From Gluconacetobacter sacchari (lineage in GTDB: Bacteria; Pseudomonadota; Alphaproteobacteria; Acetobacterales; Acetobacteraceae), in NCBI RefSeq assembly GCF_014174255.1, contig NZ_JABEQJ010000015.1, positions 1 through 64,000 on the forward strand: a stretch of 64,000 nucleotides of DNA, written 5' to 3'. The notes under the pieces are model-generated. The model was not told where the DNA came from. It ran no database searches and was given only the letters and a program-made list of their open reading frames with translations. Below are positions 1-64,000 of this stretch, piece after piece. Numbering within the stretch: position 1 is the stretch's first letter; each line of letters opens with the position of its first letter. The position numbers and the translations under genes were made by a program.

Positions 1-1598
1 CGGCCGGCCGGGTGGAGCGGGCGCGGCTGGCGGACGAGCGGCGCGCGGCGGCGGCGGCGCTGGACCGGCTGGACCAGGCGGCGCGGGCGGTGACGCGGGC
101 GTCGGCGGAGCTGGAGGCCTGCACGATCGATGACGCGCGGATGGGGGCGGTCCGGCAGGCGGAGCGGGCGCTGGATGCGGCGCGGGCCGCCAGCCAGGCC
201 CAGGCGACGACGCTGGATATCGCCTTGGCCGACGGCGCGCACGGGCGGCTGGTGCTGGACGGGCAAACGCTGAACAGCGGCCGGGTCGTGGTGACGGACA
301 ATGCCGTGTTGCGGATCGAGGGGGTCGGTACCATCCGCATCGCGCCGGCGAGCCAGGGGCGCGACAGGGTGCGCGCGGACCTGGCGGGGGCGGAAGACGC
401 GCTGCGTCGCGCGCTGGCGGCCGCCGGCTGCGCGGATGTCGCGGCGACCGAGGCGGCGCTGGCCGGGCGGCGGCAGGCCGACCTGGCCTTTCAGGCGGCG
501 CGGACGGTGCTGGGCGGCCTGCTGGCCGCCGCCGGCCAGTCGCCGGCGACGGCGATCGAGGCGGCCGGGCGGCGGGTGGCGGAGCTGGATGCGCGCCTTG
601 CGCGGGCCGGCGAGGCCGGCATGGCGGAGGCGGACGGCGACCCGGACGCGGCGCTGGATGCGGCGCGCCAGGCGATGGCGGCGGCCGAGGACCGGTACGG
701 GGCCGCGCATCGGGCGATGCTCGCCCCCGACGAGACGATGCGCCGGGCGGCGGAGGACCTCGCCCGGCTGCGCGCCGAATGGCACGCGGCGCGCGATGGC
801 GCGGCCCAGTTGGCGCGTGATCTCGCGGCCGCGCGGGCGGCGGAGCCGGACGACGCGCTGGCGGCCCGGCTGGCGGCGGCCCACGCGGCCGCCGAGGCGG
901 CGGAACAGGCGCTGCGCCGCATCGAGGAGACGCGGCCCGATGGGACCGAGGCGCTGGCCGATGCCGCGATCCGGCGGCTGGAACGCACGATCCAGGACGG
1001 CCATGCCCGGCTGGCGGCGTTGCGCCAGGAGATGGCGGCGCGCGAGGCCCGCATTCGCGCGGCGGAGGGGGACGGGCTGGACGAGCGGATCGCGGCGCAG
1101 GAGCGGCTGCGCGCCGCCCATGCCGCCGAGGAGGCCGCCTGCCGCCGCGAGGTCGCGATCCTGCAATGTCTGCGCGACGCCGTGGCGGCGGCGGAGCGGG
1201 CGGCGACCGGGCGTTATCTGGCGCCGCTGGCCCGGGCGATCCAGCCGGCGCTGGGCGCGCTGTTTCCACGCGCCGTGGCGACGGTGGAGCCCGATTTCAG
1301 CATTTCGGCCCTGTCGCGGCGGCTCGACGAGCCGTTCGTCAACCTGTCGGACGGCACGCGCGAGCAGATCGCGGTGCTGGCGCGGCTGGGGCTGGCCGAC
1401 CTGATGCGGGCACGGGGGCGGCCGGCGATGCTGGTGCTGGACGATGCCCTGACCTATGCCGATTCGGGGCGGCTGGACCGGATGTTCGACATCCTGACCG
1501 AGGCCGCCGGCCGGTTGCAGATCCTGATCCTGACCTGCCGGACGGAACTGTTCACCGGGCTGGGCGCGCGGCGGCTGGCGGTCGAGCCGGCCGGCTGA
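1..1598 (+). CDS. AAA/SMC-like ATPase, YhaN family, C-terminal part (5' end outside window)
   Basis: The frame is open to the left edge, so the start lies upstream; the first internal GTG is at 12. The roughly 530 visible residues are mostly Ala/Arg/Glu-rich coiled coil, as in RecF/RecN/SMC-like proteins. Near the C-terminus an ABC-signature-like stretch ([16 protein letters not shown]) is followed by a Walker B strand ([12 protein letters not shown]) and a late strand (LQILILTCR). This matches the C-terminal half of the ATP-binding head of YhaN-type ATPases, which usually act with a YhaO/SbcD-like nuclease in DNA metabolism. The Walker A half is outside the window. The next gene, moaB, is unrelated. 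The family call is good; the specific role is inferred. Confidence 0.8.
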
Positions 1599-1669
1599 CC
1601 CGCGCCGCCCGGCATCGGGCGCGCGGAAAAGGCGTTGACGCGCATTCGGGCGACGGAGAACATGCGGCC

Positions 1670-2218
1670 ATGTCAAAGCTGGACCTCACGCGCCCCTTCC
1701 TGCCTGTCCGCATCGCGGTGATGACCGTCTCGGACTCGCGCACGCTGGAGACCGATACCTCCGGCGCGCTGCTGGCCGAGCGGATCGCCGCCGCCGGCCA
1801 TCAACTGGCGGCGCGCAGCATCGAGCCGGACGATGTCGATCACATCACCGGCTGCCTGAACGAATGGATCGCCGACCCGGAGATCGACGTGATCATCACG
1901 ACCGGGGGAACCGGGGTCACCGGCCGCGACGTGACGCCCGAGGCCTATGAGCAGGTGCTGGACAAGCGCATCGAAGGCTTCGGCGAGCTGTTCCGCATGC
2001 TGTCCTACCAGAAGATCGGCACCTCCACGATCCAGTCGCGCGCCCTGGCCGGAGTGGCGGGGGGGACGTATCTGTTCGCCCTGCCCGGCTCGACCGGCGC
2101 GGTGCGCGACGGGTGGGACGACATCCTGGTCTGGCAGCTCGACAGCCGGCATCGGCCCTGCAATTTCGTGGAACTGATGCCGCGCCTGCGCGAGCATCTG
2201 CCGCCGTCGCATCATTGA
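1670..2218 (+). CDS. moaB: molybdenum cofactor biosynthesis protein MoaB
   Basis: This 182-residue protein belongs to the MoaB/MogA fold that binds molybdopterin and acts in adenylylation of the cofactor. Visible marks are the N-terminal strand [13 protein letters not shown], the substrate-binding motif [18 protein letters not shown] around residues 70-90, and [13 protein letters not shown] near residue 145. The start is the ATG at 1670 because a GGAGAA ribosome site lies at 1655-1660 and the length is normal for the family. It follows the ATPase gene by about 70 bases and precedes a DJ-1-like gene; no other cofactor genes are next to it, so it appears to be an isolated moa gene. Confidence 0.95.
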
Positions 2219-2252
2219 ACGACGGGCACGCCGAGAGACGGGGGGAACGACC

Positions 2253-2828
2253 ATGAGTGCCGGGAAATTGCTGCTGCTGGCGGGCGATTATGTCGAGGAT
2301 TACGAGATCATGGTCCCGTACCAGGCATTGTCGATGCTGGGCTTTACCGTCGATGCCGTCTGCCCGGGCAAGAAGGCGGGCGAGTATGTGCTGACCGCGA
2401 TCCATGATTTCGAGGGCGCGCAGACCTATAGCGAGAAGCCGGGCCATCGATTCACGCTGACGGCGGATTTCGCGGATGTGAATGCCGCCGATTATGCCGG
2501 GCTGGTGATTCCGGGGGGCCGGGCGCCGGAATATCTGCGGCTGGACCCGCGGGTGATCGACCTGGTCCGCGCCTTTGTCGGCCGGCCGGTCGCCGCGATC
2601 TGCCATGCCGGCCAGTTGCTGGCCGCCGCCCGGGTGATCGAGGGGCGCACCGTGTCGGCCTATCCGGCGTGCCGTCCGGAGATCGAACTGGCCGGCGGGA
2701 TCTATGCCGATATCGCGATCGATGACGCGGTGACCGATGGATGGCTGGTCAGCGCCCCGGCCTGGCCGGCCCATCCGCGCTGGCTGGCGCGCTTTATCGC
2801 GCTGCTGGGCGTGACCGTGACGATCTGA
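2253..2828 (+). CDS. DJ-1/PfpI family protein
   Basis: A 191-residue single-domain protein of the DJ-1/PfpI (class I glutamine amidotransferase-like) superfamily. The nucleophile elbow AICHAGQ places the reactive cysteine at about residue 117, and the upstream [14 protein letters not shown] segment is the usual Gly-rich turn that precedes it. Members act as proteases, glyoxalases or deglycases on stress-damaged molecules; the exact activity cannot be read from the sequence. A GGGGGAA ribosome site sits just before the ATG. It starts 34 bases after moaB, so cotranscription is possible, although a functional link is not obvious. Confidence 0.9.
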
Positions 2829-2943
2829 TCGGCCGGGGCGGGGCTTGTCGCCTGGCCGGCATTGGCATGGGCCGATAGCTGTGCATCATGGGCGGGCAGG
2901 GGCGGCGTTCGGGCCGCCCGATCAGGCATGGGAGAATTCCGTC

Positions 2944-3558
2944 TTGCGCACCCGTCATCTTCTGGCCCGCTCGGCGCTGGCCGTCGCGATCGCCACCGGT
3001 TTTGCCGCCGCCTCGGTCCCCGGGCAGGAGGCGTTCGCCGCCGGGCCGCCGCCGGCGAACCAGCCGCTGAAGCTGAAATCCCTGGTCATTTCCGGCAACA
3101 AGCAGGTCTCGACCGACGAGATCCTGGCTGCCCTGCCGTTTCACCAGGGCGACACCGTGACCCGCAACCAGATCGATGCCGGCGTGCAGGACGTCATGGG
3201 CGTCTATCAGAAGAAGAATGTCGGCCTGAAATTCGGCGAGAAGCTGAAATTCGCCGGTTCAGCCGTCAATGTCGAATGGATGATCGAGGAGCAGGCGCCG
3301 CAGGCGGCCCGGCAGGTCGCGCTGGTGGTCGACAGGATCGTCTTCCAGGGCAACAAGAAGCTGTCCGACGCCGACCTGACCGCCGCGACCAGGCTGCGGC
3401 CCGGATCGACGATCGACCAGGCGGCGATGGCGGCCGACCAGCAGGCGGTGCAGCAGGCGTACAAGAAGCACAATGTCAGCGCGGCGATCGGCGTCGTGCC
3501 GTCGCAGCCGGCCGGCGACAACCATGTCGTCCTGACCTACCAGATCACCGAGAAATAA
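2944..3558 (+). CDS. exported protein with two POTRA domains and no beta-barrel
   Basis: A 204-residue protein starting at a TTG (2944) preceded by GGGAG at 2930-2934; no ATG in this frame gives a sensible signal peptide. The N-terminus (LRTRHLLARSALAVAIATG, ending near AFAA) is a Sec-type signal. Two POTRA-like repeats follow: residues about 40-115 (LVISGNKQVSTDEIL ... VEWMIEEQ) and 120-204 (RIVFQGNKKLSDADL ... VVLTYQITEK). POTRA domains normally sit in front of the BamA/TamA/TpsB outer-membrane barrel, but here the protein ends directly after the second repeat. A role as a periplasmic chaperone or Bam/Tam accessory is an inference from the fold alone. Confidence 0.75.
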   Translation: MRTRHLLARSALAVAIATGFAAASVPGQEAFAAGPPPANQPLKLKSLVISGNKQVSTDEILAALPFHQGDTVTRNQIDAGVQDVMGVYQKKNVGLKFGEKLKFAGSAVNVEWMIEEQAPQAARQVALVVDRIVFQGNKKLSDADLTAATRLRPGSTIDQAAMAADQQAVQQAYKKHNVSAAIGVVPSQPAGDNHVVLTYQITEK

Positions 3559-3565
3559 CGGGACG

Positions 3566-3588
3566 GGCGCGGGGCCGGGCCCCGCGCC
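3566..3588 (+). terminator. GC-rich hairpin after the POTRA gene
   Basis: A perfect 9-bp stem (GGCGCGGGG pairing with CCCCGCGCC) with a 5-base loop begins 8 bases after the stop codon. There is no U-tract, so it may be a weak or factor-assisted terminator. Confidence 0.45.
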
Positions 3589-3712
3589 GTTGCCGGCGGG
3601 CGGATCGTTCACCGTATGAAACCTTTATGACAAGGGCGGTTCGCGGCTTCGTTCGGCGTGCAGGAATGCGAAACTGCGGGGATCGTTCATACGGACCCGG
3701 AGTATCCATTTC

Positions 3713-4648
3713 ATGATTGAAATAAAACGGCGTGCCTTTCTTTCCCTGACGGGTGGCCTTGCGCTGGCCGGCACCGCGCGGGCCGGGGTGCCGAACCGGC
3801 CGCCGATGCGCGCGCATGAGCCGTTCACCTTCCTGTTCATCACCGACACGCATCTTCAGCCGGAACTGAACGCCCGGGCCGGCTGTCACGCGGCCTTCGT
3901 CAAGGCGCGCGGGATCCCGGCGGATTTCGCCATCCAGGGCGGCGACCATGTGTTCGACGCGCTGGGCGTCGGTGCCCCGCGCGCCACGATGCTGCTGGAC
4001 CTCTACAAGCGCACGGCCGACGATCTGACGCTGCCGGTGCATCATACGATCGGCAATCACGATTGTTTCGGCGTCTATACGAAGAGCGGCGTGGAACCGA
4101 GCGACCCGATGTATGGCAAGAAGTATTTCGAGGATAATTTCGGGCGTCTCTATTACGCGTTCGACCATAAGGGCGTGCATGTGGTCGTGCTCGATTCCAT
4201 CGGGATCACGGCGGATCGCATGTATGAGGGGCGCATCGATGCCCCGCAGATCGCGTGGCTGGCCAATGACCTGGCCGCGCAGCCCGCGGGCACGCCGATT
4301 ATCGTGGTGACGCATATTCCGCTCGTCACCGCCGTCGAGGATTACGCGGCCCCGCCCGCGACGCCGCCCAAACATCATGCGCTGAGCGTCATCAACGCGT
4401 ACGAAGTGATTTCCCTGTTCGACCGCTACAACGTTATCGGCGTATTCCAGGGACATACGCATATCCTGGAACATATCGTATGGCATGGCGTGCCGTACAT
4501 CACCGGCGGCGCGGTTTCCGGCAATTGGTGGCACGGCACGCGCTACGGCACGCCGGAGGGATTCATGGTCGTGGACGTCGCCGACGGGGCGGTGACGGCG
4601 CGGTACGAAACATATGGATTCCGCACGATCGACCCGCAGAATACGTGA
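3713..4648 (+). CDS. secreted calcineurin-like metallophosphoesterase
   Basis: A 311-residue protein with a short Tat-like leader (KRRAFLSLTGG, cleavage near ARAG) and the full set of metallophosphoesterase metal-ligand blocks in order: ITDTH (about residue 44), QGGDH (about 78), IGNHD (about 105), VVTHIP (about 200) and QGHTH (about 246). It should be a periplasmic or exported dinuclear-metal phosphoesterase; the substrate (nucleotide, phospholipid or protein phosphate) is not decided by the sequence. The RR motif suggests Tat export, consistent with a metalloenzyme folded before transport. It stands alone, with the preceding hairpin at 3566-3588 separating it from the POTRA gene. Confidence 0.9.
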   Translation: MIEIKRRAFLSLTGGLALAGTARAGVPNRPPMRAHEPFTFLFITDTHLQPELNARAGCHAAFVKARGIPADFAIQGGDHVFDALGVGAPRATMLLDLYKRTADDLTLPVHHTIGNHDCFGVYTKSGVEPSDPMYGKKYFEDNFGRLYYAFDHKGVHVVVLDSIGITADRMYEGRIDAPQIAWLANDLAAQPAGTPIIVVTHIPLVTAVEDYAAPPATPPKHHALSVINAYEVISLFDRYNVIGVFQGHTHILEHIVWHGVPYITGGAVSGNWWHGTRYGTPEGFMVVDVADGAVTARYETYGFRTIDPQNT

Positions 4649-4689
4649 GGAGGCGGGCGGAAGGGCGCTTGCGATCGGGCGGTTTTCGC

Positions 4690-5157
4690 TCAGGCTTCGG
4701 GGAAGCGGAGGGTCAGGGCGCCGTTCTGCGGCAGGGCGGCCCATTGATGGGTCAGATCATCGAGGCGATCGCGGATCGCCGCGACGTCGTGGGATGAAAT
4801 GGCCGCGATCCCGTGCCCGCGGGCCGCGCAGGCGTGTTCGTACGCGGCGATGAGGTCCGTGGCCGGGACGCGGCCGCCCCACATTTCGGCCTGGAAGGTT
4901 TCGACCAGCCGTTCGACCGCGTCCTCGCTTTCCTTGCCGCCGGTGGCGAATCCCGCCGCCTGTCCCTCTTGCACCAGCGAGAGGAAGCCGCGATGCGCGA
5001 GCACGCTTTCCACCGCATAATGCACCATGTCATGGGGGATGATGCCCTGTTTGGGGCAGGCGATCGTCTCCGACGCGCCGTCGCCGCGCACGATGGTCAG
5101 ATCATCGTATCTGCCGCCGCGCTTGACGAATGTCAGGTGCATCACGCGATCCGCCAT
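4690..5157 (-). CDS. conserved hypothetical protein
   Basis: A 155-residue soluble protein with no signal peptide or membrane segment. It opens with beta-strand-like MHLTFVKRGGRYDDLTIVRGDG, followed by a helical body including HDMVHYAVESVLAHRGFL and ending at LRFPEA. I do not recognise a catalytic motif. The codon use matches its neighbours and the alternative frames give no better protein. It lies convergent to the metallophosphoesterase and 46 bases before the M3 peptidase end on the same strand, so the peptidase promoter may also serve it. Confidence 0.75.
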   Translation of the reverse strand: MADRVMHLTFVKRGGRYDDLTIVRGDGASETIACPKQGIIPHDMVHYAVESVLAHRGFLSLVQEGQAAGFATGGKESEDAVERLVETFQAEMWGGRVPATDLIAAYEHACAARGHGIAAISSHDVAAIRDRLDDLTHQWAALPQNGALTLRFPEA

Positions 5158-5203
5158 CTGGCCTGCACGCCGGATTGTCCCCGGCGTGCGTTTCGGCCCG
5201 GTG

Positions 5204-7327
5204 TCAGTTCGGGTCGGTGCCCAGGACCCGGTGGCGCAGCATCGGGCCGATATCGGGGTCCTTGCCGTAGAACGAGCGGAACATCGGGCCGTAATCCTGC
5301 GTGTGGCCGCGCGACAGGACCAGATCGCGGAAGCGCTGGCCGTTTTCGCGCGTCAGGCCGCCATGCTCGCGGAACCAGGCGAAGGAATCGTCGGCCAGCA
5401 TCTGCGTCCACAGATAGGCATAATAGCCGGCGGAATAGCCGTTCGACCAGATATGCAGGAAGTAGCTGGTGCGGTAGCGGGTGGGGACCAGGGCGGTATC
5501 GAGGCCGGTCTTGTCCAGGGCGGCCTTTTCGAACGCGTCCACATCCTGCCGGGGGGCGCTGGCGGGGAGGCTGTGCCAGGCCATGTCGAGCTGCGCCGCC
5601 GCGATCAGCTCGCCCATGTTATAGCCGCGATTGAAGGTCGCGGCCTTCTTGATCTTGTCCACCAGCGCCTGCGGCATGGCGGCGCCCGTCTGGTAATGGC
5701 GCGCGTAATGGGCGAACACGGTGGGGTCGAGCGCCCAGTGCTCGTTGAACTGCGAGGGGAATTCGACGAAGTCGCGCGCGACCTGCGTGCCCGACACGAT
5801 CGGGTAGGTCTGGTCGGCGAACAGCCCATGCAGCGCATGGCCGAATTCGTGGAACATCGTGACCACGTCTTCGAACGTGATCAGCTCGGGCTGGCCGGCC
5901 GCCGGCTTGGAGAAGTTCGCGACGTTATAGATGACCGGCTTCGTCCCCAGCAGTTTGGACTGGCCGACGAAGTTCGACATCCAGGCGCCGCCGTTCTTGT
6001 TGTCGCGTTTGAAATAATCGAAATACATCAAGCCGAGTGTCGAGCCGTCCTTGTCCAGGACTTCGAACACCATCATGTCGGGATTGTAGACCGGAATGTC
6101 GTGGCGCGGCTTGAAGGTGATGCCGTAGAGCTGGGTCGCGGCGAAGAACACGCCGTCGCGCAGGACGGTATTGAGTTCGAAATACGGCTTTACCTGGTTT
6201 TCGTCGAGCGCATAGTCCTGTTTACGCACCTGCTCGGCATAATGCATCCAGTCCCACGGCTGCAACGTGAAGGACTGGCCGTCCTTGCGGATCGTGTCCT
6301 GGATGCGGGCGGCCTCGCGGTCCTGCTGCGCGCGGGTCGCCGGGGCCAGTTCCGCGATGAAATGCCGCACGGCGGCCGGGGTGTCGGCCATCTGGTCGTA
6401 CAGCACGTAGGATGCGAAATCGGGATAGCCGAACAGGGCCGCCTTCTGCGCCCGCGCCTGCGCCAGGGTCGCGATCGTCGCGCGGGTGTCGTTGGCGTCG
6501 CCCTTTTCGGCGCGCGTCCAGCTTTGCTGGAACAGGGCCTGGCGCGTGGCGCGGTCGGTCATGTCCTGCAAGTCGGGCTGCTGCGTGGTGTTTTGCAGCG
6601 GGATCACCCATTTGCCGGCCAGCTTGCGGTCGGCGGCGTTCTTCGCGAGCGCGGTGATCGCGTTGTCATCGAGGCCGGCCAGCGCCTCCTTGCGGTCGAC
6701 CACCAGTGCGCCGTCGCGGGTGGCGGCCAGCAGCTTCTGCTGGAAGGCCGTCTCCAGCGTGGAGATCTGCGTGTTCAGGGCGCGCAGCTTCGTCTGGTCG
6801 GCGGGCGAGAGCCTGGCGCCGGCATGGACGAATTGCTGGTAATAGAGTGTGAGCACCTGCATCTGTTCGGCGGTCAGGTTCAGATGCGCGCGCTCGTTGT
6901 ACAGGGTTTCGACACGCCTGAAGAGCTTCGGATCGAGATAGATCGAATCCTGATGTTGCGAGAGCAGCGGAGCGATTTCGCTCTGCGTTTTGTCCAGCGT
7001 GTCGTCGGTGTTGGCCTGGTAGACGCCGTAGAAGGTGAGGCTCACGCGATCGAGCATGCGGCCCGAGCGTTCCATCGCCACGATCGTGTTGTCGAAGGTC
7101 GGCGCGGCGCGGTTGTCGGCGATCCGGCGGATTTCGCCCTTCTGGATCGCCATGGCCTGGAGGAAGGCCGGCTTGTAATCGCCGTCATGGATGATGTCGA
7201 AGCGCGGGGCCTGGAGCGGAAGGGTGCTGGGGGCGGCGAACGGGTTGGGAGCCGCCATTGCGCCGGCGGCCATGCCGACGAAAGCGGTCGAGGCGATCAA
7301 TGTGCGGAGGTGGAACAGGCGTGTCAT
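5204..7327 (-). CDS. M3 family metallopeptidase, exported peptidyl-dipeptidase (Dcp-like)
   Basis: A 707-residue zinc peptidase of family M3 (thimet oligopeptidase/Dcp). The start at 7327 gives a clear signal peptide (MTRLFHLRTLIASTAFVGMA, cleavage near AMAA); a longer in-frame start at 7477 would bury it. The zinc motif HEFGHALHG lies at residues 493-501, and the C-terminal HIWSNGYSAGYYAYLWTQ block is typical of peptidyl-dipeptidase Dcp. Periplasmic M3 enzymes release dipeptides from peptide C-termini and help recycle peptides. The length matches Dcp. The roughly 210 bases upstream hold no other convincing gene. Confidence 0.93.
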   Translation of the reverse strand: MTRLFHLRTLIASTAFVGMAAGAMAAPNPFAAPSTLPLQAPRFDIIHDGDYKPAFLQAMAIQKGEIRRIADNRAAPTFDNTIVAMERSGRMLDRVSLTFYGVYQANTDDTLDKTQSEIAPLLSQHQDSIYLDPKLFRRVETLYNERAHLNLTAEQMQVLTLYYQQFVHAGARLSPADQTKLRALNTQISTLETAFQQKLLAATRDGALVVDRKEALAGLDDNAITALAKNAADRKLAGKWVIPLQNTTQQPDLQDMTDRATRQALFQQSWTRAEKGDANDTRATIATLAQARAQKAALFGYPDFASYVLYDQMADTPAAVRHFIAELAPATRAQQDREAARIQDTIRKDGQSFTLQPWDWMHYAEQVRKQDYALDENQVKPYFELNTVLRDGVFFAATQLYGITFKPRHDIPVYNPDMMVFEVLDKDGSTLGLMYFDYFKRDNKNGGAWMSNFVGQSKLLGTKPVIYNVANFSKPAAGQPELITFEDVVTMFHEFGHALHGLFADQTYPIVSGTQVARDFVEFPSQFNEHWALDPTVFAHYARHYQTGAAMPQALVDKIKKAATFNRGYNMGELIAAAQLDMAWHSLPASAPRQDVDAFEKAALDKTGLDTALVPTRYRTSYFLHIWSNGYSAGYYAYLWTQMLADDSFAWFREHGGLTRENGQRFRDLVLSRGHTQDYGPMFRSFYGKDPDIGPMLRHRVLGTDPN

Positions 7328-7539
7328 GCGGTAAACCCTTGGAAGCCGAAGGGCGGCCCGTGGCGCCCCGGCGATGCCGGATGATCCGGCCGGTACTCCC
7401 TTATAGGGAGCGCCGATCGATGTGGAAACAGGCGGGGGCGGCCGCTTGTCCATGCTCCGTGCCATAGCCTGTCGCATAATATGGACCGGCGCGGGCAGGG
7501 CCTTCGGGGGACGAGGCGCCGGAGTGTGGCGGCGCGTTG

Positions 7540-7701
7540 TCAGGATGTGTCGTCGGCTTTTCCGGCGGGTTCGTTTTCCAGCCGGACCAGTTCCCGCCGG
7601 ATCGTTTCCGGAAGGGGTTCATCGATCACGTGGGAAAACCGCTCTTGAAGTTTGTTCTTGATCCAGTTCCCGAACAGGCGGTCACTTGGCTGGCTCTGCA
7701 T
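7540..7701 (-). CDS. small NepR-like anti-sigma factor (53 aa)
   Basis: This ORF is too short for routine gene calling. It encodes a hydrophilic helical protein: N-terminus MQSQPSDRLFGNWI, then KNKLQERFSHVIDEPLPETI, then RRELVRLENEPAG. The pattern of an amphipathic helix with V-I-x-E-P-[LV]-P-[ED], followed by a second helix with a hydrophobic heptad, is the core of NepR. NepR sequesters the EcfG sigma factor of the alphaproteobacterial general stress response until phosphorylated PhyR displaces it. No other start codon occurs between the upstream in-frame stop (7738) and 7701. No ecfG or phyR is adjacent. The family call rests on motif recognition only. Confidence 0.65.
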   Translation of the reverse strand: MQSQPSDRLFGNWIKNKLQERFSHVIDEPLPETIRRELVRLENEPAGKADDTS

Positions 7702-7789
7702 CGGGGAAACACCATGATTGCGTTCGATGGGCGCGCGTCAGGCGCCTCTTCCGCCTCGGGACGCCACGCGGACCTTTTCGGAACGCCGG

Positions 7790-8359
7790 TCATGCATGGG
7801 CGCGCCGTTCGGCATATTTCTGGACGTTGAGTTTTTGCTCGGTCGTCAGCCGGCGATAGAGTGCGACGAGGTCGTGCTCGTCGGCTGAAAGGGCTATCGT
7901 GATGCTCTGGTCCAACATGCCGCCGAGAAACAGTTCGCGGGGTACCTGGAAGACCGCCGCGAGCTTTGGCAGGAGTTTACAGGCATTGCCGGCGCGGCCC
8001 GTTTCCATGGCCGCGATCGCGGACCGGCTGACGCCGAGCGTATCGGCGAGTTCTGTCTGGTTCATGCCGTAGGCCTTGCGCAGGGCCGCGACCTTCTTGG
8101 CCAGTTCGATGCTGGGCGCTGCCACGCCCTGGGCATGGCCGCCGAGCGTGGCGCCGGTTTCGCGGATCCAGCGGCGGAACTGGGACTGGAAGACGACGTA
8201 CTCGTCCTGTTTCCCATTCGGGTCATCCTGGGAGGCGTCGCGTGGTACGAGCCGGTAGCAAAGCATGCGCGCGGGGAAATCGAGGATCAGCCGAGAGGGG
8301 GCGGCATTGTCTTCAGGCGTCCAGATCTGGCCGGGTTGGAGAAGAATGCGGGGTGCCAT
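7790..8359 (-). CDS. XRE-family transcriptional regulator with N-terminal extension
   Basis: A 189-residue DNA-binding protein. The lambda-repressor-like helix-turn-helix occupies about residues 85-140 (KKVAALRKAYGMNQTELADTL, then GVSRSAIAAMETGRAG). The first 80 residues (ILLQPGQIWTPEDNAAPSRL and following, with WIRETGATLGG at its end) form a separate beta-rich region of unknown function that could sense a ligand or dimerise. The C-terminal tail is helical. It lies on the same strand downstream of the Hint-domain protein and may control that locus; this is inference. The 16-bp hairpin at 8383-8418 lies between the two genes. Confidence 0.85.
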   Translation of the reverse strand: MAPRILLQPGQIWTPEDNAAPSRLILDFPARMLCYRLVPRDASQDDPNGKQDEYVVFQSQFRRWIRETGATLGGHAQGVAAPSIELAKKVAALRKAYGMNQTELADTLGVSRSAIAAMETGRAGNACKLLPKLAAVFQVPRELFLGGMLDQSITIALSADEHDLVALYRRLTTEQKLNVQKYAERRAHA

Positions 8360-8382
8360 GACGTTGCGTATTCCGAATTGGG

Positions 8383-8418
8383 GCCTCCCGCCGCATGGGC
8401 AACCATGCGGCGGGAGGC
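8383..8418 (-). terminator. 16-bp perfect hairpin after the Hint-domain gene
   Basis: GCCTCCCGCCGCATGG and its exact complement are separated by four bases (GCAA on the plus strand). It sits 20 bases past the stop of the minus-strand Hint-domain gene and before the XRE gene. The stem is very strong; there is no clear U-tract, so it may be a terminator or an mRNA 3'-end stabiliser. Confidence 0.6.
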
Positions 8419-8438
8419 AGCGTGTTACGGGCGCGGTG

Positions 8439-10778
8439 TCAGGCCCTGGCGAGGCACTCTGTCCCGACCGTCATGTTTGCCAGGTAGGGACCGGCCGCCT
8501 TGATTTGCAGGGCAAGCAGGGCCACCCCGTTGGGGGGGCGCCTGCCCAGTGCCAGGACGGCGTTGCCGTCTGTCCACCGCGTGTCGGGCCATTCCAGAAT
8601 GTGCCATCCATCAAGGTGGGTGGGGTCGAGATGATGCGTGATCGCGTTCATCGTATTGTCTTCGAAAAGAGAGATCTCGCCGATCGCAATGCCGAGGACG
8701 CGGCGGTCGTCGACGAAGGGACCGATGACGTCACAGGGGCGACTGGCACGGGAGACGATGCGTACGCTTTCCACACCGGTCGGGATCAGGAAAATCGTAT
8801 AATTGCCGTTCGTGCGCGCCGGACGGATGATGGCGCCGCTATCGAGGGCGAGATGGAGATCCATATCGTCCGTGAGGGCGGGCGGAATGGTGTTGGCAGC
8901 GATGCCCATCGTGTTGCATCGGGAGTCGATCCGGCGGAAGAGAGGTTCGACGAACGCCCGGTCGACACGGAGCGGAGCGCCGGCGTCGTTCCATGACAAT
9001 TCGCGCGGGGAGACGAGGGAAACGACCTTGCCGTTCTGCCGGAAGGTATCGCGATTGCCGGTGTCGAGATAGGATTCGGTGAGCATGCCGTCGGCCGTGA
9101 CGACGGCATGCTGCTCCGTCTCGATATGATAATACATGTAGGACCGGGCAGACTTGTCGTAGAAGATCGACCCCCCGTTGACGAGCATGCGGGCGGGCAC
9201 GAAGCCGCCGTCGAAAAACAGGCAATGTTCCGCTGTGATCAGCATGTCCTTGTAGGGAACGCCGTCGGCGAACGCGTCCTTGCGGATGCGGACCGGCCAG
9301 CCGGCCGCGTCATCGGGCAGATGCGGGCGGACAGTGCAGCGCGCCTTGCCGACCCATATGACGGGACGTGTGATTTCCGCGTTTTGACGCCAGTCAAACG
9401 TGATGATTTCGTCGCCGATTCCGATGTCCTCGACAGCGACATCCCTCGATGGAGTGCGGATCATGCTGCCCGCGAGGAAACAGACAGTTTCGGATGCTCC
9501 GGCGTCGATCGTCAGGCTTCCGCCATTCTGCACTGTGGGATTGACGATCGTTGCTCCGGAATAGACATGGATTCCATTGCCGTTGGTGGGACCGGCGGGG
9601 CCACCCGGGCCACCCGGGCCACCCGGGCCACCCGGGCCGGCGGGGCCACCTGGACCGGCGGGACCACCCGGGCCGGGAGGCGTTGTGGCGGTGACATCGT
9701 TATAGATGACGTCGTTCACCGATGATGCGCCGGCGAAGTAGTATCCCTGCGTTCCGTCCAGATCGTTGCCGCTGGTGATGCCGCCGGACGATACGGAGAG
9801 CGTTGCGTTCGTGACGATGGAACTCTCCAGTGTTCCGCCGCCCATGACGGTGATGGTCGGCGCCGCGCCGCTGCCGGTCGCGAGCCCGGACACGACCGCG
9901 CCGCTTTCCACGATCAGCGTTGCGCCTTGCTGGCCGGGCGGAGCGGGTGGCCCTCCCGGCGGTCCTCCTGGCCCCCCTGGAGGGCCCGGAGGACCGGGCG
10001 GGCCAGGCGGCGCCGTGGCGGCGTCGGCCAGGACCACCGGACCGGTGACCAGGGTTCCGCCGCTGGTATAGACGGTCTGCCCCTGTTGCAGGATCGCCGA
10101 CCATGTGCCCGAAAGAACGGTCGGGTTTGCGGGCGTACGGAGTATTGCCGCGGAAGCGTTTTCGGATGCTCCGGCGTCGATCGTCAGGCTGCCGCCGTTC
10201 TGCACGGTGGGATTGACGATCGTCGCTCCGGAATAGACATGGATTCCATTGCCGTTGGTGGGACCGGCGGGGCCACCTGGACCGGCGGGACCACCCGGGC
10301 CGGGAGGCGTTGTGGCGGTGACATCGTTATAGATGACGTCGTTCACCGATGATGCGCCGGCGAAGTAGTATCCCTGCGTTCCGTCCAGATCGTTGCCGCT
10401 GGTGATGCCGCCGGACGATACGGAGAGCGTTGCGTTCGTGACGATGGAACTCTCCAGTGTTCCGCCGCCCATGACGGTGATGGTCGGTGCCGCGCCGCTG
10501 CCGGTCGTGAGCCCGGACACCACCGCGCCGCTTTCCACGATCAGCGTTGCGCCTTGCTGGCCGGGCGGAGCGGGTGGCCCTCCCGGCGGTCCTCCTGGCC
10601 CCCCCGGAGGGCCCGGCGGACCGGGCGGGCCAGGAGGCGCCGTGGCGGCGTCGGCCAGGACCACCGGACCGGTGACCAGAGTTCCGCCGCTGGTATAGAC
10701 GGTCTGCCCCTGTTGCAGGATCGCCGACCATGTGCCCGAAAGAACGGTCGGGTCGGCAGGCGTGCCGGATGTAGCCAT
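8439..10778 (-). CDS. AIDA-like/collagen-like repeat protein with C-terminal Hint domain
   Basis: A 779-residue modular protein preceded by an AGGAG ribosome site. There is no N-terminal signal peptide ([15 protein letters not shown]). Residues about 7-430 are two copies of a module of about 210 residues: AIDA-like strand-loop-strand segments ([51 protein letters not shown]) interrupted by collagen-like Gly-Pro-Pro tracts. A Hint_2-type domain begins at about residue 432 ([20 protein letters not shown]) with the N-terminal Cys expected for self-processing and a later [11 protein letters not shown] block. About 200 further C-terminal residues are unassigned. The adjacent heptosyltransferase probably glycosylates the AIDA-like part. 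Unlike classical autotransporters, it has no beta-barrel, so the export route is unknown. Confidence 0.85.
9492..10758 (-). repeat. two tandem ~600-bp direct repeats inside the Hint-domain gene
   Basis: Copy A spans about 10164-10758 and copy B about 9492-10131, offset by 627 bases at one end and 672 at the other. The copies are nearly identical over most of their length. The extra 45 bases of copy B lie in its collagen-like tract. The near identity points to a recent duplication or ongoing gene conversion. Confidence 0.9.
9601..9636. repeat. 9-bp tandem repeat x4 encoding Gly-Gly-Pro units
   Basis: The unit CCACCCGGG occurs four times without interruption and encodes collagen-like GGP triplets on the minus strand. 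It is present in copy B but not copy A of the large repeat, so the tract length has changed by whole triplets and keeps the frame. Confidence 0.9.
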
Positions 10779-10796
10779 ATTTGGATTTCTCCTGTT

Positions 10797-12077
10797 TCAG
10801 ACTGAATCGGAAAGTCGGGATTCGATCAGTTTGCCGATCGTGCGGATAACGTGTTCCGCTGAAATGAACCGCGAGCATTCGAACTGCCTCGGCGTTCCCG
10901 CGTGTCGCGGGCACCAGAGGAAGTCATTGTGGTCGAACTGATGCCGTGGATCATTCCAGCATGAGTTACACACGTGCCAATTGATGATACGCCACGGTGT
11001 GTAAAACTCGTTTGTCGGGTGGGTGAAACCCGATATCATAACGACATCGCACCCGGCGGCCCAGGCGAGCCACGCGAGGCCGGAACTGGTGCCGATGAAG
11101 AATTCTGCGTGCTTCAGCCACGATGCTCTTTCGGCCAAGGGCCGATTGCCGGTCTGGTCCTCGACGCCGTGGGGCAGGTGGTTCCAGACGATCCCGCCGC
11201 CATTCACGGGCTTCTGGTCTATGCATACGACCCGATAGCCGAGATCTTTTAGGTGCGTAACGATATCGTGCCAGCCTGTCGGATTGTTCCAATACTTGCA
11301 TTGCGCCGAACTTTGAACCGCGATACAGACATACGGTTCTTTAATAGGCCGTGCATCGCTTTCGATTGCGAGTCGGGGGCGTTCTTCCGCTGGATCGACG
11401 CCAAGAATGTAGGATGCCGTCTTGTGCAAGCCGACGAGACGGAAATCCGTCGGTTGCCGTTCACATCCGGTATCGGTGAAAAACAAGCCGATATTATAGG
11501 TTGCGTAAGCACGATCGAGTAACTGTCCTTCGATTGCCTGCGCGGTGCTGTAGAATGAGATTTCCGGGTATTCCGCCTTGAAAAGCGGGATGTAAGCAGG
11601 CGACAGGATACACGCGACTTGCGCCGCATGCGTACGGGCGAACTTCGCGACATAGGGCAGCCATGCAAGGACATCGCCCAACGTATTCACAGGGAGCTGT
11701 ATGACGACAATGTGCTCTTCGGACGTATCGTAGTCATGCCTGAAAATGATCCGTCCGTTTTCCTCGGCGGACAGGTCTGTAACTTCGATAGAAAAGCGAA
11801 CGAAATATTTCTTTGTGGATGTAACGGTGCCTCCTTCCACCGAAGCCTGATAGACAATCGTTCCCGTATCGATATCGCGCAAGGTCACGTTCCAGAGCCG
11901 ACCCGTGCGCACGGGCAGATGCACCCTCGCGCCATCATTGTAGTCGTAACGAATGCCTTCCGGGCCGGCCTGGGTGAGTTTGGATGGGGCGGGAATATAG
12001 ATGGATGTTGTCATCCGCTGCGAGGGAGAACAGAGCAAAGGGGGCTGAAATACAGAAGGATCACCGACCATGTTCAT
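10797..12077 (-). CDS. autotransporter strand-loop-strand O-heptosyltransferase (TibC/Aah-like)
   Basis: A 426-residue glycosyltransferase of the bacterial autotransporter heptosyltransferase family. The C-terminal half has a GT-B, ADP-heptose-type nucleotide-sugar domain (YVCIAVQSSAQCKYWNNP; FFIGTSSGLAWLAWAAGCDV). The diagnostic four-cysteine cluster is intact at C370, C373, C389 and C401 (CX2C-X15-C-X11-C, in CNSCWNDP, FLWCPRH and FECSRF); in TibC such cysteines bind iron. Known members modify serines of AIDA-type repeats in the cytoplasm before export. The gene ends 18 bases before the AIDA-like repeat protein on the same strand, its obvious substrate. A short upstream ORF overlaps its ATG by four bases. 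Confidence 0.9.
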   Translation of the reverse strand: MNMVGDPSVFQPPLLCSPSQRMTTSIYIPAPSKLTQAGPEGIRYDYNDGARVHLPVRTGRLWNVTLRDIDTGTIVYQASVEGGTVTSTKKYFVRFSIEVTDLSAEENGRIIFRHDYDTSEEHIVVIQLPVNTLGDVLAWLPYVAKFARTHAAQVACILSPAYIPLFKAEYPEISFYSTAQAIEGQLLDRAYATYNIGLFFTDTGCERQPTDFRLVGLHKTASYILGVDPAEERPRLAIESDARPIKEPYVCIAVQSSAQCKYWNNPTGWHDIVTHLKDLGYRVVCIDQKPVNGGGIVWNHLPHGVEDQTGNRPLAERASWLKHAEFFIGTSSGLAWLAWAAGCDVVMISGFTHPTNEFYTPWRIINWHVCNSCWNDPRHQFDHNDFLWCPRHAGTPRQFECSRFISAEHVIRTIGKLIESRLSDSV

Positions 12078-12274
12078 AGAGTGAAACCCTGACGACCAAA
12101 AAATCCTGATTTACGAAAATTTTCTTGTTGAAAATGTTTTCTTTCCAGTGACGATTTTTCTTGCGTTCTCGTCGTGGCGAATACATAGTCGTGGACGTAG
12201 GCGGGGTAAAAGCCGTGTTTGCGCAAATCAGGAATTGCGCATAATCCCGGGCGCGATAATGTGTCTGTCATCAT
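12074..12274 (-). CDS. possible small protein or glycosyltransferase-gene remnant, coupled to the heptosyltransferase
   Basis: A 66-codon ORF whose stop overlaps the heptosyltransferase start as ATGA, the arrangement of translational coupling. The product has a protein-like composition (LRKHGFYPAYVHDYVFATT) but I recognise no family and see no good ribosome site before the ATG. The stretch is less GC-rich than its surroundings. It could be a real small gene, the 3' end of a lost gene, or an upstream leader ORF. Its 5' end touches the start of the divergent recombinase gene, so both cannot have long private promoters. Confidence 0.3.
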   Translation of the reverse strand: MMTDTLSRPGLCAIPDLRKHGFYPAYVHDYVFATTRTQEKSSLERKHFQQENFRKSGFFGRQGFTL

Positions 12275-12890
12275 GAAATACGGTGGCGGACCTGTGGCGC
12301 GAAAGATCGGTTATGCGCGGGTGAGTACGGTCGGGCAGACCTTGGATACTCAGATCCAGGCCCTCGGGGCATTCGGTTGCGAAAGAACGTTCCAGGAAAA
12401 GGCGAGTGGGGCAGATGCGGCGCGCGTTCAGCTCCATCGATTGCTACGGAGCCTGCATCATGGCGACACCGTCGTCGTGACCCGGATCGACCGGCTGGCC
12501 CGCAGCACGTTCGACCTGTTCGCCATCGTCAAGGCGATTATCCAGAAAGATGCGCAGTTCTATTCCATTGCCGAACCGTGGGCCGATACCACGACGAGCA
12601 CGGGGCGATTGATGCTGGCGGTGCTGGGCGGCCTTGCGGATGTGGAGCGCGACCTGATTCGGACGCGGACGGCGGAAGGGCGGGCGCGGGCGGTCGGGCT
12701 GGGTGTCAGGATGGGGAGGCCGCCCGTGATATCGGATGCCCAGCGTCTGGAAATCGTCCGCCGGCGCCAGGCGGGTGAGACATTGAAAGTCCTCGCCGAG
12801 GCCTTCGGGGTTAGCGCGGCCACCGTATCGCGGATCACCACCGGAGCGGACAGTCATCGGAGCAGGAAGGCGCTGGCAAGCCTTGATTGA
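12273..12890 (+). CDS. serine recombinase (resolvase/invertase family)
   Basis: A small serine recombinase of 205 residues if started at the ATG 12273, or 198 from the GTG at 12294 (ARKIGYARVST, the more usual family N-terminus). The catalytic serine is in YARVSTVGQ, the conserved arginines in VVVTRIDRLARS, and the long E-helix region contains VERDLIRTRTAEGRARA. The C-terminal Hin-like helix-turn-helix (LKVLAEAFGVSAATVSRIT) is complete. It is divergent from the heptosyltransferase/Hint-protein pair and could act on that locus or be left over from a mobile element. No transposase is nearby. All key residues look intact. Confidence 0.9.
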   Translation: MKYGGGPVARKIGYARVSTVGQTLDTQIQALGAFGCERTFQEKASGADAARVQLHRLLRSLHHGDTVVVTRIDRLARSTFDLFAIVKAIIQKDAQFYSIAEPWADTTTSTGRLMLAVLGGLADVERDLIRTRTAEGRARAVGLGVRMGRPPVISDAQRLEIVRRRQAGETLKVLAEAFGVSAATVSRITTGADSHRSRKALASLD

Positions 12891-12921
12891 ACCGTTCGCT
12901 TCGCCGACGGCTCGGACTTGC

Positions 12922-12939
12922 CGGCGCGTATGCGCGCCG
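12922..12939. terminator. hairpin between convergent recombinase and folE genes
   Basis: A 7-bp GC stem (CGGCGCG and CGCGCCG) around TATG lies in the 57-base gap between the two convergent genes. There is no U-tract. Confidence 0.35.
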
Positions 12940-12947
12940 CGTGGCCG

Positions 12948-13565
12948 CTACGTATAGGCGGAGGCGACCGAGGGACGGTTGAGCATGGACATCAGTTCGC
13001 GCCTCGTGTCGGAATTGGTGCGGAAGACCCCCAGCATGCGGCTGGTGACCATCGATACGCCGGGGCGGTGGACGCCGCGGGTGGTCATGCATTGGTGCCC
13101 GGCTTCCAGGATCACCGCCACGCCGTGCGGTTGCAGCACGTCGTTGATCGTATTCGCGATCTGCGCCGTCAGGCGTTCCTGGATTTGCAGGCGGCGGGAA
13201 AAGGCGTCGACCACGCGGGCGAGTTTCGAGATGCCGACCACCCGCCGGCTGGGCAGGTAGGCGACATGGGCGACGCCGATGATCGGCACCATATGGTGTT
13301 CGCAATGGCTTTCGAAACGGATGTCGCGCAGCAGCACGATCTCGTCATAATCATCGACTTCGGCGAAGGTGCGCGACAGGATGGCCGACGGGTCCTCGCC
13401 GTAGCCCTGGAAGAATTCATCATAGGAGCGCACGACCCTGCCGGGCGTGTCCCGCAGGCCCTCGCGCGACGGGTCCTCGCCCGCCCAGCGCAGCAGGGTA
13501 CGGATCGCGTCTTCCGCCTCCTCGCGAGAGGGGCGGGGCAGGGGGGCTTTGGGCATGTTGGTCAT
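12948..13565 (-). CDS. folE: GTP cyclohydrolase I
   Basis: A 205-residue enzyme that converts GTP to dihydroneopterin triphosphate, the first step of folate synthesis. The zinc and active-site residues are present: [10 protein letters not shown] (about residues 89-98), [15 protein letters not shown], and [12 protein letters not shown] near residue 160. The length and order match the homodecameric bacterial enzyme. It is the last gene of an apparent metZ-apaG-folE operon (31 bases after apaG). Tetrahydrofolate supplies the methyl group for methionine synthesis, which may explain the link to metZ; another folate gene, folP, occurs at 49.8 kb. Confidence 0.97.
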
Positions 13566-13596
13566 GAAATCCTGTCTGCGGGGCAGTGCGTGCGCG

Positions 13597-14070
13597 CTAA
13601 TGGATGATGGCGGGATGGTACGGGCAGTCCAGACTGAAGGGCGGGATCTGGACGTCGAACGGCTGGCGGGTGCGGGCCGCGATCATGTGATAGCGGCCGC
13701 GCATGAAGCCGGTCGGGGTCTGCAAGCCGGTGCCCGACGTGTATTCGAACACCTGACCGGGCTCCAGGACCGGCTGTTCGCCCACCACACCATCGCCGTG
13801 GACATGCTCGGTCCGCCCGGCGGCGTCCATGATCTCCCACGTCCGGCGCAGCAACTGCACCGTCTCGTCGCCCAGATTCTCGATCCGGATGCGATAGACC
13901 CAGGCGAAGCGATGCTCATCGGGCACCGACTGGTCGTCCAGCCAGAAGATCTGTACGACCACGCGGATCGCGTTCGTCGTCGCCTCGTAGCAGGGGGCGC
14001 CGTCCATGACCTCCGCCAGCGCGGCATCGGGATCGGGCGGCATTCCCGGCGGCGGTCTGTCAATGGCCAT
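13597..14070 (-). CDS. apaG: ApaG domain protein
   Basis: A 157-residue protein with the ApaG immunoglobulin-like fold: [64 protein letters not shown], and [10 protein letters not shown] near the C-terminus. ApaG is linked to Co2+/Mg2+ resistance and diadenosine tetraphosphate levels in enterobacteria, but its biochemical role remains unclear. The start at 14070 (ATG) gives a short 25-residue extension before the domain. It lies 17 bases after metZ and 31 before folE, all on the minus strand, so all three are probably cotranscribed from the SAM-II-controlled promoter. Confidence 0.93.
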
Positions 14071-14087
14071 GGCGCGGCTCCACCGGT

Positions 14088-15287
14088 TCAGCGCGACCGC
14101 AGGGCCGTGAGGCCGCGATCGAGGTCGTCCTTCAGGTCGGCGACATCTTCCAGCCCGACCGAAAAGCGGATCGCGCCGTCGCTGATGCCCAGGCGCGCCC
14201 GTTCCTCGGGCCCGATCTTCATGTGCGTGGTGGTGGCCGGGTGGGTGACCATCGAGCGCGCGTCGCCCAGATTGTTGGAAATCGCGATCAGCCGCAGCGC
14301 GTTCATGAAGGCGAACGCGCCCTCCTTGCCGCCCGCGACCTCGAACGCCACCAGCGTCGAGGCGTCGCTCATCTGGCGGCGGGCCAGCTCGTATTGCGGA
14401 TGGTCGGGGCGGCCGGGGTAGAAGACGCGGGTCACGCCTTCGGCGGCGGCCAGGTGGTCGGCGACGGCGGCGGCGTTTTCGGTCATCGCGCGCACGCGCA
14501 GGGACAGCGTTTCCAGCCCCTTCAGCATCACCCACGCATTGAAGGGCGACAGGGCGTTGCCGGTGTTGCGGGTGAAGGGTTGCAGCGTATCGGTGATCCA
14601 GTCGCGGCGGCCCAGCACCGCGCCGCCCAGCACGCGGCCCTGGCCGTCGATATGCTTGGTGCAGGAATAGACCACCACGTCGGCGCCCAGCGCCAACGGC
14701 TGCTGATAGAGCGGGGTGGCGAAGACGTTATCGACCACCACCAGCGCGCCCACCGCGTGGGCCAGGTCGGCGATCGCCCTGATGTCGAGGATTTCGAGCA
14801 TCGGGTTCGACGGGCTTTCCAGCAGCACTGCCGCCGTGGGGCGGGAGAGGGCGGCGGCCCAGGCGTCCAGGTCGTGCCCGTCGACGAATTCGGTTTCGAC
14901 GCCGTAGCGGGGCAGCAGGTTGGCGACGATCCAGTGGCAGGAGCCGAACAGCGCGCGCGACGCCACCACCCGGTCGCCGGCCTTCACATGCGACAGCAGG
15001 GCCGAGGACACCGCGCCCATGCCCGTCGAGGTCGCGATACAGGCCTCGGCGCCCTCCAGGTCCGCCAGGCGGGCTTCCAGCGCCGCGACGGTGGGGTTGC
15101 CGAAACGGCTGTACTGATAATGGGTCACGTCGCCGGTGAAGGTGGCCTCGGCCTGCTCGGCGTCGTCGTAGACGAAGCCGGAGGTGAGGAACATGGCCTC
15201 GCTGGTCTCGCCGAAGGGGGTGCGCTCCAGCCCCGCGTGCAGCAGGCGGGTGGCGGGGCGGTAGGCGTGGGTGGAATCAGTGCTCAT
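14088..15287 (-). CDS. metZ: O-succinylhomoserine sulfhydrylase (MetZ)
   Basis: A 399-residue PLP enzyme of the Cys/Met metabolism family. It makes homocysteine directly from O-succinylhomoserine and sulfide. The PLP lysine is in the strand SCTKHIDGQGR (about residue 207), with the upstream phosphate-binding STGMGAVSSAL and aspartate VVDNVFATP. The GQGRVLGG context favours the sulfhydrylase over cystathionine gamma-synthase. The ATG at 15287 is preferred over the one at 15305 because family proteins start close to the conserved TRLLHAG segment. A SAM-II riboswitch about 130 bases upstream fits feedback control by the end product S-adenosylmethionine. Confidence 0.93.
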   Translation of the reverse strand: MSTDSTHAYRPATRLLHAGLERTPFGETSEAMFLTSGFVYDDAEQAEATFTGDVTHYQYSRFGNPTVAALEARLADLEGAEACIATSTGMGAVSSALLSHVKAGDRVVASRALFGSCHWIVANLLPRYGVETEFVDGHDLDAWAAALSRPTAAVLLESPSNPMLEILDIRAIADLAHAVGALVVVDNVFATPLYQQPLALGADVVVYSCTKHIDGQGRVLGGAVLGRRDWITDTLQPFTRNTGNALSPFNAWVMLKGLETLSLRVRAMTENAAAVADHLAAAEGVTRVFYPGRPDHPQYELARRQMSDASTLVAFEVAGGKEGAFAFMNALRLIAISNNLGDARSMVTHPATTTHMKIGPEERARLGISDGAIRFSVGLEDVADLKDDLDRGLTALRSR

Positions 15288-15420
15288 CGTCAGGTCCCGG
15301 AACAAAACCGTCAGGAGGCCGAGGCTGGGAGCATCCGGGTGACGAACCGGTCCCGCGGCCCCGCGTCCTGGCGCGGAAATCCGACCGTGGAAACCATGAC
15401 GCCCGCGGAGTCTTGGCGGT

Positions 15421-15484
15421 GTCAGGCCTCTTTAGCGCGTCTGTTTAACCTCGTCGCAAGCCGGCCGATCCAAATCCCGAGGGC
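15421..15484 (-). promoter_or_regulatory. SAM-II riboswitch upstream of metZ
   Basis: Read on the minus strand, an outer stem CCTCG...CGAGG (P1) encloses GGATTTGGATCGGCCGGC and is followed by GTTAAACAGACGCGCTAAAG and AGGCC. This matches the SAM-II layout: the GATTTG loop, CTTGC before the P1 3' strand, TTAAAC just after it, and GCTAAAG followed by GGCC, which can pair with the loop to form the pseudoknot. SAM-II elements are known upstream of metA, metX and metZ in alphaproteobacteria and switch translation off when SAM is bound. The remaining 130 bases to the metZ ATG contain GC-rich hairpins (for example CCGCG/CGCGG) but no gene. Confidence 0.85.
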
Positions 15485-15607
15485 CTTCAGGCCCAGCAGG
15501 CCGTCGGACGACAGGGTTATCGCGGATCGCGGGGCCGGTCGTCAACCATGGATGCCTGCGCATGGATTGCATCGGGCCGGGCGGTGCGGTATAGGCTCAA
15601 CCGCGAC

Positions 15608-15681
15608 GCGGGTGTAGTTCAATGGTAGAACGGCAGCTTCCCAAGCTGCATACGAGGGTTCGATTCCCTTCACCCGCTCCA
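15608..15681 (+). tRNA. tRNA-Gly (anticodon CCC)
   Basis: A 74-base tRNA with encoded CCA. The acceptor stem GCGGGTG pairs with CACCCGC, the D-loop contains GTTCAATGGTAGAAC, and the anticodon arm GCAGC-TTCCCAA-GCTGC gives anticodon CCC, reading GGG codons. The T arm is GAGGGTTCGATTCCCTT. All stems pair. A remnant of a Fic-type gene lies about 160 bases downstream. Confidence 0.97.
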
Positions 15682-15840
15682 GAATCCTGTCCGGTGGTGC
15701 CTGCCGGAAATTGGAACCCCCCCGGATTTCCGTGCGTTTTAAGGTAGTCACTGGTTGTCGGTGATCGCTTCCGGGCGCATCGCGCGCCGCCATCGCCGAT
15801 CCTGCGCTGGCGCGCGTGGAGGGAAGTGCGCAGGCCAACC

Positions 15841-15965
15841 CTTGATGAACGCCAGCGCAAGGTCATCAGTCGGCTACTGGACGGGTTCGAGGCAAGCTGA
15901 CCACCGCAAAATGGCCGGCAATCACCAGGGCATCATCCGCCTCGGCGCTGGTGAATCCCCTATGA
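15841..15965 (+). pseudogene. remnant of a Fic-family protein gene, C-terminal part, frameshifted
   Basis: The first frame reads LDERQRKVISRLLDGFE and then hits a stop after two further codons. Restoring one base at about 15891 continues as GKLTTAKWPAITRASS and so on to a stop at 15963-15965. Together this resembles the C-terminal region of Fic/DUF4172 proteins (the (N/D)ERQRKVI-RLLDGFEGKLTTxKW signature). No Fic catalytic core is present upstream, so only a decayed 3' piece is left, next to a tRNA gene that is a common integration target. The bases 15682-15840 hold nothing I can identify. Confidence 0.6.
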
Positions 15966-16343
15966 CGTTCGGTCGTATGTCAGGCGGGCGTGGGTGATCG
16001 CCGCGTGGCTGCGATCGGCCCAGCGGACAAGGGCGGCCAGAGGCTCCAGAATCGTCTCGCCCAACGGGGTCAGGCGATATTCGACGCTGGGTGGCTTGGT
16101 CGGGAATACCGCGCGCGCAATCAGGCCGTCGCGCTCCAGGTCGCGGAAGGTCTGCGCCAGCATGCGCTTGGAGATGTCCGGGATCGCGCGTTGCATCGCG
16201 CTGAAGCGGTGCGGGCCGTTCGCCAATGTGACCAGGATGAGCGTCGACCATTTGTCGCCGATGCGGTCCAGAACGTCACGCACCGGGCAATTCGGGTCGC
16301 GCGACCATCCCGGCTGGTGTTCGAGGGAGGAATGGCTGAACAT
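15960..16343 (-). CDS. HxlR-family transcriptional regulator
   Basis: A 127-residue winged-helix regulator. The HxlR core is complete: [19 protein letters not shown], then [19 protein letters not shown], a recognition helix followed by [15 protein letters not shown], and the wing [14 protein letters not shown] start it at the ATG 16343 because the domain then begins at the normal distance; a TTG at 16412 would add 23 residues of low complexity. HxlR proteins often sense quinones or aldehydes and regulate neighbouring oxidoreductases. The upstream gene (16472-17053) is not of that type, so its target is unknown. Confidence 0.93.
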
Positions 16344-16471
16344 CTCCCCGCCTGCCGAAGCGCTTACGTCCACGTCATCCTGTTCCAAAAGCCCTGGCCT
16401 TCTCGCCGTCAAAGGTCTTTTTTATAGACCTTGTTCGCATTGAAAACCACAGGGAGACGGATGGTGGTGGC

Positions 16472-17053
16472 CTATCGTGGCGGCGGCTCCGTGCGACGTC
16501 GCGCCTGGAAGCGTTCGATCGACTGGCGCAGGCCGGTGTCGGAGGCGGCCGGCATGGTGTCGCGGTAGGTGGTGCCGTTCCAGACCCAGCGATCGGTGCG
16601 GTCCACGATCAGGTCGCGCATGCCGCCATGGCTGTGGCGCGACAGCGCGATCGGGCCGCTGATCGAATCCAGCACCTTGACCCAGTCGCGCCGGTCGCGG
16701 CGCAGATAGACCGAGGTCGCGCAGCCGGCCGAGCCGCACAGGTCGGCCGACTGCAACTGCACGAACAGCGCGGTGTCGCCCGCATGGGCCGAGAGCGGAG
16801 CCGAGCCGACCAGGACCACGGGCGTATCACCCCGGCGCGCCGCCGCCGCCAGGTCGTGCGCGTTCAGCGCGCGGGCCGCCTGGTCCAGCGCCCCGCCGGG
16901 CTGCTGGGCCAGGGTCACCGGGTCGCCGGTCTCGGCCGAGGGCCGGTGGCGCGGCGCGGCGAGGGCGGCGGGCGGAGGGGCCGGCGCCAGGGTGATGGCC
17001 AGGGTGGCGGCCAGTATCGGGAGCGCGTGGGGAGGACGGGGGAGGCGAAACAT
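16472..17053 (-). CDS. secreted hypothetical protein
   Basis: A 193-residue protein with an N-terminal signal peptide (MFRLPRPPHALPILAATLAI, cleavage near ALAA) and a Pro/Ala-rich linker, then a compact domain containing TPVVLVGSAPLSAHAG, LCGSAGCATSVYLRRD and VDRTDRWVWNGTTYR. The two close cysteines in LCGSAGC may form a disulfide. I recognise no catalytic motif. Its C-terminal PPPR tail is disordered. It is 91 bases from, and divergent to, the DUF1653 gene. The assignment as a real gene rests on the signal peptide and the composition of the mature part. Confidence 0.75.
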   Translation of the reverse strand: MFRLPRPPHALPILAATLAITLAPAPPPAALAAPRHRPSAETGDPVTLAQQPGGALDQAARALNAHDLAAAARRGDTPVVLVGSAPLSAHAGDTALFVQLQSADLCGSAGCATSVYLRRDRRDWVKVLDSISGPIALSRHSHGGMRDLIVDRTDRWVWNGTTYRDTMPAASDTGLRQSIERFQARRRTEPPPR

Positions 17054-17143
17054 GCGATGAGATCCGTCGGTTCGCGTGCGGTCCGTGCGGGCCGCGGGGG
17101 GAGAGGCTGGCCGCGGATCGCGGCCCGGTGAGGAGAGTAACGC

Positions 17144-17362
17144 ATGAACGAGACCGAAAGGACACGGCCGGGCCTGTACCGCCATTACAAGGGCGGCCTG
17201 TATACCCTGATCTGTGTCGGGCGGCATTCCGAGACCGAGGAATGGCTGGTGACCTATCGCAGCGAGTCGCGTGGCGATTACTGGGTGCGGCCGCTGGCGA
17301 TGTGGGTCGAGGAGGTGGCGGGCGTGCCCCGTTTCAGCCGCGTCGGCGACGCGGCGGGCTGA
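17144..17362 (+). CDS. DUF1653 domain protein
   Basis: A 72-residue protein made almost entirely of a DUF1653 domain: RPGLYRHYKGGLYTLICVGR, then SETEEWLVTYRSESRGDYWV and RPLAMWVEEV. The family is a small beta-rich fold of unknown function that is widespread in proteobacteria. It ends 48 bases before the adenosine deaminase gene on the same strand and may share its transcript. Confidence 0.9.
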   Translation: MNETERTRPGLYRHYKGGLYTLICVGRHSETEEWLVTYRSESRGDYWVRPLAMWVEEVAGVPRFSRVGDAAG

Positions 17363-17410
17363 CCGGTGCGGCCTGTTGCGTTTTTGAATCGATCGCGCCA
17401 CGATCGCGCG

Positions 17411-18994
17411 ATGTCGCGCTTCCTTGCCGTCTGCGTCGTGGGCGCCGGGCTGATTCTGTCCGGCGTGGCCATGGCCGCGCCCGCGCCGCCCGATGCGGCG
17501 TCGCGCGCCTTCGCGCTGCTGCGCCGCGATCCGGCGCGGCTGGAGCAGGTGTTGCGCGCCATGCCCAAGGGCGCGGACCTGCATAATCACCTGGCCGGCG
17601 CGATCTATGCCGAGAGCATGCTGGACTGGGCGGCGCGGGACGGGCTGTGCGTGGCGCCCGCGCAGGGGCGTATCCTCGCCGGCGCCTGCGATCCGGGTGG
17701 GGATGGGGCGCGCGTGCGGGCCGCCGACCTGGCCGCGCGGCCGGATGCGCGGGCCGACATGATCGACGCGCTGTCGATGCGCGATTTCGTCCCGACCGCG
17801 TCGGACCGGTCGGGGCATGACCATTTCTTCGCGACCTTCGCGCGCTTCATGCCCGCGCAGGCAAGCCATGGCGGCGACATGCTGGCGGAGGCGGTGACGC
17901 ATGCGGCCGGCGATCATGTCCTGTATCTGGAACTGATGATCTCGCCCCAGCTTGGCCCCGTGGCCGGGCTGGGGGTGCGGCATCCGTTGCGCGGCGAGGC
18001 GTTCGCCGAGGCCGATCGCGCCCTCGCGCCCGACCTGCCGGCGCTGGTGGCGGCGGCACGGCGGGACGTCGATGCGATGGAGGCGCGGATGCGCGCCGTG
18101 CTGGGCTGCGGGACGGCGCGGGCGGCACCGGGATGCGGCGTGACGGTGCGGTACCTGTACCAGACGATCCGCACCATGCCGCCCGCGATGGTCTTTCCGC
18201 AGCTCGATTTCGGCTATGCGCTGGTGAATGCCGACCCGCGATTCGTCGGCGTGAATATCGTGGCGCCGGAAGACGATGCGGTGGCGATGCGCGATTACGG
18301 GTTGCATATGCGTATGTTCGGCTGGCTGGCCGCGCGCGATCCTGGGGTGGAATTGTCGCTGCATGCCGGGGAACTGGCGCCGGGTCTCGTTCCGCCCGAG
18401 GGGCTGCGCGACCATATCCGGCAGGCGGTCGAGGTGGCGGGGGCGCGGCGGATCGGGCATGGCGTCGATATCCTGCATGAGGACGATCCGGACGGGCTGA
18501 TGGCGGAGATGGCGCGGCGCCGGGTGATGGTGGAGATCAACCTGACCAGCAACGACGTCATTCTGGGCATCGCCGGGGCGGGACATCCGTTCGGCGCCTA
18601 TCGCGCGGCGGGGGTGCCGGTGGCGCTGTCGACCGATGACGAAGGCGTGTCGCGGATCGACCTGACGCATGAATATGCGCGGGCGGCGACGGTTTATGCA
18701 CTGGATTACGCGACGCTGCGCGACCTGTCGCGCGCCGGGCTGGACCATGCCTTCCTCCCCGGTGACAGCCTGTGGCGCGGGGAGGCGCCGTATCGCATGG
18801 TCGCGGCCTGCGCGTCCGTGGCGCCGGGACCGCTGCCCGCCCATGGGGCCTGCCACGACCTGCTGGCGGCGAGTGCGAAGGCGCGGCTGCAATGGGCGCT
18901 GGAAGCCCGGCTGCATGATTTTGAAACCACGATGATCCGCGAGGCGGGGCAGGGCGCCACCGCCGCGCGTGCGAAAGGACCGGGACCGGCATGA
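17411..18994 (+). CDS. exported adenosine deaminase family protein (ADGF-like)
   Basis: A 527-residue protein with a signal peptide (MSRFLAVCVVGAGLILSGV, cleavage near AMAA) and a full metal-dependent deaminase barrel. Metal and substrate residues are visible: DLHNHLAGAIY (HxH), SLHAGEL, RRIGHGVDI and LSTDDEGV (the usual SxDDP with D-E in place of D-P). The length and the long insertion between the first two motifs recall the ADGF/CECR1 group of secreted adenosine deaminases rather than the cytosolic enzyme. It should convert adenosine to inosine in the periplasm. Its stop overlaps the start of the nucleoside permease gene (ATGA), so the two are coupled. Confidence 0.9.
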   Translation: MSRFLAVCVVGAGLILSGVAMAAPAPPDAASRAFALLRRDPARLEQVLRAMPKGADLHNHLAGAIYAESMLDWAARDGLCVAPAQGRILAGACDPGGDGARVRAADLAARPDARADMIDALSMRDFVPTASDRSGHDHFFATFARFMPAQASHGGDMLAEAVTHAAGDHVLYLELMISPQLGPVAGLGVRHPLRGEAFAEADRALAPDLPALVAAARRDVDAMEARMRAVLGCGTARAAPGCGVTVRYLYQTIRTMPPAMVFPQLDFGYALVNADPRFVGVNIVAPEDDAVAMRDYGLHMRMFGWLAARDPGVELSLHAGELAPGLVPPEGLRDHIRQAVEVAGARRIGHGVDILHEDDPDGLMAEMARRRVMVEINLTSNDVILGIAGAGHPFGAYRAAGVPVALSTDDEGVSRIDLTHEYARAATVYALDYATLRDLSRAGLDHAFLPGDSLWRGEAPYRMVAACASVAPGPLPAHGACHDLLAASAKARLQWALEARLHDFETTMIREAGQGATAARAKGPGPA

Positions 18995-20100
18995 CGATAC
19001 ACGCGACGCGCGGACGAAGGGCGCGCCGGCTGGCGGGGGCCTGCCTGCTGGCTCTCGTGGTGAGCGGCGGGGCGCGCGCGGCGCCGATCCCGGTGCGCGT
19101 GGTGGTGGTCACCACCTTCGAGATCGGCAAGGATACCGGCGATGTGCCGGGGGAATTCCAGACCTGGGTGGAAAAGCTGCCGCTGAAGCAGGAACTGCCG
19201 GCGCCGGGGACCTGGCATGGGGTGATGCGCTACAGCCCCGACCTTCATGTGCTGGCCATCGCGACCGGCGAGGGGCCGGAACATATGGCCTCCGCCATCA
19301 CCGCGCTGGTGCTGGACCCGCGCTTCGACCTGCGCCGGGCCTATTTCGTGCTGGCTGGCATTGCCGGGATCGACCCCAATTTCGGATCGGTCGGCGGGGC
19401 GGTGTGGGCGCCGCGCGTCGTCAATGGCGGGCTGGCGCACGCGGTCGACGCGCGGGAGATCCCGGGCGACTGGCCGGATGGCTACACCCCGGTGCAGGGC
19501 AGCACGCCGACCGACAATCCTGTGCCGCCGTTGCATTCGCTGTCCGGCGACATGGAATACACGCTCAATCCGGCGCTGGTCGGCTGGGCCTATAATCTGA
19601 CGCGTTCGCTGGCCCTGCCCGATACGCCCGCGCTGAAGGCGATCCGCGCGCGCTATGTCGGCTATCCGCAGGCGCAGAAGCCGCCATCGGTGCTGCTGGG
19701 CGACACGCTGTCCAGCGAGACCTTCTGGGTCGGCGCGCGGATGAATCGGTGGGCCGAGCGCTGGGTCGGCTACTGGACGCAGGGCAAGGGCACCTTCGCC
19801 ACCACGGCCGAGGAGGAAATCGGCATGATGCAGGCGCTGACGCTCCAGGCCCAGGCCGGGCGCGTGGACCCCGACCGGGTGCTGGTGCTGCGCACCGGCA
19901 GCAATTTCGACATGCCGCCGCCGGGCGAGACGGCCGCCGAACTGCTGAAGTCCGAGACCAGCGAGGGCGGCTATTCAGGCTATCTGCCCGCGGTGGCCGC
20001 CGCCTATCAGGTCGGCAGCGTCGTGGTGCGCGAGCTGGCGCTGCATTGGGACCGCTATGGCGACCAGGTGCCGGGCACGCCGCCCGCGCAGGGCCGGTAG
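18991..20100 (+). CDS. purine nucleoside permease (NUP family)
   Basis: A 369-residue protein of the NUP family, with a signal peptide (RRLAGACLLALVVSG, cleavage near ARAA) and no transmembrane helices. It resembles nucleoside phosphorylases: VVVVTTFEIGKDTGDVPGE, LAIATGEGPEHMASAITAL, FVLAGIAGIDPNFGSVGG and VLVLRTGSNFDMPPPG near the C-terminus. Fungal NUP proteins are called purine nucleoside permeases, but the fold suggests a periplasmic nucleoside-binding or phosphorylase-like role. Overlap with the deaminase gene implies a two-gene purine nucleoside salvage unit: deaminate, then bind or cleave. A strong hairpin follows. Confidence 0.88.
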   Translation: MTIHATRGRRARRLAGACLLALVVSGGARAAPIPVRVVVVTTFEIGKDTGDVPGEFQTWVEKLPLKQELPAPGTWHGVMRYSPDLHVLAIATGEGPEHMASAITALVLDPRFDLRRAYFVLAGIAGIDPNFGSVGGAVWAPRVVNGGLAHAVDAREIPGDWPDGYTPVQGSTPTDNPVPPLHSLSGDMEYTLNPALVGWAYNLTRSLALPDTPALKAIRARYVGYPQAQKPPSVLLGDTLSSETFWVGARMNRWAERWVGYWTQGKGTFATTAEEEIGMMQALTLQAQAGRVDPDRVLVLRTGSNFDMPPPGETAAELLKSETSEGGYSGYLPAVAAAYQVGSVVVRELALHWDRYGDQVPGTPPAQGR

Positions 20101-20119
20101 CGCCGCCGCGAGCGGGGTC

Positions 20120-20149
20120 GGAGGGGGCGGCCGACATGCCGCCCCCTCC
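20120..20149. terminator. bidirectional hairpin between nucleoside permease and GST genes
   Basis: A perfect 12-bp stem (GGAGGGGGCGGC and its complement) with a 6-base loop lies in the 59-base gap between convergent genes. There is no long U-tract in either direction. Confidence 0.6.
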
Positions 20150-20159
20150 GGGGAATGCG

Positions 20160-20792
20160 TCATGCCCGGGCGGCCGGGCGTGCCGCGATCCGGGCGAACC
20201 AGGCGCCCAGGGCGGTGGTTTCGTCCGGCAGGTCCAGTTTCAGCCGGGCGCGCGCGAAATCCAGCGTGACGAACGCGGTGATGTCGGCGATCGAGAACGC
20301 GTCGCCCGCGACATGGGGCGTGTCGCGCAGGCGCAGAGTCAGGTCGGCCATGAAATCGGCCAGTCTCCGACGGCCGCGCGCGGCCAGTTCCGGGATCTGC
20401 TGGCAGGCGTGCGGGCCGACCAGCGCGCGCCCCGCCAGCCCCGGCAGGCTGTTGCGCACGGCCTCCATCGCGGCGAGATAGCCGTCATTTTCCATCCGGC
20501 GGTCCCACATGCCGATGACGGCGCGACGCTCCGCCGTGTCGCCCATCAGCGAAGGATCGGGATGCAGCTCTTCCAGATAGCGGCAGATGACGGGGACCTC
20601 GCTGATCGCGGTGCCGTCGTCCAGTTCCAGCACCGGAACGGTGCAGGAAGGGTTGAGGGCGCGGAACGCGGGTGCGAACTGCGCGCGCTGCGCCAGGTCG
20701 ACCGTGACGGTCGGGATCGCCAGCCCTTTCTCGGCGATGAAGAAGCGGACGCGCCGTGGGTTGGGGGCGCTGGGGTAATCATGCAGCTTCAT
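20160..20792 (-). CDS. glutathione S-transferase family protein
   Basis: A 210-residue cytosolic GST. The N-terminal thioredoxin-like domain begins KLHDYPSAPNPRRVRFFIAE and contains the glutathione-binding CTVPVLELDDGTAISEVPVI with the cis-proline VPVL and ES-like turn (SEV). The C-terminal helical domain carries the conserved SIADITAF with the N-capping Ser and Asp. Such enzymes conjugate glutathione to electrophiles or act as reductases; the substrate is unknown. A palindromic repeat region lies immediately upstream, before the Mla operon. Confidence 0.93.
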   Translation of the reverse strand: MKLHDYPSAPNPRRVRFFIAEKGLAIPTVTVDLAQRAQFAPAFRALNPSCTVPVLELDDGTAISEVPVICRYLEELHPDPSLMGDTAERRAVIGMWDRRMENDGYLAAMEAVRNSLPGLAGRALVGPHACQQIPELAARGRRRLADFMADLTLRLRDTPHVAGDAFSIADITAFVTLDFARARLKLDLPDETTALGAWFARIAARPAARA

Positions 20793-20824
20793 GGCTGGCC
20801 TCCGGCAGGGGAGCCCGTCTGTGC

Positions 20825-20931
20825 GTCTAGAGCCATATCCGTTTACACTGGTTCACGGATATGGCTCTAGATCATTGTTTTATCGAGCATCTTTATCCAA
20901 CCGAATGAGTCCATCCGGTTGGATGATGCTC
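20825..20931. repeat. two adjacent extragenic palindromes
   Basis: The first is a perfect 17-bp inverted repeat (TCTAGAGCCATATCCGT at 20825-20841 and its complement at 20854-20870). The second is an imperfect palindrome: GAGCATC (20885) plus ATCCAACCG (20895) pair with CGGTTGGAT (20916) and GATGCTC (20925). They fill the gap between the GST gene and the Mla lipoprotein gene and look like a repeated intergenic element. Confidence 0.85.
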
Positions 20932-21506
20932 TAGCGCGGCCAGCTTGCGGTAATCCGCTCCGCCAGGTCGTCCAGGATCGCCTGGGTCAGCGCCGCGACC
21001 TGCTCGTCGGTCGCGGCGGGGCCCTGGCGGGTCAGGGTCGCGCGCTGGTGCAGCAGGGGCTGGCGCTCGTCATGCGGGATGATCGACCAGTCGGCGGCCA
21101 GCGACGCCGTGCCGTCGCGCGCGATGTCCAGCCGGCTGATATTCACTGCCAGCCGCCAGGTGGCGGGCAGCACCTGCGGCTGGTCGGTCACGAACAGGTC
21201 GGTGCGGCCTTGCGCCAGGCGGGCGGTGATGAGGTCGGTCGCCCCCAGCGACAGGCGGCTGGCCCAGCGGGCAGCCGCGCTGCGCTCGATCCGATTGCCG
21301 TCGCGGACGATCATGTCCTGCCCGTCGAGATAGTCGGGCAGGGTGACGCGGGAGACGGTGACGACGGGCGTCGCCGGGGTGACGCTGCCGACCGGCACCG
21401 CGCCGGTCGCGATGGCCGGCGCGCCCAGCGTGTAGAAGCGCACCGGCGGCGAGGCGCAGGCGGCGAGGATGGCCGGGAGAACAAGGCCGGCGAGCCAAGC
21501 CGGCAT
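20931..21506 (-). CDS. Mla/Pqi-type ABC transport auxiliary lipoprotein (PqiC/YmbA-like)
   Basis: A 191-residue lipoprotein. The ATG at 21506 gives a classic lipoprotein signal (MPAWLAGLVLPAILAACASP) with the acylated Cys at residue 17. The body RFYTLGAPA ... VSRVTLPDYLDGQDMIVRDG ... RLDIARDGTASLAADWSI matches the PqiC/ABC-auxiliary domain. An in-frame start at 21692 exists, but the extra residues come from a palindromic element inserted between this gene and mlaD. It is the last gene of the mlaE-mlaF-mlaD operon and is probably the outer-membrane partner in lipid transport. The intervening element may uncouple its translation. Confidence 0.88.
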   Translation of the reverse strand: MPAWLAGLVLPAILAACASPPVRFYTLGAPAIATGAVPVGSVTPATPVVTVSRVTLPDYLDGQDMIVRDGNRIERSAAARWASRLSLGATDLITARLAQGRTDLFVTDQPQVLPATWRLAVNISRLDIARDGTASLAADWSIIPHDERQPLLHQRATLTRQGPAATDEQVAALTQAILDDLAERITASWPR

Positions 21507-21525
21507 GCGGCGGTCGTGAGACTCA

Positions 21526-21689
21526 AAAAACCGTTCCGCACGCCGGGCTGCCGAGCGAGAGTACCGCGCAGCGGCACGCCCGGCATGTGTTTCCGAGCAC
21601 CGGAGCGGAGCGGCCTGAACGGCCGTGAGCACCGGAGCGCCGGAAACGCGCGTCGGATCGCCGGCGGGCCGGCGTGCGGAACGGTTTTT
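21526..21689. repeat. 164-bp palindromic element with 21-bp perfect terminal inverted repeats
   Basis: AAAAACCGTTCCGCACGCCGG (21526-21546) is repeated exactly inverted at 21669-21689. The interior holds further short repeats (GAGCACCGGAGCG twice). It lies between the mlaD stop codon, which it directly abuts, and the lipoprotein gene, and keeps an open frame across its length. It has the shape of a non-autonomous miniature element or a REP-like hairpin. Confidence 0.8.
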
Positions 21690-22663
21690 CATGGGCGGCG
21701 TCCCATCAGGAGGAGTTGCGGGTTGCGTTCGACATCGCTGGCGAAGCCGCGCAGGGCGGCGGCGGCGGCGGACAGGTCGCGCAGGGTGGAGTCGATGTTC
21801 GCGCGGTCGGCCGAGCGGGGCGAGGTGATGTCGTGCAGGGCGGACAGGCTCTCGCGCGCCTGGATCACCGTGTCGTTGGCGTTATGCAGCAACTGGTGCA
21901 GGTCGGCGCCACGGGCGTCGAGCTGCTGCGTGCCGCTGATGGCCAGCCGGTCGATGGATGTCAGCGTCGTGTCCAGCCGCTTCTCCAGATCCTCGATCGC
22001 GTGGGTCGCGCTGTCGACGGCGATGCGCGAATGGTCGGAGGTCTGCTTCACGCTGTCGACCAGCGGGGGCAGGTCCTGGTCCAGCCGCTCGCTCAATTGC
22101 TTGATGCTGGCCAGGGCCGCCTGGGCGTTGTCGGCCAGTTCCTTCAGCGGAAGCTGGCTGAGGGTTTCCTGCACCTTCTGGATCGCGGACTGGCGGGTCG
22201 GGATCTCGACGCTCTTGCCGGACACGATGTCGGGGTGCAGCACGGCGGGGGCGGAGGGGTCGAAATCCAGATCGATCTCCGACTGGCCGGTCACGAAGCT
22301 CTGCATGTTCAGCGAGGCGCGCAGCCCGTGGTCGATCATGTTCTGCAAGCTCAGGCTGCGATGGGTGCCCGAGGTCCCGGCGATGGAGATGTTGTTGGGC
22401 TGGAGCTGGACCGACACCGGAATATAGGCGGCATGGGTCCGGGCGTCATAGGTGATCGAGATGGAATCGACCGCGCCGACCCGCACCCCCCGGAACGTCA
22501 CCGGGGCGCCGATGCTCAGGCCCGACGTCGAGCCCTGGAAGACCACCGTGGCCCGCCGCGTGGGCGAGAAAATAGTGAAATTGCCGAAGAAGATCAGGGC
22601 CCCAAGTCCCAGGGCCACGCCTCCGACGACAAAGGCGCCAACCATCGTTTCTCGATTTGCCAT
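21689..22663 (-). CDS. mlaD: MlaD/MCE-domain lipid transport protein
   Basis: A 324-residue inner-membrane-anchored MCE protein. One N-terminal transmembrane helix (MVGAFVVGGVALGLGALIFF) is followed by the MCE domain (VVFQGSTSGLSIGAPVTFRG, then VRVGAVDSISITYD, and IPVSVQLQPNN). A long alpha-helical/coiled tail (about residues 165-315) follows, longer than E. coli MlaD and more like PqiB/LetB or actinobacterial Mce tails. It would bind phospholipids in the periplasm for the MlaE-MlaF transporter encoded just upstream (3-base gap). Confidence 0.92.
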   Translation of the reverse strand: MANRETMVGAFVVGGVALGLGALIFFGNFTIFSPTRRATVVFQGSTSGLSIGAPVTFRGVRVGAVDSISITYDARTHAAYIPVSVQLQPNNISIAGTSGTHRSLSLQNMIDHGLRASLNMQSFVTGQSEIDLDFDPSAPAVLHPDIVSGKSVEIPTRQSAIQKVQETLSQLPLKELADNAQAALASIKQLSERLDQDLPPLVDSVKQTSDHSRIAVDSATHAIEDLEKRLDTTLTSIDRLAISGTQQLDARGADLHQLLHNANDTVIQARESLSALHDITSPRSADRANIDSTLRDLSAAAAALRGFASDVERNPQLLLMGRRP

Positions 22664-22666
22664 GGG

Positions 22667-23476
22667 TCAGTCGGTCCTCCCGGACTCGGTTTCGCGTTCG
22701 CGGTGCATGAAGGCGTGGACCTGCGGCTCGTCGCAATGGTCGCGCAGCCAGGACGGCGCGCCGTGGGCGATCGGGGTCCTGGTCTTGGCGTCGAGGAAGA
22801 TCCCGTCATCGGCGATGGCGAACAGGCTGGGCAGTTCGTGGCTGACGATGACGATGGTGGCACCCAGCCCGTCGCGCAGGTTGAGGATCAGGTCGTCCAG
22901 CCGGGCCGACGTGATGGGGTCGAGCCCGGCGGACGGTTCGTCGAAGAACAGGATGTCCGGGTCCAGCGCCATGGCGCGGGCCAGTCCGGCGCGCTTCTTC
23001 ATGCCGCCGCTGAGTTCGGACGGATACTGGTCGATGGTGTGCAGCATGCCGACCAGGCCCAGCTTCAGCTCCACCTGGTCGCGGATGGTGGCCGGGTCCA
23101 TCTTCGTGAGCATCTGCATCGGCAGGGCGACATTTTCGCCGACCGTCAGCGAACTCCAGAGTGCCGCGCTCTGGAACAGCACGCCGAAACGCCGGCTCAC
23201 CGCCTCCCGGTGGGCGGCGTCGGCGGTCCAGTATGCGTCGCCGTCGACCAGGTAATCGCCGGCGGCCGGGCGCAGCAGCCCGATCATGCTCTTGAGGACG
23301 GTGCTCTTGCCGCAGCCCGATCCGCCCATGACGGCGAAGATGCTGCCGCGCCGGATGTCGAAGGAAATGTCCTTCTGGATCACCTTCGGCCCGAAGGCGA
23401 GCGTGACGCCCCGGAGGGACATCAGGGTGTCGTCCTGCGTGCCGTCCCGTCCGGCGCCCTGGGTGGGGTATGCCAT
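22667..23476 (-). CDS. mlaF: ABC transporter ATP-binding protein MlaF
   Basis: A 269-residue ATPase with Walker A GGSGCGKST, the ABC signature LSGGMKKRAGLARA, Walker B ILFFDEPSAGLDP and the H-loop IVSHE. The LSGGM signature with following KKR is typical of the MlaF/Ttg2A subgroup. The ATG at 23476 lies one base after the mlaE stop; an ORF extension upstream overlaps mlaE and is rejected. It powers phospholipid movement with MlaE in the inner membrane. Confidence 0.95.
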   Translation of the reverse strand: MAYPTQGAGRDGTQDDTLMSLRGVTLAFGPKVIQKDISFDIRRGSIFAVMGGSGCGKSTVLKSMIGLLRPAAGDYLVDGDAYWTADAAHREAVSRRFGVLFQSAALWSSLTVGENVALPMQMLTKMDPATIRDQVELKLGLVGMLHTIDQYPSELSGGMKKRAGLARAMALDPDILFFDEPSAGLDPITSARLDDLILNLRDGLGATIVIVSHELPSLFAIADDGIFLDAKTRTPIAHGAPSWLRDHCDEPQVHAFMHRERETESGRTD

Positions 23477-23477
23477 G

Positions 23478-24611
23478 TCAGAGTCCGATCGTCGTCGCGA
23501 TGATGGCGAAGATCGCGTCGAGCGCGATGACGCCGACGATGCCCACCACCACCGCGCGGGTCGCGGCCACGCCGACATCGGCGGCGCTGCGTCCGGCCCG
23601 CAGGCCGATGCGGCAACTGGTCAGCCCGATCAGGATGGCGAAGAAGATGCTCTTGACGAAGCCGAACGCGAACTGGTCCAGCGCCACGGCATTGAGCGTC
23701 TGGTGAAGATAGCCGGCCCCGGTGACCGACAGCATGCTGATCGCGACCGCGAAGCCGCCCAGCATGCCGACCAGGCTGCCGTACAGGTACAGGAACGGCA
23801 TGGTGGCGGTCAGGCTGAGGATCGAGGGCAGGATCAGGTAGCTGGAGACCGGAATGCCGAAGACCGTCAGGGCGTCGATTTCCTCGTTGCCCTGCATGGT
23901 GGCGATGCGGGCGGCATAGGCGCCGCCGGTGCGGCCGGCCATGATGATCGCCGTCATCACCGCCGACATCTCGCGCACCATGGCGATGCCGACCAGGCTG
24001 GCGACATAGATGTCGGCGGCGAACTTGCGCAATTGCACCGCGCCGACGAAGGCCAGGATCGCGCCGACCAGGAAATTCACCACGCTGACGATCACCAGCG
24101 CCGAGGGCCCGGCATCGCGGATGTTCGACATCAGGTCGGTCAGGCGCATCCGGCCGCGCCCGGTCAGGCTGGCCATGCCGCCGCGCGCGGTCTCGATCCC
24201 CAGTTCGGTAACGGTGCCGATCTCGGTCAGGCCGTCGATCGTCGATCCCCCGATCGCCGCCAGCGGGGCGAAGCGGCGGCGGGGGGGCGGGCCATGCGGC
24301 GCCGGGCGGTCGGGCAGCAGGTCGAGCAGCTTGCGCGCCGCGTCGGGCAGGGTTTCGGTGTCGAGATCGAGATGGGCCTGCGCCGCGCCCTGCTTCAGGG
24401 CCCACAGGAAGCCGATCATCCCGGTATCCCAGCGGCCCAGCCCGTCGGTGCGGAAGGCCAGGGGCTGGCCGGGCCGCGCCTGGCGCAGCCCGTCGGATGG
24501 AAAGTCGGGGATGTGACCCTGCTGGGCGATCCAGTCGCCGGACAGGACGATCACGTTGGCATTGCCGCCGGTCTCGAGAGACCATTCGGGACCGTGATCG
24601 GTCGTGTTCAC
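23478..24611 (-). CDS. mlaE: MlaE-family ABC permease with N-terminal STAS-like domain
   Basis: A 377-residue protein from the GTG at 24611, chosen because GGAGAG lies a few bases upstream; an ATG at 24683 would add 24 residues. Residues about 10-105 (ANVIVLSGDWIAQQG ... DLDTETLPDAARKLLDLL) look like a STAS domain, which in this family carries the partner MlaB function fused to the permease. The MlaE domain follows with the conserved MVREMSAVMTAIIMAGRTGG helix, the EEIDALTVFGI coupling segment and several membrane helices to the end. With MlaF, MlaD and the lipoprotein it forms a complete Mla-type transporter. Confidence 0.93.
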   Translation of the reverse strand: MNTTDHGPEWSLETGGNANVIVLSGDWIAQQGHIPDFPSDGLRQARPGQPLAFRTDGLGRWDTGMIGFLWALKQGAAQAHLDLDTETLPDAARKLLDLLPDRPAPHGPPPRRRFAPLAAIGGSTIDGLTEIGTVTELGIETARGGMASLTGRGRMRLTDLMSNIRDAGPSALVIVSVVNFLVGAILAFVGAVQLRKFAADIYVASLVGIAMVREMSAVMTAIIMAGRTGGAYAARIATMQGNEEIDALTVFGIPVSSYLILPSILSLTATMPFLYLYGSLVGMLGGFAVAISMLSVTGAGYLHQTLNAVALDQFAFGFVKSIFFAILIGLTSCRIGLRAGRSAADVGVAATRAVVVGIVGVIALDAIFAIIATTIGL

Positions 24612-24726
24612 AGGCTCTCCATATCGCAGCGCTCCCGTGGCCGGGGCGGAAAAAACGGGCAGGCGGCGGGGGCCCGGGGACATATTCTGTTTCCTTATCA
24701 GATAGGGCCGGTCGGGCAAGGGGGCT

Positions 24727-25791
24727 TCAGGGACGCAGCGGGACCAGGACCCTGGCCTGCGTGGTGGGCACGTCCCGGCCGGCGGCGGCGGCGGCCAGGT
24801 CGTCCATGACCATGTGCGCCACCGCCTGCCGGTAATGGATCGGGTCCCAGAAATTGGTGCGGTCGTCGGCGATGGGGCCGGGGATTTCGAAATCGATCGC
24901 CATCGCATGCGGGGTGGCGCGGGCGAGGGCAATGACGGCGCGGCGGCAGGCGGCGCGGGTCGCCGCGACCCGGCTGCCCGGCGCGCCCTGCTGTTCGCGC
25001 GCCGCGGGCGGGAACCACAGGATCTTCGTGGTGCCGGCCGGGATGGCGTCGAGCAGGCGGGTCAGGAGCGGCATGGAGGCGGGCGCCGGGACGGGGCCGG
25101 TGGCGGGGCTGGGGTCGAACGCCCAGCCGCGGAACAGCTCGTCGACCCGACGCGGGTCGTAGCGTGCGTCGGGCGGGACGAAGCTGGTATAGCCGTCCGA
25201 GCCGAAACGCTGCCGCTTGTGCCCGATCAGCCACATGAACTGGTTCGCGGCTTCCTGCACCGCGTACAGGGTCATGATCTCGGTATAGCCGCGCCAGGGC
25301 GATCCCGCGTACATCCAGTCCGGCATCGGCCGGTTGGGTTCGGACAGGCCGTGACGGTCGGCGACGCACCATTCCGGGTCGATGTCGATCAGCACCACGC
25401 GGGGCGAGGGATGGTGGCGCAGGAACAGGCGCAGGATGCGGTCCTGCTCCCAGGGGGTCGCGCTGTTCATGGCCAGGTTGACGAAACGCGCGCCGAAGGG
25501 GGCGTCGAGAACGGCCGGTTGCATCAGCCGGCCGGTCGAGGTGCCGACCATCGCCGAATCGAAGCGCGGGCTGACGGCGAGGGCCGGCATGCTGTAGCGC
25601 GCGTTGCTGGAAATCGGGATCCGGTGCCAGGGCGGCGACAGGGGCAGCATGCCCCAAGGGTCGACCAGGGCGACGAACAGATAGATGCCCGCCGCCAGCG
25701 CCGCCGCCGTGCCGGCGAAGGCGCGGGCGAAACGGCGCCAGGCCGCCCGCCCGTCCGGTCCGGGCTCAGAACTGGAAATAGATGAAGGCAT
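24727..25791 (-). CDS. SGNH-hydrolase-like protein paired with MBOAT acyltransferase
   Basis: A 354-residue protein with one N-terminal membrane anchor (FAGTAAALAAGIYLFVALVD). The periplasmic part shows SGNH-like blocks: MVGTSTGRLMQPAVL (nucleophile-type turn), NLAMNSATPWEQDRI, VLIDIDPEWC and, near the C-terminus, NFWDPIHYRQA with the D-x-x-H pair. This resembles AlgJ/AlgX/DltD-type partners of MBOAT O-acyltransferases, although overall similarity cannot be judged here. It overlaps the MBOAT gene by 26 bases, strong evidence for a joint job: moving an acyl group, brought across the membrane by the MBOAT protein, onto an extracellular polymer. The polymer is unknown. Confidence 0.7.
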   Translation of the reverse strand: MPSSISSSEPGPDGRAAWRRFARAFAGTAAALAAGIYLFVALVDPWGMLPLSPPWHRIPISSNARYSMPALAVSPRFDSAMVGTSTGRLMQPAVLDAPFGARFVNLAMNSATPWEQDRILRLFLRHHPSPRVVLIDIDPEWCVADRHGLSEPNRPMPDWMYAGSPWRGYTEIMTLYAVQEAANQFMWLIGHKRQRFGSDGYTSFVPPDARYDPRRVDELFRGWAFDPSPATGPVPAPASMPLLTRLLDAIPAGTTKILWFPPAAREQQGAPGSRVAATRAACRRAVIALARATPHAMAIDFEIPGPIADDRTNFWDPIHYRQAVAHMVMDDLAAAAAGRDVPTTQARVLVPLRP

Positions 25792-27142
25792 CGGGAATCC
25801 GTCCGCCGATCAGCAGCAGCAGGAAGACGAAGGCGATCGCGGCGCCCGCCGCCAGCGGCGGGCTGGGCCGCAGCATCCGCAGCACCGCCTGCTGCGAGGA
25901 CGGGCCGAGCAGCGCCACCGCGATCGCGATCCAGACCACCGCCGCGTCCGGGATCTTCGCATGGCCCCACCCGCCCAGGCCGGCCATGCCGGCCAGCACG
26001 CGCCCGGCGGTGGCGAAGTCCGGCGCGCGGAACAGCACCCAGCCGATGATGACGAACAGCATCGTCGCCGCCCAGCCGGCCAGTGGCGGCAGGCGCAGGC
26101 CCGCGCGGGTCCAGGCATGATTGGCCGCCAGGCCGGTACCGTGCAGCGCGCCCCAGGCGACGAAGGTCCAGCCCGCGCCGTGCCACAGGCCGCCCAGCAT
26201 CATGGTCGCCAGCAGGTTGGCCATCTGGCGCGCCGTGCCGCGCCGGTTGCCGCCCAGCGGGATATAGACGTAATCGCGCAGGAAGCGCGACAGGGTCATG
26301 TGCCAGCGCTGCCAGAAGGCGCGGATGCTGGTGGCCCGGTAGGGCACGTCGAAATTGAACGGCAGCCGCAGGCCGAACATCAGCGCCATGCCGATCGCCA
26401 TGTCGGAATAGCCCGAGAAATCGAAGAAGATTTCCAGCGTATAGGTCAGGGCCGCCACCCAGGCTTCCGCCAGGTTCGGCGTCGCGCCCTGGGCCGCGTG
26501 GGCGAAGAGCGGGTTGCAGGCCAGGGCCAGCGTGTCGGCCAGCCCGGCTTTCTTGGCCAGGCCCAGCACCAGCAGCATCGCCCCGCGCGAGAGGTTTTCC
26601 CACATGTCGGGACCGCGCGGGTCGGTGCCGAACTGCGGCACGATTTCCGAATGGCGGACGATGGGCCCGGCGATCAGTTGCGGGAAGAAGGTTACGAATT
26701 CCAGGAAGTCCAGCGCGCCGCGCACCGGGCGCGCGCCGCGCAGCAGGTCGGCGTGATAGGCGATCTTCTGGAAGGTGAAGAACGAGATGCCCAGCGGCAG
26801 CAGGATGCGCCAGCCCGGCGAGGGGCGGCCCGCCGCCCAGGCCAAGCTGGCGGCGAAGAAATGCGCGTATTTGAACACGAACAGGATCACGAGGTTCAGC
26901 ACGATCCCCGCGATCGGCCAGGCGCGGCGGCCCGTGGCGGCCCACGCGCGGCCCAGCGCCCAGTTGGCCAGCGTCAGCGCCACCAGCGCCGGCACGAAAT
27001 GCCAGTTCCACAGTCCGTAGAACAGCAGCGATGCCCCGACCAGCACCGTCTGCCGTGCCGTGCGGTTGCCGGCGCACAGATGGAACAGCGCGAGCACCGG
27101 CGGCAGGAAGCCGAGCAGGAAGGCCTGGGTGCTGAACAGCAT
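25766..27142 (-). CDS. MBOAT family O-acyltransferase (AlgI-like)
   Basis: A 458-residue multi-pass membrane protein. It has the AlgI/DltB signature regions: LLPLGISFFTFQKIAYHADL, FVTFFPQLIAGPIVRHSEI, FFDFSGYSDMAIGMALMFG, FWQRWHMTLSRFLRDYVYIP, and the catalytic-histidine helix MMLGGLWHGAGWTFVAWG. Such proteins pass acetyl or other acyl groups from the cytoplasm to exported polysaccharides or teichoic acids. Length and motif order are normal. Its stop lies inside the next gene, an SGNH-like partner. A 2OG oxygenase and an MscS channel gene lie upstream on the same strand. Confidence 0.95.
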   Translation of the reverse strand: MLFSTQAFLLGFLPPVLALFHLCAGNRTARQTVLVGASLLFYGLWNWHFVPALVALTLANWALGRAWAATGRRAWPIAGIVLNLVILFVFKYAHFFAASLAWAAGRPSPGWRILLPLGISFFTFQKIAYHADLLRGARPVRGALDFLEFVTFFPQLIAGPIVRHSEIVPQFGTDPRGPDMWENLSRGAMLLVLGLAKKAGLADTLALACNPLFAHAAQGATPNLAEAWVAALTYTLEIFFDFSGYSDMAIGMALMFGLRLPFNFDVPYRATSIRAFWQRWHMTLSRFLRDYVYIPLGGNRRGTARQMANLLATMMLGGLWHGAGWTFVAWGALHGTGLAANHAWTRAGLRLPPLAGWAATMLFVIIGWVLFRAPDFATAGRVLAGMAGLGGWGHAKIPDAAVVWIAIAVALLGPSSQQAVLRMLRPSPPLAAGAAIAFVFLLLLIGGRIPDAFIYFQF

Positions 27143-27160
27143 GGTGGCGCGGGCGCGGCC

Positions 27161-27898
27161 CTATTGGTGCCGGAAGGTCACGACCAGCACGTCGCGCCAG
27201 GCGGGCCGGGCCGCGTCGATCGGCCGCACGGCGGTAACGCCGTGATAGACGCGGTTGTCGTCGACCAGGGCGGCGTCCAGCGGTTCGGTCAGGGTGAAGT
27301 GCCCGATTGGGCGGCGGTGCAGGTCATGAATCGTCGTCTCGCCGCTGGCCACGTTCTCGCGCTGGACCATCAGCACCAGCACCCAGTCCACGCCGTCGCG
27401 ATGCAGCCCCTCGGGCGTCGGCTCGCCGGGCTCCCCGGCGCGGGCCTCGATGCGGAACTGGTGGATTTCGACATGCCAGGCATCGGGGCGCCGGTCGGGG
27501 GGCGTCAGGTCCGTGACCAGCCGCTGCATCAGGCGCAGCACGGCGAGCAGGGCCGGATGGTGGCCGATCGCGGTTTCCATCGGGCGGAACCAGCGTTCGA
27601 CGCCGCCATTCAGCTCGTTATAGTCGCGGCTCTGGTAATGGGGCTGGTGCTTCTTGCGCGCGATGCCGTGCGCCGAAACCGTGTAGGTGGCGTGCCGCCG
27701 CCGGCGGTAGCGGCCGCCATCGGCCATGTAGCGGTCCAGCCCCAGGCGGTTCCAGCTCGCGGCGAACCCGTCCCAGTCGGCCAGGCCGTAGGGCGCGAGC
27801 AGGGCGTGCGCGGCGGGGGCGTGCAGGAAGGCGAAGCCATCCTGCGCCAGGGGAGATTCGATCTCGGCCAGGGCGGCCGGCAGGGGGGCGTCAGTCAT
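27161..27898 (-). CDS. 2OG-Fe(II) dioxygenase family protein (2OG-Fe_Oxy_2-like)
   Basis: A 245-residue protein. The iron facial triad appears as EGLHRDGVDWV (H-x-D) and NRVYHGVTAV (distal His), with a nearby basic VVTFRHQ at the C-terminus for 2-oxoglutarate. The N-terminal YRRRRHATYTVSAHG and QSRDYNELNGGVERWF blocks fit the 2OG-Fe_Oxy_2 family, which includes free amino-acid hydroxylases. The substrate is not decided. The ATG at 27898 overlaps the end of the MscS gene (ATGACTGA), so translation is probably coupled; there is no obvious functional link between the two products. Confidence 0.85.
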   Translation of the reverse strand: MTDAPLPAALAEIESPLAQDGFAFLHAPAAHALLAPYGLADWDGFAASWNRLGLDRYMADGGRYRRRRHATYTVSAHGIARKKHQPHYQSRDYNELNGGVERWFRPMETAIGHHPALLAVLRLMQRLVTDLTPPDRRPDAWHVEIHQFRIEARAGEPGEPTPEGLHRDGVDWVLVLMVQRENVASGETTIHDLHRRPIGHFTLTEPLDAALVDDNRVYHGVTAVRPIDAARPAWRDVLVVTFRHQ

Positions 27899-30356
27899 GC
27901 GACGGGTCCGGTTGGAGGGCTGCCGGCGCGGTATTGGCATTGGCGGGCGGCATCGGCGCGGCCTGTCCGATCATCAAGGGGGTGGCGCCGAAATTGGTCA
28001 TCATCGAGATGGCGGTGGGAATCGGGAACTTCACCCCCTCGGCGACCATGCGCAGGCCGAGCCGGCGATAATATTCGCGCGACACCTTCCATTTGCTGCC
28101 CGGCGTGGTGCGGAACGAGCCGATGAATTTCGCCCCGTTGCCGTCGGCATTGTCGACGCCGAGGAACGAGAAGTCCGTCAGGATCAGTGGCGCGAACAAC
28201 TCGTCGGCGCGCATGCCGGCGACGACATCGGCCAGGATGGACGCCACGCGGTCCGGGCTCTCGCTGAGGTCGAGCATGAAGGTGACGATCACGACGTTGT
28301 AGTCGCGCGAGGTGTTGGCGATGGAGGTGACGGACGAGAAGGGGATGATATGCACGTCGCCCGAGGTGGAGCGCAGGCGCAGCGTGCGGATGGACAGATG
28401 TTCGACCGTGCCCGACACGCCCCCCGCCGTCACCCAGTCGCCCACCTGCATGGCGTTTTCCACCAGCATGAAGAAGCCGGTGATGAAGTCCTTCACCAGG
28501 CTTTGCGAGCCGAAGGCGATCGCGGCGCCCAGGATGCCCGCGCCGGTCAGCAGCGGCGCGACGTTCAGCCCGATCTGCGACAGGGTGGTGACGGCGACGA
28601 TGATGACGATCACCGTCAGCAGCACGGTGCGGATGATCGGCAGGACGGTGCGCAGCCTGATGGCGCGAGAGACCTGCTCGTTGTTCTCATAGTGGCTGAT
28701 CTGGTTGTACAGGGCGGCGTTCGCGACCTCCCACACCACGACGGCGAAGGTGAAGGCGACCAGGATCGACAGCAGGGCGGCGATGATCCGCGTGCCCAGC
28801 TCGCTGTGCAGGAAGAAGGCCAGGGCCGGAATGCCCCAGGCCTGCAACAGGATGACGGTCGTGGCGAAGACCAGCAGCATCGACAGGCCGCGTCGGGCAT
28901 AGGGGTAGTAATGGTCGGCCCGGGCCCGCAGGCCGGGATAGCGGGCCTCGACATCGTCATCGATGTGGAACAGCCGGTTCTGCGCGCCGAAGAGCAGCAG
29001 CGCCAGCACGCGCGAGACGATGGTGACGACGATGGTCATGATCATCGTGCGCCAGATCCAGGCATAACCGCCGCGGATATGGGTCGCCCAGACCAGCCAC
29101 AGCGCCAGGTCGAACACCATCGCCGGCAGCCACCAGAATTGCGTCAGCCGGCCGACGAACTGCCAGAACGCGCTCTTCTGGAAGCGGGCCGGCGGATGCA
29201 GCGCCGTGGCCACCTGGTGGCGGATGCGCCAGATGAATACCGCGATCATCAGATGTTCGGCCAGCACCAGCGCGCGGATCAGCGCGTCGGTGCCGCGCGG
29301 CGCCAGGTGGAACAGGCTGCCCAGCGTGGACAGGCACATGACGATCGACGGCATGGCGACCAGCACGTTCCACCAGCGCGTGACGATGCGGGCCGTGCGG
29401 TCGGACGCGCCGCACAGGCGGATGGTCGGGGATTTCGGCACCAGGACGGTCTCGACCAGCAGGTACATGCCGCGCGCGGCGGCATAGGCGTTGGCCAGCG
29501 TCAGCACCACCAGCTCCGCCTGGTTGCCGCCCCCGGCCAGGGTCGCCCCCGCATAGCTCACGCCCAGGAATAGGGCCACGGGCAGCAGCTTGGTCAGCAG
29601 ATGCAGCAGCGAGAAGGGGATGCGGCGGATGATGCGTAGCGTGTCGACCTGCTTGCGGTCGTCCTGGCGCCTGGTGGCCTCGACCGAGCGTTCGGCCTGG
29701 TCCTCGCCGGTCGGGGCGGGGGCGTCGTCTTCGGCCAGGTCCGCCGTCGCGCGCTGGCTCAGGCGGCGTTCGGCCGCGACCGCATGGGCGGTGATGCCGT
29801 TCAGCGGCCGGCGCAGCGCGATCGACAGGGCGCGCTCGGCGGCCAGCGCGACCATGATGACCAGGGCCGCCCGGCCGAACGCGTCGAACAGGAGACGCCG
29901 CGACGCCGGGTCGGACAATTCGGTGCGGAACCAGTGGCCGACGAAGGCCAGGTCGGCGAACAGGGCGGCGAACTCGCGCACCTGGCGGACGACGCCGTCG
30001 CGCATGACCGACAGTTCGCTCACCATGTCGCTGCCTATGCTGTCCGGTTCCAGCGCCATGTCAGAACCGCCGGCCGTGCCGGCGGTGGCGGGGGCATTCG
30101 CCGCCTGCGGCAGGCCGCGCGCGATCGCACTCAGGGTGCGGGTGAACTCGGCGCGCTTCTGCGGGTCGTTCAGCACGCCCAGCACCTGTTGCGCCTGCTG
30201 CGCGGTCATGGCGGGCGGCGGGGCGGCGTCGTCGGCCCGGCCGGGGGCCGGGGGCAGGACGATCATGCCGAGAAGCAGGAGCAGGATCGGCATCAGGCGG
30301 CATGGGCGCCGTCCGGCGCGGGGCGAGGGAAATCCACGAACGGAAAAAGCCGACAT
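27891..30356 (-). CDS. large MscS-family mechanosensitive channel
   Basis: An 821-residue membrane protein with a signal peptide (PILLLLLGMIVLPP, cleavage near GRAD), a periplasmic N-terminal region and roughly ten predicted helices. It ends in the MscS core: the pore helix VAPLLTGAGILGAAIAFGSQ, then SLVKDFITGFFMLVENAMQV, the beta domain VGDWVTAGGVSGTVEHLSIR, and the cytoplasmic alpha-beta domain to TPLMIGQ. The extended N-terminus resembles the YbiO/MscK class rather than minimal MscS. It should release solutes on hypo-osmotic shock. The start at 30356 gives the signal peptide after a short Arg-rich extension. Confidence 0.93.
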   Translation of the reverse strand: MSAFSVRGFPSPRAGRRPCRLMPILLLLLGMIVLPPAPGRADDAAPPPAMTAQQAQQVLGVLNDPQKRAEFTRTLSAIARGLPQAANAPATAGTAGGSDMALEPDSIGSDMVSELSVMRDGVVRQVREFAALFADLAFVGHWFRTELSDPASRRLLFDAFGRAALVIMVALAAERALSIALRRPLNGITAHAVAAERRLSQRATADLAEDDAPAPTGEDQAERSVEATRRQDDRKQVDTLRIIRRIPFSLLHLLTKLLPVALFLGVSYAGATLAGGGNQAELVVLTLANAYAAARGMYLLVETVLVPKSPTIRLCGASDRTARIVTRWWNVLVAMPSIVMCLSTLGSLFHLAPRGTDALIRALVLAEHLMIAVFIWRIRHQVATALHPPARFQKSAFWQFVGRLTQFWWLPAMVFDLALWLVWATHIRGGYAWIWRTMIMTIVVTIVSRVLALLLFGAQNRLFHIDDDVEARYPGLRARADHYYPYARRGLSMLLVFATTVILLQAWGIPALAFFLHSELGTRIIAALLSILVAFTFAVVVWEVANAALYNQISHYENNEQVSRAIRLRTVLPIIRTVLLTVIVIIVAVTTLSQIGLNVAPLLTGAGILGAAIAFGSQSLVKDFITGFFMLVENAMQVGDWVTAGGVSGTVEHLSIRTLRLRSTSGDVHIIPFSSVTSIANTSRDYNVVIVTFMLDLSESPDRVASILADVVAGMRADELFAPLILTDFSFLGVDNADGNGAKFIGSFRTTPGSKWKVSREYYRRLGLRMVAEGVKFPIPTAISMMTNFGATPLMIGQAAPMPPANANTAPAALQPDPSHD

Positions 30357-30404
30357 GCCTGCGTATAACCTCCTGGAGAAGCCGGGATCGAGCGGGCCGG
30401 GCCC

Positions 30405-31241
30405 TCAGTCGGCGATGATAGCGATCCGTGCCTCGTGCGTCACGGCATGGCGGGTCAGATGATGGAGCTGGTCCAGCAGCCCGACCTGGAGGCTGCCCGG
30501 GCCGGCGGCGTGGCGGGCCGCCCGCTCCCCCGCCAGGCCGATCAGCACCATGGCATGCGCGCAGGCGGCCATGGCATCGGGCTCCACCGCCAGGCAGGCG
30601 CCGGCCAGCGCGGTCGCGGTGCAGCCCAGGCCGGTGACGCGCGTCATCATCGGGTGGCCGTTCGCCACGGTGGCCACCCGCCTGCCGTCGGTGATGTGGT
30701 CGGTCGCCCCGCTGATGACGACGCAGGCCCCGGTCGCCCGCGCCAGCCCGCGCGCCGCCGACAGAGCCTGTTCGGCGGTTTCCAGCGAATCCACGCCCCG
30801 TCCGGCGGGCGGCGGTGCGGCATTGCCGCCATGCAGGTGGGCCAGGGCCAGGATTTCCGAGGCGTTGCCGCGAATGGCCCGGGGGGCATGGGCCAGGCTG
30901 TCCAGCGCGACACGGGCGCGGAAGGCCAGCGCCCCCACCGCGACGGGATCGAGGATCCACGGCGTGCCCGCCGCCCGCGCGGCCCGGGTCGCGCGCGCGA
31001 TGGCGGCGGCCTGCGGCGCGGTGACGGTGCCGATATTGACCACCAGGGCGGCGGCGATGGCGGCGAAGGGCTCGACCTCCTCCTCCGCGTCGACCATGGC
31101 CGGGGAGGCGCCGAGCGCCAGCAGGGCGTTGGCCGTACTGTTGGCGGCCACGATGTTGGTGATGTTGTGGACCAGCGGCGTGGCGGCCCGGACGCGTTCC
31201 AGCGTCGTGGCCACCGCGTCGGGGGTGAACAGGCCGGTCAC
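30405..31241 (-). CDS. thiM: hydroxyethylthiazole kinase
   Basis: A 278-residue ribokinase-like enzyme that phosphorylates 4-methyl-5-hydroxyethylthiazole in thiamine salvage. Marks: TPLVHNITNIVAANSTANAL (substrate loop), GASPAMVDAEEEV, ILDPVAVGAL, VVISGATDHITDG and the catalytic GLGCTATALAGA with the conserved Cys. The GTG at 31241 overlaps the RDD gene stop as GTGA and is the only start that fits family length. Another salvage gene, thiD, is at 52.2 kb; thiE is not in the window and no thiamine riboswitch is visible. Confidence 0.95.
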   Translation of the reverse strand: MTGLFTPDAVATTLERVRAATPLVHNITNIVAANSTANALLALGASPAMVDAEEEVEPFAAIAAALVVNIGTVTAPQAAAIARATRAARAAGTPWILDPVAVGALAFRARVALDSLAHAPRAIRGNASEILALAHLHGGNAAPPPAGRGVDSLETAEQALSAARGLARATGACVVISGATDHITDGRRVATVANGHPMMTRVTGLGCTATALAGACLAVEPDAMAACAHAMVLIGLAGERAARHAAGPGSLQVGLLDQLHHLTRHAVTHEARIAIIAD

Positions 31242-31852
31242 GTCGGCGGGGTGAAGCTGACGAGCGCTTCGTCCTGCTGGCGGATGACGCAGGTACCGGC
31301 CAGCAGGTCGTGCAGCGCCTGCTTGCGCCGGGTCCAGGTGACCATCAGGAAGCCCAGGCCGAGCGTCAGGACCGACAGGATATGGCCGAAATAGCGCACG
31401 GTCGCGCGGCCGATGCCGATTCGCGCGCCCTGGAGGTCGGCCACGCGCATGCGGCACGCCCGCTTGCCCGGCGTGGCTTGCAGGCGCGAGGATTCGAACA
31501 GGATATAATACAGCGCCGGCAGGACGAATTGCAGCAGTTCATAGACCCCGTTGCCATGCCATGTCGGATGGAACGTGCCGTAGGAATAGGCATAGTCGGC
31601 CGGCACGGCGCGCGCCACGTCGCTGATCCGGACGATGTCCGAGATCTCGTACCGGCTGGCGGGCGCGTTGCCGTTGATCACCGTAAGCGTGAGGCTGGGG
31701 GCGATCAGCAGGCTCACCCCCCAGCTCAGCACCTTCAGGATGACGGCGTCGATGATCCAGGCCAGCACCCTGAACCAGAAGCCGGCATAGACCCAGACAT
31801 AGCGGGGGTGGAGGCTGCCGAAGGGATCGGAAAGCGGCGGCACGTCGGGCAT
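31238..31852 (-). CDS. RDD family membrane protein
   Basis: A 204-residue inner-membrane protein with the RDD pattern: the first helix FWFRVLAWIIDAVILKVLSW carries the Arg and Asp of the family name, a second long helix pair follows (LLQFVLPALYYILFE), and the C-terminal block has RMRVADLQGARIGIGRATVRYF and RRKQALHDLLAGTCVI. The family is linked to transport in some bacteria but has no general function. It overlaps thiM by four bases, so both are cotranscribed. Confidence 0.92.
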   Translation of the reverse strand: MPDVPPLSDPFGSLHPRYVWVYAGFWFRVLAWIIDAVILKVLSWGVSLLIAPSLTLTVINGNAPASRYEISDIVRISDVARAVPADYAYSYGTFHPTWHGNGVYELLQFVLPALYYILFESSRLQATPGKRACRMRVADLQGARIGIGRATVRYFGHILSVLTLGLGFLMVTWTRRKQALHDLLAGTCVIRQQDEALVSFTPPT

Positions 31853-31888
31853 GGGCGGTCTCCGCGGGGGGCTGTCAACGGCGACGGG

Positions 31889-33121
31889 TCAACTGCGATA
31901 GGACCCGTTGATGTCGATATAGCCGTGAGTCAGGTCGCAGCTCCAGGCCATCCCGCTACCGTCGCCCAGGCCCAGATCGATGGCGATGTCGATCTCGGCG
32001 CCCTTCATATGGGCGACGACCGGAGTTTCGTCATAGTCCGGAACGACGGCGCCCTCGCGCGCGATCCACACGCCGCCGATGGCGACCGACAGCGTGTCGC
32101 GGTTGGCGGGCTCGCCGCTCTTGCCCACCGCCATGACGACACGGCCCCAATTGGCGTCCTCGCCGGCGATCGCGGTCTTGACCAGGGGGGAATTGGCCAC
32201 CGCCATCGCCACGGTCCGGGCCGACTGGTCGCTGACGGCCCCCCTGACCTGGATCGAAATCAGTTTGGTCGCGCCCTCGCCGTCGCGCACCACCAGCAGC
32301 GCCAGTTCCAGCAGCAGTTCGTTCAGCGCCGTGGCGAACGCGGCCAGCGCCGGGTCGTCCGGCGTGGTCACCGGCGGGTTGCCCGCCTGACCGGTGGCGA
32401 ACAGCAGCACCGTGTCCGAGGTCGAGGTGTCGGAATCGACCGTCGTGCGGTTGAAGCTGCGGTCGGTGCCGGCGGCCAGCAGCGGTTGCAGCACCGTGGG
32501 CGGCAGGGCGGCGTCGGTCGCGACGAAGCACAGCATGGTCGCCATGTCCGGCGCCACCATGCCGCTGCCCTTGGCGATGCCCTGGATACGGACCGGCACG
32601 CCGCCGATCGCGGTCTCGCGCACCGCCGCCTTGGGAAAGGTGTCGGTGGTCATGATGCCGCGCGCGGCCTCCGCCCAGCCGGTCTCCGACAGGGTGGCGT
32701 GCAGGCCCGGCAGGGCGGCGGAAATCTTCTGGTAGGGCAGGATCTCGCCGATCACGCCGGTCGAGGCCAGGAACACCTCGCTGGCCGCGCAGCCGACCAG
32801 GCGCGCGGCATCGGCGGCGTTGGCCTGGGTGGCCTCGTAGCCGGCGCGGCCGGTGAAGACGTTGGCATTGCCGGCATTGACCACCAGCGCGCGGGCCGTG
32901 CCGCCGGGCAGCGCGGCGCGGCACCAGTCGACCGGCGCGCCCGGGCATTTGTTGCGGGTGAACACGCCCGCGACATTGGTGCCGGGGGCGAAATCCGCCA
33001 TCACCAGGTCGGTCCGGCCGGTATAGCGGATGCCGGCCGCCGCCGCGCCGAAACGCACCCCGGCCACGGGCTGAAGGTCCGGCAGCGGGCGGGCGAGGGG
33101 GGAAACGGGGAGGGGGGCCAT
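31889..33121 (-). CDS. argJ: bifunctional glutamate N-acetyltransferase/amino-acid acetyltransferase
   Basis: A 410-residue ArgJ of the arginine pathway. It recycles the acetyl group from N-acetylornithine to glutamate. The self-cleavage site is visible in [15 protein letters not shown], where the new N-terminal Thr of the beta chain becomes the nucleophile. Other blocks are [44 protein letters not shown] and the C-terminal [13 protein letters not shown] ending YINGSYRS-like. The start at 33121 is a normal ATG. It is preceded by the parvulin gene on the same strand with a roughly 100-base gap containing GC-rich inverted repeats. Confidence 0.97.
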
Positions 33122-33184
33122 CGGTCCGGTCTTCCGTCCTGGGTCGGCAGGGCCCGACCCGTCGCGGGCCGGGCAGCGTATCGG

Positions 33185-33210
33185 GCCGGCCCCGGCGTGC
33201 CAGGGCCGGC
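33185..33210 (-). terminator. GC-rich hairpin after the parvulin gene
   Basis: An 8-bp stem (GCCGGCCC and GGGCCGGC) lies 9 bases past the stop of the parvulin gene on the minus strand, before argJ. There is no U-tract, so termination may be partial. Confidence 0.35.
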
Positions 33211-33218
33211 GGGGGTCG

Positions 33219-34154
33219 TTACTTCTTGGCCGGAGCGGCCGGCGCCGCCGCCGGGGCGGGGGTGTCGGCGATCGGCTTGCCGGTGGGGTCGTAACGCACG
33301 ACCTTGACGCCGGACACGGCCTTTTCGACCACTTCGCGGACGCCCTGCTGGATCAGCTTCTGGCGGATCTCGTCACGCACCGCGTCCAGCTTGGGTACGG
33401 CGGCGGTGCGGGTGTCCAGCACCTCGATCACGTGCCAGCCATACTGGGTATGGACCGGGGTCTGGCTGATGGTGTGGGGCTTCATGGCGAAGGCGGCGTC
33501 GGAGAAGGCCGGCAGCATGTCGCCCTTCTTGAACCAGCCCAGGTCGCCGCCATTCTGCTTGGCCGAGGCCTTGTCGGTCGACAGCTTGGTGGCCAGGGCC
33601 GAGAAATCGGCACCGGCCTTGAGCTGCTTGATCACGTCCTTCGCCTCGGCTTCCGTCGCCACCAGGATATGGCGGGCGTGGACTTCCTGCTCCGGCTTCT
33701 TGCCGGCGTAGTTCTGGTCGTAATAGGCCTGGATCGCGGCGTCGGTCAGCGTCGGCGTGACCTTCTGCGACAGATAGGCGTTTTGCAGCGCGTTGGCGGC
33801 GGCGGTCTGCATCTGCCGCTTGATGTCGGGCTGGTTCTCCAGCCCCTCCTTGTGCGCCGCGAGCTGGATCGCCTTCTGGTCGATCAACTGGTTCAGCAGC
33901 ATCGGGAAGATCATGTTGGGCGGGAGCTGGCGGAGCTGCTGCGGCATGCCGGCCGCGGCCTGCCGCACGTCGTCGAGATGGATCTCGTCGCCGTTCACGC
34001 TGGCGACGAGCGGGTTCGGATTGGCCGGAGCGGCCGGCTGGGCCGGGGCGGCCGCCGGCGCGGGCGCGGCCGCCGCGCGGGCATGAGGGACGGAAAGCGC
34101 AGGAACGAGCAGGGCTGCCGCCAGAAAGGAGGCTGCCGGGCTGGAAGGCCGCAT
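33219..34154 (-). CDS. parvulin-type peptidyl-prolyl cis-trans isomerase, exported
   Basis: A 311-residue periplasmic foldase. It has a signal peptide (SFLAAALLVPALSVPHARA), an Ala/Pro-rich linker, a SurA/PrsA-like chaperone region (NPLVASVNGDEIHLDDVRQA ... LLNQLIDQKAIQ) and one parvulin domain (about residues 155-255: VHARHILVATEAEAKDVIKQ, NGGDLGWFKKGDMLPAF, TQYGWHVIEV). A low-complexity Ala/Pro tail follows. It helps outer-membrane or exported proteins to fold. It is divergent from secA with a 220-base spacer that must contain both promoters; secretion functions on both sides make co-regulation plausible. Confidence 0.93.
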   Translation of the reverse strand: MRPSSPAASFLAAALLVPALSVPHARAAAAPAPAAAPAQPAAPANPNPLVASVNGDEIHLDDVRQAAAGMPQQLRQLPPNMIFPMLLNQLIDQKAIQLAAHKEGLENQPDIKRQMQTAAANALQNAYLSQKVTPTLTDAAIQAYYDQNYAGKKPEQEVHARHILVATEAEAKDVIKQLKAGADFSALATKLSTDKASAKQNGGDLGWFKKGDMLPAFSDAAFAMKPHTISQTPVHTQYGWHVIEVLDTRTAAVPKLDAVRDEIRQKLIQQGVREVVEKAVSGVKVVRYDPTGKPIADTPAPAAAPAAPAKK

Positions 34155-34374
34155 GTGTTGAGAACCCTAAGATATAGAAAAGCGTCGCGGCATCATGGCC
34201 GAGCCCGCCCGGTCCTGCAAGGCTGGGGGCGGGGAATGGATCAGGCCGCCTTCGGTTGACCCGTGGCGGCGGGGGTCCTATCTCAGATGCCGCGCGCGAG
34301 AATGCCCTTGCTCCATGTCCAGCCCGTCCGGGGGTCCGGCCGGGTGTGGGGCCGCGCCAGCCCGGAAGGTCTTC

Positions 34375-37107
<2,733 letters not shown>

Positions 37108-37163
37108 GCCGGCCGAAGCGGACCGGATCGCAGAATTGACGAAGCGTTAGAGAAGCACGGACG

Positions 37164-37913
37164 ATGGCGGGTCATTCCCAGTTCAAGAACATCATGCATC
37201 GCAAGGGCGCGCAGGACGCGCGCCGGGCCCGGCAGTTTGCCAAGGTGATCCGCGAGATCACCGTGGCGGCCCGGTCGGGCCTGCCCGACCCGGCGAGCAA
37301 CCCGCGCCTGCGGGCCGCGATTTCGGCGGCGCGCGAGGTCAACATGCCCAAGGACACGGTCGAGCGCGCGATCAAGAAGGCGACGGGCGCGGGCGGCGGC
37401 GACGATTACGTGGAGGTCCGCTACGAGGGCTACGGCCCGGCGGGCGTCGCCGTGATCGTCGAGGCGCTGACCGACAACCGCAACCGCACGGCGTCGGACG
37501 TGCGGGCCGCGTTCTCGAAATATGGCGGGTCGCTGGGCGAGACCAATTCGGTGTCCTTCATGTTCACCCGCCTGGGCGTGATCGCCTATCCGCCCGGCGT
37601 GGCCAGCGAGGACGAGATGCTGGAAGCGGCGATCGAGGCCGGGGCCGAGAATGTCGAAAGCTCGGCCGAGGGGCACGAGATCACCTGCGCGGTGGAATCG
37701 ATGTTCGCGGTGCGCGACGCGCTGGAATCGCGCTTCGGCGAGCCGGCGAGCGCGAAGTTCGACTGGCGCCCCGGAACCGTGGTGACGCTGGACGAGGACA
37801 AGGCGCGCACGGTGCTGAAGCTGATCGACGTGCTGGACGAAAGCGACGACGTGCAGGCCGTCTATGCCAATTTCGACCTGCCCGACGACGTGGCCGAGAA
37901 GCTGTCGGCCTGA
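37164..37913 (+). CDS. YebC/PmpR family protein
   Basis: A 249-residue protein with the complete YebC fold: [20 protein letters not shown], the conserved [52 protein letters not shown] and [10 protein letters not shown] at the end. YebC-family members act as transcription regulators or, as reported more recently, as ribosome-associated factors that help translation of proline stretches. It begins 57 bases after secA and precedes ruvC by 11 bases, the usual yebC-ruvC order. Confidence 0.97.
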
Positions 37914-37924
37914 CCGGGTTGGCG

Positions 37925-38431
37925 ATGGTCCGGCTGCTGGGCATCGATCCGGGCCTGCGCTTCACGGGCTGGGGGATCATCGACGTGGCGGGCAACCGGC
38001 TGTGCCATGTCGCCGACGGCGTGATCGCGACCGACGGCGACGCGGCGGTGCCCGAGCGGCTGCGCTGCCTGCATGACGGGTTGATGGACCTCGTGCGGCG
38101 CTTCGCGCCGGCCGAGGCGGCGGTGGAGGAAACCTATGTCAACCGCAACGGGGCCTCGACGCTGAAGCTGGGCTATGCGCGCGGGGTTGCGCTGCTGGTG
38201 CCGGCGCTGGCCGGGATCGCGGTTTCCGAATACGGTGCCATGGCGGTGAAGCGCGCGGTGGTCGGCACCGGCGCCGCCAGCAAGGAGCAGGTGGAGATGA
38301 TGGTGCGCCGCCTGCTGCCCGCCGCGACGATCAAGCGGCCCGATGCCTCCGACGCGCTGGCGGTGGCGATCTGCCACGCCCATCATCGGGCCAGCGCCCT
38401 GCGCGTGGCGGCGGGAACGCGCACCGCATGA
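37925..38431 (+). CDS. ruvC: crossover junction endodeoxyribonuclease RuvC
   Basis: A 168-residue Holliday-junction resolvase. The four acidic residues are in place: [14 protein letters not shown] (Asp8), [11 protein letters not shown] (Glu), and the C-terminal [15 protein letters not shown] pair. The ATG at 37925 is preferred over the TTG at 37919. It cuts branched junctions held by RuvAB. The stop overlaps the ruvA start (ATGA-type), giving a tight ruvC-ruvA-ruvB-ybgC run. Confidence 0.97.
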
Positions 38432-39039
38432 TCGCGCAACTGACCGGGCTGGTCGGGCAGATCGAGGCCGATCGCTGCGTGGTCGACGTCCACGGCGTGG
38501 GCTATCTGGTGCATGCCTCCACCCGCACCCTGTCCGCGCTGCCCGGCCCGCCCGAGGCGGCGCGCGTGCTGGTCGAGACCGTGGTGCGCGAGGATGCCTT
38601 CCTGCTCTACGGCTTCGCCGACGCGGCGGAGCGCGACTGGTTCCGGCTGCTGACGACGGTGCAGGGGGTGGGGGCCAAGCTGGCGCTGGCGATCCTCTCC
38701 GCGCTGTCGCCCGGCGACCTGGCGGCCACCATCGCGGCGGCGGACAAGGCGGGGCTGACGCGGGTGTCGGGCGTGGGGGCGCGGCTGGCCGAGCGGATCC
38801 TGTCGGAACTGCGCGACAAGGCGGGCAGGCTGCCGGTGGGGGCCGGCGTGGCGCTGCCCGTGCAGGTGGTTTCGGCCGGGGTCGAGGGCGACGCGCTGCT
38901 GGCGCTGGCGGGGCTGGGCTTCCGCCGGGCCGAGGCGCAGCCGGTGGTGGCGCGGATCCTGGCCCGGCTGAAGGAGGCCGGGCAGCACGGCGACCTGGAC
39001 GTGGTGATCCGTGAAAGCCTGCGGGAGCTGGCGCGATGA
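38428..39039 (+). CDS. ruvA: Holliday junction DNA helicase subunit RuvA
   Basis: A 203-residue RuvA: OB-fold N-domain ([31 protein letters not shown]), two helix-hairpin-helix repeats ([19 protein letters not shown] and [18 protein letters not shown]) and the flexible linker plus C-terminal domain ([19 protein letters not shown]) that binds RuvB. It overlaps both neighbours by four bases. It clamps the four-way junction for branch migration. Confidence 0.97.
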
Positions 39040-40082
39040 GCGACCTGCCCCCCCGCGCGGTGGACCCTGCGCGCATGGACGAGGACGCGGGCGAGGCCGG
39101 GCTGCGCCCGCAGACGCTCGAGGATTTCACCGGCCAGAAGGCCAGCCGCGAGAACCTGGCGATCTTCATCGCCGCCGCGCGCGGGCGGGGCGAGGCGATG
39201 GACCATGTGCTGCTGCATGGTCCGCCGGGGCTGGGCAAGACCACGCTGGCGCAGATCGTGGCGCGCGAGCTTGGGGTGGGGTTTCGCGCCACCTCGGGGC
39301 CGGTGATCCAGCGGGCGGGCGACCTGGCGGCGATCCTGACCAACCTCCAGCCGCGCGACGTGCTGTTCATCGACGAGATCCATCGCCTGCAACCGGCGAT
39401 CGAGGAAATCCTGTATCCGGCGATGGAGGATTTCCAGCTCGACCTGATCATCGGCGAGGGGCCGGCCGCGCGGTCGGTGCGGATCGACCTGTCGCCCTTC
39501 ACCCTGGTCGCGGCCACCACGCGGGCCGGGCTGCTGGCCACCCCGTTGCGCGACCGGTTCGGCATTCCCCTGCGGCTGGTGTTCTACACCGCCGAGGAAT
39601 TGCGGCAGATCGTCTCGCGCGGGGCGCGGAAGCTGCAATTCGACCTGACGCCGGAGGGGGCGGAGGAAATCGCCCGCCGGTCGCGCGGGACGCCGCGCAT
39701 CGCCGGCCGCCTGCTGCGGCGGGTGCGCGACTTCGCCTCGGTCGCGCGGCCGGGGCCGGTGGATCGGGCGATGGCCGACGCCGCCCTGTCGCGGCTGGAG
39801 GTCGACGCGCTGGGGCTGGATGCGATGGACCGCCGCTATCTGCGGCGGATCGCGGACTATCATCATGGCGGCCCGGTCGGGGTGGAAACCCTGGCGGCGG
39901 CGCTGGCCGAGGCCCGCGATACGCTGGAAGACGTGGTCGAGCCCTATCTGATCCAGGAGGGGCTGGTGCTGCGGACCAGTCGGGGGCGGATGCTGGGCGA
40001 GCGCGGCTGGCGCCATCTGGGGCTGCAACCGCCGGCGCGCCAGCCGGACCAGGGCGATCTTTTGCTGGGAGAGGACGGATGA
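39036..40082 (+). CDS. ruvB: Holliday junction branch migration ATPase RuvB
   Basis: A 348-residue AAA+ motor. Marks: [12 protein letters not shown] (RuvB signature), [16 protein letters not shown] (Walker A), [20 protein letters not shown] (Walker B), [19 protein letters not shown] (sensor 1/arginine finger) and the winged-helix end [13 protein letters not shown]. It pumps DNA through the RuvA-bound junction. It overlaps ruvA upstream and ybgC downstream by four bases each, so all are made from one message. Confidence 0.98.
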
Positions 40083-40483
40083 AGCACAGCATCCCGTTTC
40101 GGGTCTATTACGAGGATACCGACGCGGGGGGTGTCGTCTATCATGCCCGCTATCTGGCGTTCGCCGAACGGGCGCGGACCGAAGCGATTCGCGGGCTGGG
40201 ACGCTCGGCGTTCTCGCTGCTGGAAGAATACGGGCTGGCCTTCGTCATCCATCGCGCCGCGATCGACTACCGGCGGCCGCTGCGGCTCGACGATGTCGTG
40301 ACGGTGACGACCCGCCTGATCGAGCTGGGGTCGGCCAGTTGCCGGCTGGAGCAGGATTTCCTGCTGGGGGACACCAACTGCGCGCATCTGGATGTCCGGC
40401 TGGCCTGCGTGCGCGCGGCGGACGGCCGGGCTGCCCGATTTCCGCCTTTATGGCATGATCTTCTGACCGGGTTGCTGGGTTAG
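40079..40483 (+). CDS. ybgC: Tol-Pal-associated acyl-CoA thioesterase YbgC
   Basis: A 134-residue hot-dog-fold thioesterase with the 4HBT-I active site [21 protein letters not shown], where the Asp is catalytic. It has the usual YbgC length. It acts on short acyl-CoA or acyl-ACP, and its gene sits directly before tolQRAB-pal, as in most proteobacteria. It overlaps ruvB by ATGA. The following 192 bases to tolQ contain no gene and probably the tol promoter. Confidence 0.95.
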
Positions 40484-40675
40484 GGCGAGGCGATTTTCCG
40501 CTTTCGGGTCCTGGGAGAAAATTTTTCCGCGCGGCCTGGATGTCCCGCCGGAGGGGTGCTTCTGCTTTCTTCCGGAAGCCTATAAGGAACGGTGTGGAAA
40601 GCAGTGCGGGACTGCCCCGACTCGGCGTCGGGATCGCGGTGCCGCCACTGTGTGCGGAAGGTGCAGGAGGCGTTT

Positions 40676-41392
40676 TTGGACCAAGCGGTTAACGCGGCGA
40701 ATCTGGGCGCGGCGGCGTCCGACCTGTCGCTGTGGAGTCTGTTTCTGCACGCGGCGATCGTCGTCAAGCTGGTGATGATCGGCCTGGCGGTCAGCAGCGT
40801 CGTCGTGTGGGGGATCATTTTCGACAAGATCGTGACCCTGCGGCGGGTGAATCGCGAGGCCTCGGCGTTCGAGGACAAGTTCTGGTCGGGCGGCAGCCTG
40901 GACGACCTGTACGAATCCGACGGGGCCAAGCCGCTGCACCCGATGGCGGCCGTGTTCGGCGCCGCGATGGGCGAATGGCGCCGCTCGGCGCGCATCGCCG
41001 GCATCGACCTGGCGCGCGGCGGGGTGAAGGAGCGCGTCGATCGCGCGATGACCATCACCATCACCCGCGAGATGGAGCGGCTGGGCCGCTGGATGATCTT
41101 CCTGGCCACCATCGGGCCGGTGGCGCCGTTCATCGGCCTGTTCGGCACCGTGTGGGGCATCATGCACGCGTTCGGCTCGATCGCGGCGATGCACAACACC
41201 AACCTCGCCGTGGTCGCCCCTGGTATTTCCGAGGCGCTGTTCGCCACCGCCATCGGCCTTGTGACCGCCATTCCGGCGGTGATCGCCTATAACGTCATCA
41301 GCAACAGTCTGGCGCTGTTCGAGGACCGGATGGCGGCGTTCGGTACCGAATTCGCCGCGATCCTGTCCCGCCAGTCCGAAGAAAGGGGCTGA
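40676..41392 (+). CDS. tolQ: Tol-Pal inner-membrane protein TolQ
   Basis: A 238-residue proton-channel subunit of the ExbB/MotA/TolQ family. I start it at the TTG at 40676 because a perfect AGGAGG lies at 40665-40670, five bases upstream; the in-frame start at 40592 has no such site and would add a non-conserved 28 residues. Marks: the first helix (HAAIVVKLVMIGLAVSSVVV), the family motif LGRWMIFLATIGPVAPFIGL, FGTVWGIMHAF and SEALFATAIGLVTAIPAVIA. With TolR it uses the proton gradient to energise TolA during cell constriction. Confidence 0.96.
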   Translation: MDQAVNAANLGAAASDLSLWSLFLHAAIVVKLVMIGLAVSSVVVWGIIFDKIVTLRRVNREASAFEDKFWSGGSLDDLYESDGAKPLHPMAAVFGAAMGEWRRSARIAGIDLARGGVKERVDRAMTITITREMERLGRWMIFLATIGPVAPFIGLFGTVWGIMHAFGSIAAMHNTNLAVVAPGISEALFATAIGLVTAIPAVIAYNVISNSLALFEDRMAAFGTEFAAILSRQSEERG

Positions 41393-41395
41393 ACC

Positions 41396-41839
<444 letters not shown>

Positions 41840-41865
41840 CCGCGATCGGGTAGGAGTCCGCCGTC

Positions 41866-42858
41866 GTGGTTCCGCCGCGTCGATCCGAACGTGTCCTGAT
41901 GCGGCGATCGATCGTCGTGTCCGGCGTCGCGCACATGGTGCTGCTGGTGGTCGTGCTGCTGGGGCTGCCGGTGCCGGTGCCGCCCGAGCCGCCGCCTCCG
42001 CCGACGATCGAAATGGAATTCGCCGCCTCGGACAGCGGCGGCACGCCGCACAAGGCCGACAAGCCGGCGCCCAAGCCGGCCCCCGCCCCGGCCCCCGTGC
42101 CGCAGGAGGCCCCGCCGGCGCCCACCCCACCGGTCAAGGCACCGAACGAGGAGGCACCGCCTCCGCCGCCCCCGCCGCCGCCCCTGCCGCCGCCGCCCGA
42201 GACCCCACCGGTGAAGCTGCCCGATACCCCCGTGCCGCCCAAGGTCGCGCAGCCGTCGCCCGACGCCGTGCCCGCGCCGCCGCCCCTGCCGTCGCCGCCC
42301 GTGCCCTCGCACGAAACCGCGCCGCCATCGCCGCAGCCCGAGCCCGCGCCCCTGCCGAAAATGCAGCAATTCTCGCACATCACGCAGCCGAACGAAGCGA
42401 AGAAAGCGGTCCCGGACACCCACTCGCTGCTGGCGACGCTGGATGCCTTCCGCGCCGACCAGAAGCAGACCCACCCACCGAAGGCACGCGCGAACCCGGT
42501 GCAGGGCGGAGCGCCCGACGGCGGCGGCGCGCCGGACGGCGACATCACCAGCGCGCTGAGCGCGGCCCAGCAGAAGGCGATCGGGAATGCCGTCCGCCGC
42601 TGCTATACCGAGGATACGGCGGCGAAGGATTACGCGCAGTTCGTCGCCCATCTGGTGGTGACGGTGGACGCGGCGGGCATGGCGCGCATCGTCCAGTTCG
42701 CGCCCGCCACCCAGGCGCGGATGGCGGGCGACCCGTCCTATCGCGCGCTGGCCGAGCGGGCCCGCGCGGCGGTGCTGAGCCCGACCTGCGCCCAACTGCC
42801 GCTGCCCAAGGCGATGCTGGGGCAAACCCAGCAACTGAAATTCGTTTTCCGCCCGTGA
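41866..42858 (+). CDS. tolA: Tol-Pal protein TolA, proline-rich
   Basis: A 330-residue TolA. The GTG at 41866 has TAGGAG nine bases upstream. One N-terminal membrane helix ([20 protein letters not shown]) with the conserved S-x3-H pattern contacts TolQR. Instead of the Ala/Lys-rich helix of E. coli, the periplasmic linker (about residues 40-165) is extremely Pro/Pro-Ala-rich, and a small C-terminal domain ([15 protein letters not shown] ... [19 protein letters not shown]) would bind TolB and Pal. The Pro-rich linker suggests a rigid polyproline rod as in TonB. Confidence 0.93.
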
Positions 42859-42902
42859 GGCAGCCCGGCTGCTGCCCTGTCGGTGCGTTCGAGGAGAAGA
42901 CC

Positions 42903-44276
42903 ATGCGTCCCAGTGACCTTCCGCTGATATCCGATGTCGAAGCCTCGCTGCTGGCGGCCCATTTCGGTCGCCGGGCCCTGCTCGGGGCCGGGGGGCTTGC
43001 CGCCGGCGTCCTGGCCATGCCGCTGTCCGCGCTGGCCCAGGCGGCCCCCGCCGGCGCGGGCGAGGCCGAGATCACCGTGGACCAGGCGCGCACGGCGCCG
43101 ATTCCCATCGTCATTCCGGTGCTGGGCGGCGATGCCGGCCAACTGGTCAGCAGCGTGATCTCGGGCGATCTGGGCAATTGCGGCCTGTTCGCCCCGATCA
43201 ATGGCGCGCTGCCGGTCGGGGTGCCGGATTTCGGCACCTACAAATCGCTGGGCGCGCGGGCGCTGGTCAGCGGCACCGCGACCACGGGCGGCGGCGGGCT
43301 GCGCGTCGAATTCCGGCTGTGGGACGTACTGACCGGCCAGCAGATCCAGGGAACGGCGTATACCGCCGGTGCCGGCGACGCGCGCAAGATCGCGCATATC
43401 ATCGCCGACGTGATCTATGAGCGGCTGCTGGGCGAGAAGGGTTATTTCAACTCGCGAATCGCCTATATCGCCCGGTCGGGGCCGCGCGCGCACCAGATCA
43501 CCCGCCTGGCGATCATGGATCAGGACGGCGCCAACAGCCATTATCTGTCCGGTGGCCAGTGGCTGACCCTGACGCCGCGTTTCAGCCCGGTCAGCGAGCA
43601 GCTCGCCTTCATGTCCTATGCCAACAACCGGCCGCGCGTCTATGTGCTGAACCTGGCGACGGGGCGGCAGCAATTGCTGGGCGATTTCGACGGGATTTCG
43701 TTCGCACCGCGCTTCGCGCCCGATGGGCGGACGGTCGTCATGTCCGTGACGCGCGGCGGCGGGTCGGACATCTATACCGTGGACCTCGCCACCCGCGCCA
43801 AGCGGCAGCTCACCAGTTCGGGCGCCATCGATACCAGCCCGTGCTACAGCCCCGACGGATCGCAGATCGTCTTCAACTCGGATCGCGGCGGCACGCCGCA
43901 GCTTTATATCATGAGTGCCGGGGGTGGCGGCGCGAAGCGGATTTCCTATGGCAGCGGCACCTATGGCTCGCCGGTCTGGTCGCCGCGCGGCGATCTGATC
44001 GCCTTTACCCGGATCGCCAACGGCAGCTTCTCGCTGGGCGTGATGGCGCCGGACGGCACCGGGGAGCGGATTCTGACCCAGGGCTTTACCGTGGATACCC
44101 CGACCTTCTGCCCCAACGGGCGGGTGCTGGCCTTCTGCCGCCAGACGGCGGCGGGGGCCGGGGGGGCAGGGTTCTCGTCCTCGATCGGCACCATCGACAT
44201 CACCGGCTTCCACGAGCGCGCGATTCCGGCGATCGGCATGTCCTCCGATCCGGCCTGGTCGCCGCTGAACGGTTGA
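42903..44276 (+). CDS. tolB: Tol-Pal periplasmic protein TolB
   Basis: A 457-residue protein preceded by GAGGAGAAG. The leader contains [20 protein letters not shown] with a twin-arginine and cleavage near ALAQA, so it may use Tat export, unlike E. coli TolB. The TolB N-terminal domain ([13 protein letters not shown] ... [17 protein letters not shown]-like) is followed by a six-bladed beta-propeller with WD40-like PD repeats ([61 protein letters not shown]). It docks on Pal and TolA. Confidence 0.96.
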
Positions 44277-44327
44277 AACCATTGCCGGATTGGCGCGCTA
44301 CTGTGCTTTTCCAGCCGATGTCCAAAA

Positions 44328-44359
44328 CAAGATGCCCGGCATGTGTTGCGGGCATCTTG
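44328..44359 (+). terminator. hairpin between tolB and pal
   Basis: An 11-bp perfect stem (CAAGATGCCCG and its complement) with a 10-base loop lies 52 bases past the tolB stop in a 244-base gap. It lacks a U-tract; it may reduce read-through so that pal depends on its own promoter in the remaining spacer. Confidence 0.45.
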
Positions 44360-44520
44360 ACGGTTTGTCACGTCTGGCGCTAACGGGCTGTGGGCTCCAG
44401 TGTTCGGATAGTTTCGTCGTGGGTTGTTGACGGAACAAAACGAGTGTCGGAACCAGAAAAGCTTACCGGCAACTTAATCATATGGTTCCGTGCGGGAACC
44501 GATCTCAGGATCTAAAACCA

Positions 44521-44997
44521 ATGAGACTGAAGCTTCTTGGTGCGCTTGGCATGGCCGTGTTTCTCGCGGCGTGCTCGGACGATACGAACAAGGGCGCCAC
44601 GACCGGAACCGGCGCCGCCGCCCAGAGCACTGGCGTAACGCCCGGCAGTGAAGCCGATCTGGTCGCTAATGTCGGCGATCGCGTCTTCTTCGACCTGAAC
44701 AAGAACAACCTGTCGAGTGAAGCCCAGGCGACGCTGGACCGCCAGGCGGCCTGGCTGGCGAAGTATCCGCAGGTCACCGTGCAGTTGGCCGGCAATTGTG
44801 ACGATCGCGGCACCGAAGAGTACAATATCGCCCTGGGCGAGCGGCGTGCCAACGCGGCGCGCGATTACCTGGTGGCCAAGGGCGTCGCCGCCTCGCGCAT
44901 CACCACGATCTCCTACGGCAAGGACCGTCCGACCGCGACGGGCGACAGCGAGGAATCCTGGGCCCAGAACCGTAACAGCATCACGTCGGTTCGCTGA
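44521..44997 (+). CDS. pal: peptidoglycan-associated lipoprotein Pal
   Basis: A 158-residue outer-membrane lipoprotein. The signal ends in the lipobox LAAC (MRLKLLGALGMAVFLAACSD), a flexible Thr/Gly linker follows, and the OmpA-like domain has DRVFFDLNKNNLSSEAQATL, VQLAGNCDDRGTEEYNIALG and ERRANAARDYLVAKGV for binding diaminopimelate peptidoglycan. The ATG at 44521 has AGGAT upstream. A strong terminator follows, so it closes the tol transcript. Confidence 0.97.
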   Translation: MRLKLLGALGMAVFLAACSDDTNKGATTGTGAAAQSTGVTPGSEADLVANVGDRVFFDLNKNNLSSEAQATLDRQAAWLAKYPQVTVQLAGNCDDRGTEEYNIALGERRANAARDYLVAKGVAASRITTISYGKDRPTATGDSEESWAQNRNSITSVR

Positions 44998-45030
44998 GCG
45001 AACCGGCCGATACGGTCGTTCGGTTGAAGG

Positions 45031-45066
45031 AAGCCGGCCAGGTGGTTCACCTGGCCGGCTTTTTTG
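45031..45066 (+). terminator. strong intrinsic terminator after pal
   Basis: A perfect 14-bp stem (AAGCCGGCCAGGTG and its complement) with a 3-base loop is followed by six T. It is the clearest terminator in the window. Confidence 0.92.
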
Positions 45067-45210
45067 TTTTATCGCCGTCCCTTCCTCGTGATCCGTCATG
45101 TGTGATCCCTTCACGCCTTCGGAGCGGGGGTGCATAACAGGGATCGTTTGTGACCTTGCATCGTTGCCGCGGGCGACGCGGCCGGGTGCGTTCATGGAGA
45201 CATCCGTATC

Positions 45211-46140
45211 ATGCGGCCTGTTGCCTTCCGTCTTCTCTCGTCATTTCGCAACCGGGGCACTCTGCCGCCGCGTGCAAGGGGGGTGCTGCTCCTGACCTTG
45301 CTGGCCGGCCTGTCGCCGCTGGCAGTCCGGGCGCAGGACAGCGATCAGATGACGAGTCGGGAGGGGATCGCGCTACAGAACCAGATCATGGATCTGCGCC
45401 AGCAGCTTTCGCAGATGCAGTCTGCGATGCCCGGACCCCAGGCGCCGGGGGTGCTGCCACCGCCTTCACCCTCGGCGGGCGGCAATGGCGGGTCGCCGGT
45501 TGCCGGTGGCGGTGACCTGACCGCGCAATTGCTGGACCGGGTGATGACTCTGGAACAGCAGGTGCGCGATATGCGCGGGCAGCTCGACCAACTGACCAAC
45601 CAGGTGCAGCAGCAGAATGCGACCCTGGCGAAGCAGATCGACGACATGAATTTCGCCATGCAGAATGGCGGACACCCCGCCGCCCGGCCGGCGGCGGCGG
45701 ACGCGCCCGCGGTCGGAGGAGGCGACGAAGACGGGGCACCGGCCCCGGCGGCCAGGCGCACGCCCGAAACCGTGCTGCATGACGGCAACGCGGCTCTGAT
45801 GCATGGGGATTATGCGGGGGCCCAGGCAGCCGCCAAGCAGGTGCTGGCCGGCCCGCGCGGCCCGTTGCAGATCGACGCGCAGTTCCTGCTGGCGCAGTCG
45901 CTGGCCGGGCAGAAGCAATATCGCCAGTCGGCGGTGGCCTATTACGATACGTACAACCGCTCGCCGCGTTCGGGCCGGGCTCCGGATGCGCTGCTGGGTG
46001 TGGCGGCGTCGCTGCTGGCGATGGGCGACAAGAATTCGGCGTGCCAGGCCCTGGCGAAGCTGAAAAGCGAGTTCCCGTCACCGGCACCGCGCGTCAAGAC
46101 CGCGGAAGCGGCTTATCGCACCCGCGCCGCATGCCATTGA
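45211..46140 (+). CDS. cpoB: Tol-Pal cell division coordinator CpoB (YbgF)
   Basis: A 309-residue periplasmic protein: a signal peptide (GVLLLTLLAGLSPLAVRA, cleavage near RAQ), two coiled-coil trimerisation stretches (IALQNQIMDLRQQLSQMQS and LLDRVMTLEQQVRDMRGQL) and C-terminal TPR repeats (ALMHGDYAGAQAAAKQV, AQFLLAQSLAGQKQYRQSAV, SLLAMGDKNSACQALAKL). CpoB links Tol-Pal to PBP1B during division. It has its own promoter region after the pal terminator. A palindromic element begins directly at its stop. Confidence 0.95.
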   Translation: MRPVAFRLLSSFRNRGTLPPRARGVLLLTLLAGLSPLAVRAQDSDQMTSREGIALQNQIMDLRQQLSQMQSAMPGPQAPGVLPPPSPSAGGNGGSPVAGGGDLTAQLLDRVMTLEQQVRDMRGQLDQLTNQVQQQNATLAKQIDDMNFAMQNGGHPAARPAAADAPAVGGGDEDGAPAPAARRTPETVLHDGNAALMHGDYAGAQAAAKQVLAGPRGPLQIDAQFLLAQSLAGQKQYRQSAVAYYDTYNRSPRSGRAPDALLGVAASLLAMGDKNSACQALAKLKSEFPSPAPRVKTAEAAYRTRAACH

Positions 46141-46263
46141 GAGCCTGTCCGTAAATGCGCGCTGGCGGCGACCCGACGCGCGCTTCCTGCGCGTCGATGC
46201 TTACGGCGATTAAGGCCGCTCCGCTGCACTCTCGCTCGCCAGCCTGTATGTCCCGGCAGGCTC
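46141..46263. repeat. ~123-bp element with imperfect terminal inverted repeats
   Basis: The left end GAGCCTGTCCGTAAATGCGC matches the inverted right end GAGCCTGCCGGGACATACAG at the outer seven bases, and both continue with CTGGCG(A)GCGA. The interior carries CGACGCGCGC and GCGCGTCG as a further inverted repeat. It starts immediately after the cpoB stop and fills the space to tilS. It may be a miniature transposable element. Confidence 0.55.
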
Positions 46264-46276
46264 CAGGTTCGGCTTG

Positions 46277-47602
46277 ATGAGGCGGCTAGCCGCCGGGATG
46301 CTGGATGATGGCGGATTTGCCGCCATCATGGCGGGACTGGGGCCCTGGTTGCCCGATGGGGCGGGCATGCCCGAGGTGGGGATTGCCGTGTCGGGGGGGG
46401 CGGACAGTCTGTGTCTGGCCTATCTGGCGCGGCGCTGGCGTCGTGCGGTGCGGGCGCTGATCGTCGATCATGGGTTGCGGCCGACTGCGTCCGCCGAGGC
46501 ATGGCTGACGCGGGATCGTCTGGCCCGGCTGGGAATCGCCGCTGACATTCTGGTGCTGGAGGGGCTGCATCCCGGGCCCGGGGTCGCCGACAGGGCGCGG
46601 CGCGCGCGCTATGCGGCGCTGGCCGCCGCGTGCCGGCGGGCCGGAATCGTCGATCTGCTGCTGGGTCATCATGCCGGCGACCAGGCGGAAACCGTGCTGA
46701 TGCGCCGTCGTGCCGCCAGCGGACCGGACGGGCTGGCGGGGATGGCCGCCGTGACATTTACCGGCGACCTGCGCCTGGTGCGCCCGTTGCTGGAGATCGA
46801 TCCCGCCTGTCTGCGCGGCACGCTGCGACGGGCGGGGCTGGATTGGGTGGAAGATCCGTCGAACGCCGATCCGCGTGCCGAGCGCGCCCGCATGCGGGCC
46901 GCGCTGTCCGATGATCCGCCGGCCGTGAGGCCTCTTCTGGATATCGCTTGGCGGGCGGGGGGCGCCCGCATGGCACGCGATGCCGAGCAGGCGCGGCGAT
47001 TGGCGTGCGGCGTGACGGTCGCCGATGGTGGGTGGGTGGCGTTGACGGAGGATCCGACCTGTCCGCGCGCGCTGGCCTTTCTGCTGCGCGCGGTGTCGGG
47101 GCGGGATTATCTGCCGCCGTCGCGGGCGGTGGCGGCGCTGTGCGCCGATCCGCGCCCGGCCACGCTGGCCGGTGCCTGCCTGGTGGCGGCGGGGGCCGCG
47201 CTGCGCCGCGCCGGGTTGCGCTGGCTGGTACTGCGCGAGGAGGCCGCCATGCATCCTCCGGTGCCGGCGGTGGCGGGCGGCCTGTGGGACGGGCGATTCA
47301 TGCTCTCGGTGCCGACGGGGACCGACCTCCGCGGCGTGACGCTGGGTGCCGCGGGGCCGCCGGGACGGTGGATGCCTTCGGATCGGGCGAGTCCGTGGCC
47401 GGCCCGTGCGCTGCGCACCCTGCCGGCCCTGTTTCGGGACGGGCGGGTGGCGGCGGTTCCGGCAATGGGAATTTGCCACGATCCGGCGCTGGCGGGCGCG
47501 CGCGTGACATCGATGCCCGGCGGAGTGGCGGCCGAGGCGGCCCGTTTCAGCGAGCGCCACCGGGCCTCCGGACCAGCGGATTTTTACCCCGGGGGCGATT
47601 AA
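46277..47602 (+). CDS. tilS: tRNA(Ile)-lysidine synthase
   Basis: A 441-residue PP-loop enzyme that turns C34 of the AUA-reading tRNA-Ile into lysidine. The ATP-binding loop is AVSGGADSLCLAYL, with VDHGLRP and LLGHHAGDQAETVLMRR following, and WVEDPSNADPRAERARMR is the family-specific block. The C-terminal part is divergent but of normal length. The ATG at 46277 follows a TTG at 46274. It lies upstream of ftsH, a common pairing. Confidence 0.96.
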   Translation: MRRLAAGMLDDGGFAAIMAGLGPWLPDGAGMPEVGIAVSGGADSLCLAYLARRWRRAVRALIVDHGLRPTASAEAWLTRDRLARLGIAADILVLEGLHPGPGVADRARRARYAALAAACRRAGIVDLLLGHHAGDQAETVLMRRRAASGPDGLAGMAAVTFTGDLRLVRPLLEIDPACLRGTLRRAGLDWVEDPSNADPRAERARMRAALSDDPPAVRPLLDIAWRAGGARMARDAEQARRLACGVTVADGGWVALTEDPTCPRALAFLLRAVSGRDYLPPSRAVAALCADPRPATLAGACLVAAGAALRRAGLRWLVLREEAAMHPPVPAVAGGLWDGRFMLSVPTGTDLRGVTLGAAGPPGRWMPSDRASPWPARALRTLPALFRDGRVAAVPAMGICHDPALAGARVTSMPGGVAAEAARFSERHRASGPADFYPGGD

Positions 47603-47759
47603 AGGCCCGCGATGGGGGTGTGAATGTGGGCCGAAGGGCCTATGTATGACTAAATCGAGTTAGAGAGGCGACTGACTGCCGGTCAGAAGGGGCCTGGCCT
47701 GCGTGTTTCGGCACCAGGTGGTATCCGGGTGGCGTCAAGCGTATGGAACAATGGGCAAG

Positions 47760-49679
<1,920 letters not shown>

Positions 49680-49709
49680 GCCGGGCATTGACGGGTGGCA
49701 AGGGAAAGC

Positions 49710-49741
49710 AGGCGGGGGTTGTCCCCGTCTGTTTTCGTTTT
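49710..49741 (+). terminator. intrinsic terminator after ftsH
   Basis: A stem AGGCGGGG/CCCCGTCT (one G-U pair) is followed by GTTTTCGTTTT, 30 bases past the ftsH stop. Confidence 0.7.
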
Positions 49742-49774
49742 GGGGCCATGTCCTGACGTGGGAATGGAGGCGTG

Positions 49775-50848
49775 ATGGACGCAGTGCGGCTGCTCGAACC
49801 GGCGGGGCTGGTGTTCGGGCTGGATGCCTATCGGGCGGTGGATGCGGGTCTGGCCCATTGGCTGGCCGGTGGGCCGGCGGCCTTCACCCTGGCGCGGCTG
49901 ATCGAGAGGGGTGATGCCCGGCTGGTCCATGCGGCGGATGTGCCGGGTGACTGGCTGGAAGTGCTGGCGCGTGTGGCGGCGCCTCTGCCGCTGGCGGATT
50001 TGCCGGCCGGGCCGCAGATCATGGGCATCCTGAACGTCACCCCCGACAGTTTCAGCGACGGGGGACGGCATTTCGGGGCCGAGGCGGCGATCCGCGCCGG
50101 TATCGCGATGATTACGGCGGGGGCTGGGGTGCTGGATATCGGTGGCGAGAGCACGCGCCCAGGGTCGGCGGCGATCACGCCGGAGGCGGAATGGGCGCGG
50201 ATCGCCCCCGTGCTGGCGGAGTTGCGGGTGCAGTCCGATGTCGCGCTGTCGGTCGATACCCGCAACGCGCGGACCATGGCTGCCGCGATCGGGCAGGGGG
50301 CGGCGCTGATCAATGACATTTCGGCGCTGCTGCATGATCCGTACGCGCTGGCGGTGGTGGCCGATGCCGGGTGCCCCGTCGTGCTGATGCATATGCGCGG
50401 CACTCCGCAGACCATGCAGCAATTCGCCGCCTATGACGACGTGGCCGTCGATGTGACGCGGGAATTGGCCGCGCGGATTGGGGAAGCCGTGGCGAACGGC
50501 ATCGCGCGCGAGCGGATTATCGTCGACCCGGGAATCGGGTTTGCCAAGAACGCGGCGCAGAATATCGAGATGATGCGTCGCCTGCCGATCCTGGCCAACC
50601 TGGGGTGCCGGGTGTTGCTGGGCACGTCGCGCAAGCGGGTGCTGGGGGAAATAGCGGGCGTGCCGGTGGCGTCGGACCGCGATCCGGCCACCCTCGTCAG
50701 CAGCCTGCCGGGGTTGGAACTCGGCAATACCATCCTGCGTGTACATAATGTTCCGGCCATGGTGCAGGCATTGCGGGTCTGGCAGGGATTGTGGACCTGC
50801 GATAAGCCGGTCGGGCACGAGGCGCGGCGCGCGGAAAACCGAGGATAG
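49775..50848 (+). CDS. folP: dihydropteroate synthase
   Basis: A 357-residue enzyme that joins p-aminobenzoate to dihydropterin pyrophosphate. Marks: [66 protein letters not shown] and [13 protein letters not shown], all in order. The first 80 residues are an N-terminal extension common in alphaproteobacteria. The ATG at 49775 is set by GGAGG five bases upstream. It runs into glmM with a 7-base gap. Confidence 0.97.
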
Positions 50849-50855
50849 CCGGGAA

Positions 50856-52214
50856 ATGACCAAGACCAGAAAACTGTTCGGCACCGACGGTATCCGCGGC
50901 ATGGCCAACCAGGACCCGATGACGGTGGAAATCGCCCAGAAGCTGGGGCAGGCCGCCGGGTTGCGTTTCATGCGCGGGACGCATCGGCACAGGGTGCTGC
51001 TGGGCAAGGATACGCGGCTGTCGGGCTATATGATCGAATGCGCGCTGGTTTCCGGTTTTCTGTCGGCCGGGATGGACGTGACGCTGGCCGGGCCGATGCC
51101 GACACCGGCGATCGCGATGCTGACGCGTTCACTGCGGGCCGATCTCGGCGTCATGATCTCGGCCTCGCATAATCCGTTCGGTGATAACGGCATCAAGCTG
51201 TTCGGGCCGGACGGATTCAAGCTGTCCGACGACACCGAGGCCGAGATCGAGACGCTGATGCGCGCCGACCTGGCGGACCGTCTGGCGACGCCCGAACGGA
51301 TCGGCCGCGCGTCGCGCCTGAACGACGCGGCCGGACGGTATATCGAGAATGCCAAGGCCTCGTTCCCGCGCGGGCGACGGCTGGACGGGCTGCGGATCGT
51401 CATCGACTGCGCCAATGGTGCCGCCTATCGGGTCGCGCCTACCGCGTTGTGGGAGCTGGGGGCCGAGGTGATCCGGATCGGGTGTGAGCCGAACGGGGTC
51501 AATATCAACGAGAATTGCGGTTCGACCCGTCCCGAGGCGCTGTGCGCGGCGGTGGTGGCGCAGGAAGCCGATATCGGCATCGCGCTGGATGGAGACGCCG
51601 ACCGGCTGCTGATCGCCGATGAACAGGGGCGGTTGATCGATGGTGACCAGATCCTGGCGCTGATCGCCCGGTCGTGGAGCCGTCAGGGACGCTTGAGTTC
51701 GCAACAGGTCGTGGCGACGGTGATGTCGAACATGGGGCTGGCGCGTTGTCTGGACGGGCTGGGGCTGGAACTGGTGCGGACGGCGGTGGGAGACCGCTAT
51801 GTCGTCGAGCGCATGCGCGAACTGGGCGCCAATCTGGGGGGCGAGCAGTCGGGCCACATGGTACTGTCCGATTTCGCGACCACGGGCGACGGCCTGGTCG
51901 CGGCCTTGCAGGTCCTGGCGGTGCTGGTCGAGGAAGGCCGACCGGCCAGCGAGGTCTGCCGCGTGTTCACGCCCTTTCCGCAAGTGCTGCGCAATGTCCG
52001 TTTCGCCGGCAAGAGCCCGCTGCATGCGCCGGCGGTGCAGGAGGCGCGCCGCCAGGCCGAGGCCGAACTGGGGATGGCGGGACGGCTGCTGCTGCGCGAG
52101 AGCGGGACGGAGCCGCTGGTCCGGGTGATGGCCGAAGCCGAGGATCCGGCGCTGGTGGAACGGGTGGTCGCCGGGATGTGCGCGGTGATCGGTTCCGCGC
52201 AGGCAGCGGCGTAG
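50856..52214 (+). CDS. glmM: phosphoglucosamine mutase
   Basis: A 452-residue enzyme interconverting glucosamine-6-phosphate and glucosamine-1-phosphate for cell-wall precursor UDP-GlcNAc. Marks: [13 protein letters not shown], the phosphoserine loop [17 protein letters not shown], the metal loop [12 protein letters not shown], and the sugar-binding [19 protein letters not shown] plus the C-terminal [15 protein letters not shown]. Length is standard. The folP-glmM order is common. Confidence 0.98.
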
Positions 52215-52234
52215 GGGCGCCCGCCTTGGTCGCC

Positions 52235-53047
52235 ATGAAAGGCCGCGTGCTGGTCGTCGCCGGCAGCGATTCCGGTGGCGGAGCGGGAATCCAGGCCGAT
52301 ATCAAGGCGGTGACGGCGCTGGGCGGATTCGCCATGACGGCGGTATCGGCCCTGACCGTGCAGAATACCCTGGGCGTGAGCGCAATCCTGCCGGTGCCGG
52401 CCGACATGGTGACGGCGCAGATGCGCTGCGTGCTGGACGATATCGGTGTGGATGCGTTCAAGAGCGGCATGCTGGACCGGAGCGAGGTCATCGTTGCCGT
52501 GGCGGATGAGATCCGCGCCTATCCGGACGTGCCGTACGTGCTGGATCCGGTGATGGTGGCGAAGGGCGGGTCGAGCCTGCTGCGGGATGATGCGGTCGAG
52601 ACGTTGATGCGGAACCTGGTGCCGCTGGCGAGCCTGCTGACGCCCAATCTGCCGGAGGCGGAGGTGCTGGCCGGTCATCCGATCCGCACGGTGGACGATA
52701 TGTGCCGGGCGGCGGAGGCATTGCGGCGCGCGGGTGCGCGGGCAGTGCTGGTGAAGGGGGGGCATCTGGAGGGCGACACCCTGACGGACGTGTTGTGCGA
52801 TTCGACGGGTATCGCGTTGTTTTCGGATACCAGGCTGCCGACCCGGCACACGCATGGAACCGGCTGCACGCTGGCCAGCGCGATCGCCGTCGGCCTGGCA
52901 CAGGGTCTTGGCCTGCGTGTGGCCGTGGAGCGGGCGCGGCGCTACCTGCGGGCCGCGATCGCGGAGGCACCCGGCTATGGAGCCGGCGCGGGCCCGCTGA
53001 ACCATGCGGTGACGGTCGATTCGGCCTGGGGCGCCATCGTCGTCTGA
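52235..53047 (+). CDS. thiD: hydroxymethylpyrimidine/phosphomethylpyrimidine kinase
   Basis: A 270-residue ribokinase-like kinase that makes HMP-pyrophosphate for thiamine. Marks: VAGSDSGGGAGIQADIKAVT, FAMTAVSALTVQNTLGV, VLDPVMVAKGGSSLL, LLTPNLPEAEVL, and the anion-hole HTHGTGCTLASAIA. It follows glmM by 20 bases and is the last gene of that run. It is 21 kb away from thiM. Confidence 0.97.
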   Translation: MKGRVLVVAGSDSGGGAGIQADIKAVTALGGFAMTAVSALTVQNTLGVSAILPVPADMVTAQMRCVLDDIGVDAFKSGMLDRSEVIVAVADEIRAYPDVPYVLDPVMVAKGGSSLLRDDAVETLMRNLVPLASLLTPNLPEAEVLAGHPIRTVDDMCRAAEALRRAGARAVLVKGGHLEGDTLTDVLCDSTGIALFSDTRLPTRHTHGTGCTLASAIAVGLAQGLGLRVAVERARRYLRAAIAEAPGYGAGAGPLNHAVTVDSAWGAIVV

Positions 53048-53181
53048 CGAGAGAAGCCACATATAACATATTCGTGATCATCTGGGTTTGACGGACGGCT
53101 CTGCCGTAAAAAGATTGTTTATATCTCGTTATACACCTATAGGTAGTATCCGTAGTCATAAACAATCAATGGTTGATTAAC

Positions 53182-53922
53182 ATGCGTGTCTTGCTCGTCG
53201 AAGGGGATGGGAGTGCGGCTCGCGGTACTTCCAACACATTGCGCTCCATTGGCTATCTGTTCGATCATGCCCTGACGGGGCATGAAGCGGTCGAGATGCT
53301 TCGCCGCTACGATTACGATCTGGCATTACTCGAAATGTCTTTACCGGATATTGACGGCTATGAAGTCCTGCGCACGGTACGAGCCGCGCGGCTGCATACG
53401 CCCATCGTCGCCATGTCCAGCATGGGAGGGGCGCATGCCAAGGTGAGGGCCTTTTCCGCCGGGGCGGACGATTACATCACCCGGCCCTACGACACGCCGG
53501 AACTGGCCGCCCGGATCCAGGCCATCGTCCGGCGCTCGAAAGGATACAGCCAGCCGGTTCTACAGGCCGGGCTGGTCAGGCTGTCGCTGGACAGCCGTGA
53601 GGTGACGGTGAAGGATCGGCTGGTCCATCTGACCGGCAAGGAATACATGATCCTGGAACTGCTCATGCTCCGCAGGGGAACGGTTCTGAGCAAGTTTGCG
53701 TTCCTCGACCATCTCTATGGCGGGATGGATGAGCCGGAAATGAAGATCATCGACGTCTTCATCTGCAAACTGCGCAAGAAATTGCAGCAGGCCGGCGCGA
53801 AGGACGTCATTACCACCGTATGGGGCCAGGGTTATATGATGAGGGAGGACGCGGAGGAGGGGGTGCCGTTTTCCGTCCCGACGCGATCATCGGATGACCT
53901 GCCGACCCTTGCGGTCATCTGA
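53182..53922 (+). CDS. CtrA-like response regulator with Glu at the phospho-acceptor position
   Basis: A 246-residue OmpR/CtrA-type regulator. The receiver begins MRVLLVEGDGSAARG. The position equal to Asp51 of Caulobacter CtrA is Glu51 (LALLEMSLPDIDGYEVL), the acidic pocket reads E7-G8-D9 instead of E-D-D, and the conserved Lys is Arg101 (ITRPYD). The DNA-binding half is strongly CtrA-like: RIQAIVRRSKGYSQ, HLTGKEYMILELLMLRRGT, LYGGMDEPEMKIIDVFICKL, RKKLQQAGAKD and VWGQGYMMR. It probably binds CtrA-type sites without needing phosphorylation. The AT-richer 130 bases upstream likely hold its promoter; no kinase gene is adjacent. Confidence 0.88.
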   Translation: MRVLLVEGDGSAARGTSNTLRSIGYLFDHALTGHEAVEMLRRYDYDLALLEMSLPDIDGYEVLRTVRAARLHTPIVAMSSMGGAHAKVRAFSAGADDYITRPYDTPELAARIQAIVRRSKGYSQPVLQAGLVRLSLDSREVTVKDRLVHLTGKEYMILELLMLRRGTVLSKFAFLDHLYGGMDEPEMKIIDVFICKLRKKLQQAGAKDVITTVWGQGYMMREDAEEGVPFSVPTRSSDDLPTLAVI

Positions 53923-53943
53923 CCGGCCGGATCCTAGCCGCGC

Positions 53944-53970
53944 AAAAAAAGCAGGGCCCGAAGACCCTGC
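53944..53970 (-). terminator. intrinsic terminator of the Hsp70-like gene
   Basis: On the minus strand GCAGGGTC-TTCG-GGCCCTGC forms an 8-bp stem with a stable TTCG loop and is followed by seven T. It lies 125 bases past the stop of the Hsp70-like gene. Confidence 0.88.
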
Positions 53971-54094
53971 GAGGTAGCGTGATGATTCAATAATGCGATG
54001 CCCCCATCGCCCTTTTGTTATGGCACGGCCAGGGGGCATCGGCCTTGATCTGAATCAAGAGTGGATGAAAAGACCGAAAGGTCTGGAAGGGTTT

Positions 54095-55447
54095 TCAGCG
54101 CGGGCCGGGCACGTCGGACCGGCGTGCCCTTTCCCCCTGCATGAGGGCCAGCCCCTCGGCCACGGAGACGAACTCGCCGCCGCGATCGATCCGATCGGTG
54201 CCGAACCGTGCCGCGAACAGGGCGCGCACTGCCGGGACGAACGAGGTGCCCCCCGTCAGGAAGACCCGGTCGATATCGGCTTCGGCCAGGCCCGCGCGTT
54301 CCAGCGCCGTGTTGACCGCGCCGTCGAACTTTGCCAGGTCGGGAGCGATCCAGTCTTCGAACGCGGCCCGCGTGATCGTGCGTTCGATATGGATATCCTT
54401 GTGGTGGAAGCGCAGGGTCGTGCTGTCCGCTTGCGAGAGTTCGGTCTTGGCGGCGCCGACGGCGCGATACAGGGCCTGGCCCTGCTGGTCGGCGACCAGG
54501 GTGGCCAGCGCATGCAGGCGATCGGGTGCGGAGGCGGTGCGCGCCACGTCGTCGATCGCGCGCAGCGTTGCCGGTGTGCGCATCAGCGACAGGCGGTGCC
54601 AGCGCGCCAGGCTGGCGTACCATTCGATCGGCACCGGCAGCGGTGCGCCGCCCATGATGCGATAGGTGCTGTCGCGCCCCAGTTCTGGCGAGACGACATT
54701 GTCGATGATCCGGTAATCGAACTGATCGCCCGCGATGCCCACGCCCGCATGGCCCAACGGAATGGCCCGGCCGATGGCGGGGTCGAAGCGCAGCACCGAG
54801 AAATCGCTGGTGCCGCCGCCGAAATCGCCAACCAGGATCGTCGCCGGCGCGTCCAGGCGCCGGGCGAAGCGCCAGCCGGCGGCCTCGGGCTCCAGCGCCA
54901 CGGTGATGCTGCCGAAGCCGGCCTCGGCAAAGCCGTCGCGCAGGCGCTGTTCGCCGAAGGCATCGTCCGGTGCCTCGCCGGCGAAGCGCACCGGGCGGCC
55001 GACCGTGGCATCCGTCTCGGTAGGGTCGATTCCGGCCGAGCGTATCAATTCGGCGACGAAGAGGCCGATCAGGTTTTCCAGCGTCAGGCGGCGGCCGAGC
55101 AGGCGGGTCTCGCGGAACGATGTCTGCGCCAGATAGGATTTCATGGACATGATCAGGCGGCTTTCGGCCGGATCGTCCAGATAGGCGTCGATGGCGGCGG
55201 CACCGATGGCGCGATGAACGGCCAGGCGTCCGCGCTGCTCCTCCTGCCACAGGCAGAGCAGGGTGCGGCAGGTCTCGGATTCGGGATGGCCCGCAAAGGC
55301 GAAGCGGACGGTGTGGGTCTCGCCGTTCGGGGTCGCGATGACGACAACGCTGTTGGTCGTGCCGAAATCGATGCCGACACGGGGACGGGGCGCGGTGGCG
55401 GGAGAGAGCATCGCGGGTAAATAAGGGCTGCGGATTGCGATGTCCAT
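54095..55447 (-). CDS. Hsp70-family chaperone-like protein (YegD type)
   Basis: A 450-residue actin-like ATPase fold without the DnaK substrate-binding domain. Marks: VGIDFGTTNSVVVIATPNG (phosphate 1), ILVGDFGGGTSDFSVLRF (phosphate 2), DRVFLTGGTSFVPAVRALF (adenosine) and ELSQADSTTLRFHH. This matches YegD, a putative chaperone of unknown client. The start at 55447 is an ATG; a second ATG at 55411 (MLSPATAP) would still leave the ATPase complete. It ends 125 bases before a strong terminator. Confidence 0.92.
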   Translation of the reverse strand: MDIAIRSPYLPAMLSPATAPRPRVGIDFGTTNSVVVIATPNGETHTVRFAFAGHPESETCRTLLCLWQEEQRGRLAVHRAIGAAAIDAYLDDPAESRLIMSMKSYLAQTSFRETRLLGRRLTLENLIGLFVAELIRSAGIDPTETDATVGRPVRFAGEAPDDAFGEQRLRDGFAEAGFGSITVALEPEAAGWRFARRLDAPATILVGDFGGGTSDFSVLRFDPAIGRAIPLGHAGVGIAGDQFDYRIIDNVVSPELGRDSTYRIMGGAPLPVPIEWYASLARWHRLSLMRTPATLRAIDDVARTASAPDRLHALATLVADQQGQALYRAVGAAKTELSQADSTTLRFHHKDIHIERTITRAAFEDWIAPDLAKFDGAVNTALERAGLAEADIDRVFLTGGTSFVPAVRALFAARFGTDRIDRGGEFVSVAEGLALMQGERARRSDVPGPR

Positions 55448-55462
55448 CCGCGTCCCGTCGTC

Positions 55463-56698
55463 TTATGCCGCCCGTCGGAAGGTCAGGTTCAGTCGGGTTC
55501 GGCCGGTCAGGGCGTTTGTGCCCTCGGCCAGGGGATGGATGCCGTGGTGGGCCAGACGGGTCGCTCCGCCCCAGACCGCGATGTCGCCATGATCCAGCGG
55601 AATCCGCTGTACCGGGTCGGTTCGGGCAAGGCCTCCCCAGAGGAACCGTGCCGGGAGTCCGAGGGAAACCGAGACGATCGGCTGGCTGAAATCGTGTTCG
55701 TTGCGGTCCTGATGCAGGGTGAGCCGCGTGCCGGGCTCGTAGCGGTTGATCAGGCAGGCGTCGGGCATGAAGTCGGGATAGCCGGCCTCGGCGGCGGCCT
55801 GGCCCGCGAGGCTGGCGAAGGCGGCAGGGATGGCGGGCCATGGCAGGTCGGTCAGCGGATCGCGGGACATGTAGCGATATCCTCGTGAGTCGGACACCCA
55901 GCCCAGCGCGCCGCAATTTGTCATGGCGACGGACATCATCCGTCCGCCGGGCGTGGACATGCGGCGGAAGGGGGCGCTTCTGGCGATGGCCTCGATCAGG
56001 GCGACCAGTTCGGTGGCCGTGGCGCGGGCGCGCCCGGCCAGCAGCATGGCGCCCGGACCCAGCACGCGATCGCGCATGCAGGATTGCAGGTCCAGGCCGG
56101 GAAGTGTGGCGGTAGCGGGTGGGGGACGCGGCATGTCCGGGTCTTTCGGATTCAGGGCCTGTCGGGGGGGGGTGCGGTCGCCGCTGCCCAGCGCGCGTTG
56201 CAGGAGTACGACATCCAGCCAGCGCCCGTGTTTGTAGCCGACCGACTGCAATGTGCCGACCGTGCGGAAGCCATGGCGTTGGTGGAGGCGGATGGATGGG
56301 GTGTTCGCGCTGTCGCCGACCAGCGCCATCATCTGCCGGTAGCCCCGTGCTGTGCATTCCGCGATCAATGCGCCCAGCAGCGCCGTGCCGACCCCGCGTC
56401 CGGCGGCTTCGGGGGCCAGATAGATCGAATCTTCCACCGTATCGCGATAGGCGACCCGTGGGTGGTAGGGGCCGGCATAGGCGTAGCCGATCAGCGCGCC
56501 GTCCTGCTCGGCCACCAGATAGGGGTAGTCCCTGGCCCTCAGGGCGTCCATGCGCCGCGTCATGTCCTCGGTGGAGGGCGGGTCGATTTCGAACGAGGCG
56601 CACCCATGCAGCACATGATGGGCGTAGATCGCCGTGATGGCGGGCAGGTCCGTGGTATGTGCGGCGCGGATTGTGGCGATTGGCGAGGCGGGAGGCAT
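55463..56698 (-). CDS. GNAT acetyltransferase fused in frame to AlkB-like 2OG dioxygenase
   Basis: A 411-residue two-domain ORF. Residues 1-170 are a GNAT enzyme of the phosphinothricin/MnaT type (ATIRAAHTTDLPAITAIYAH, APEAAGRGVGTALLGALIAE, ALVGDSANTPSIRLHQRHGF). Residues about 189-411 are a complete AlkB: CLINRYEPGTRLTLHQDRNE (H-x-D), VSVSLGLPARFLWGG and LAHHGIHPLAEG with RTRLNLTFRR. AlkB repairs alkylated DNA bases. An ATG at 56134 (MPRPPPATATLPG) would start a normal-length AlkB on its own, and a run of nine C lies between the domains, so a frame change by one base would split the protein. Confidence 0.85.
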   Translation of the reverse strand: MPPASPIATIRAAHTTDLPAITAIYAHHVLHGCASFEIDPPSTEDMTRRMDALRARDYPYLVAEQDGALIGYAYAGPYHPRVAYRDTVEDSIYLAPEAAGRGVGTALLGALIAECTARGYRQMMALVGDSANTPSIRLHQRHGFRTVGTLQSVGYKHGRWLDVVLLQRALGSGDRTPPRQALNPKDPDMPRPPPATATLPGLDLQSCMRDRVLGPGAMLLAGRARATATELVALIEAIARSAPFRRMSTPGGRMMSVAMTNCGALGWVSDSRGYRYMSRDPLTDLPWPAIPAAFASLAGQAAAEAGYPDFMPDACLINRYEPGTRLTLHQDRNEHDFSQPIVSVSLGLPARFLWGGLARTDPVQRIPLDHGDIAVWGGATRLAHHGIHPLAEGTNALTGRTRLNLTFRRAA

Positions 56699-56754
56699 GA
56701 TGGCTGATCCGGTTGGCCTGGCGGCTTGGATGTGTATGATTCACTCTAGCCAGG

Positions 56755-57345
56755 ATGGAGGACACGGACGAAATGTGCGGCGGCATGGCTCCGATGTCGA
56801 TGGCGACTTTGTCCGTGCGTCCGGTCGCGCAAGGTGATGCGGAGGCGCTGGTTCGTGCCAACCTGGACAGTCGTGCCTATCATGCGCCGTGGGCCCGGCC
56901 GTTTACCGATCAGGACGGTTTCGAACGCTGGCTCGCGCGGCTTGCAACCGGGCCGGATGTCGGGCTGGCGGCTTGGTATGGGCCCGATGATCCGGTGGGG
57001 GTGTTTACGTTCAGCCAGATCGTCATGGGGCCGTTTTGCAGTGCGTATCTTGGCTATTACGGGATGAGAGCGCACGCGCGAACGGGCCGGATGACATGTG
57101 CGATGGCGCTGGTGCTGGATTATGGTTTCGATCAACTGGGGCTGCATCGGGTCGAGGTCAATATCCAGCCCGGCAATGCGGCTTCGATCGCGCTGGTCAG
57201 GCGAGCCGGATTCCGGCGGGAAGGGTATTCGCCGCGCTATCTGAAGATCGACGGGGAATGGCGCGACCATGAACGGTGGGCTGTCCTGGCCGAGGAGCGG
57301 CCAGGACAGCGGCGAGAGCCGCGGACGGGATTGTCGTCAGTTTAG
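56755..57345 (+). CDS. GNAT acetyltransferase, RimJ/RimL type
   Basis: A 196-residue acetyltransferase. The N-terminal strand LSVRPVAQGDAEALVRANLD, the acetyl-CoA region GRMTCAMALVLDYGFDQLGL, HRVEVNIQPGNAASIALVRR and AGFRREGYSPRYLKIDGEWR are typical of ribosomal-protein/alanine N-acetyltransferases RimJ. An alternative ATG at 56773 has GGAGG before it. The 3' end overlaps the convergent peptidase gene by 9 bases and contains an 11-bp perfect hairpin. Confidence 0.93.
   Translation: MEDTDEMCGGMAPMSMATLSVRPVAQGDAEALVRANLDSRAYHAPWARPFTDQDGFERWLARLATGPDVGLAAWYGPDDPVGVFTFSQIVMGPFCSAYLGYYGMRAHARTGRMTCAMALVLDYGFDQLGLHRVEVNIQPGNAASIALVRRAGFRREGYSPRYLKIDGEWRDHERWAVLAEERPGQRREPRTGLSSV
57281..57309. 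terminator. hairpin inside the 3' end of the RimJ-like gene
   Basis: CTGTCCTGGCC and its exact complement flank a 7-base loop, inside the last codons of the acetyltransferase gene and 28 bases past the stop of the convergent S9 peptidase gene. It could terminate the peptidase transcript; there is no U-tract. Confidence 0.4.
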
Positions 57346-59583
57346 TGTGGCAGGGGCGGGGGCCTTCAGGGTCGCGGCCAGGAAGGCCTCGCGCGCGTCG
57401 TCGACATGGGCGCGCAGGGTCGGGTCGGTCAGCATGTGGGTGCCGGGCAGCAGCAGCAGATTGTAGGGGCGGCCGGCGGCGATGAAGGCCTGGGTCATCT
57501 TCATCGTGTTTTCGAAATAGACATTGTCGTCGGTCAGCCCATGCATGATCAGCAGCGGACGGGACAGGGATTGCGCGTAGGTGAGGACGTTGCTGGCGCG
57601 GTAGCCGTCGGGGTCGGCCTGCGGCGTGCCCAGGTAGCGTTCGGTATAGGCGGTGTCGTAATCGGCGAAATCGGCCGGCGGGGCGCCCGCGACGCCGGCC
57701 TTGAAGATATCCGGACGGCGGATGGTGGCCATGGCGGTGAAATAGCCGCCGAAGGACCAGCCATGGACGCCGACATGATCGAGATCCAGTTCCCGGTAGC
57801 GTTTGCCGAGGGCGACCAGGCCGTCGATCTGGTCCTGGAGCGGCAAGTCGATCAGATTGTTCTTGATGGCGCGTTCCCAGTCATGGTCACGGCCGGGGGT
57901 GCCGCGCCCGTCCAGGCTGACGACGATGAATCCGTGGTCGGCCATGCATTGGCTTTCCAGATACTGGCGCGGTGCATCCAGGACCTGCTTGTAGCCGGGG
58001 CCGGCATAGACCGACAGCACCACGGGGTAGCGCTGTCCGGGCTTGAAACCGGCCGGTCGGATGATCATGGCGTCCATGTCGCGTGTGCCGGCGCGTGTGT
58101 ATTCGATATGAGGTGTCAGCGTCGGGGTTTCCGCGACGGCGGGTACCGTGGCCAGCACCTGGCCGCTCGCGTCGCGCAGGGTGGTGGTGGCGCTGCCGTC
58201 CGCGCCCGACAGGCTGTCGATGAAGCGGGTGTGGCCGCCATCGGCGAAAGTTGCGGCATGCAGGCCGGGTTCGGGCGTCAGCAGGACCGGAGCGCCGCCA
58301 TGCAGGGACAGGCGGTAGATCGCGGTGCGGGTGCGTTCGGGATTGGCGGTGATCGTCACCGTGCCGGCCCCGGGATCGACATCGTCCAGCGAGACGAAGG
58401 GCAGGCCGGGCGGGGTGATCGCGCGGTTCAGCGTGCCGTCGGCATGGTGGAGTTCCAGTTGCCAGTGGCCGTTGCGTTCGGCCGCCCAGAGGAAGCCGCT
58501 GCCGTCCGGCAGCCAGCGGGGGAGGGAGCGACCGCGCCCGTCGCCGGAGGGGCTGATATTGATCCAGGCGGGATCGTGTTCGCTCAGCAGGGTCGTGGTC
58601 CGCCCGGTGGCGGGGTCGACGCTCAGAAGCCGTTCCTCGGTCTGGGCGCGGTTGAGCACGACCAGCGTCAGGGGGCCTTGTCCCTTCGGCCAGACGGCGC
58701 GGGCCAGATAGGGAAACGCCGTGCTGTCCCACCCGACCCAGCGGGTGGGGCCGCCGTCGCGCGCGACCAGCCCCAGCCGGATACGTGCGTTTGCGGTGCC
58801 CGCGCGGGGATAGCGGAATTCGACCGGTTGCGCGGCTGGGTGCTGGGGATCGGCGATGTAGTGTTTCTCGACGCCCGACATGTCGGCTTCTTCGTAGAGA
58901 ATCGTCTGTCCGTCGGGCGACCACCACAGGCCATCCGGCCGGGCCAGTTCCTCGGCGGCGGCGAATTCGGCCAGGCCGTGGGTCAGGGTTTCGGTGCCGC
59001 CATGGGTCAGGCGCCTGGTCTGGCCGGTGGCCAATGTCACGACTTGGATGTCATTGTCCCGCACCGCCGCGACGTGGGTGCCGTCCGGAGAGAGGCGGGG
59101 GGCGATCCAGCCGTGGCCGGGCACGTCGGAGAGCTTGCCGGTGGTGACGCCGACCTGCATCAGCCGGTCGCCCTGGCTGACCAGCGCGGTCTGGCCGTTA
59201 TCCGACAGGGCGAAATCCGTGATGCCGGTCATCGACATGCGTGCGCGTTCGCGTCGGGCCTTTTCCTCGACCGACAGGGAGTCGGTGCCGGTCGGGCGGG
59301 CGAGTTCTGTCTGGGTGCCGGTTGCGGGATCGAGGCGCCAGAGATGGAGGGTGGTGTCGCGCGGGTTGCTGCGCAGGAACAGCACCGCGCGGCCATCCGG
59401 CGTGGGTTGCGCGTGGCGGGGCAGACCCAGAGTGAAATTCCGCGTGGCGGCGAGGTCGGCGTAACATTGGCCGCCGGCGGTCGGGGCGGCATATGCCGCC
59501 GCTGTCGGCAGCACGCCGGGGAGGGACAGGACCAGGCGCCGCATAAGGCGGCGGAACCGGTGGCCGGGGGAAGGTGGGAGCAT
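57337..59583 (-). CDS. S9 family peptidase (dipeptidyl-peptidase IV-like), exported
   Basis: A 748-residue serine peptidase with a signal peptide (RRLVLSLPGVLPTAAAYA). An N-terminal beta-propeller region (FALSDNGQTALVSQG, PRLSPDGTHVAAVRD, DGLWWSPDGQTILYEE) carries the DPP-IV-type DFALS and Glu-Glu (EFAAAEELARPDG) features that hold the peptide N-terminus. The catalytic domain has the nucleophile GWSFGGYFTAM, the Asp in HGLTDDNVYFENT and the His in LPGTHMLTD. It likely removes N-terminal dipeptides in the periplasm. Confidence 0.94.
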   Translation of the reverse strand: MLPPSPGHRFRRLMRRLVLSLPGVLPTAAAYAAPTAGGQCYADLAATRNFTLGLPRHAQPTPDGRAVLFLRSNPRDTTLHLWRLDPATGTQTELARPTGTDSLSVEEKARRERARMSMTGITDFALSDNGQTALVSQGDRLMQVGVTTGKLSDVPGHGWIAPRLSPDGTHVAAVRDNDIQVVTLATGQTRRLTHGGTETLTHGLAEFAAAEELARPDGLWWSPDGQTILYEEADMSGVEKHYIADPQHPAAQPVEFRYPRAGTANARIRLGLVARDGGPTRWVGWDSTAFPYLARAVWPKGQGPLTLVVLNRAQTEERLLSVDPATGRTTTLLSEHDPAWINISPSGDGRGRSLPRWLPDGSGFLWAAERNGHWQLELHHADGTLNRAITPPGLPFVSLDDVDPGAGTVTITANPERTRTAIYRLSLHGGAPVLLTPEPGLHAATFADGGHTRFIDSLSGADGSATTTLRDASGQVLATVPAVAETPTLTPHIEYTRAGTRDMDAMIIRPAGFKPGQRYPVVLSVYAGPGYKQVLDAPRQYLESQCMADHGFIVVSLDGRGTPGRDHDWERAIKNNLIDLPLQDQIDGLVALGKRYRELDLDHVGVHGWSFGGYFTAMATIRRPDIFKAGVAGAPPADFADYDTAYTERYLGTPQADPDGYRASNVLTYAQSLSRPLLIMHGLTDDNVYFENTMKMTQAFIAAGRPYNLLLLPGTHMLTDPTLRAHVDDAREAFLAATLKAPAPATLN

Positions 59584-59732
59584 CGGGACGTCCGTCTGTC
59601 ATTCGTAAGGCGTCCGACGATGAATCGCCGCAGCGCCAGGCGCAAGCCGCCGATCTTCTTCTCTCGCGCGGTCGGTGGGGTTCCGGTATGACACGGGCGC
59701 CCGCCGCTGGGGCGGGCATGGAAGCCTGACGC

Positions 59733-60626
59733 ATGTCCACTGCCGCGCGGTTCCTGCCGCTGATTGTTGTCGTTGCCATCCTGTCCTGGGCGAGCGCCTA
59801 TCCCGTCGTGCGGATTGCGTTGCGCGACCTGCCGCCGGTGCCGCTGGCGGCCGCGCGCTATGCCATCGCGGCGTTGTTGGCCGGGGGGTGGTTGGCGTGG
59901 GCGCGTCCGCCGGTGCCGATGCGGGGGGACTGGCCGCGTATCGGGGGGTGTGGGGCGATCGGGATCGCGCTTTACAATATCCTGTTCAATACCGGGGAAG
60001 TGACTGTCTCGGCCGGTGCGGCGAGCCTGCTGATCAGCGCGATGCCGCTGATTGCCGCCCTGATCGCGGTGGCGGTGATGGGCGAACGGTTGTCGTTCTG
60101 GGGATGGGCTGGGTCGCTGTGCAGCTTCGTGGGCGTGGTGCTGATTGCTGGGGGGCAGGTGGGTGGCATCGCCCTGGGGTCGGGGGCGACGATGGTTGTC
60201 GGGGCAGCGGTCTGCGGGGCGCTCTATACGACTTTGCAGAAGAAGTTGGTGCTGCGTTACGGGGCATTGCCGACGATCTGTTACATCCTGATCGCGGGCG
60301 CGATCTGCTTGAGTCCGTGGTTACCGCAGGCGTTGCGGGTGCTGCCGGGTGCGCCGGCGCATTGCTGGGCGGCGGTGCTGGAACTTGGGATCTTTCCCGC
60401 TGCCATCGGCTATGCGGCGTGGGCGTTCGTGATCGGCCATATGGGGGCGGCGCGAGGGGCGGGGTTGCTGTATCTGCTGCCGCCGGCGACGCTGGTTCTG
60501 GCGTTTGTGCTGACCGGGGAAGTGCCCAGCGCGCGTACCTTGCTGGGGGGCGTGATCGTCATGGCGGGGGTCGTGCTGACCAATACGTACGGCCATCCGG
60601 ATCGCGCGAGGCGGACGGGGGCATGA
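59733..60626 (+). CDS. EamA/DMT-family transporter
   Basis: A 297-residue membrane protein with ten predicted helices in two EamA halves: residues 1-140 (LPLIVVVAILSWASAYPVVR, VSAGAASLLISAMPLIAALI) and 150-290 (VVGAAVCGALYTTLQKKLVL, GLLYLLPPATLVLAFVLTGE). The family exports amino acids and other metabolites; the substrate is unknown. It is divergent from the S9 peptidase with a 149-base spacer. Confidence 0.95.
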   Translation: MSTAARFLPLIVVVAILSWASAYPVVRIALRDLPPVPLAAARYAIAALLAGGWLAWARPPVPMRGDWPRIGGCGAIGIALYNILFNTGEVTVSAGAASLLISAMPLIAALIAVAVMGERLSFWGWAGSLCSFVGVVLIAGGQVGGIALGSGATMVVGAAVCGALYTTLQKKLVLRYGALPTICYILIAGAICLSPWLPQALRVLPGAPAHCWAAVLELGIFPAAIGYAAWAFVIGHMGAARGAGLLYLLPPATLVLAFVLTGEVPSARTLLGGVIVMAGVVLTNTYGHPDRARRTGA

Positions 60627-60771
60627 AACGACGGGAGGCGTGGACGCCCGCCCAATCCGGAACAAAACGGGCCTGTGGCCATGCCATGCCGGACCGTCTA
60701 TCAGTGAGGCAAACTGTGGCGGCGCTGGGGCTCGCCCACCTTGAGGCGCCAAGGCGGAAGACGGAGAAGGC

Positions 60772-61923
60772 ATGAAATTCTGTGTGGTCGGCGCCGGGTT
60801 TAGCGGCGCAGTCATCGCCCGGCACCTCGCCGGGGGTGGCCACAGGGTGGTCGTGGTGGACGAGCGACCCCATGTGGGAGGTAATTGCCACACCGAACGG
60901 GACGCCGAGACGGGCGTGATGGTCCATCGTTATGGACCCCATATCTTTCACACCGCGGATGAGCGTGTATGGCGCTATGTGCGGCGGTTCGGCACCTTTC
61001 GCCCCTATACGAATCGCGTGAAGGCGGTCTCGGGCGGGCGCGTTTATTCCCTGCCTGTCAATCTTCTGACGATCAACCAGTTCTTTGGCGTTGCCTTGCT
61101 GCCGCAGGAGGCGCGCGCGCTTATCGAGACAAAGGCCGATCGCTCGATCGCTGATCCGGTCTCTTTCGAGGAGCAAGCCCTTAAAATGGTCGGGCCGGAA
61201 TTGTACAGGGCTTTTTTCCGAGGCTATACGCGCAAGCAATGGGGACTCGACCCCACGGATCTTCCGGCATCCATCTTGAAGCGCCTGCCGTTGCGCTTCG
61301 ATTATGATGATAATTACTTCAGCCATCCATATCAGGGGATGCCGGAAGACGGGTATACGGCGATCATTCGGAACATACTGGACGTGAATGGTCTCGAAAC
61401 AAGAATGAATTGTTCGTTCGAAGCGGTTTTAGACGATTTCGATCATGTCTTCTATACAGGCCCGATCGATCGATATTTCAATTTCCGGATGGGTCGCCTA
61501 GCCTATAGAACACTCGATTTTGAGCGGTTCGTCGAAGACGGTGCCTATCAGGGCGCCGCGGTCATGAATTATTGCGATGAAGATGTGCCTTATACGCGCA
61601 TCACGGAACATAAATACTTTTCGCCGTGGGAAAAAGATAAGTTTCTAAAAACTGTATGTTTTCGTGAATATAGTCGTTCCGCTGAGAAAAATGACATACC
61701 ATATTACCCGGTAAGACTGGTCAATGGTGGGGCTTTGCTGGACGATTATATCGAGATGGCGCGCGAGCAGAAAAAGGTTTCTTTCCTGGGGCGTCTCGGT
61801 ACCTATCGTTATCTGGACATGGATGTGACGATCAAGGAAGCGCTGGATGCATGTGACATGATCGATCGTGCTTTCCAGTCTTCTGAATTTTCCCTGCCGA
61901 CTTTTTTTGTCGACCCGCGATGA
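60772..61923 (+). CDS. glf: UDP-galactopyranose mutase
   Basis: A 383-residue flavoenzyme that interconverts UDP-galactopyranose and UDP-galactofuranose for surface glycans. Marks: FAD site VVGAGFSGAVIARHLA, VVVDERPHVGGNCHTE, the substrate loop HRYGPHIFHTADERVWRYV, FFRGYTRKQWG, PVRLVNGGALLDDYIEMA and GRLGTYRYLDMDVTI. The second half uses noticeably more A/T at third positions than the first and than upstream genes, marking the start of a region of different composition. Confidence 0.96.
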   Translation: MKFCVVGAGFSGAVIARHLAGGGHRVVVVDERPHVGGNCHTERDAETGVMVHRYGPHIFHTADERVWRYVRRFGTFRPYTNRVKAVSGGRVYSLPVNLLTINQFFGVALLPQEARALIETKADRSIADPVSFEEQALKMVGPELYRAFFRGYTRKQWGLDPTDLPASILKRLPLRFDYDDNYFSHPYQGMPEDGYTAIIRNILDVNGLETRMNCSFEAVLDDFDHVFYTGPIDRYFNFRMGRLAYRTLDFERFVEDGAYQGAAVMNYCDEDVPYTRITEHKYFSPWEKDKFLKTVCFREYSRSAEKNDIPYYPVRLVNGGALLDDYIEMAREQKKVSFLGRLGTYRYLDMDVTIKEALDACDMIDRAFQSSEFSLPTFFVDPR

Positions 61924-61973
61924 CGGGCGCCGGCGGCGAGCCCGTGTATGATGTTCCGTAATGAGAGTAAAAA

Positions 61974-62696
61974 ATGAACACGTTTTTCATCAGTCTGGAT
62001 AGAACCCCCGAGCGTACGACGCGGTTCTTGAACGCGAATGACCATATACAGGGTCTGATCAAGGCGCCCGGCATCGATGGTTCCATACTGGATATCGACG
62101 GGATGAGGGGGCAGGGATTTTTACTGGAAAGTTGCCGGTTTACCCCCGGCGCCATCGGGTCCGGCCTGACGCATGTCGCGTTATGGGGCAGTGTGGCGAA
62201 ATCTGGCATTCCTGCCCATATTTTCGAAGACGACGCTTTTCTTTGCGGCAATTTCGAGGAGGAAAGCCGTCGTATTCTGAGTAGCCTGCCGGAAGACTGG
62301 GACATTATTCTCTGGGGGAATAATTCGGATACTGTTCTGCAATTCGAACTTCTGCCCGGGATTACGAAATGTGTCGCCACTTTTTCCCAGGAGTCGGTCC
62401 GGGAAGGCGTTCATCTGTTCCGCGAGATGACGGTGTCGACCCTTCCGTTTCGACTGGATCATACGTTCGGCATATGCGGCTACGCGATTTCGCCGCAGGG
62501 GGCGGAGAAGATGATCAAGCGCTGCCTTCCGATGCAGACGACCGACATCATGTATTCTTCTCTTGGTAACCGAGTGATTACGGCGACGTCGATCGATCAC
62601 CTGATGAATCAGCATTATCGGGAGATGAAGGCCTATACGTGTTTTCCTCCGCTCTGTCTGACTGATAATCGGACTGCGAACAGTTTGAATATTTAA
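61974..62696 (+). CDS. glycosyltransferase family 25 protein
   Basis: A 240-residue cytoplasmic glycosyltransferase of the GT25 type (LPS beta-galactosyltransferases such as Lex1/LgtB). Marks: MNTFFISLDRTPERTTRF, SGLTHVALWGSVAKSGIPAH, the metal-binding acidic IFEDDA, and FGICGYAISPQGAEKMI. It follows glf by 50 bases, so the two may work together on a Gal-containing surface glycan. Composition is less GC-rich than the housekeeping genes. Confidence 0.9.
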   Translation: MNTFFISLDRTPERTTRFLNANDHIQGLIKAPGIDGSILDIDGMRGQGFLLESCRFTPGAIGSGLTHVALWGSVAKSGIPAHIFEDDAFLCGNFEEESRRILSSLPEDWDIILWGNNSDTVLQFELLPGITKCVATFSQESVREGVHLFREMTVSTLPFRLDHTFGICGYAISPQGAEKMIKRCLPMQTTDIMYSSLGNRVITATSIDHLMNQHYREMKAYTCFPPLCLTDNRTANSLNI

Positions 62697-62778
62697 AGAC
62701 CGATACATCCCCCATTCGCGCTCCTGGCCTGCGCGCATTTGCCAGCAGGCTGGGAGGGCAGGTGTGTTTTGTGCATGC

Positions 62779-64000
62779 CTATATCGGCTTCTTCTCGAAA
62801 CGTGGGAGGCTCGGGGGGGACTGTGACGTGGATGGCAGGACTGTCGGGAGGCGTGCTGGAGGGGCGACATGATATATAGACAATAGATTGTCTATATGGC
62901 CTTCCATGCTGTAGACCCGCACACCGGCATCCCAGAATTCATCTATTGAATTCGGATTGAAGAGTATCTTTCTTATCCTGTTCCAGAAGCTTTGGATATC
63001 GCCGCCGGTAAATACGAAATCATCGTGGTTTATGATTTCTTTCTGACCACCTTTGTCCGAAACGAGGATGGGCACCCCGTTGCACACGAATTCGATGGCG
63101 ACCTGGGGCAAGGCATCGTACCACAGGGGCGGGACCACGCCGATATCGATCGTCGATAGTATGAGTGGAATATCGGCGTGCGTATATTGCTTTACAATCG
63201 TGATGCCCGAAAGATATCTCTCCAGGGATCTCAGCCTGTTGAGGTCGATTTCGTTTTCGATTTTTCCAGCGAACGTGAGAGATAGTTTACCATGCAAGTC
63301 GGTGGGCATATTTGAAAAAGCATCGAGTAAAAAATAAAATCCTTTATCCTTTCTGGCATATCCCATGAAGCAGATATTCAATTTCTCCGGATCGAAACGT
63401 TTCTTCCGTTCGAATGTGCCGGAAAAATGCCTTGTACCGATATAGCTTACGATGGATTTTCGCGGGTCCATGCCATATTTCACAACGATATCCTCGACGC
63501 ACTCGGAGACGGACAGGATATGGTCGATATGGTCGTTTATAAGCTGAACGGCCTTGTGTCTTCTATAGAAGAACTTGTTTTTTCCATATAAATCGATTGA
63601 TCTTTTATCAAAGGACTTGTCGTATATTTTGAAGTCATTGAACCATGTTAAATCGAGTTCCTTATAACTCATTATGAAGTTAATGATCGATTGCTGGTCG
63701 TCCGGAACGAGTTTTCTATTGAAACGGGTTGTGAGAGCTCGGATCGCAAAAAAATGCGGGAATTGTATCTGATTGGTCATGCATGAATAGCACGCGATGC
63801 CATCATAATAATCGCCACAGGACGACTCTTCATTGTACCATAAATTCACCTGTTGGCAAATGGCATGGTAATTGTGATTGGATAATATAAATTTAGTATT
63901 TGGAAATTCGGAGCGTAACTCCAGAGTGCTGAATGGAATGCCTTCGATATTCTGAATATGTAAAATATCAAAAGGTCCGCAATCGAGAAGAAATGTCCTG
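62779..64000 (-). CDS. glycosyltransferase (GT4-like), 5' end beyond right edge
   Basis: The frame stays open to the right edge, so the start lies outside; at least 406 residues are visible. The far end reads DILHIQNIEGIPFSTLELR, then FILSNHNYHAICQQVNLWYN and several cysteines (EESSCGDYYDGIACYSC), the donor-side N-domain of a GT-B enzyme. The C-domain has LNICFMGYARKDKGFYFLLD, IVKQYTHADIPLILSTIDIG and FVCNGVPILVSDKGGQKEII, the GT4 nucleotide-sugar pattern with a Glu near the end. The short Cys cluster may bind a metal or form disulfides. The gene is markedly richer in A/T than the left part of the window. It is convergent to the GT25 gene. Confidence 0.88.
   Translation of the reverse strand, partial: RTFLLDCGPFDILHIQNIEGIPFSTLELRSEFPNTKFILSNHNYHAICQQVNLWYNEESSCGDYYDGIACYSCMTNQIQFPHFFAIRALTTRFNRKLVPDDQQSIINFIMSYKELDLTWFNDFKIYDKSFDKRSIDLYGKNKFFYRRHKAVQLINDHIDHILSVSECVEDIVVKYGMDPRKSIVSYIGTRHFSGTFERKKRFDPEKLNICFMGYARKDKGFYFLLDAFSNMPTDLHGKLSLTFAGKIENEIDLNRLRSLERYLSGITIVKQYTHADIPLILSTIDIGVVPPLWYDALPQVAIEFVCNGVPILVSDKGGQKEIINHDDFVFTGGDIQSFWNRIRKILFNPNSIDEFWDAGVRVYSMEGHIDNLLSIYHVAPPARLPTVLPSTSQSPPSLPRFEKKPI

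Follow-up and report, generated by a model that had tools for sequence, protein, structure and literature searches.

In acetic-acid bacteria and their relatives, a heptosyltransferase of the TibC type is often encoded beside a repeat protein that has no barrel and ends in a Hedgehog-like Hint domain, an arrangement that suggests an undescribed route to a sugar-coated surface protein. The pair was noted in a 64,000-nucleotide stretch of Gluconacetobacter sacchari DNA (contig NZ_JABEQJ010000015.1; hereafter the window) by a preliminary description, whose observation holds and whose interpretation is supported in part. The parts are each of a known kind, and the combination was found without a description: a literature search without most subscription journals returned no paper containing both ‘heptosyltransferase’ and ‘hint domain’ and, among the matches listed, no account of the pair. 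Table 1 lists the features of the locus.

Table 1. Features of the heptosyltransferase–Hint locus and its flanks (positions in the window; aa, amino acids)
Feature	Position	Strand	Basis
Helix-turn-helix (XRE-like) gene, downstream	7790..8359	-	PF01381
Hint-terminated repeat protein, 779 aa	8439..10778	-	Pfam/TIGR scans, by-eye reading
Conserved tail after Hint, aa 589-779	8442..9014	-	Comparison with relatives
Hint_2 domain with Cys433 as first residue, aa 433-573	9060..9482	-	PF13403, alignment
Passenger cassette 2, aa 214-430	9489..10139	-	Self-comparison
Weak TIGR04415 repeats, 21.6 bits, one per cassette	9495-9584 and 10167-10256		Genome search
9-base tandem array coding Gly-Pro-Gly / Gly-Pro-Ala triplets (cassette 2; shorter in cassette 1)	9598..9674	-	
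Passenger cassette 1, aa 1-205	10164..10778	-	Self-comparison
AGGAGA, ribosome-binding-like site ahead of the Hint protein ATG	10788..10793	-	Sequence
O-heptosyltransferase, TibC/Aah (BAHT) family, 426 aa	10797..12077	-	TIGR04414, PF21129, PDB TibC
Iron-finger motif CX2C-X15-C-X11-C (Cys370, 373, 389, 401)	10875..10970	-	Alignment and sequence
Codon of Asp135, predicted catalytic residue	11673..11675	-	Aligned with the mutated D110A position of the TibC 4rb4 chain
Resolvase gene	12219-12890	Opposite to enzyme	Gene scan

Membership of the enzyme in the TibC/Aah family is near certain from its sequence. The product scores 600.5 bits against TIGR04414 (hepto_Aah_TibC; cut-off 200), matches PF21129 (TibC_1st), and matches the E. 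coli TibC chains in the PDB with an E-value of 3e-123. The cysteine motif that had been reported as intact is so, with all four residues in place (C370-x2-C373-x15-C389-x11-C401), and these cysteines and Asp135 are invariant among 20 aligned enzymes, the window's included. In the available text of the TibC study, the four cysteines bind iron, cysteine mutants do not glycosylate, and the D110A mutant is catalytically inactive (PMC4358343). A profile search of the window genome (4,828,999 bases, 114 contigs) found one enzyme of the TIGR04414 type. Both genes were recovered where they had been placed, the enzyme 18 bases upstream of its partner.

The partner opens with two cassettes that share 92% identity across 216 columns; the Hint_2 domain begins at Cys433 and leads into a conserved tail of ~190 amino acids. 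It had been described as built of AIDA-like strand-loop-strand repeats and collagen-like GPP tracts. The putative repeats are degenerate: TIGR04415, with a cut-off of 30, gives the protein 17.2 bits and each of two sites in the genome search 21.6 bits, and the Pfam scan gave no match to the AIDA family. The tracts are present as well, but short, with Gly-X-Y runs of only 5, 5, 5 and 10 triplets and thus no long uninterrupted collagen stretch; they coincide with 9- and 18-base tandem repeats.

The protein had further been said to have neither barrel nor signal peptide, and this withstood renewed search. No barrel family was found by Pfam scan, the C-terminus being occupied by Hint and tail, and the barrel models PF03797 and TIGR01414 gave zero matches across the window genome while both matched the E. 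coli and Caulobacter controls. A diverged barrel can nevertheless escape Pfam, since the partners at loci L186 and L188 (Paraburkholderia and Trinickia) look by eye like true autotransporters at both ends and yet gave no barrel match at E 0.01. No signal peptide was seen by eye, the N-terminus being directly repeat-like with no charged n-region, and there is no in-frame upstream start; the call was made by eye together with a crude hydropathy score that failed to separate two controls. Downstream of the pair, the helix-turn-helix gene has relatives that follow the Hint gene at two other loci (L219 and L220) and is possibly a regulator of the pair.

The preliminary description was right that the C-terminal part holds a Hint_2-type domain beginning with Cys. 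PF13403 matches aa 432-573 at 112.4 bits (cut-off 28.4), and the domain carries the first-position cysteine and the block-B Thr/Ser-x-x-His of the Hint superfamily; a Hint fold is near certain. The cysteine and three histidines are invariant in an alignment of 20 diverged copies; identity to the Hedgehog structure 1AT0 is 16%. By eye, the Hint end of the alignment has no His-Asn column, the block G of inteins and of A-type bacterial intein-like (BIL) domains. Self-ligation, which had also been proposed, is therefore unsupported, because the domain is without a C-terminal splicing end. A-type BILs differ in ending in His-Asn, whereas B-type BILs resemble the window domain in having no C-terminal motif; the available part of PMC7765530 places both types in hypervariable stretches of proteins that are not themselves conserved, which we count as a difference from the window protein.

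No clear Pfam family fits the tail, and it gave no sequence match or confident fold match. In 14 other copies it is 25-53% identical to that of the window; of 83 Hint frames, a set in which some loci were fetched twice, 67 carry it, and none was found without a Hint domain. Two Hint_2 genes occur in the window genome (profile search, 114 contigs). The second protein (L036:7878-9779, contig C33) has a different N-terminal part, and its gene adjoins genes that we take to resemble helicase-type and thioredoxin genes; in genome G277 a Hint gene comes after neighbours of a like kind, but on the opposite strand (L216). At four loci, a repeat passenger, a Hint domain and a glycosyltransferase are fused in one frame (L050:4753-8208, L149:6669-11456, L125:834-8753 and L211:991-13911). 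Elsewhere, a missense mutation in a Hint domain-containing protein is one of eight listed for a cellulose-overproducing Gluconacetobacter hansenii mutant in the available text of that report, a correlation only (PMC11999647).

Across the family, 117 of 397 genomes carry a TIGR04414 enzyme above cut-off. We looked through 140 loci, comprising the window, 59 picked by hand across genera among the family matches listed, and the best 80 of 484 from named genomes, some being one contig under two names; 155 enzyme frames gave 140 distinct enzymes once identical ends were dropped. With frames called by script, a Hint-terminated repeat protein lies beside 35 of the 140 enzymes, downstream in 29 cases and upstream in 6. 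A repeat protein without an in-frame Hint lies beside another 15, ten of them cut by the fetched stretch. Four of the 15 were extended: L211 then proved to end in Hint, L210 and L212 did not, and L213 still ran past the fetched sequence. The remaining 90 have neither neighbour by script, four of them with less than 1.5 kb of downstream sequence. Over-long starts in the script frames caused one pair at L052 to be missed and another to be called upstream, and at L074 a single Hint gene serves two enzymes in the count. Among the named organisms with the pair are Acidomonas methanolica, Acetobacter pasteurianus LMG 1262, A. orleanensis, A. farinalis and Roseomonas sp. 18066.

Among 14 sampled genomes of the window genus, four have the enzyme, and in all four the Hint partner lies beside it. 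The pairing is thus kept in relatives; its absence, like the presence of a barrel, had been named beforehand as grounds for giving up the interpretation, and neither was seen. All 14 genomes have a Hint_2 gene, ten of them without the enzyme, and a second Hint_2 gene is found in the four enzyme-bearing genomes and in the enzyme-less G277. Since Hint_2 is carried without the enzyme in ten of the 14, twice over in G277, the domain has work to do without heptose. As a separate observation, a contig filed under a Terriglobia metagenome-assembled genome (L170) encodes a 1914-aa AIDA-type protein and a heptosyltransferase, spaced just as on a contig of the window's family (G065, L053), and both contigs are 33766 long; the former is probably a mislabelled or contaminated bin.

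The reading that we consider most likely is a chain of three steps. The TibC-type enzyme would add heptose from ADP-heptose to Ser/Thr of the passenger in the cytoplasm, as its family membership predicts; the Hint domain would use Cys433 to cut itself and the tail off the passenger, as its fold and catalytic residues predict; and the product would leave by type I secretion and act outside as an adhesin or matrix protein. The last step is proposed because neither a signal peptide nor a barrel was seen. The window passenger probably carries heptose, its cleavage by the Hint domain is about equally probable, and type I export is an even call, the steps not being independent; taken as a whole, the chain is held tentatively, at somewhat under an even chance. 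Variants with a glycosyltransferase after the Hint domain suggest that cleavage, at least in them, may come before export.

A search for type I secretion genes elsewhere in the genome, which the preliminary description had proposed, found two clusters, TolC-ABC-HlyD (L108) and ABC-HlyD (L109), so another export route is at hand. Near the former lies a GH15-domain protein of 1284 amino acids without an evident signal peptide (L108:14003-17857), possibly a substrate of that cluster. In Caulobacter sp. S45 (L182:1-10301), an AIDA-repeat protein that is truncated at its start by the edge of the contig is followed on one strand by a heptosyltransferase, an ABC transporter with a C39-like domain, HlyD and TolC, and relatives of ABC and HlyD lie within ~7 kb of the enzyme at L147, L165 and L066. 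HlyD (TIGR01843) is above cut-off in 22 of 22 enzyme-bearing genomes from 13 genera, a result that, confined to enzyme-bearing genomes, fails to refute the route and does no more, as every member of the family may have type I secretion. Against the chain, the type I clusters of the window genome are unlinked to the pair (contigs C27 and C4, versus C15), no ABC of that genome reaches the cut-off of TIGR01842 (PrtD; best 309.9 of 510.15 bits), and a sequence search of the Hint-terminated protein found no RTX motif. The sub-threshold repeats, the 90 enzymes with neither neighbour and the ten genus genomes with Hint_2 and no enzyme weigh against it as well.

The last two of these counts also speak for a reading in which the Hint domain has lost its catalytic activity, or has no role beyond capping the C-terminus or signalling export, the pairing being due to shared surface-protein islands. 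We regard this as unlikely, as invariance of the cysteine and three histidines in 20 diverged copies is hard to explain without catalysis.

Improbable to the same degree, or slightly more so, is a Hedgehog-like transfer, in which the Hint domain hands the heptosylated passenger to an alcohol or amine on a lipid, whether polyketide, hopanoid or of another kind, and so anchors its C-terminus in the outer membrane. The tail would then play the part of Hedgehog's sterol-recognition region, and the acceptor would come, in some acetic-acid bacteria, from a polyketide synthase cluster. In several genera, an AMP-ligase, a polyketide synthase and a second AMP-ligase form a row that ends in one or two heptosyltransferases; the synthase of L214, the only one scanned, is of the fully reducing type (KS-AT-DH-ER-KR-ACP). 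Fifteen genomes have both the row and the flank ahead of the first ligase in view. A Hint protein stands directly before that ligase on the same strand in nine of them, from four genera (G029, G040, G061, G136, G173, G218, G246, G299, G323). It does not in six from two genera (G032, G118, G158, G170, G201, G211), which have 1 to 5 Hint_2 matches elsewhere in the genome. In G029, and also in G116, where the view does not reach the enzyme, Hint genes are interspersed with the ligase and synthase genes; the flank of G276 is truncated, and G286 shows a variant without a synthase in view. Rows opened by or interleaved with Hint genes were seen at L214, L221, L222, L224, L225, L227, L230, L231, L239 and L241.

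These arrangements, the fully reducing synthase, a tail never found without Hint and a Hint domain that lacks the splicing end, as Hedgehog's does, all favour such a transfer; Hint before a ligase allows lipid attachment of this kind and does not show it. The type 1 polyketide cluster of Bombella apis is an antifungal candidate in the available text of PMC8262860 and PMC9147383, one of which lists dehydrogenase, enoyl reductase and ketoreductase domains and two putative adenylation domains. By likeness to this description, we infer that the row with the heptosyltransferase may be that cluster; the word heptosyltransferase is absent from the main texts of both papers, and Hint from that of PMC9147383. 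Of 14 genomes with the pair, six gave no synthase match at 1e-30, three gave only partial matches, one a match split over contigs, and the four of the window genus a synthase 34-39% identical, which is unlinked to the pair in the window genome. The synthase is therefore not required for the pair, six pair genomes being without a match. The protein also differs from Hedgehog in its low identity to 1AT0, in a tail without a clear Pfam family and in having a repeat protein as passenger.

That the tail is set free to act as an effector, in the manner of polymorphic toxins with a Hint domain before the toxic end, is very improbable: MafB toxins are linked with Hint domains and the genome's other Hint protein scores 19.5 bits against PT-HINT (pretoxin Hint; cut-off 27.7), but the tail is conserved, not variable, and locus maps read by eye show no small immunity-like gene consistently after it.

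The pair has been made or lost repeatedly, because mapping the Hint label onto a FastTree of 138 enzymes takes 22 changes (shuffled mean 32), and well-supported branches force at least nine of these. Over 34 pairs, enzyme and Hint distances correlate (Mantel r 0.33), with none of 2000 permutations as high. On the tree the window enzyme clusters with its truncated counterpart from Acidomonas methanolica (L126; 64% over 373 columns, support 95), though L087 and L113 come first by bit score, and stands apart from the other three of its own genus (51-55% identity). The window passenger is likewise nearest to L126 (38% over 203). Its Hint and tail are nearest, among 57 Hint frames, to the genome's own other Hint protein (65% over 339). 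For this one case, enzyme and passenger appear to have been acquired and joined to a Hint end of local type. GC content falls to 0.53-0.56 over 11000-12499 (enzyme and upstream region), against 0.61-0.71 around it, and from this dip beside the resolvase gene, positions 11000-12890 were likely acquired.

Compared with TibC-TibA and Aah-AIDA-I of E. coli, the window pair shares the enzyme family, the four iron-finger cysteines with the catalytic aspartate, and the placement of the enzyme beside a repeat-protein gene; it differs in a partner without signal peptide or barrel, with degenerate repeats and a Hint and tail end. Type I secreted adhesins resemble it in their repetitive passenger, the missing signal peptide and, in some relatives, ABC-HlyD-TolC genes beside or near the enzyme, but differ in the RTX motif and in linkage to the secretion genes, both of which are wanting here. 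If the three-step chain is true, TibC-type heptosyltransferases, known from autotransporters, would serve a second class of substrate that leaves the cell without a barrel, and the Hint_2 family would gain a concrete job. Should the Hint domain instead hand the protein on to a lipid, Hedgehog lipidation would have a counterpart in bacteria, and the polyketide cluster regarded as antifungal would gain a different meaning.
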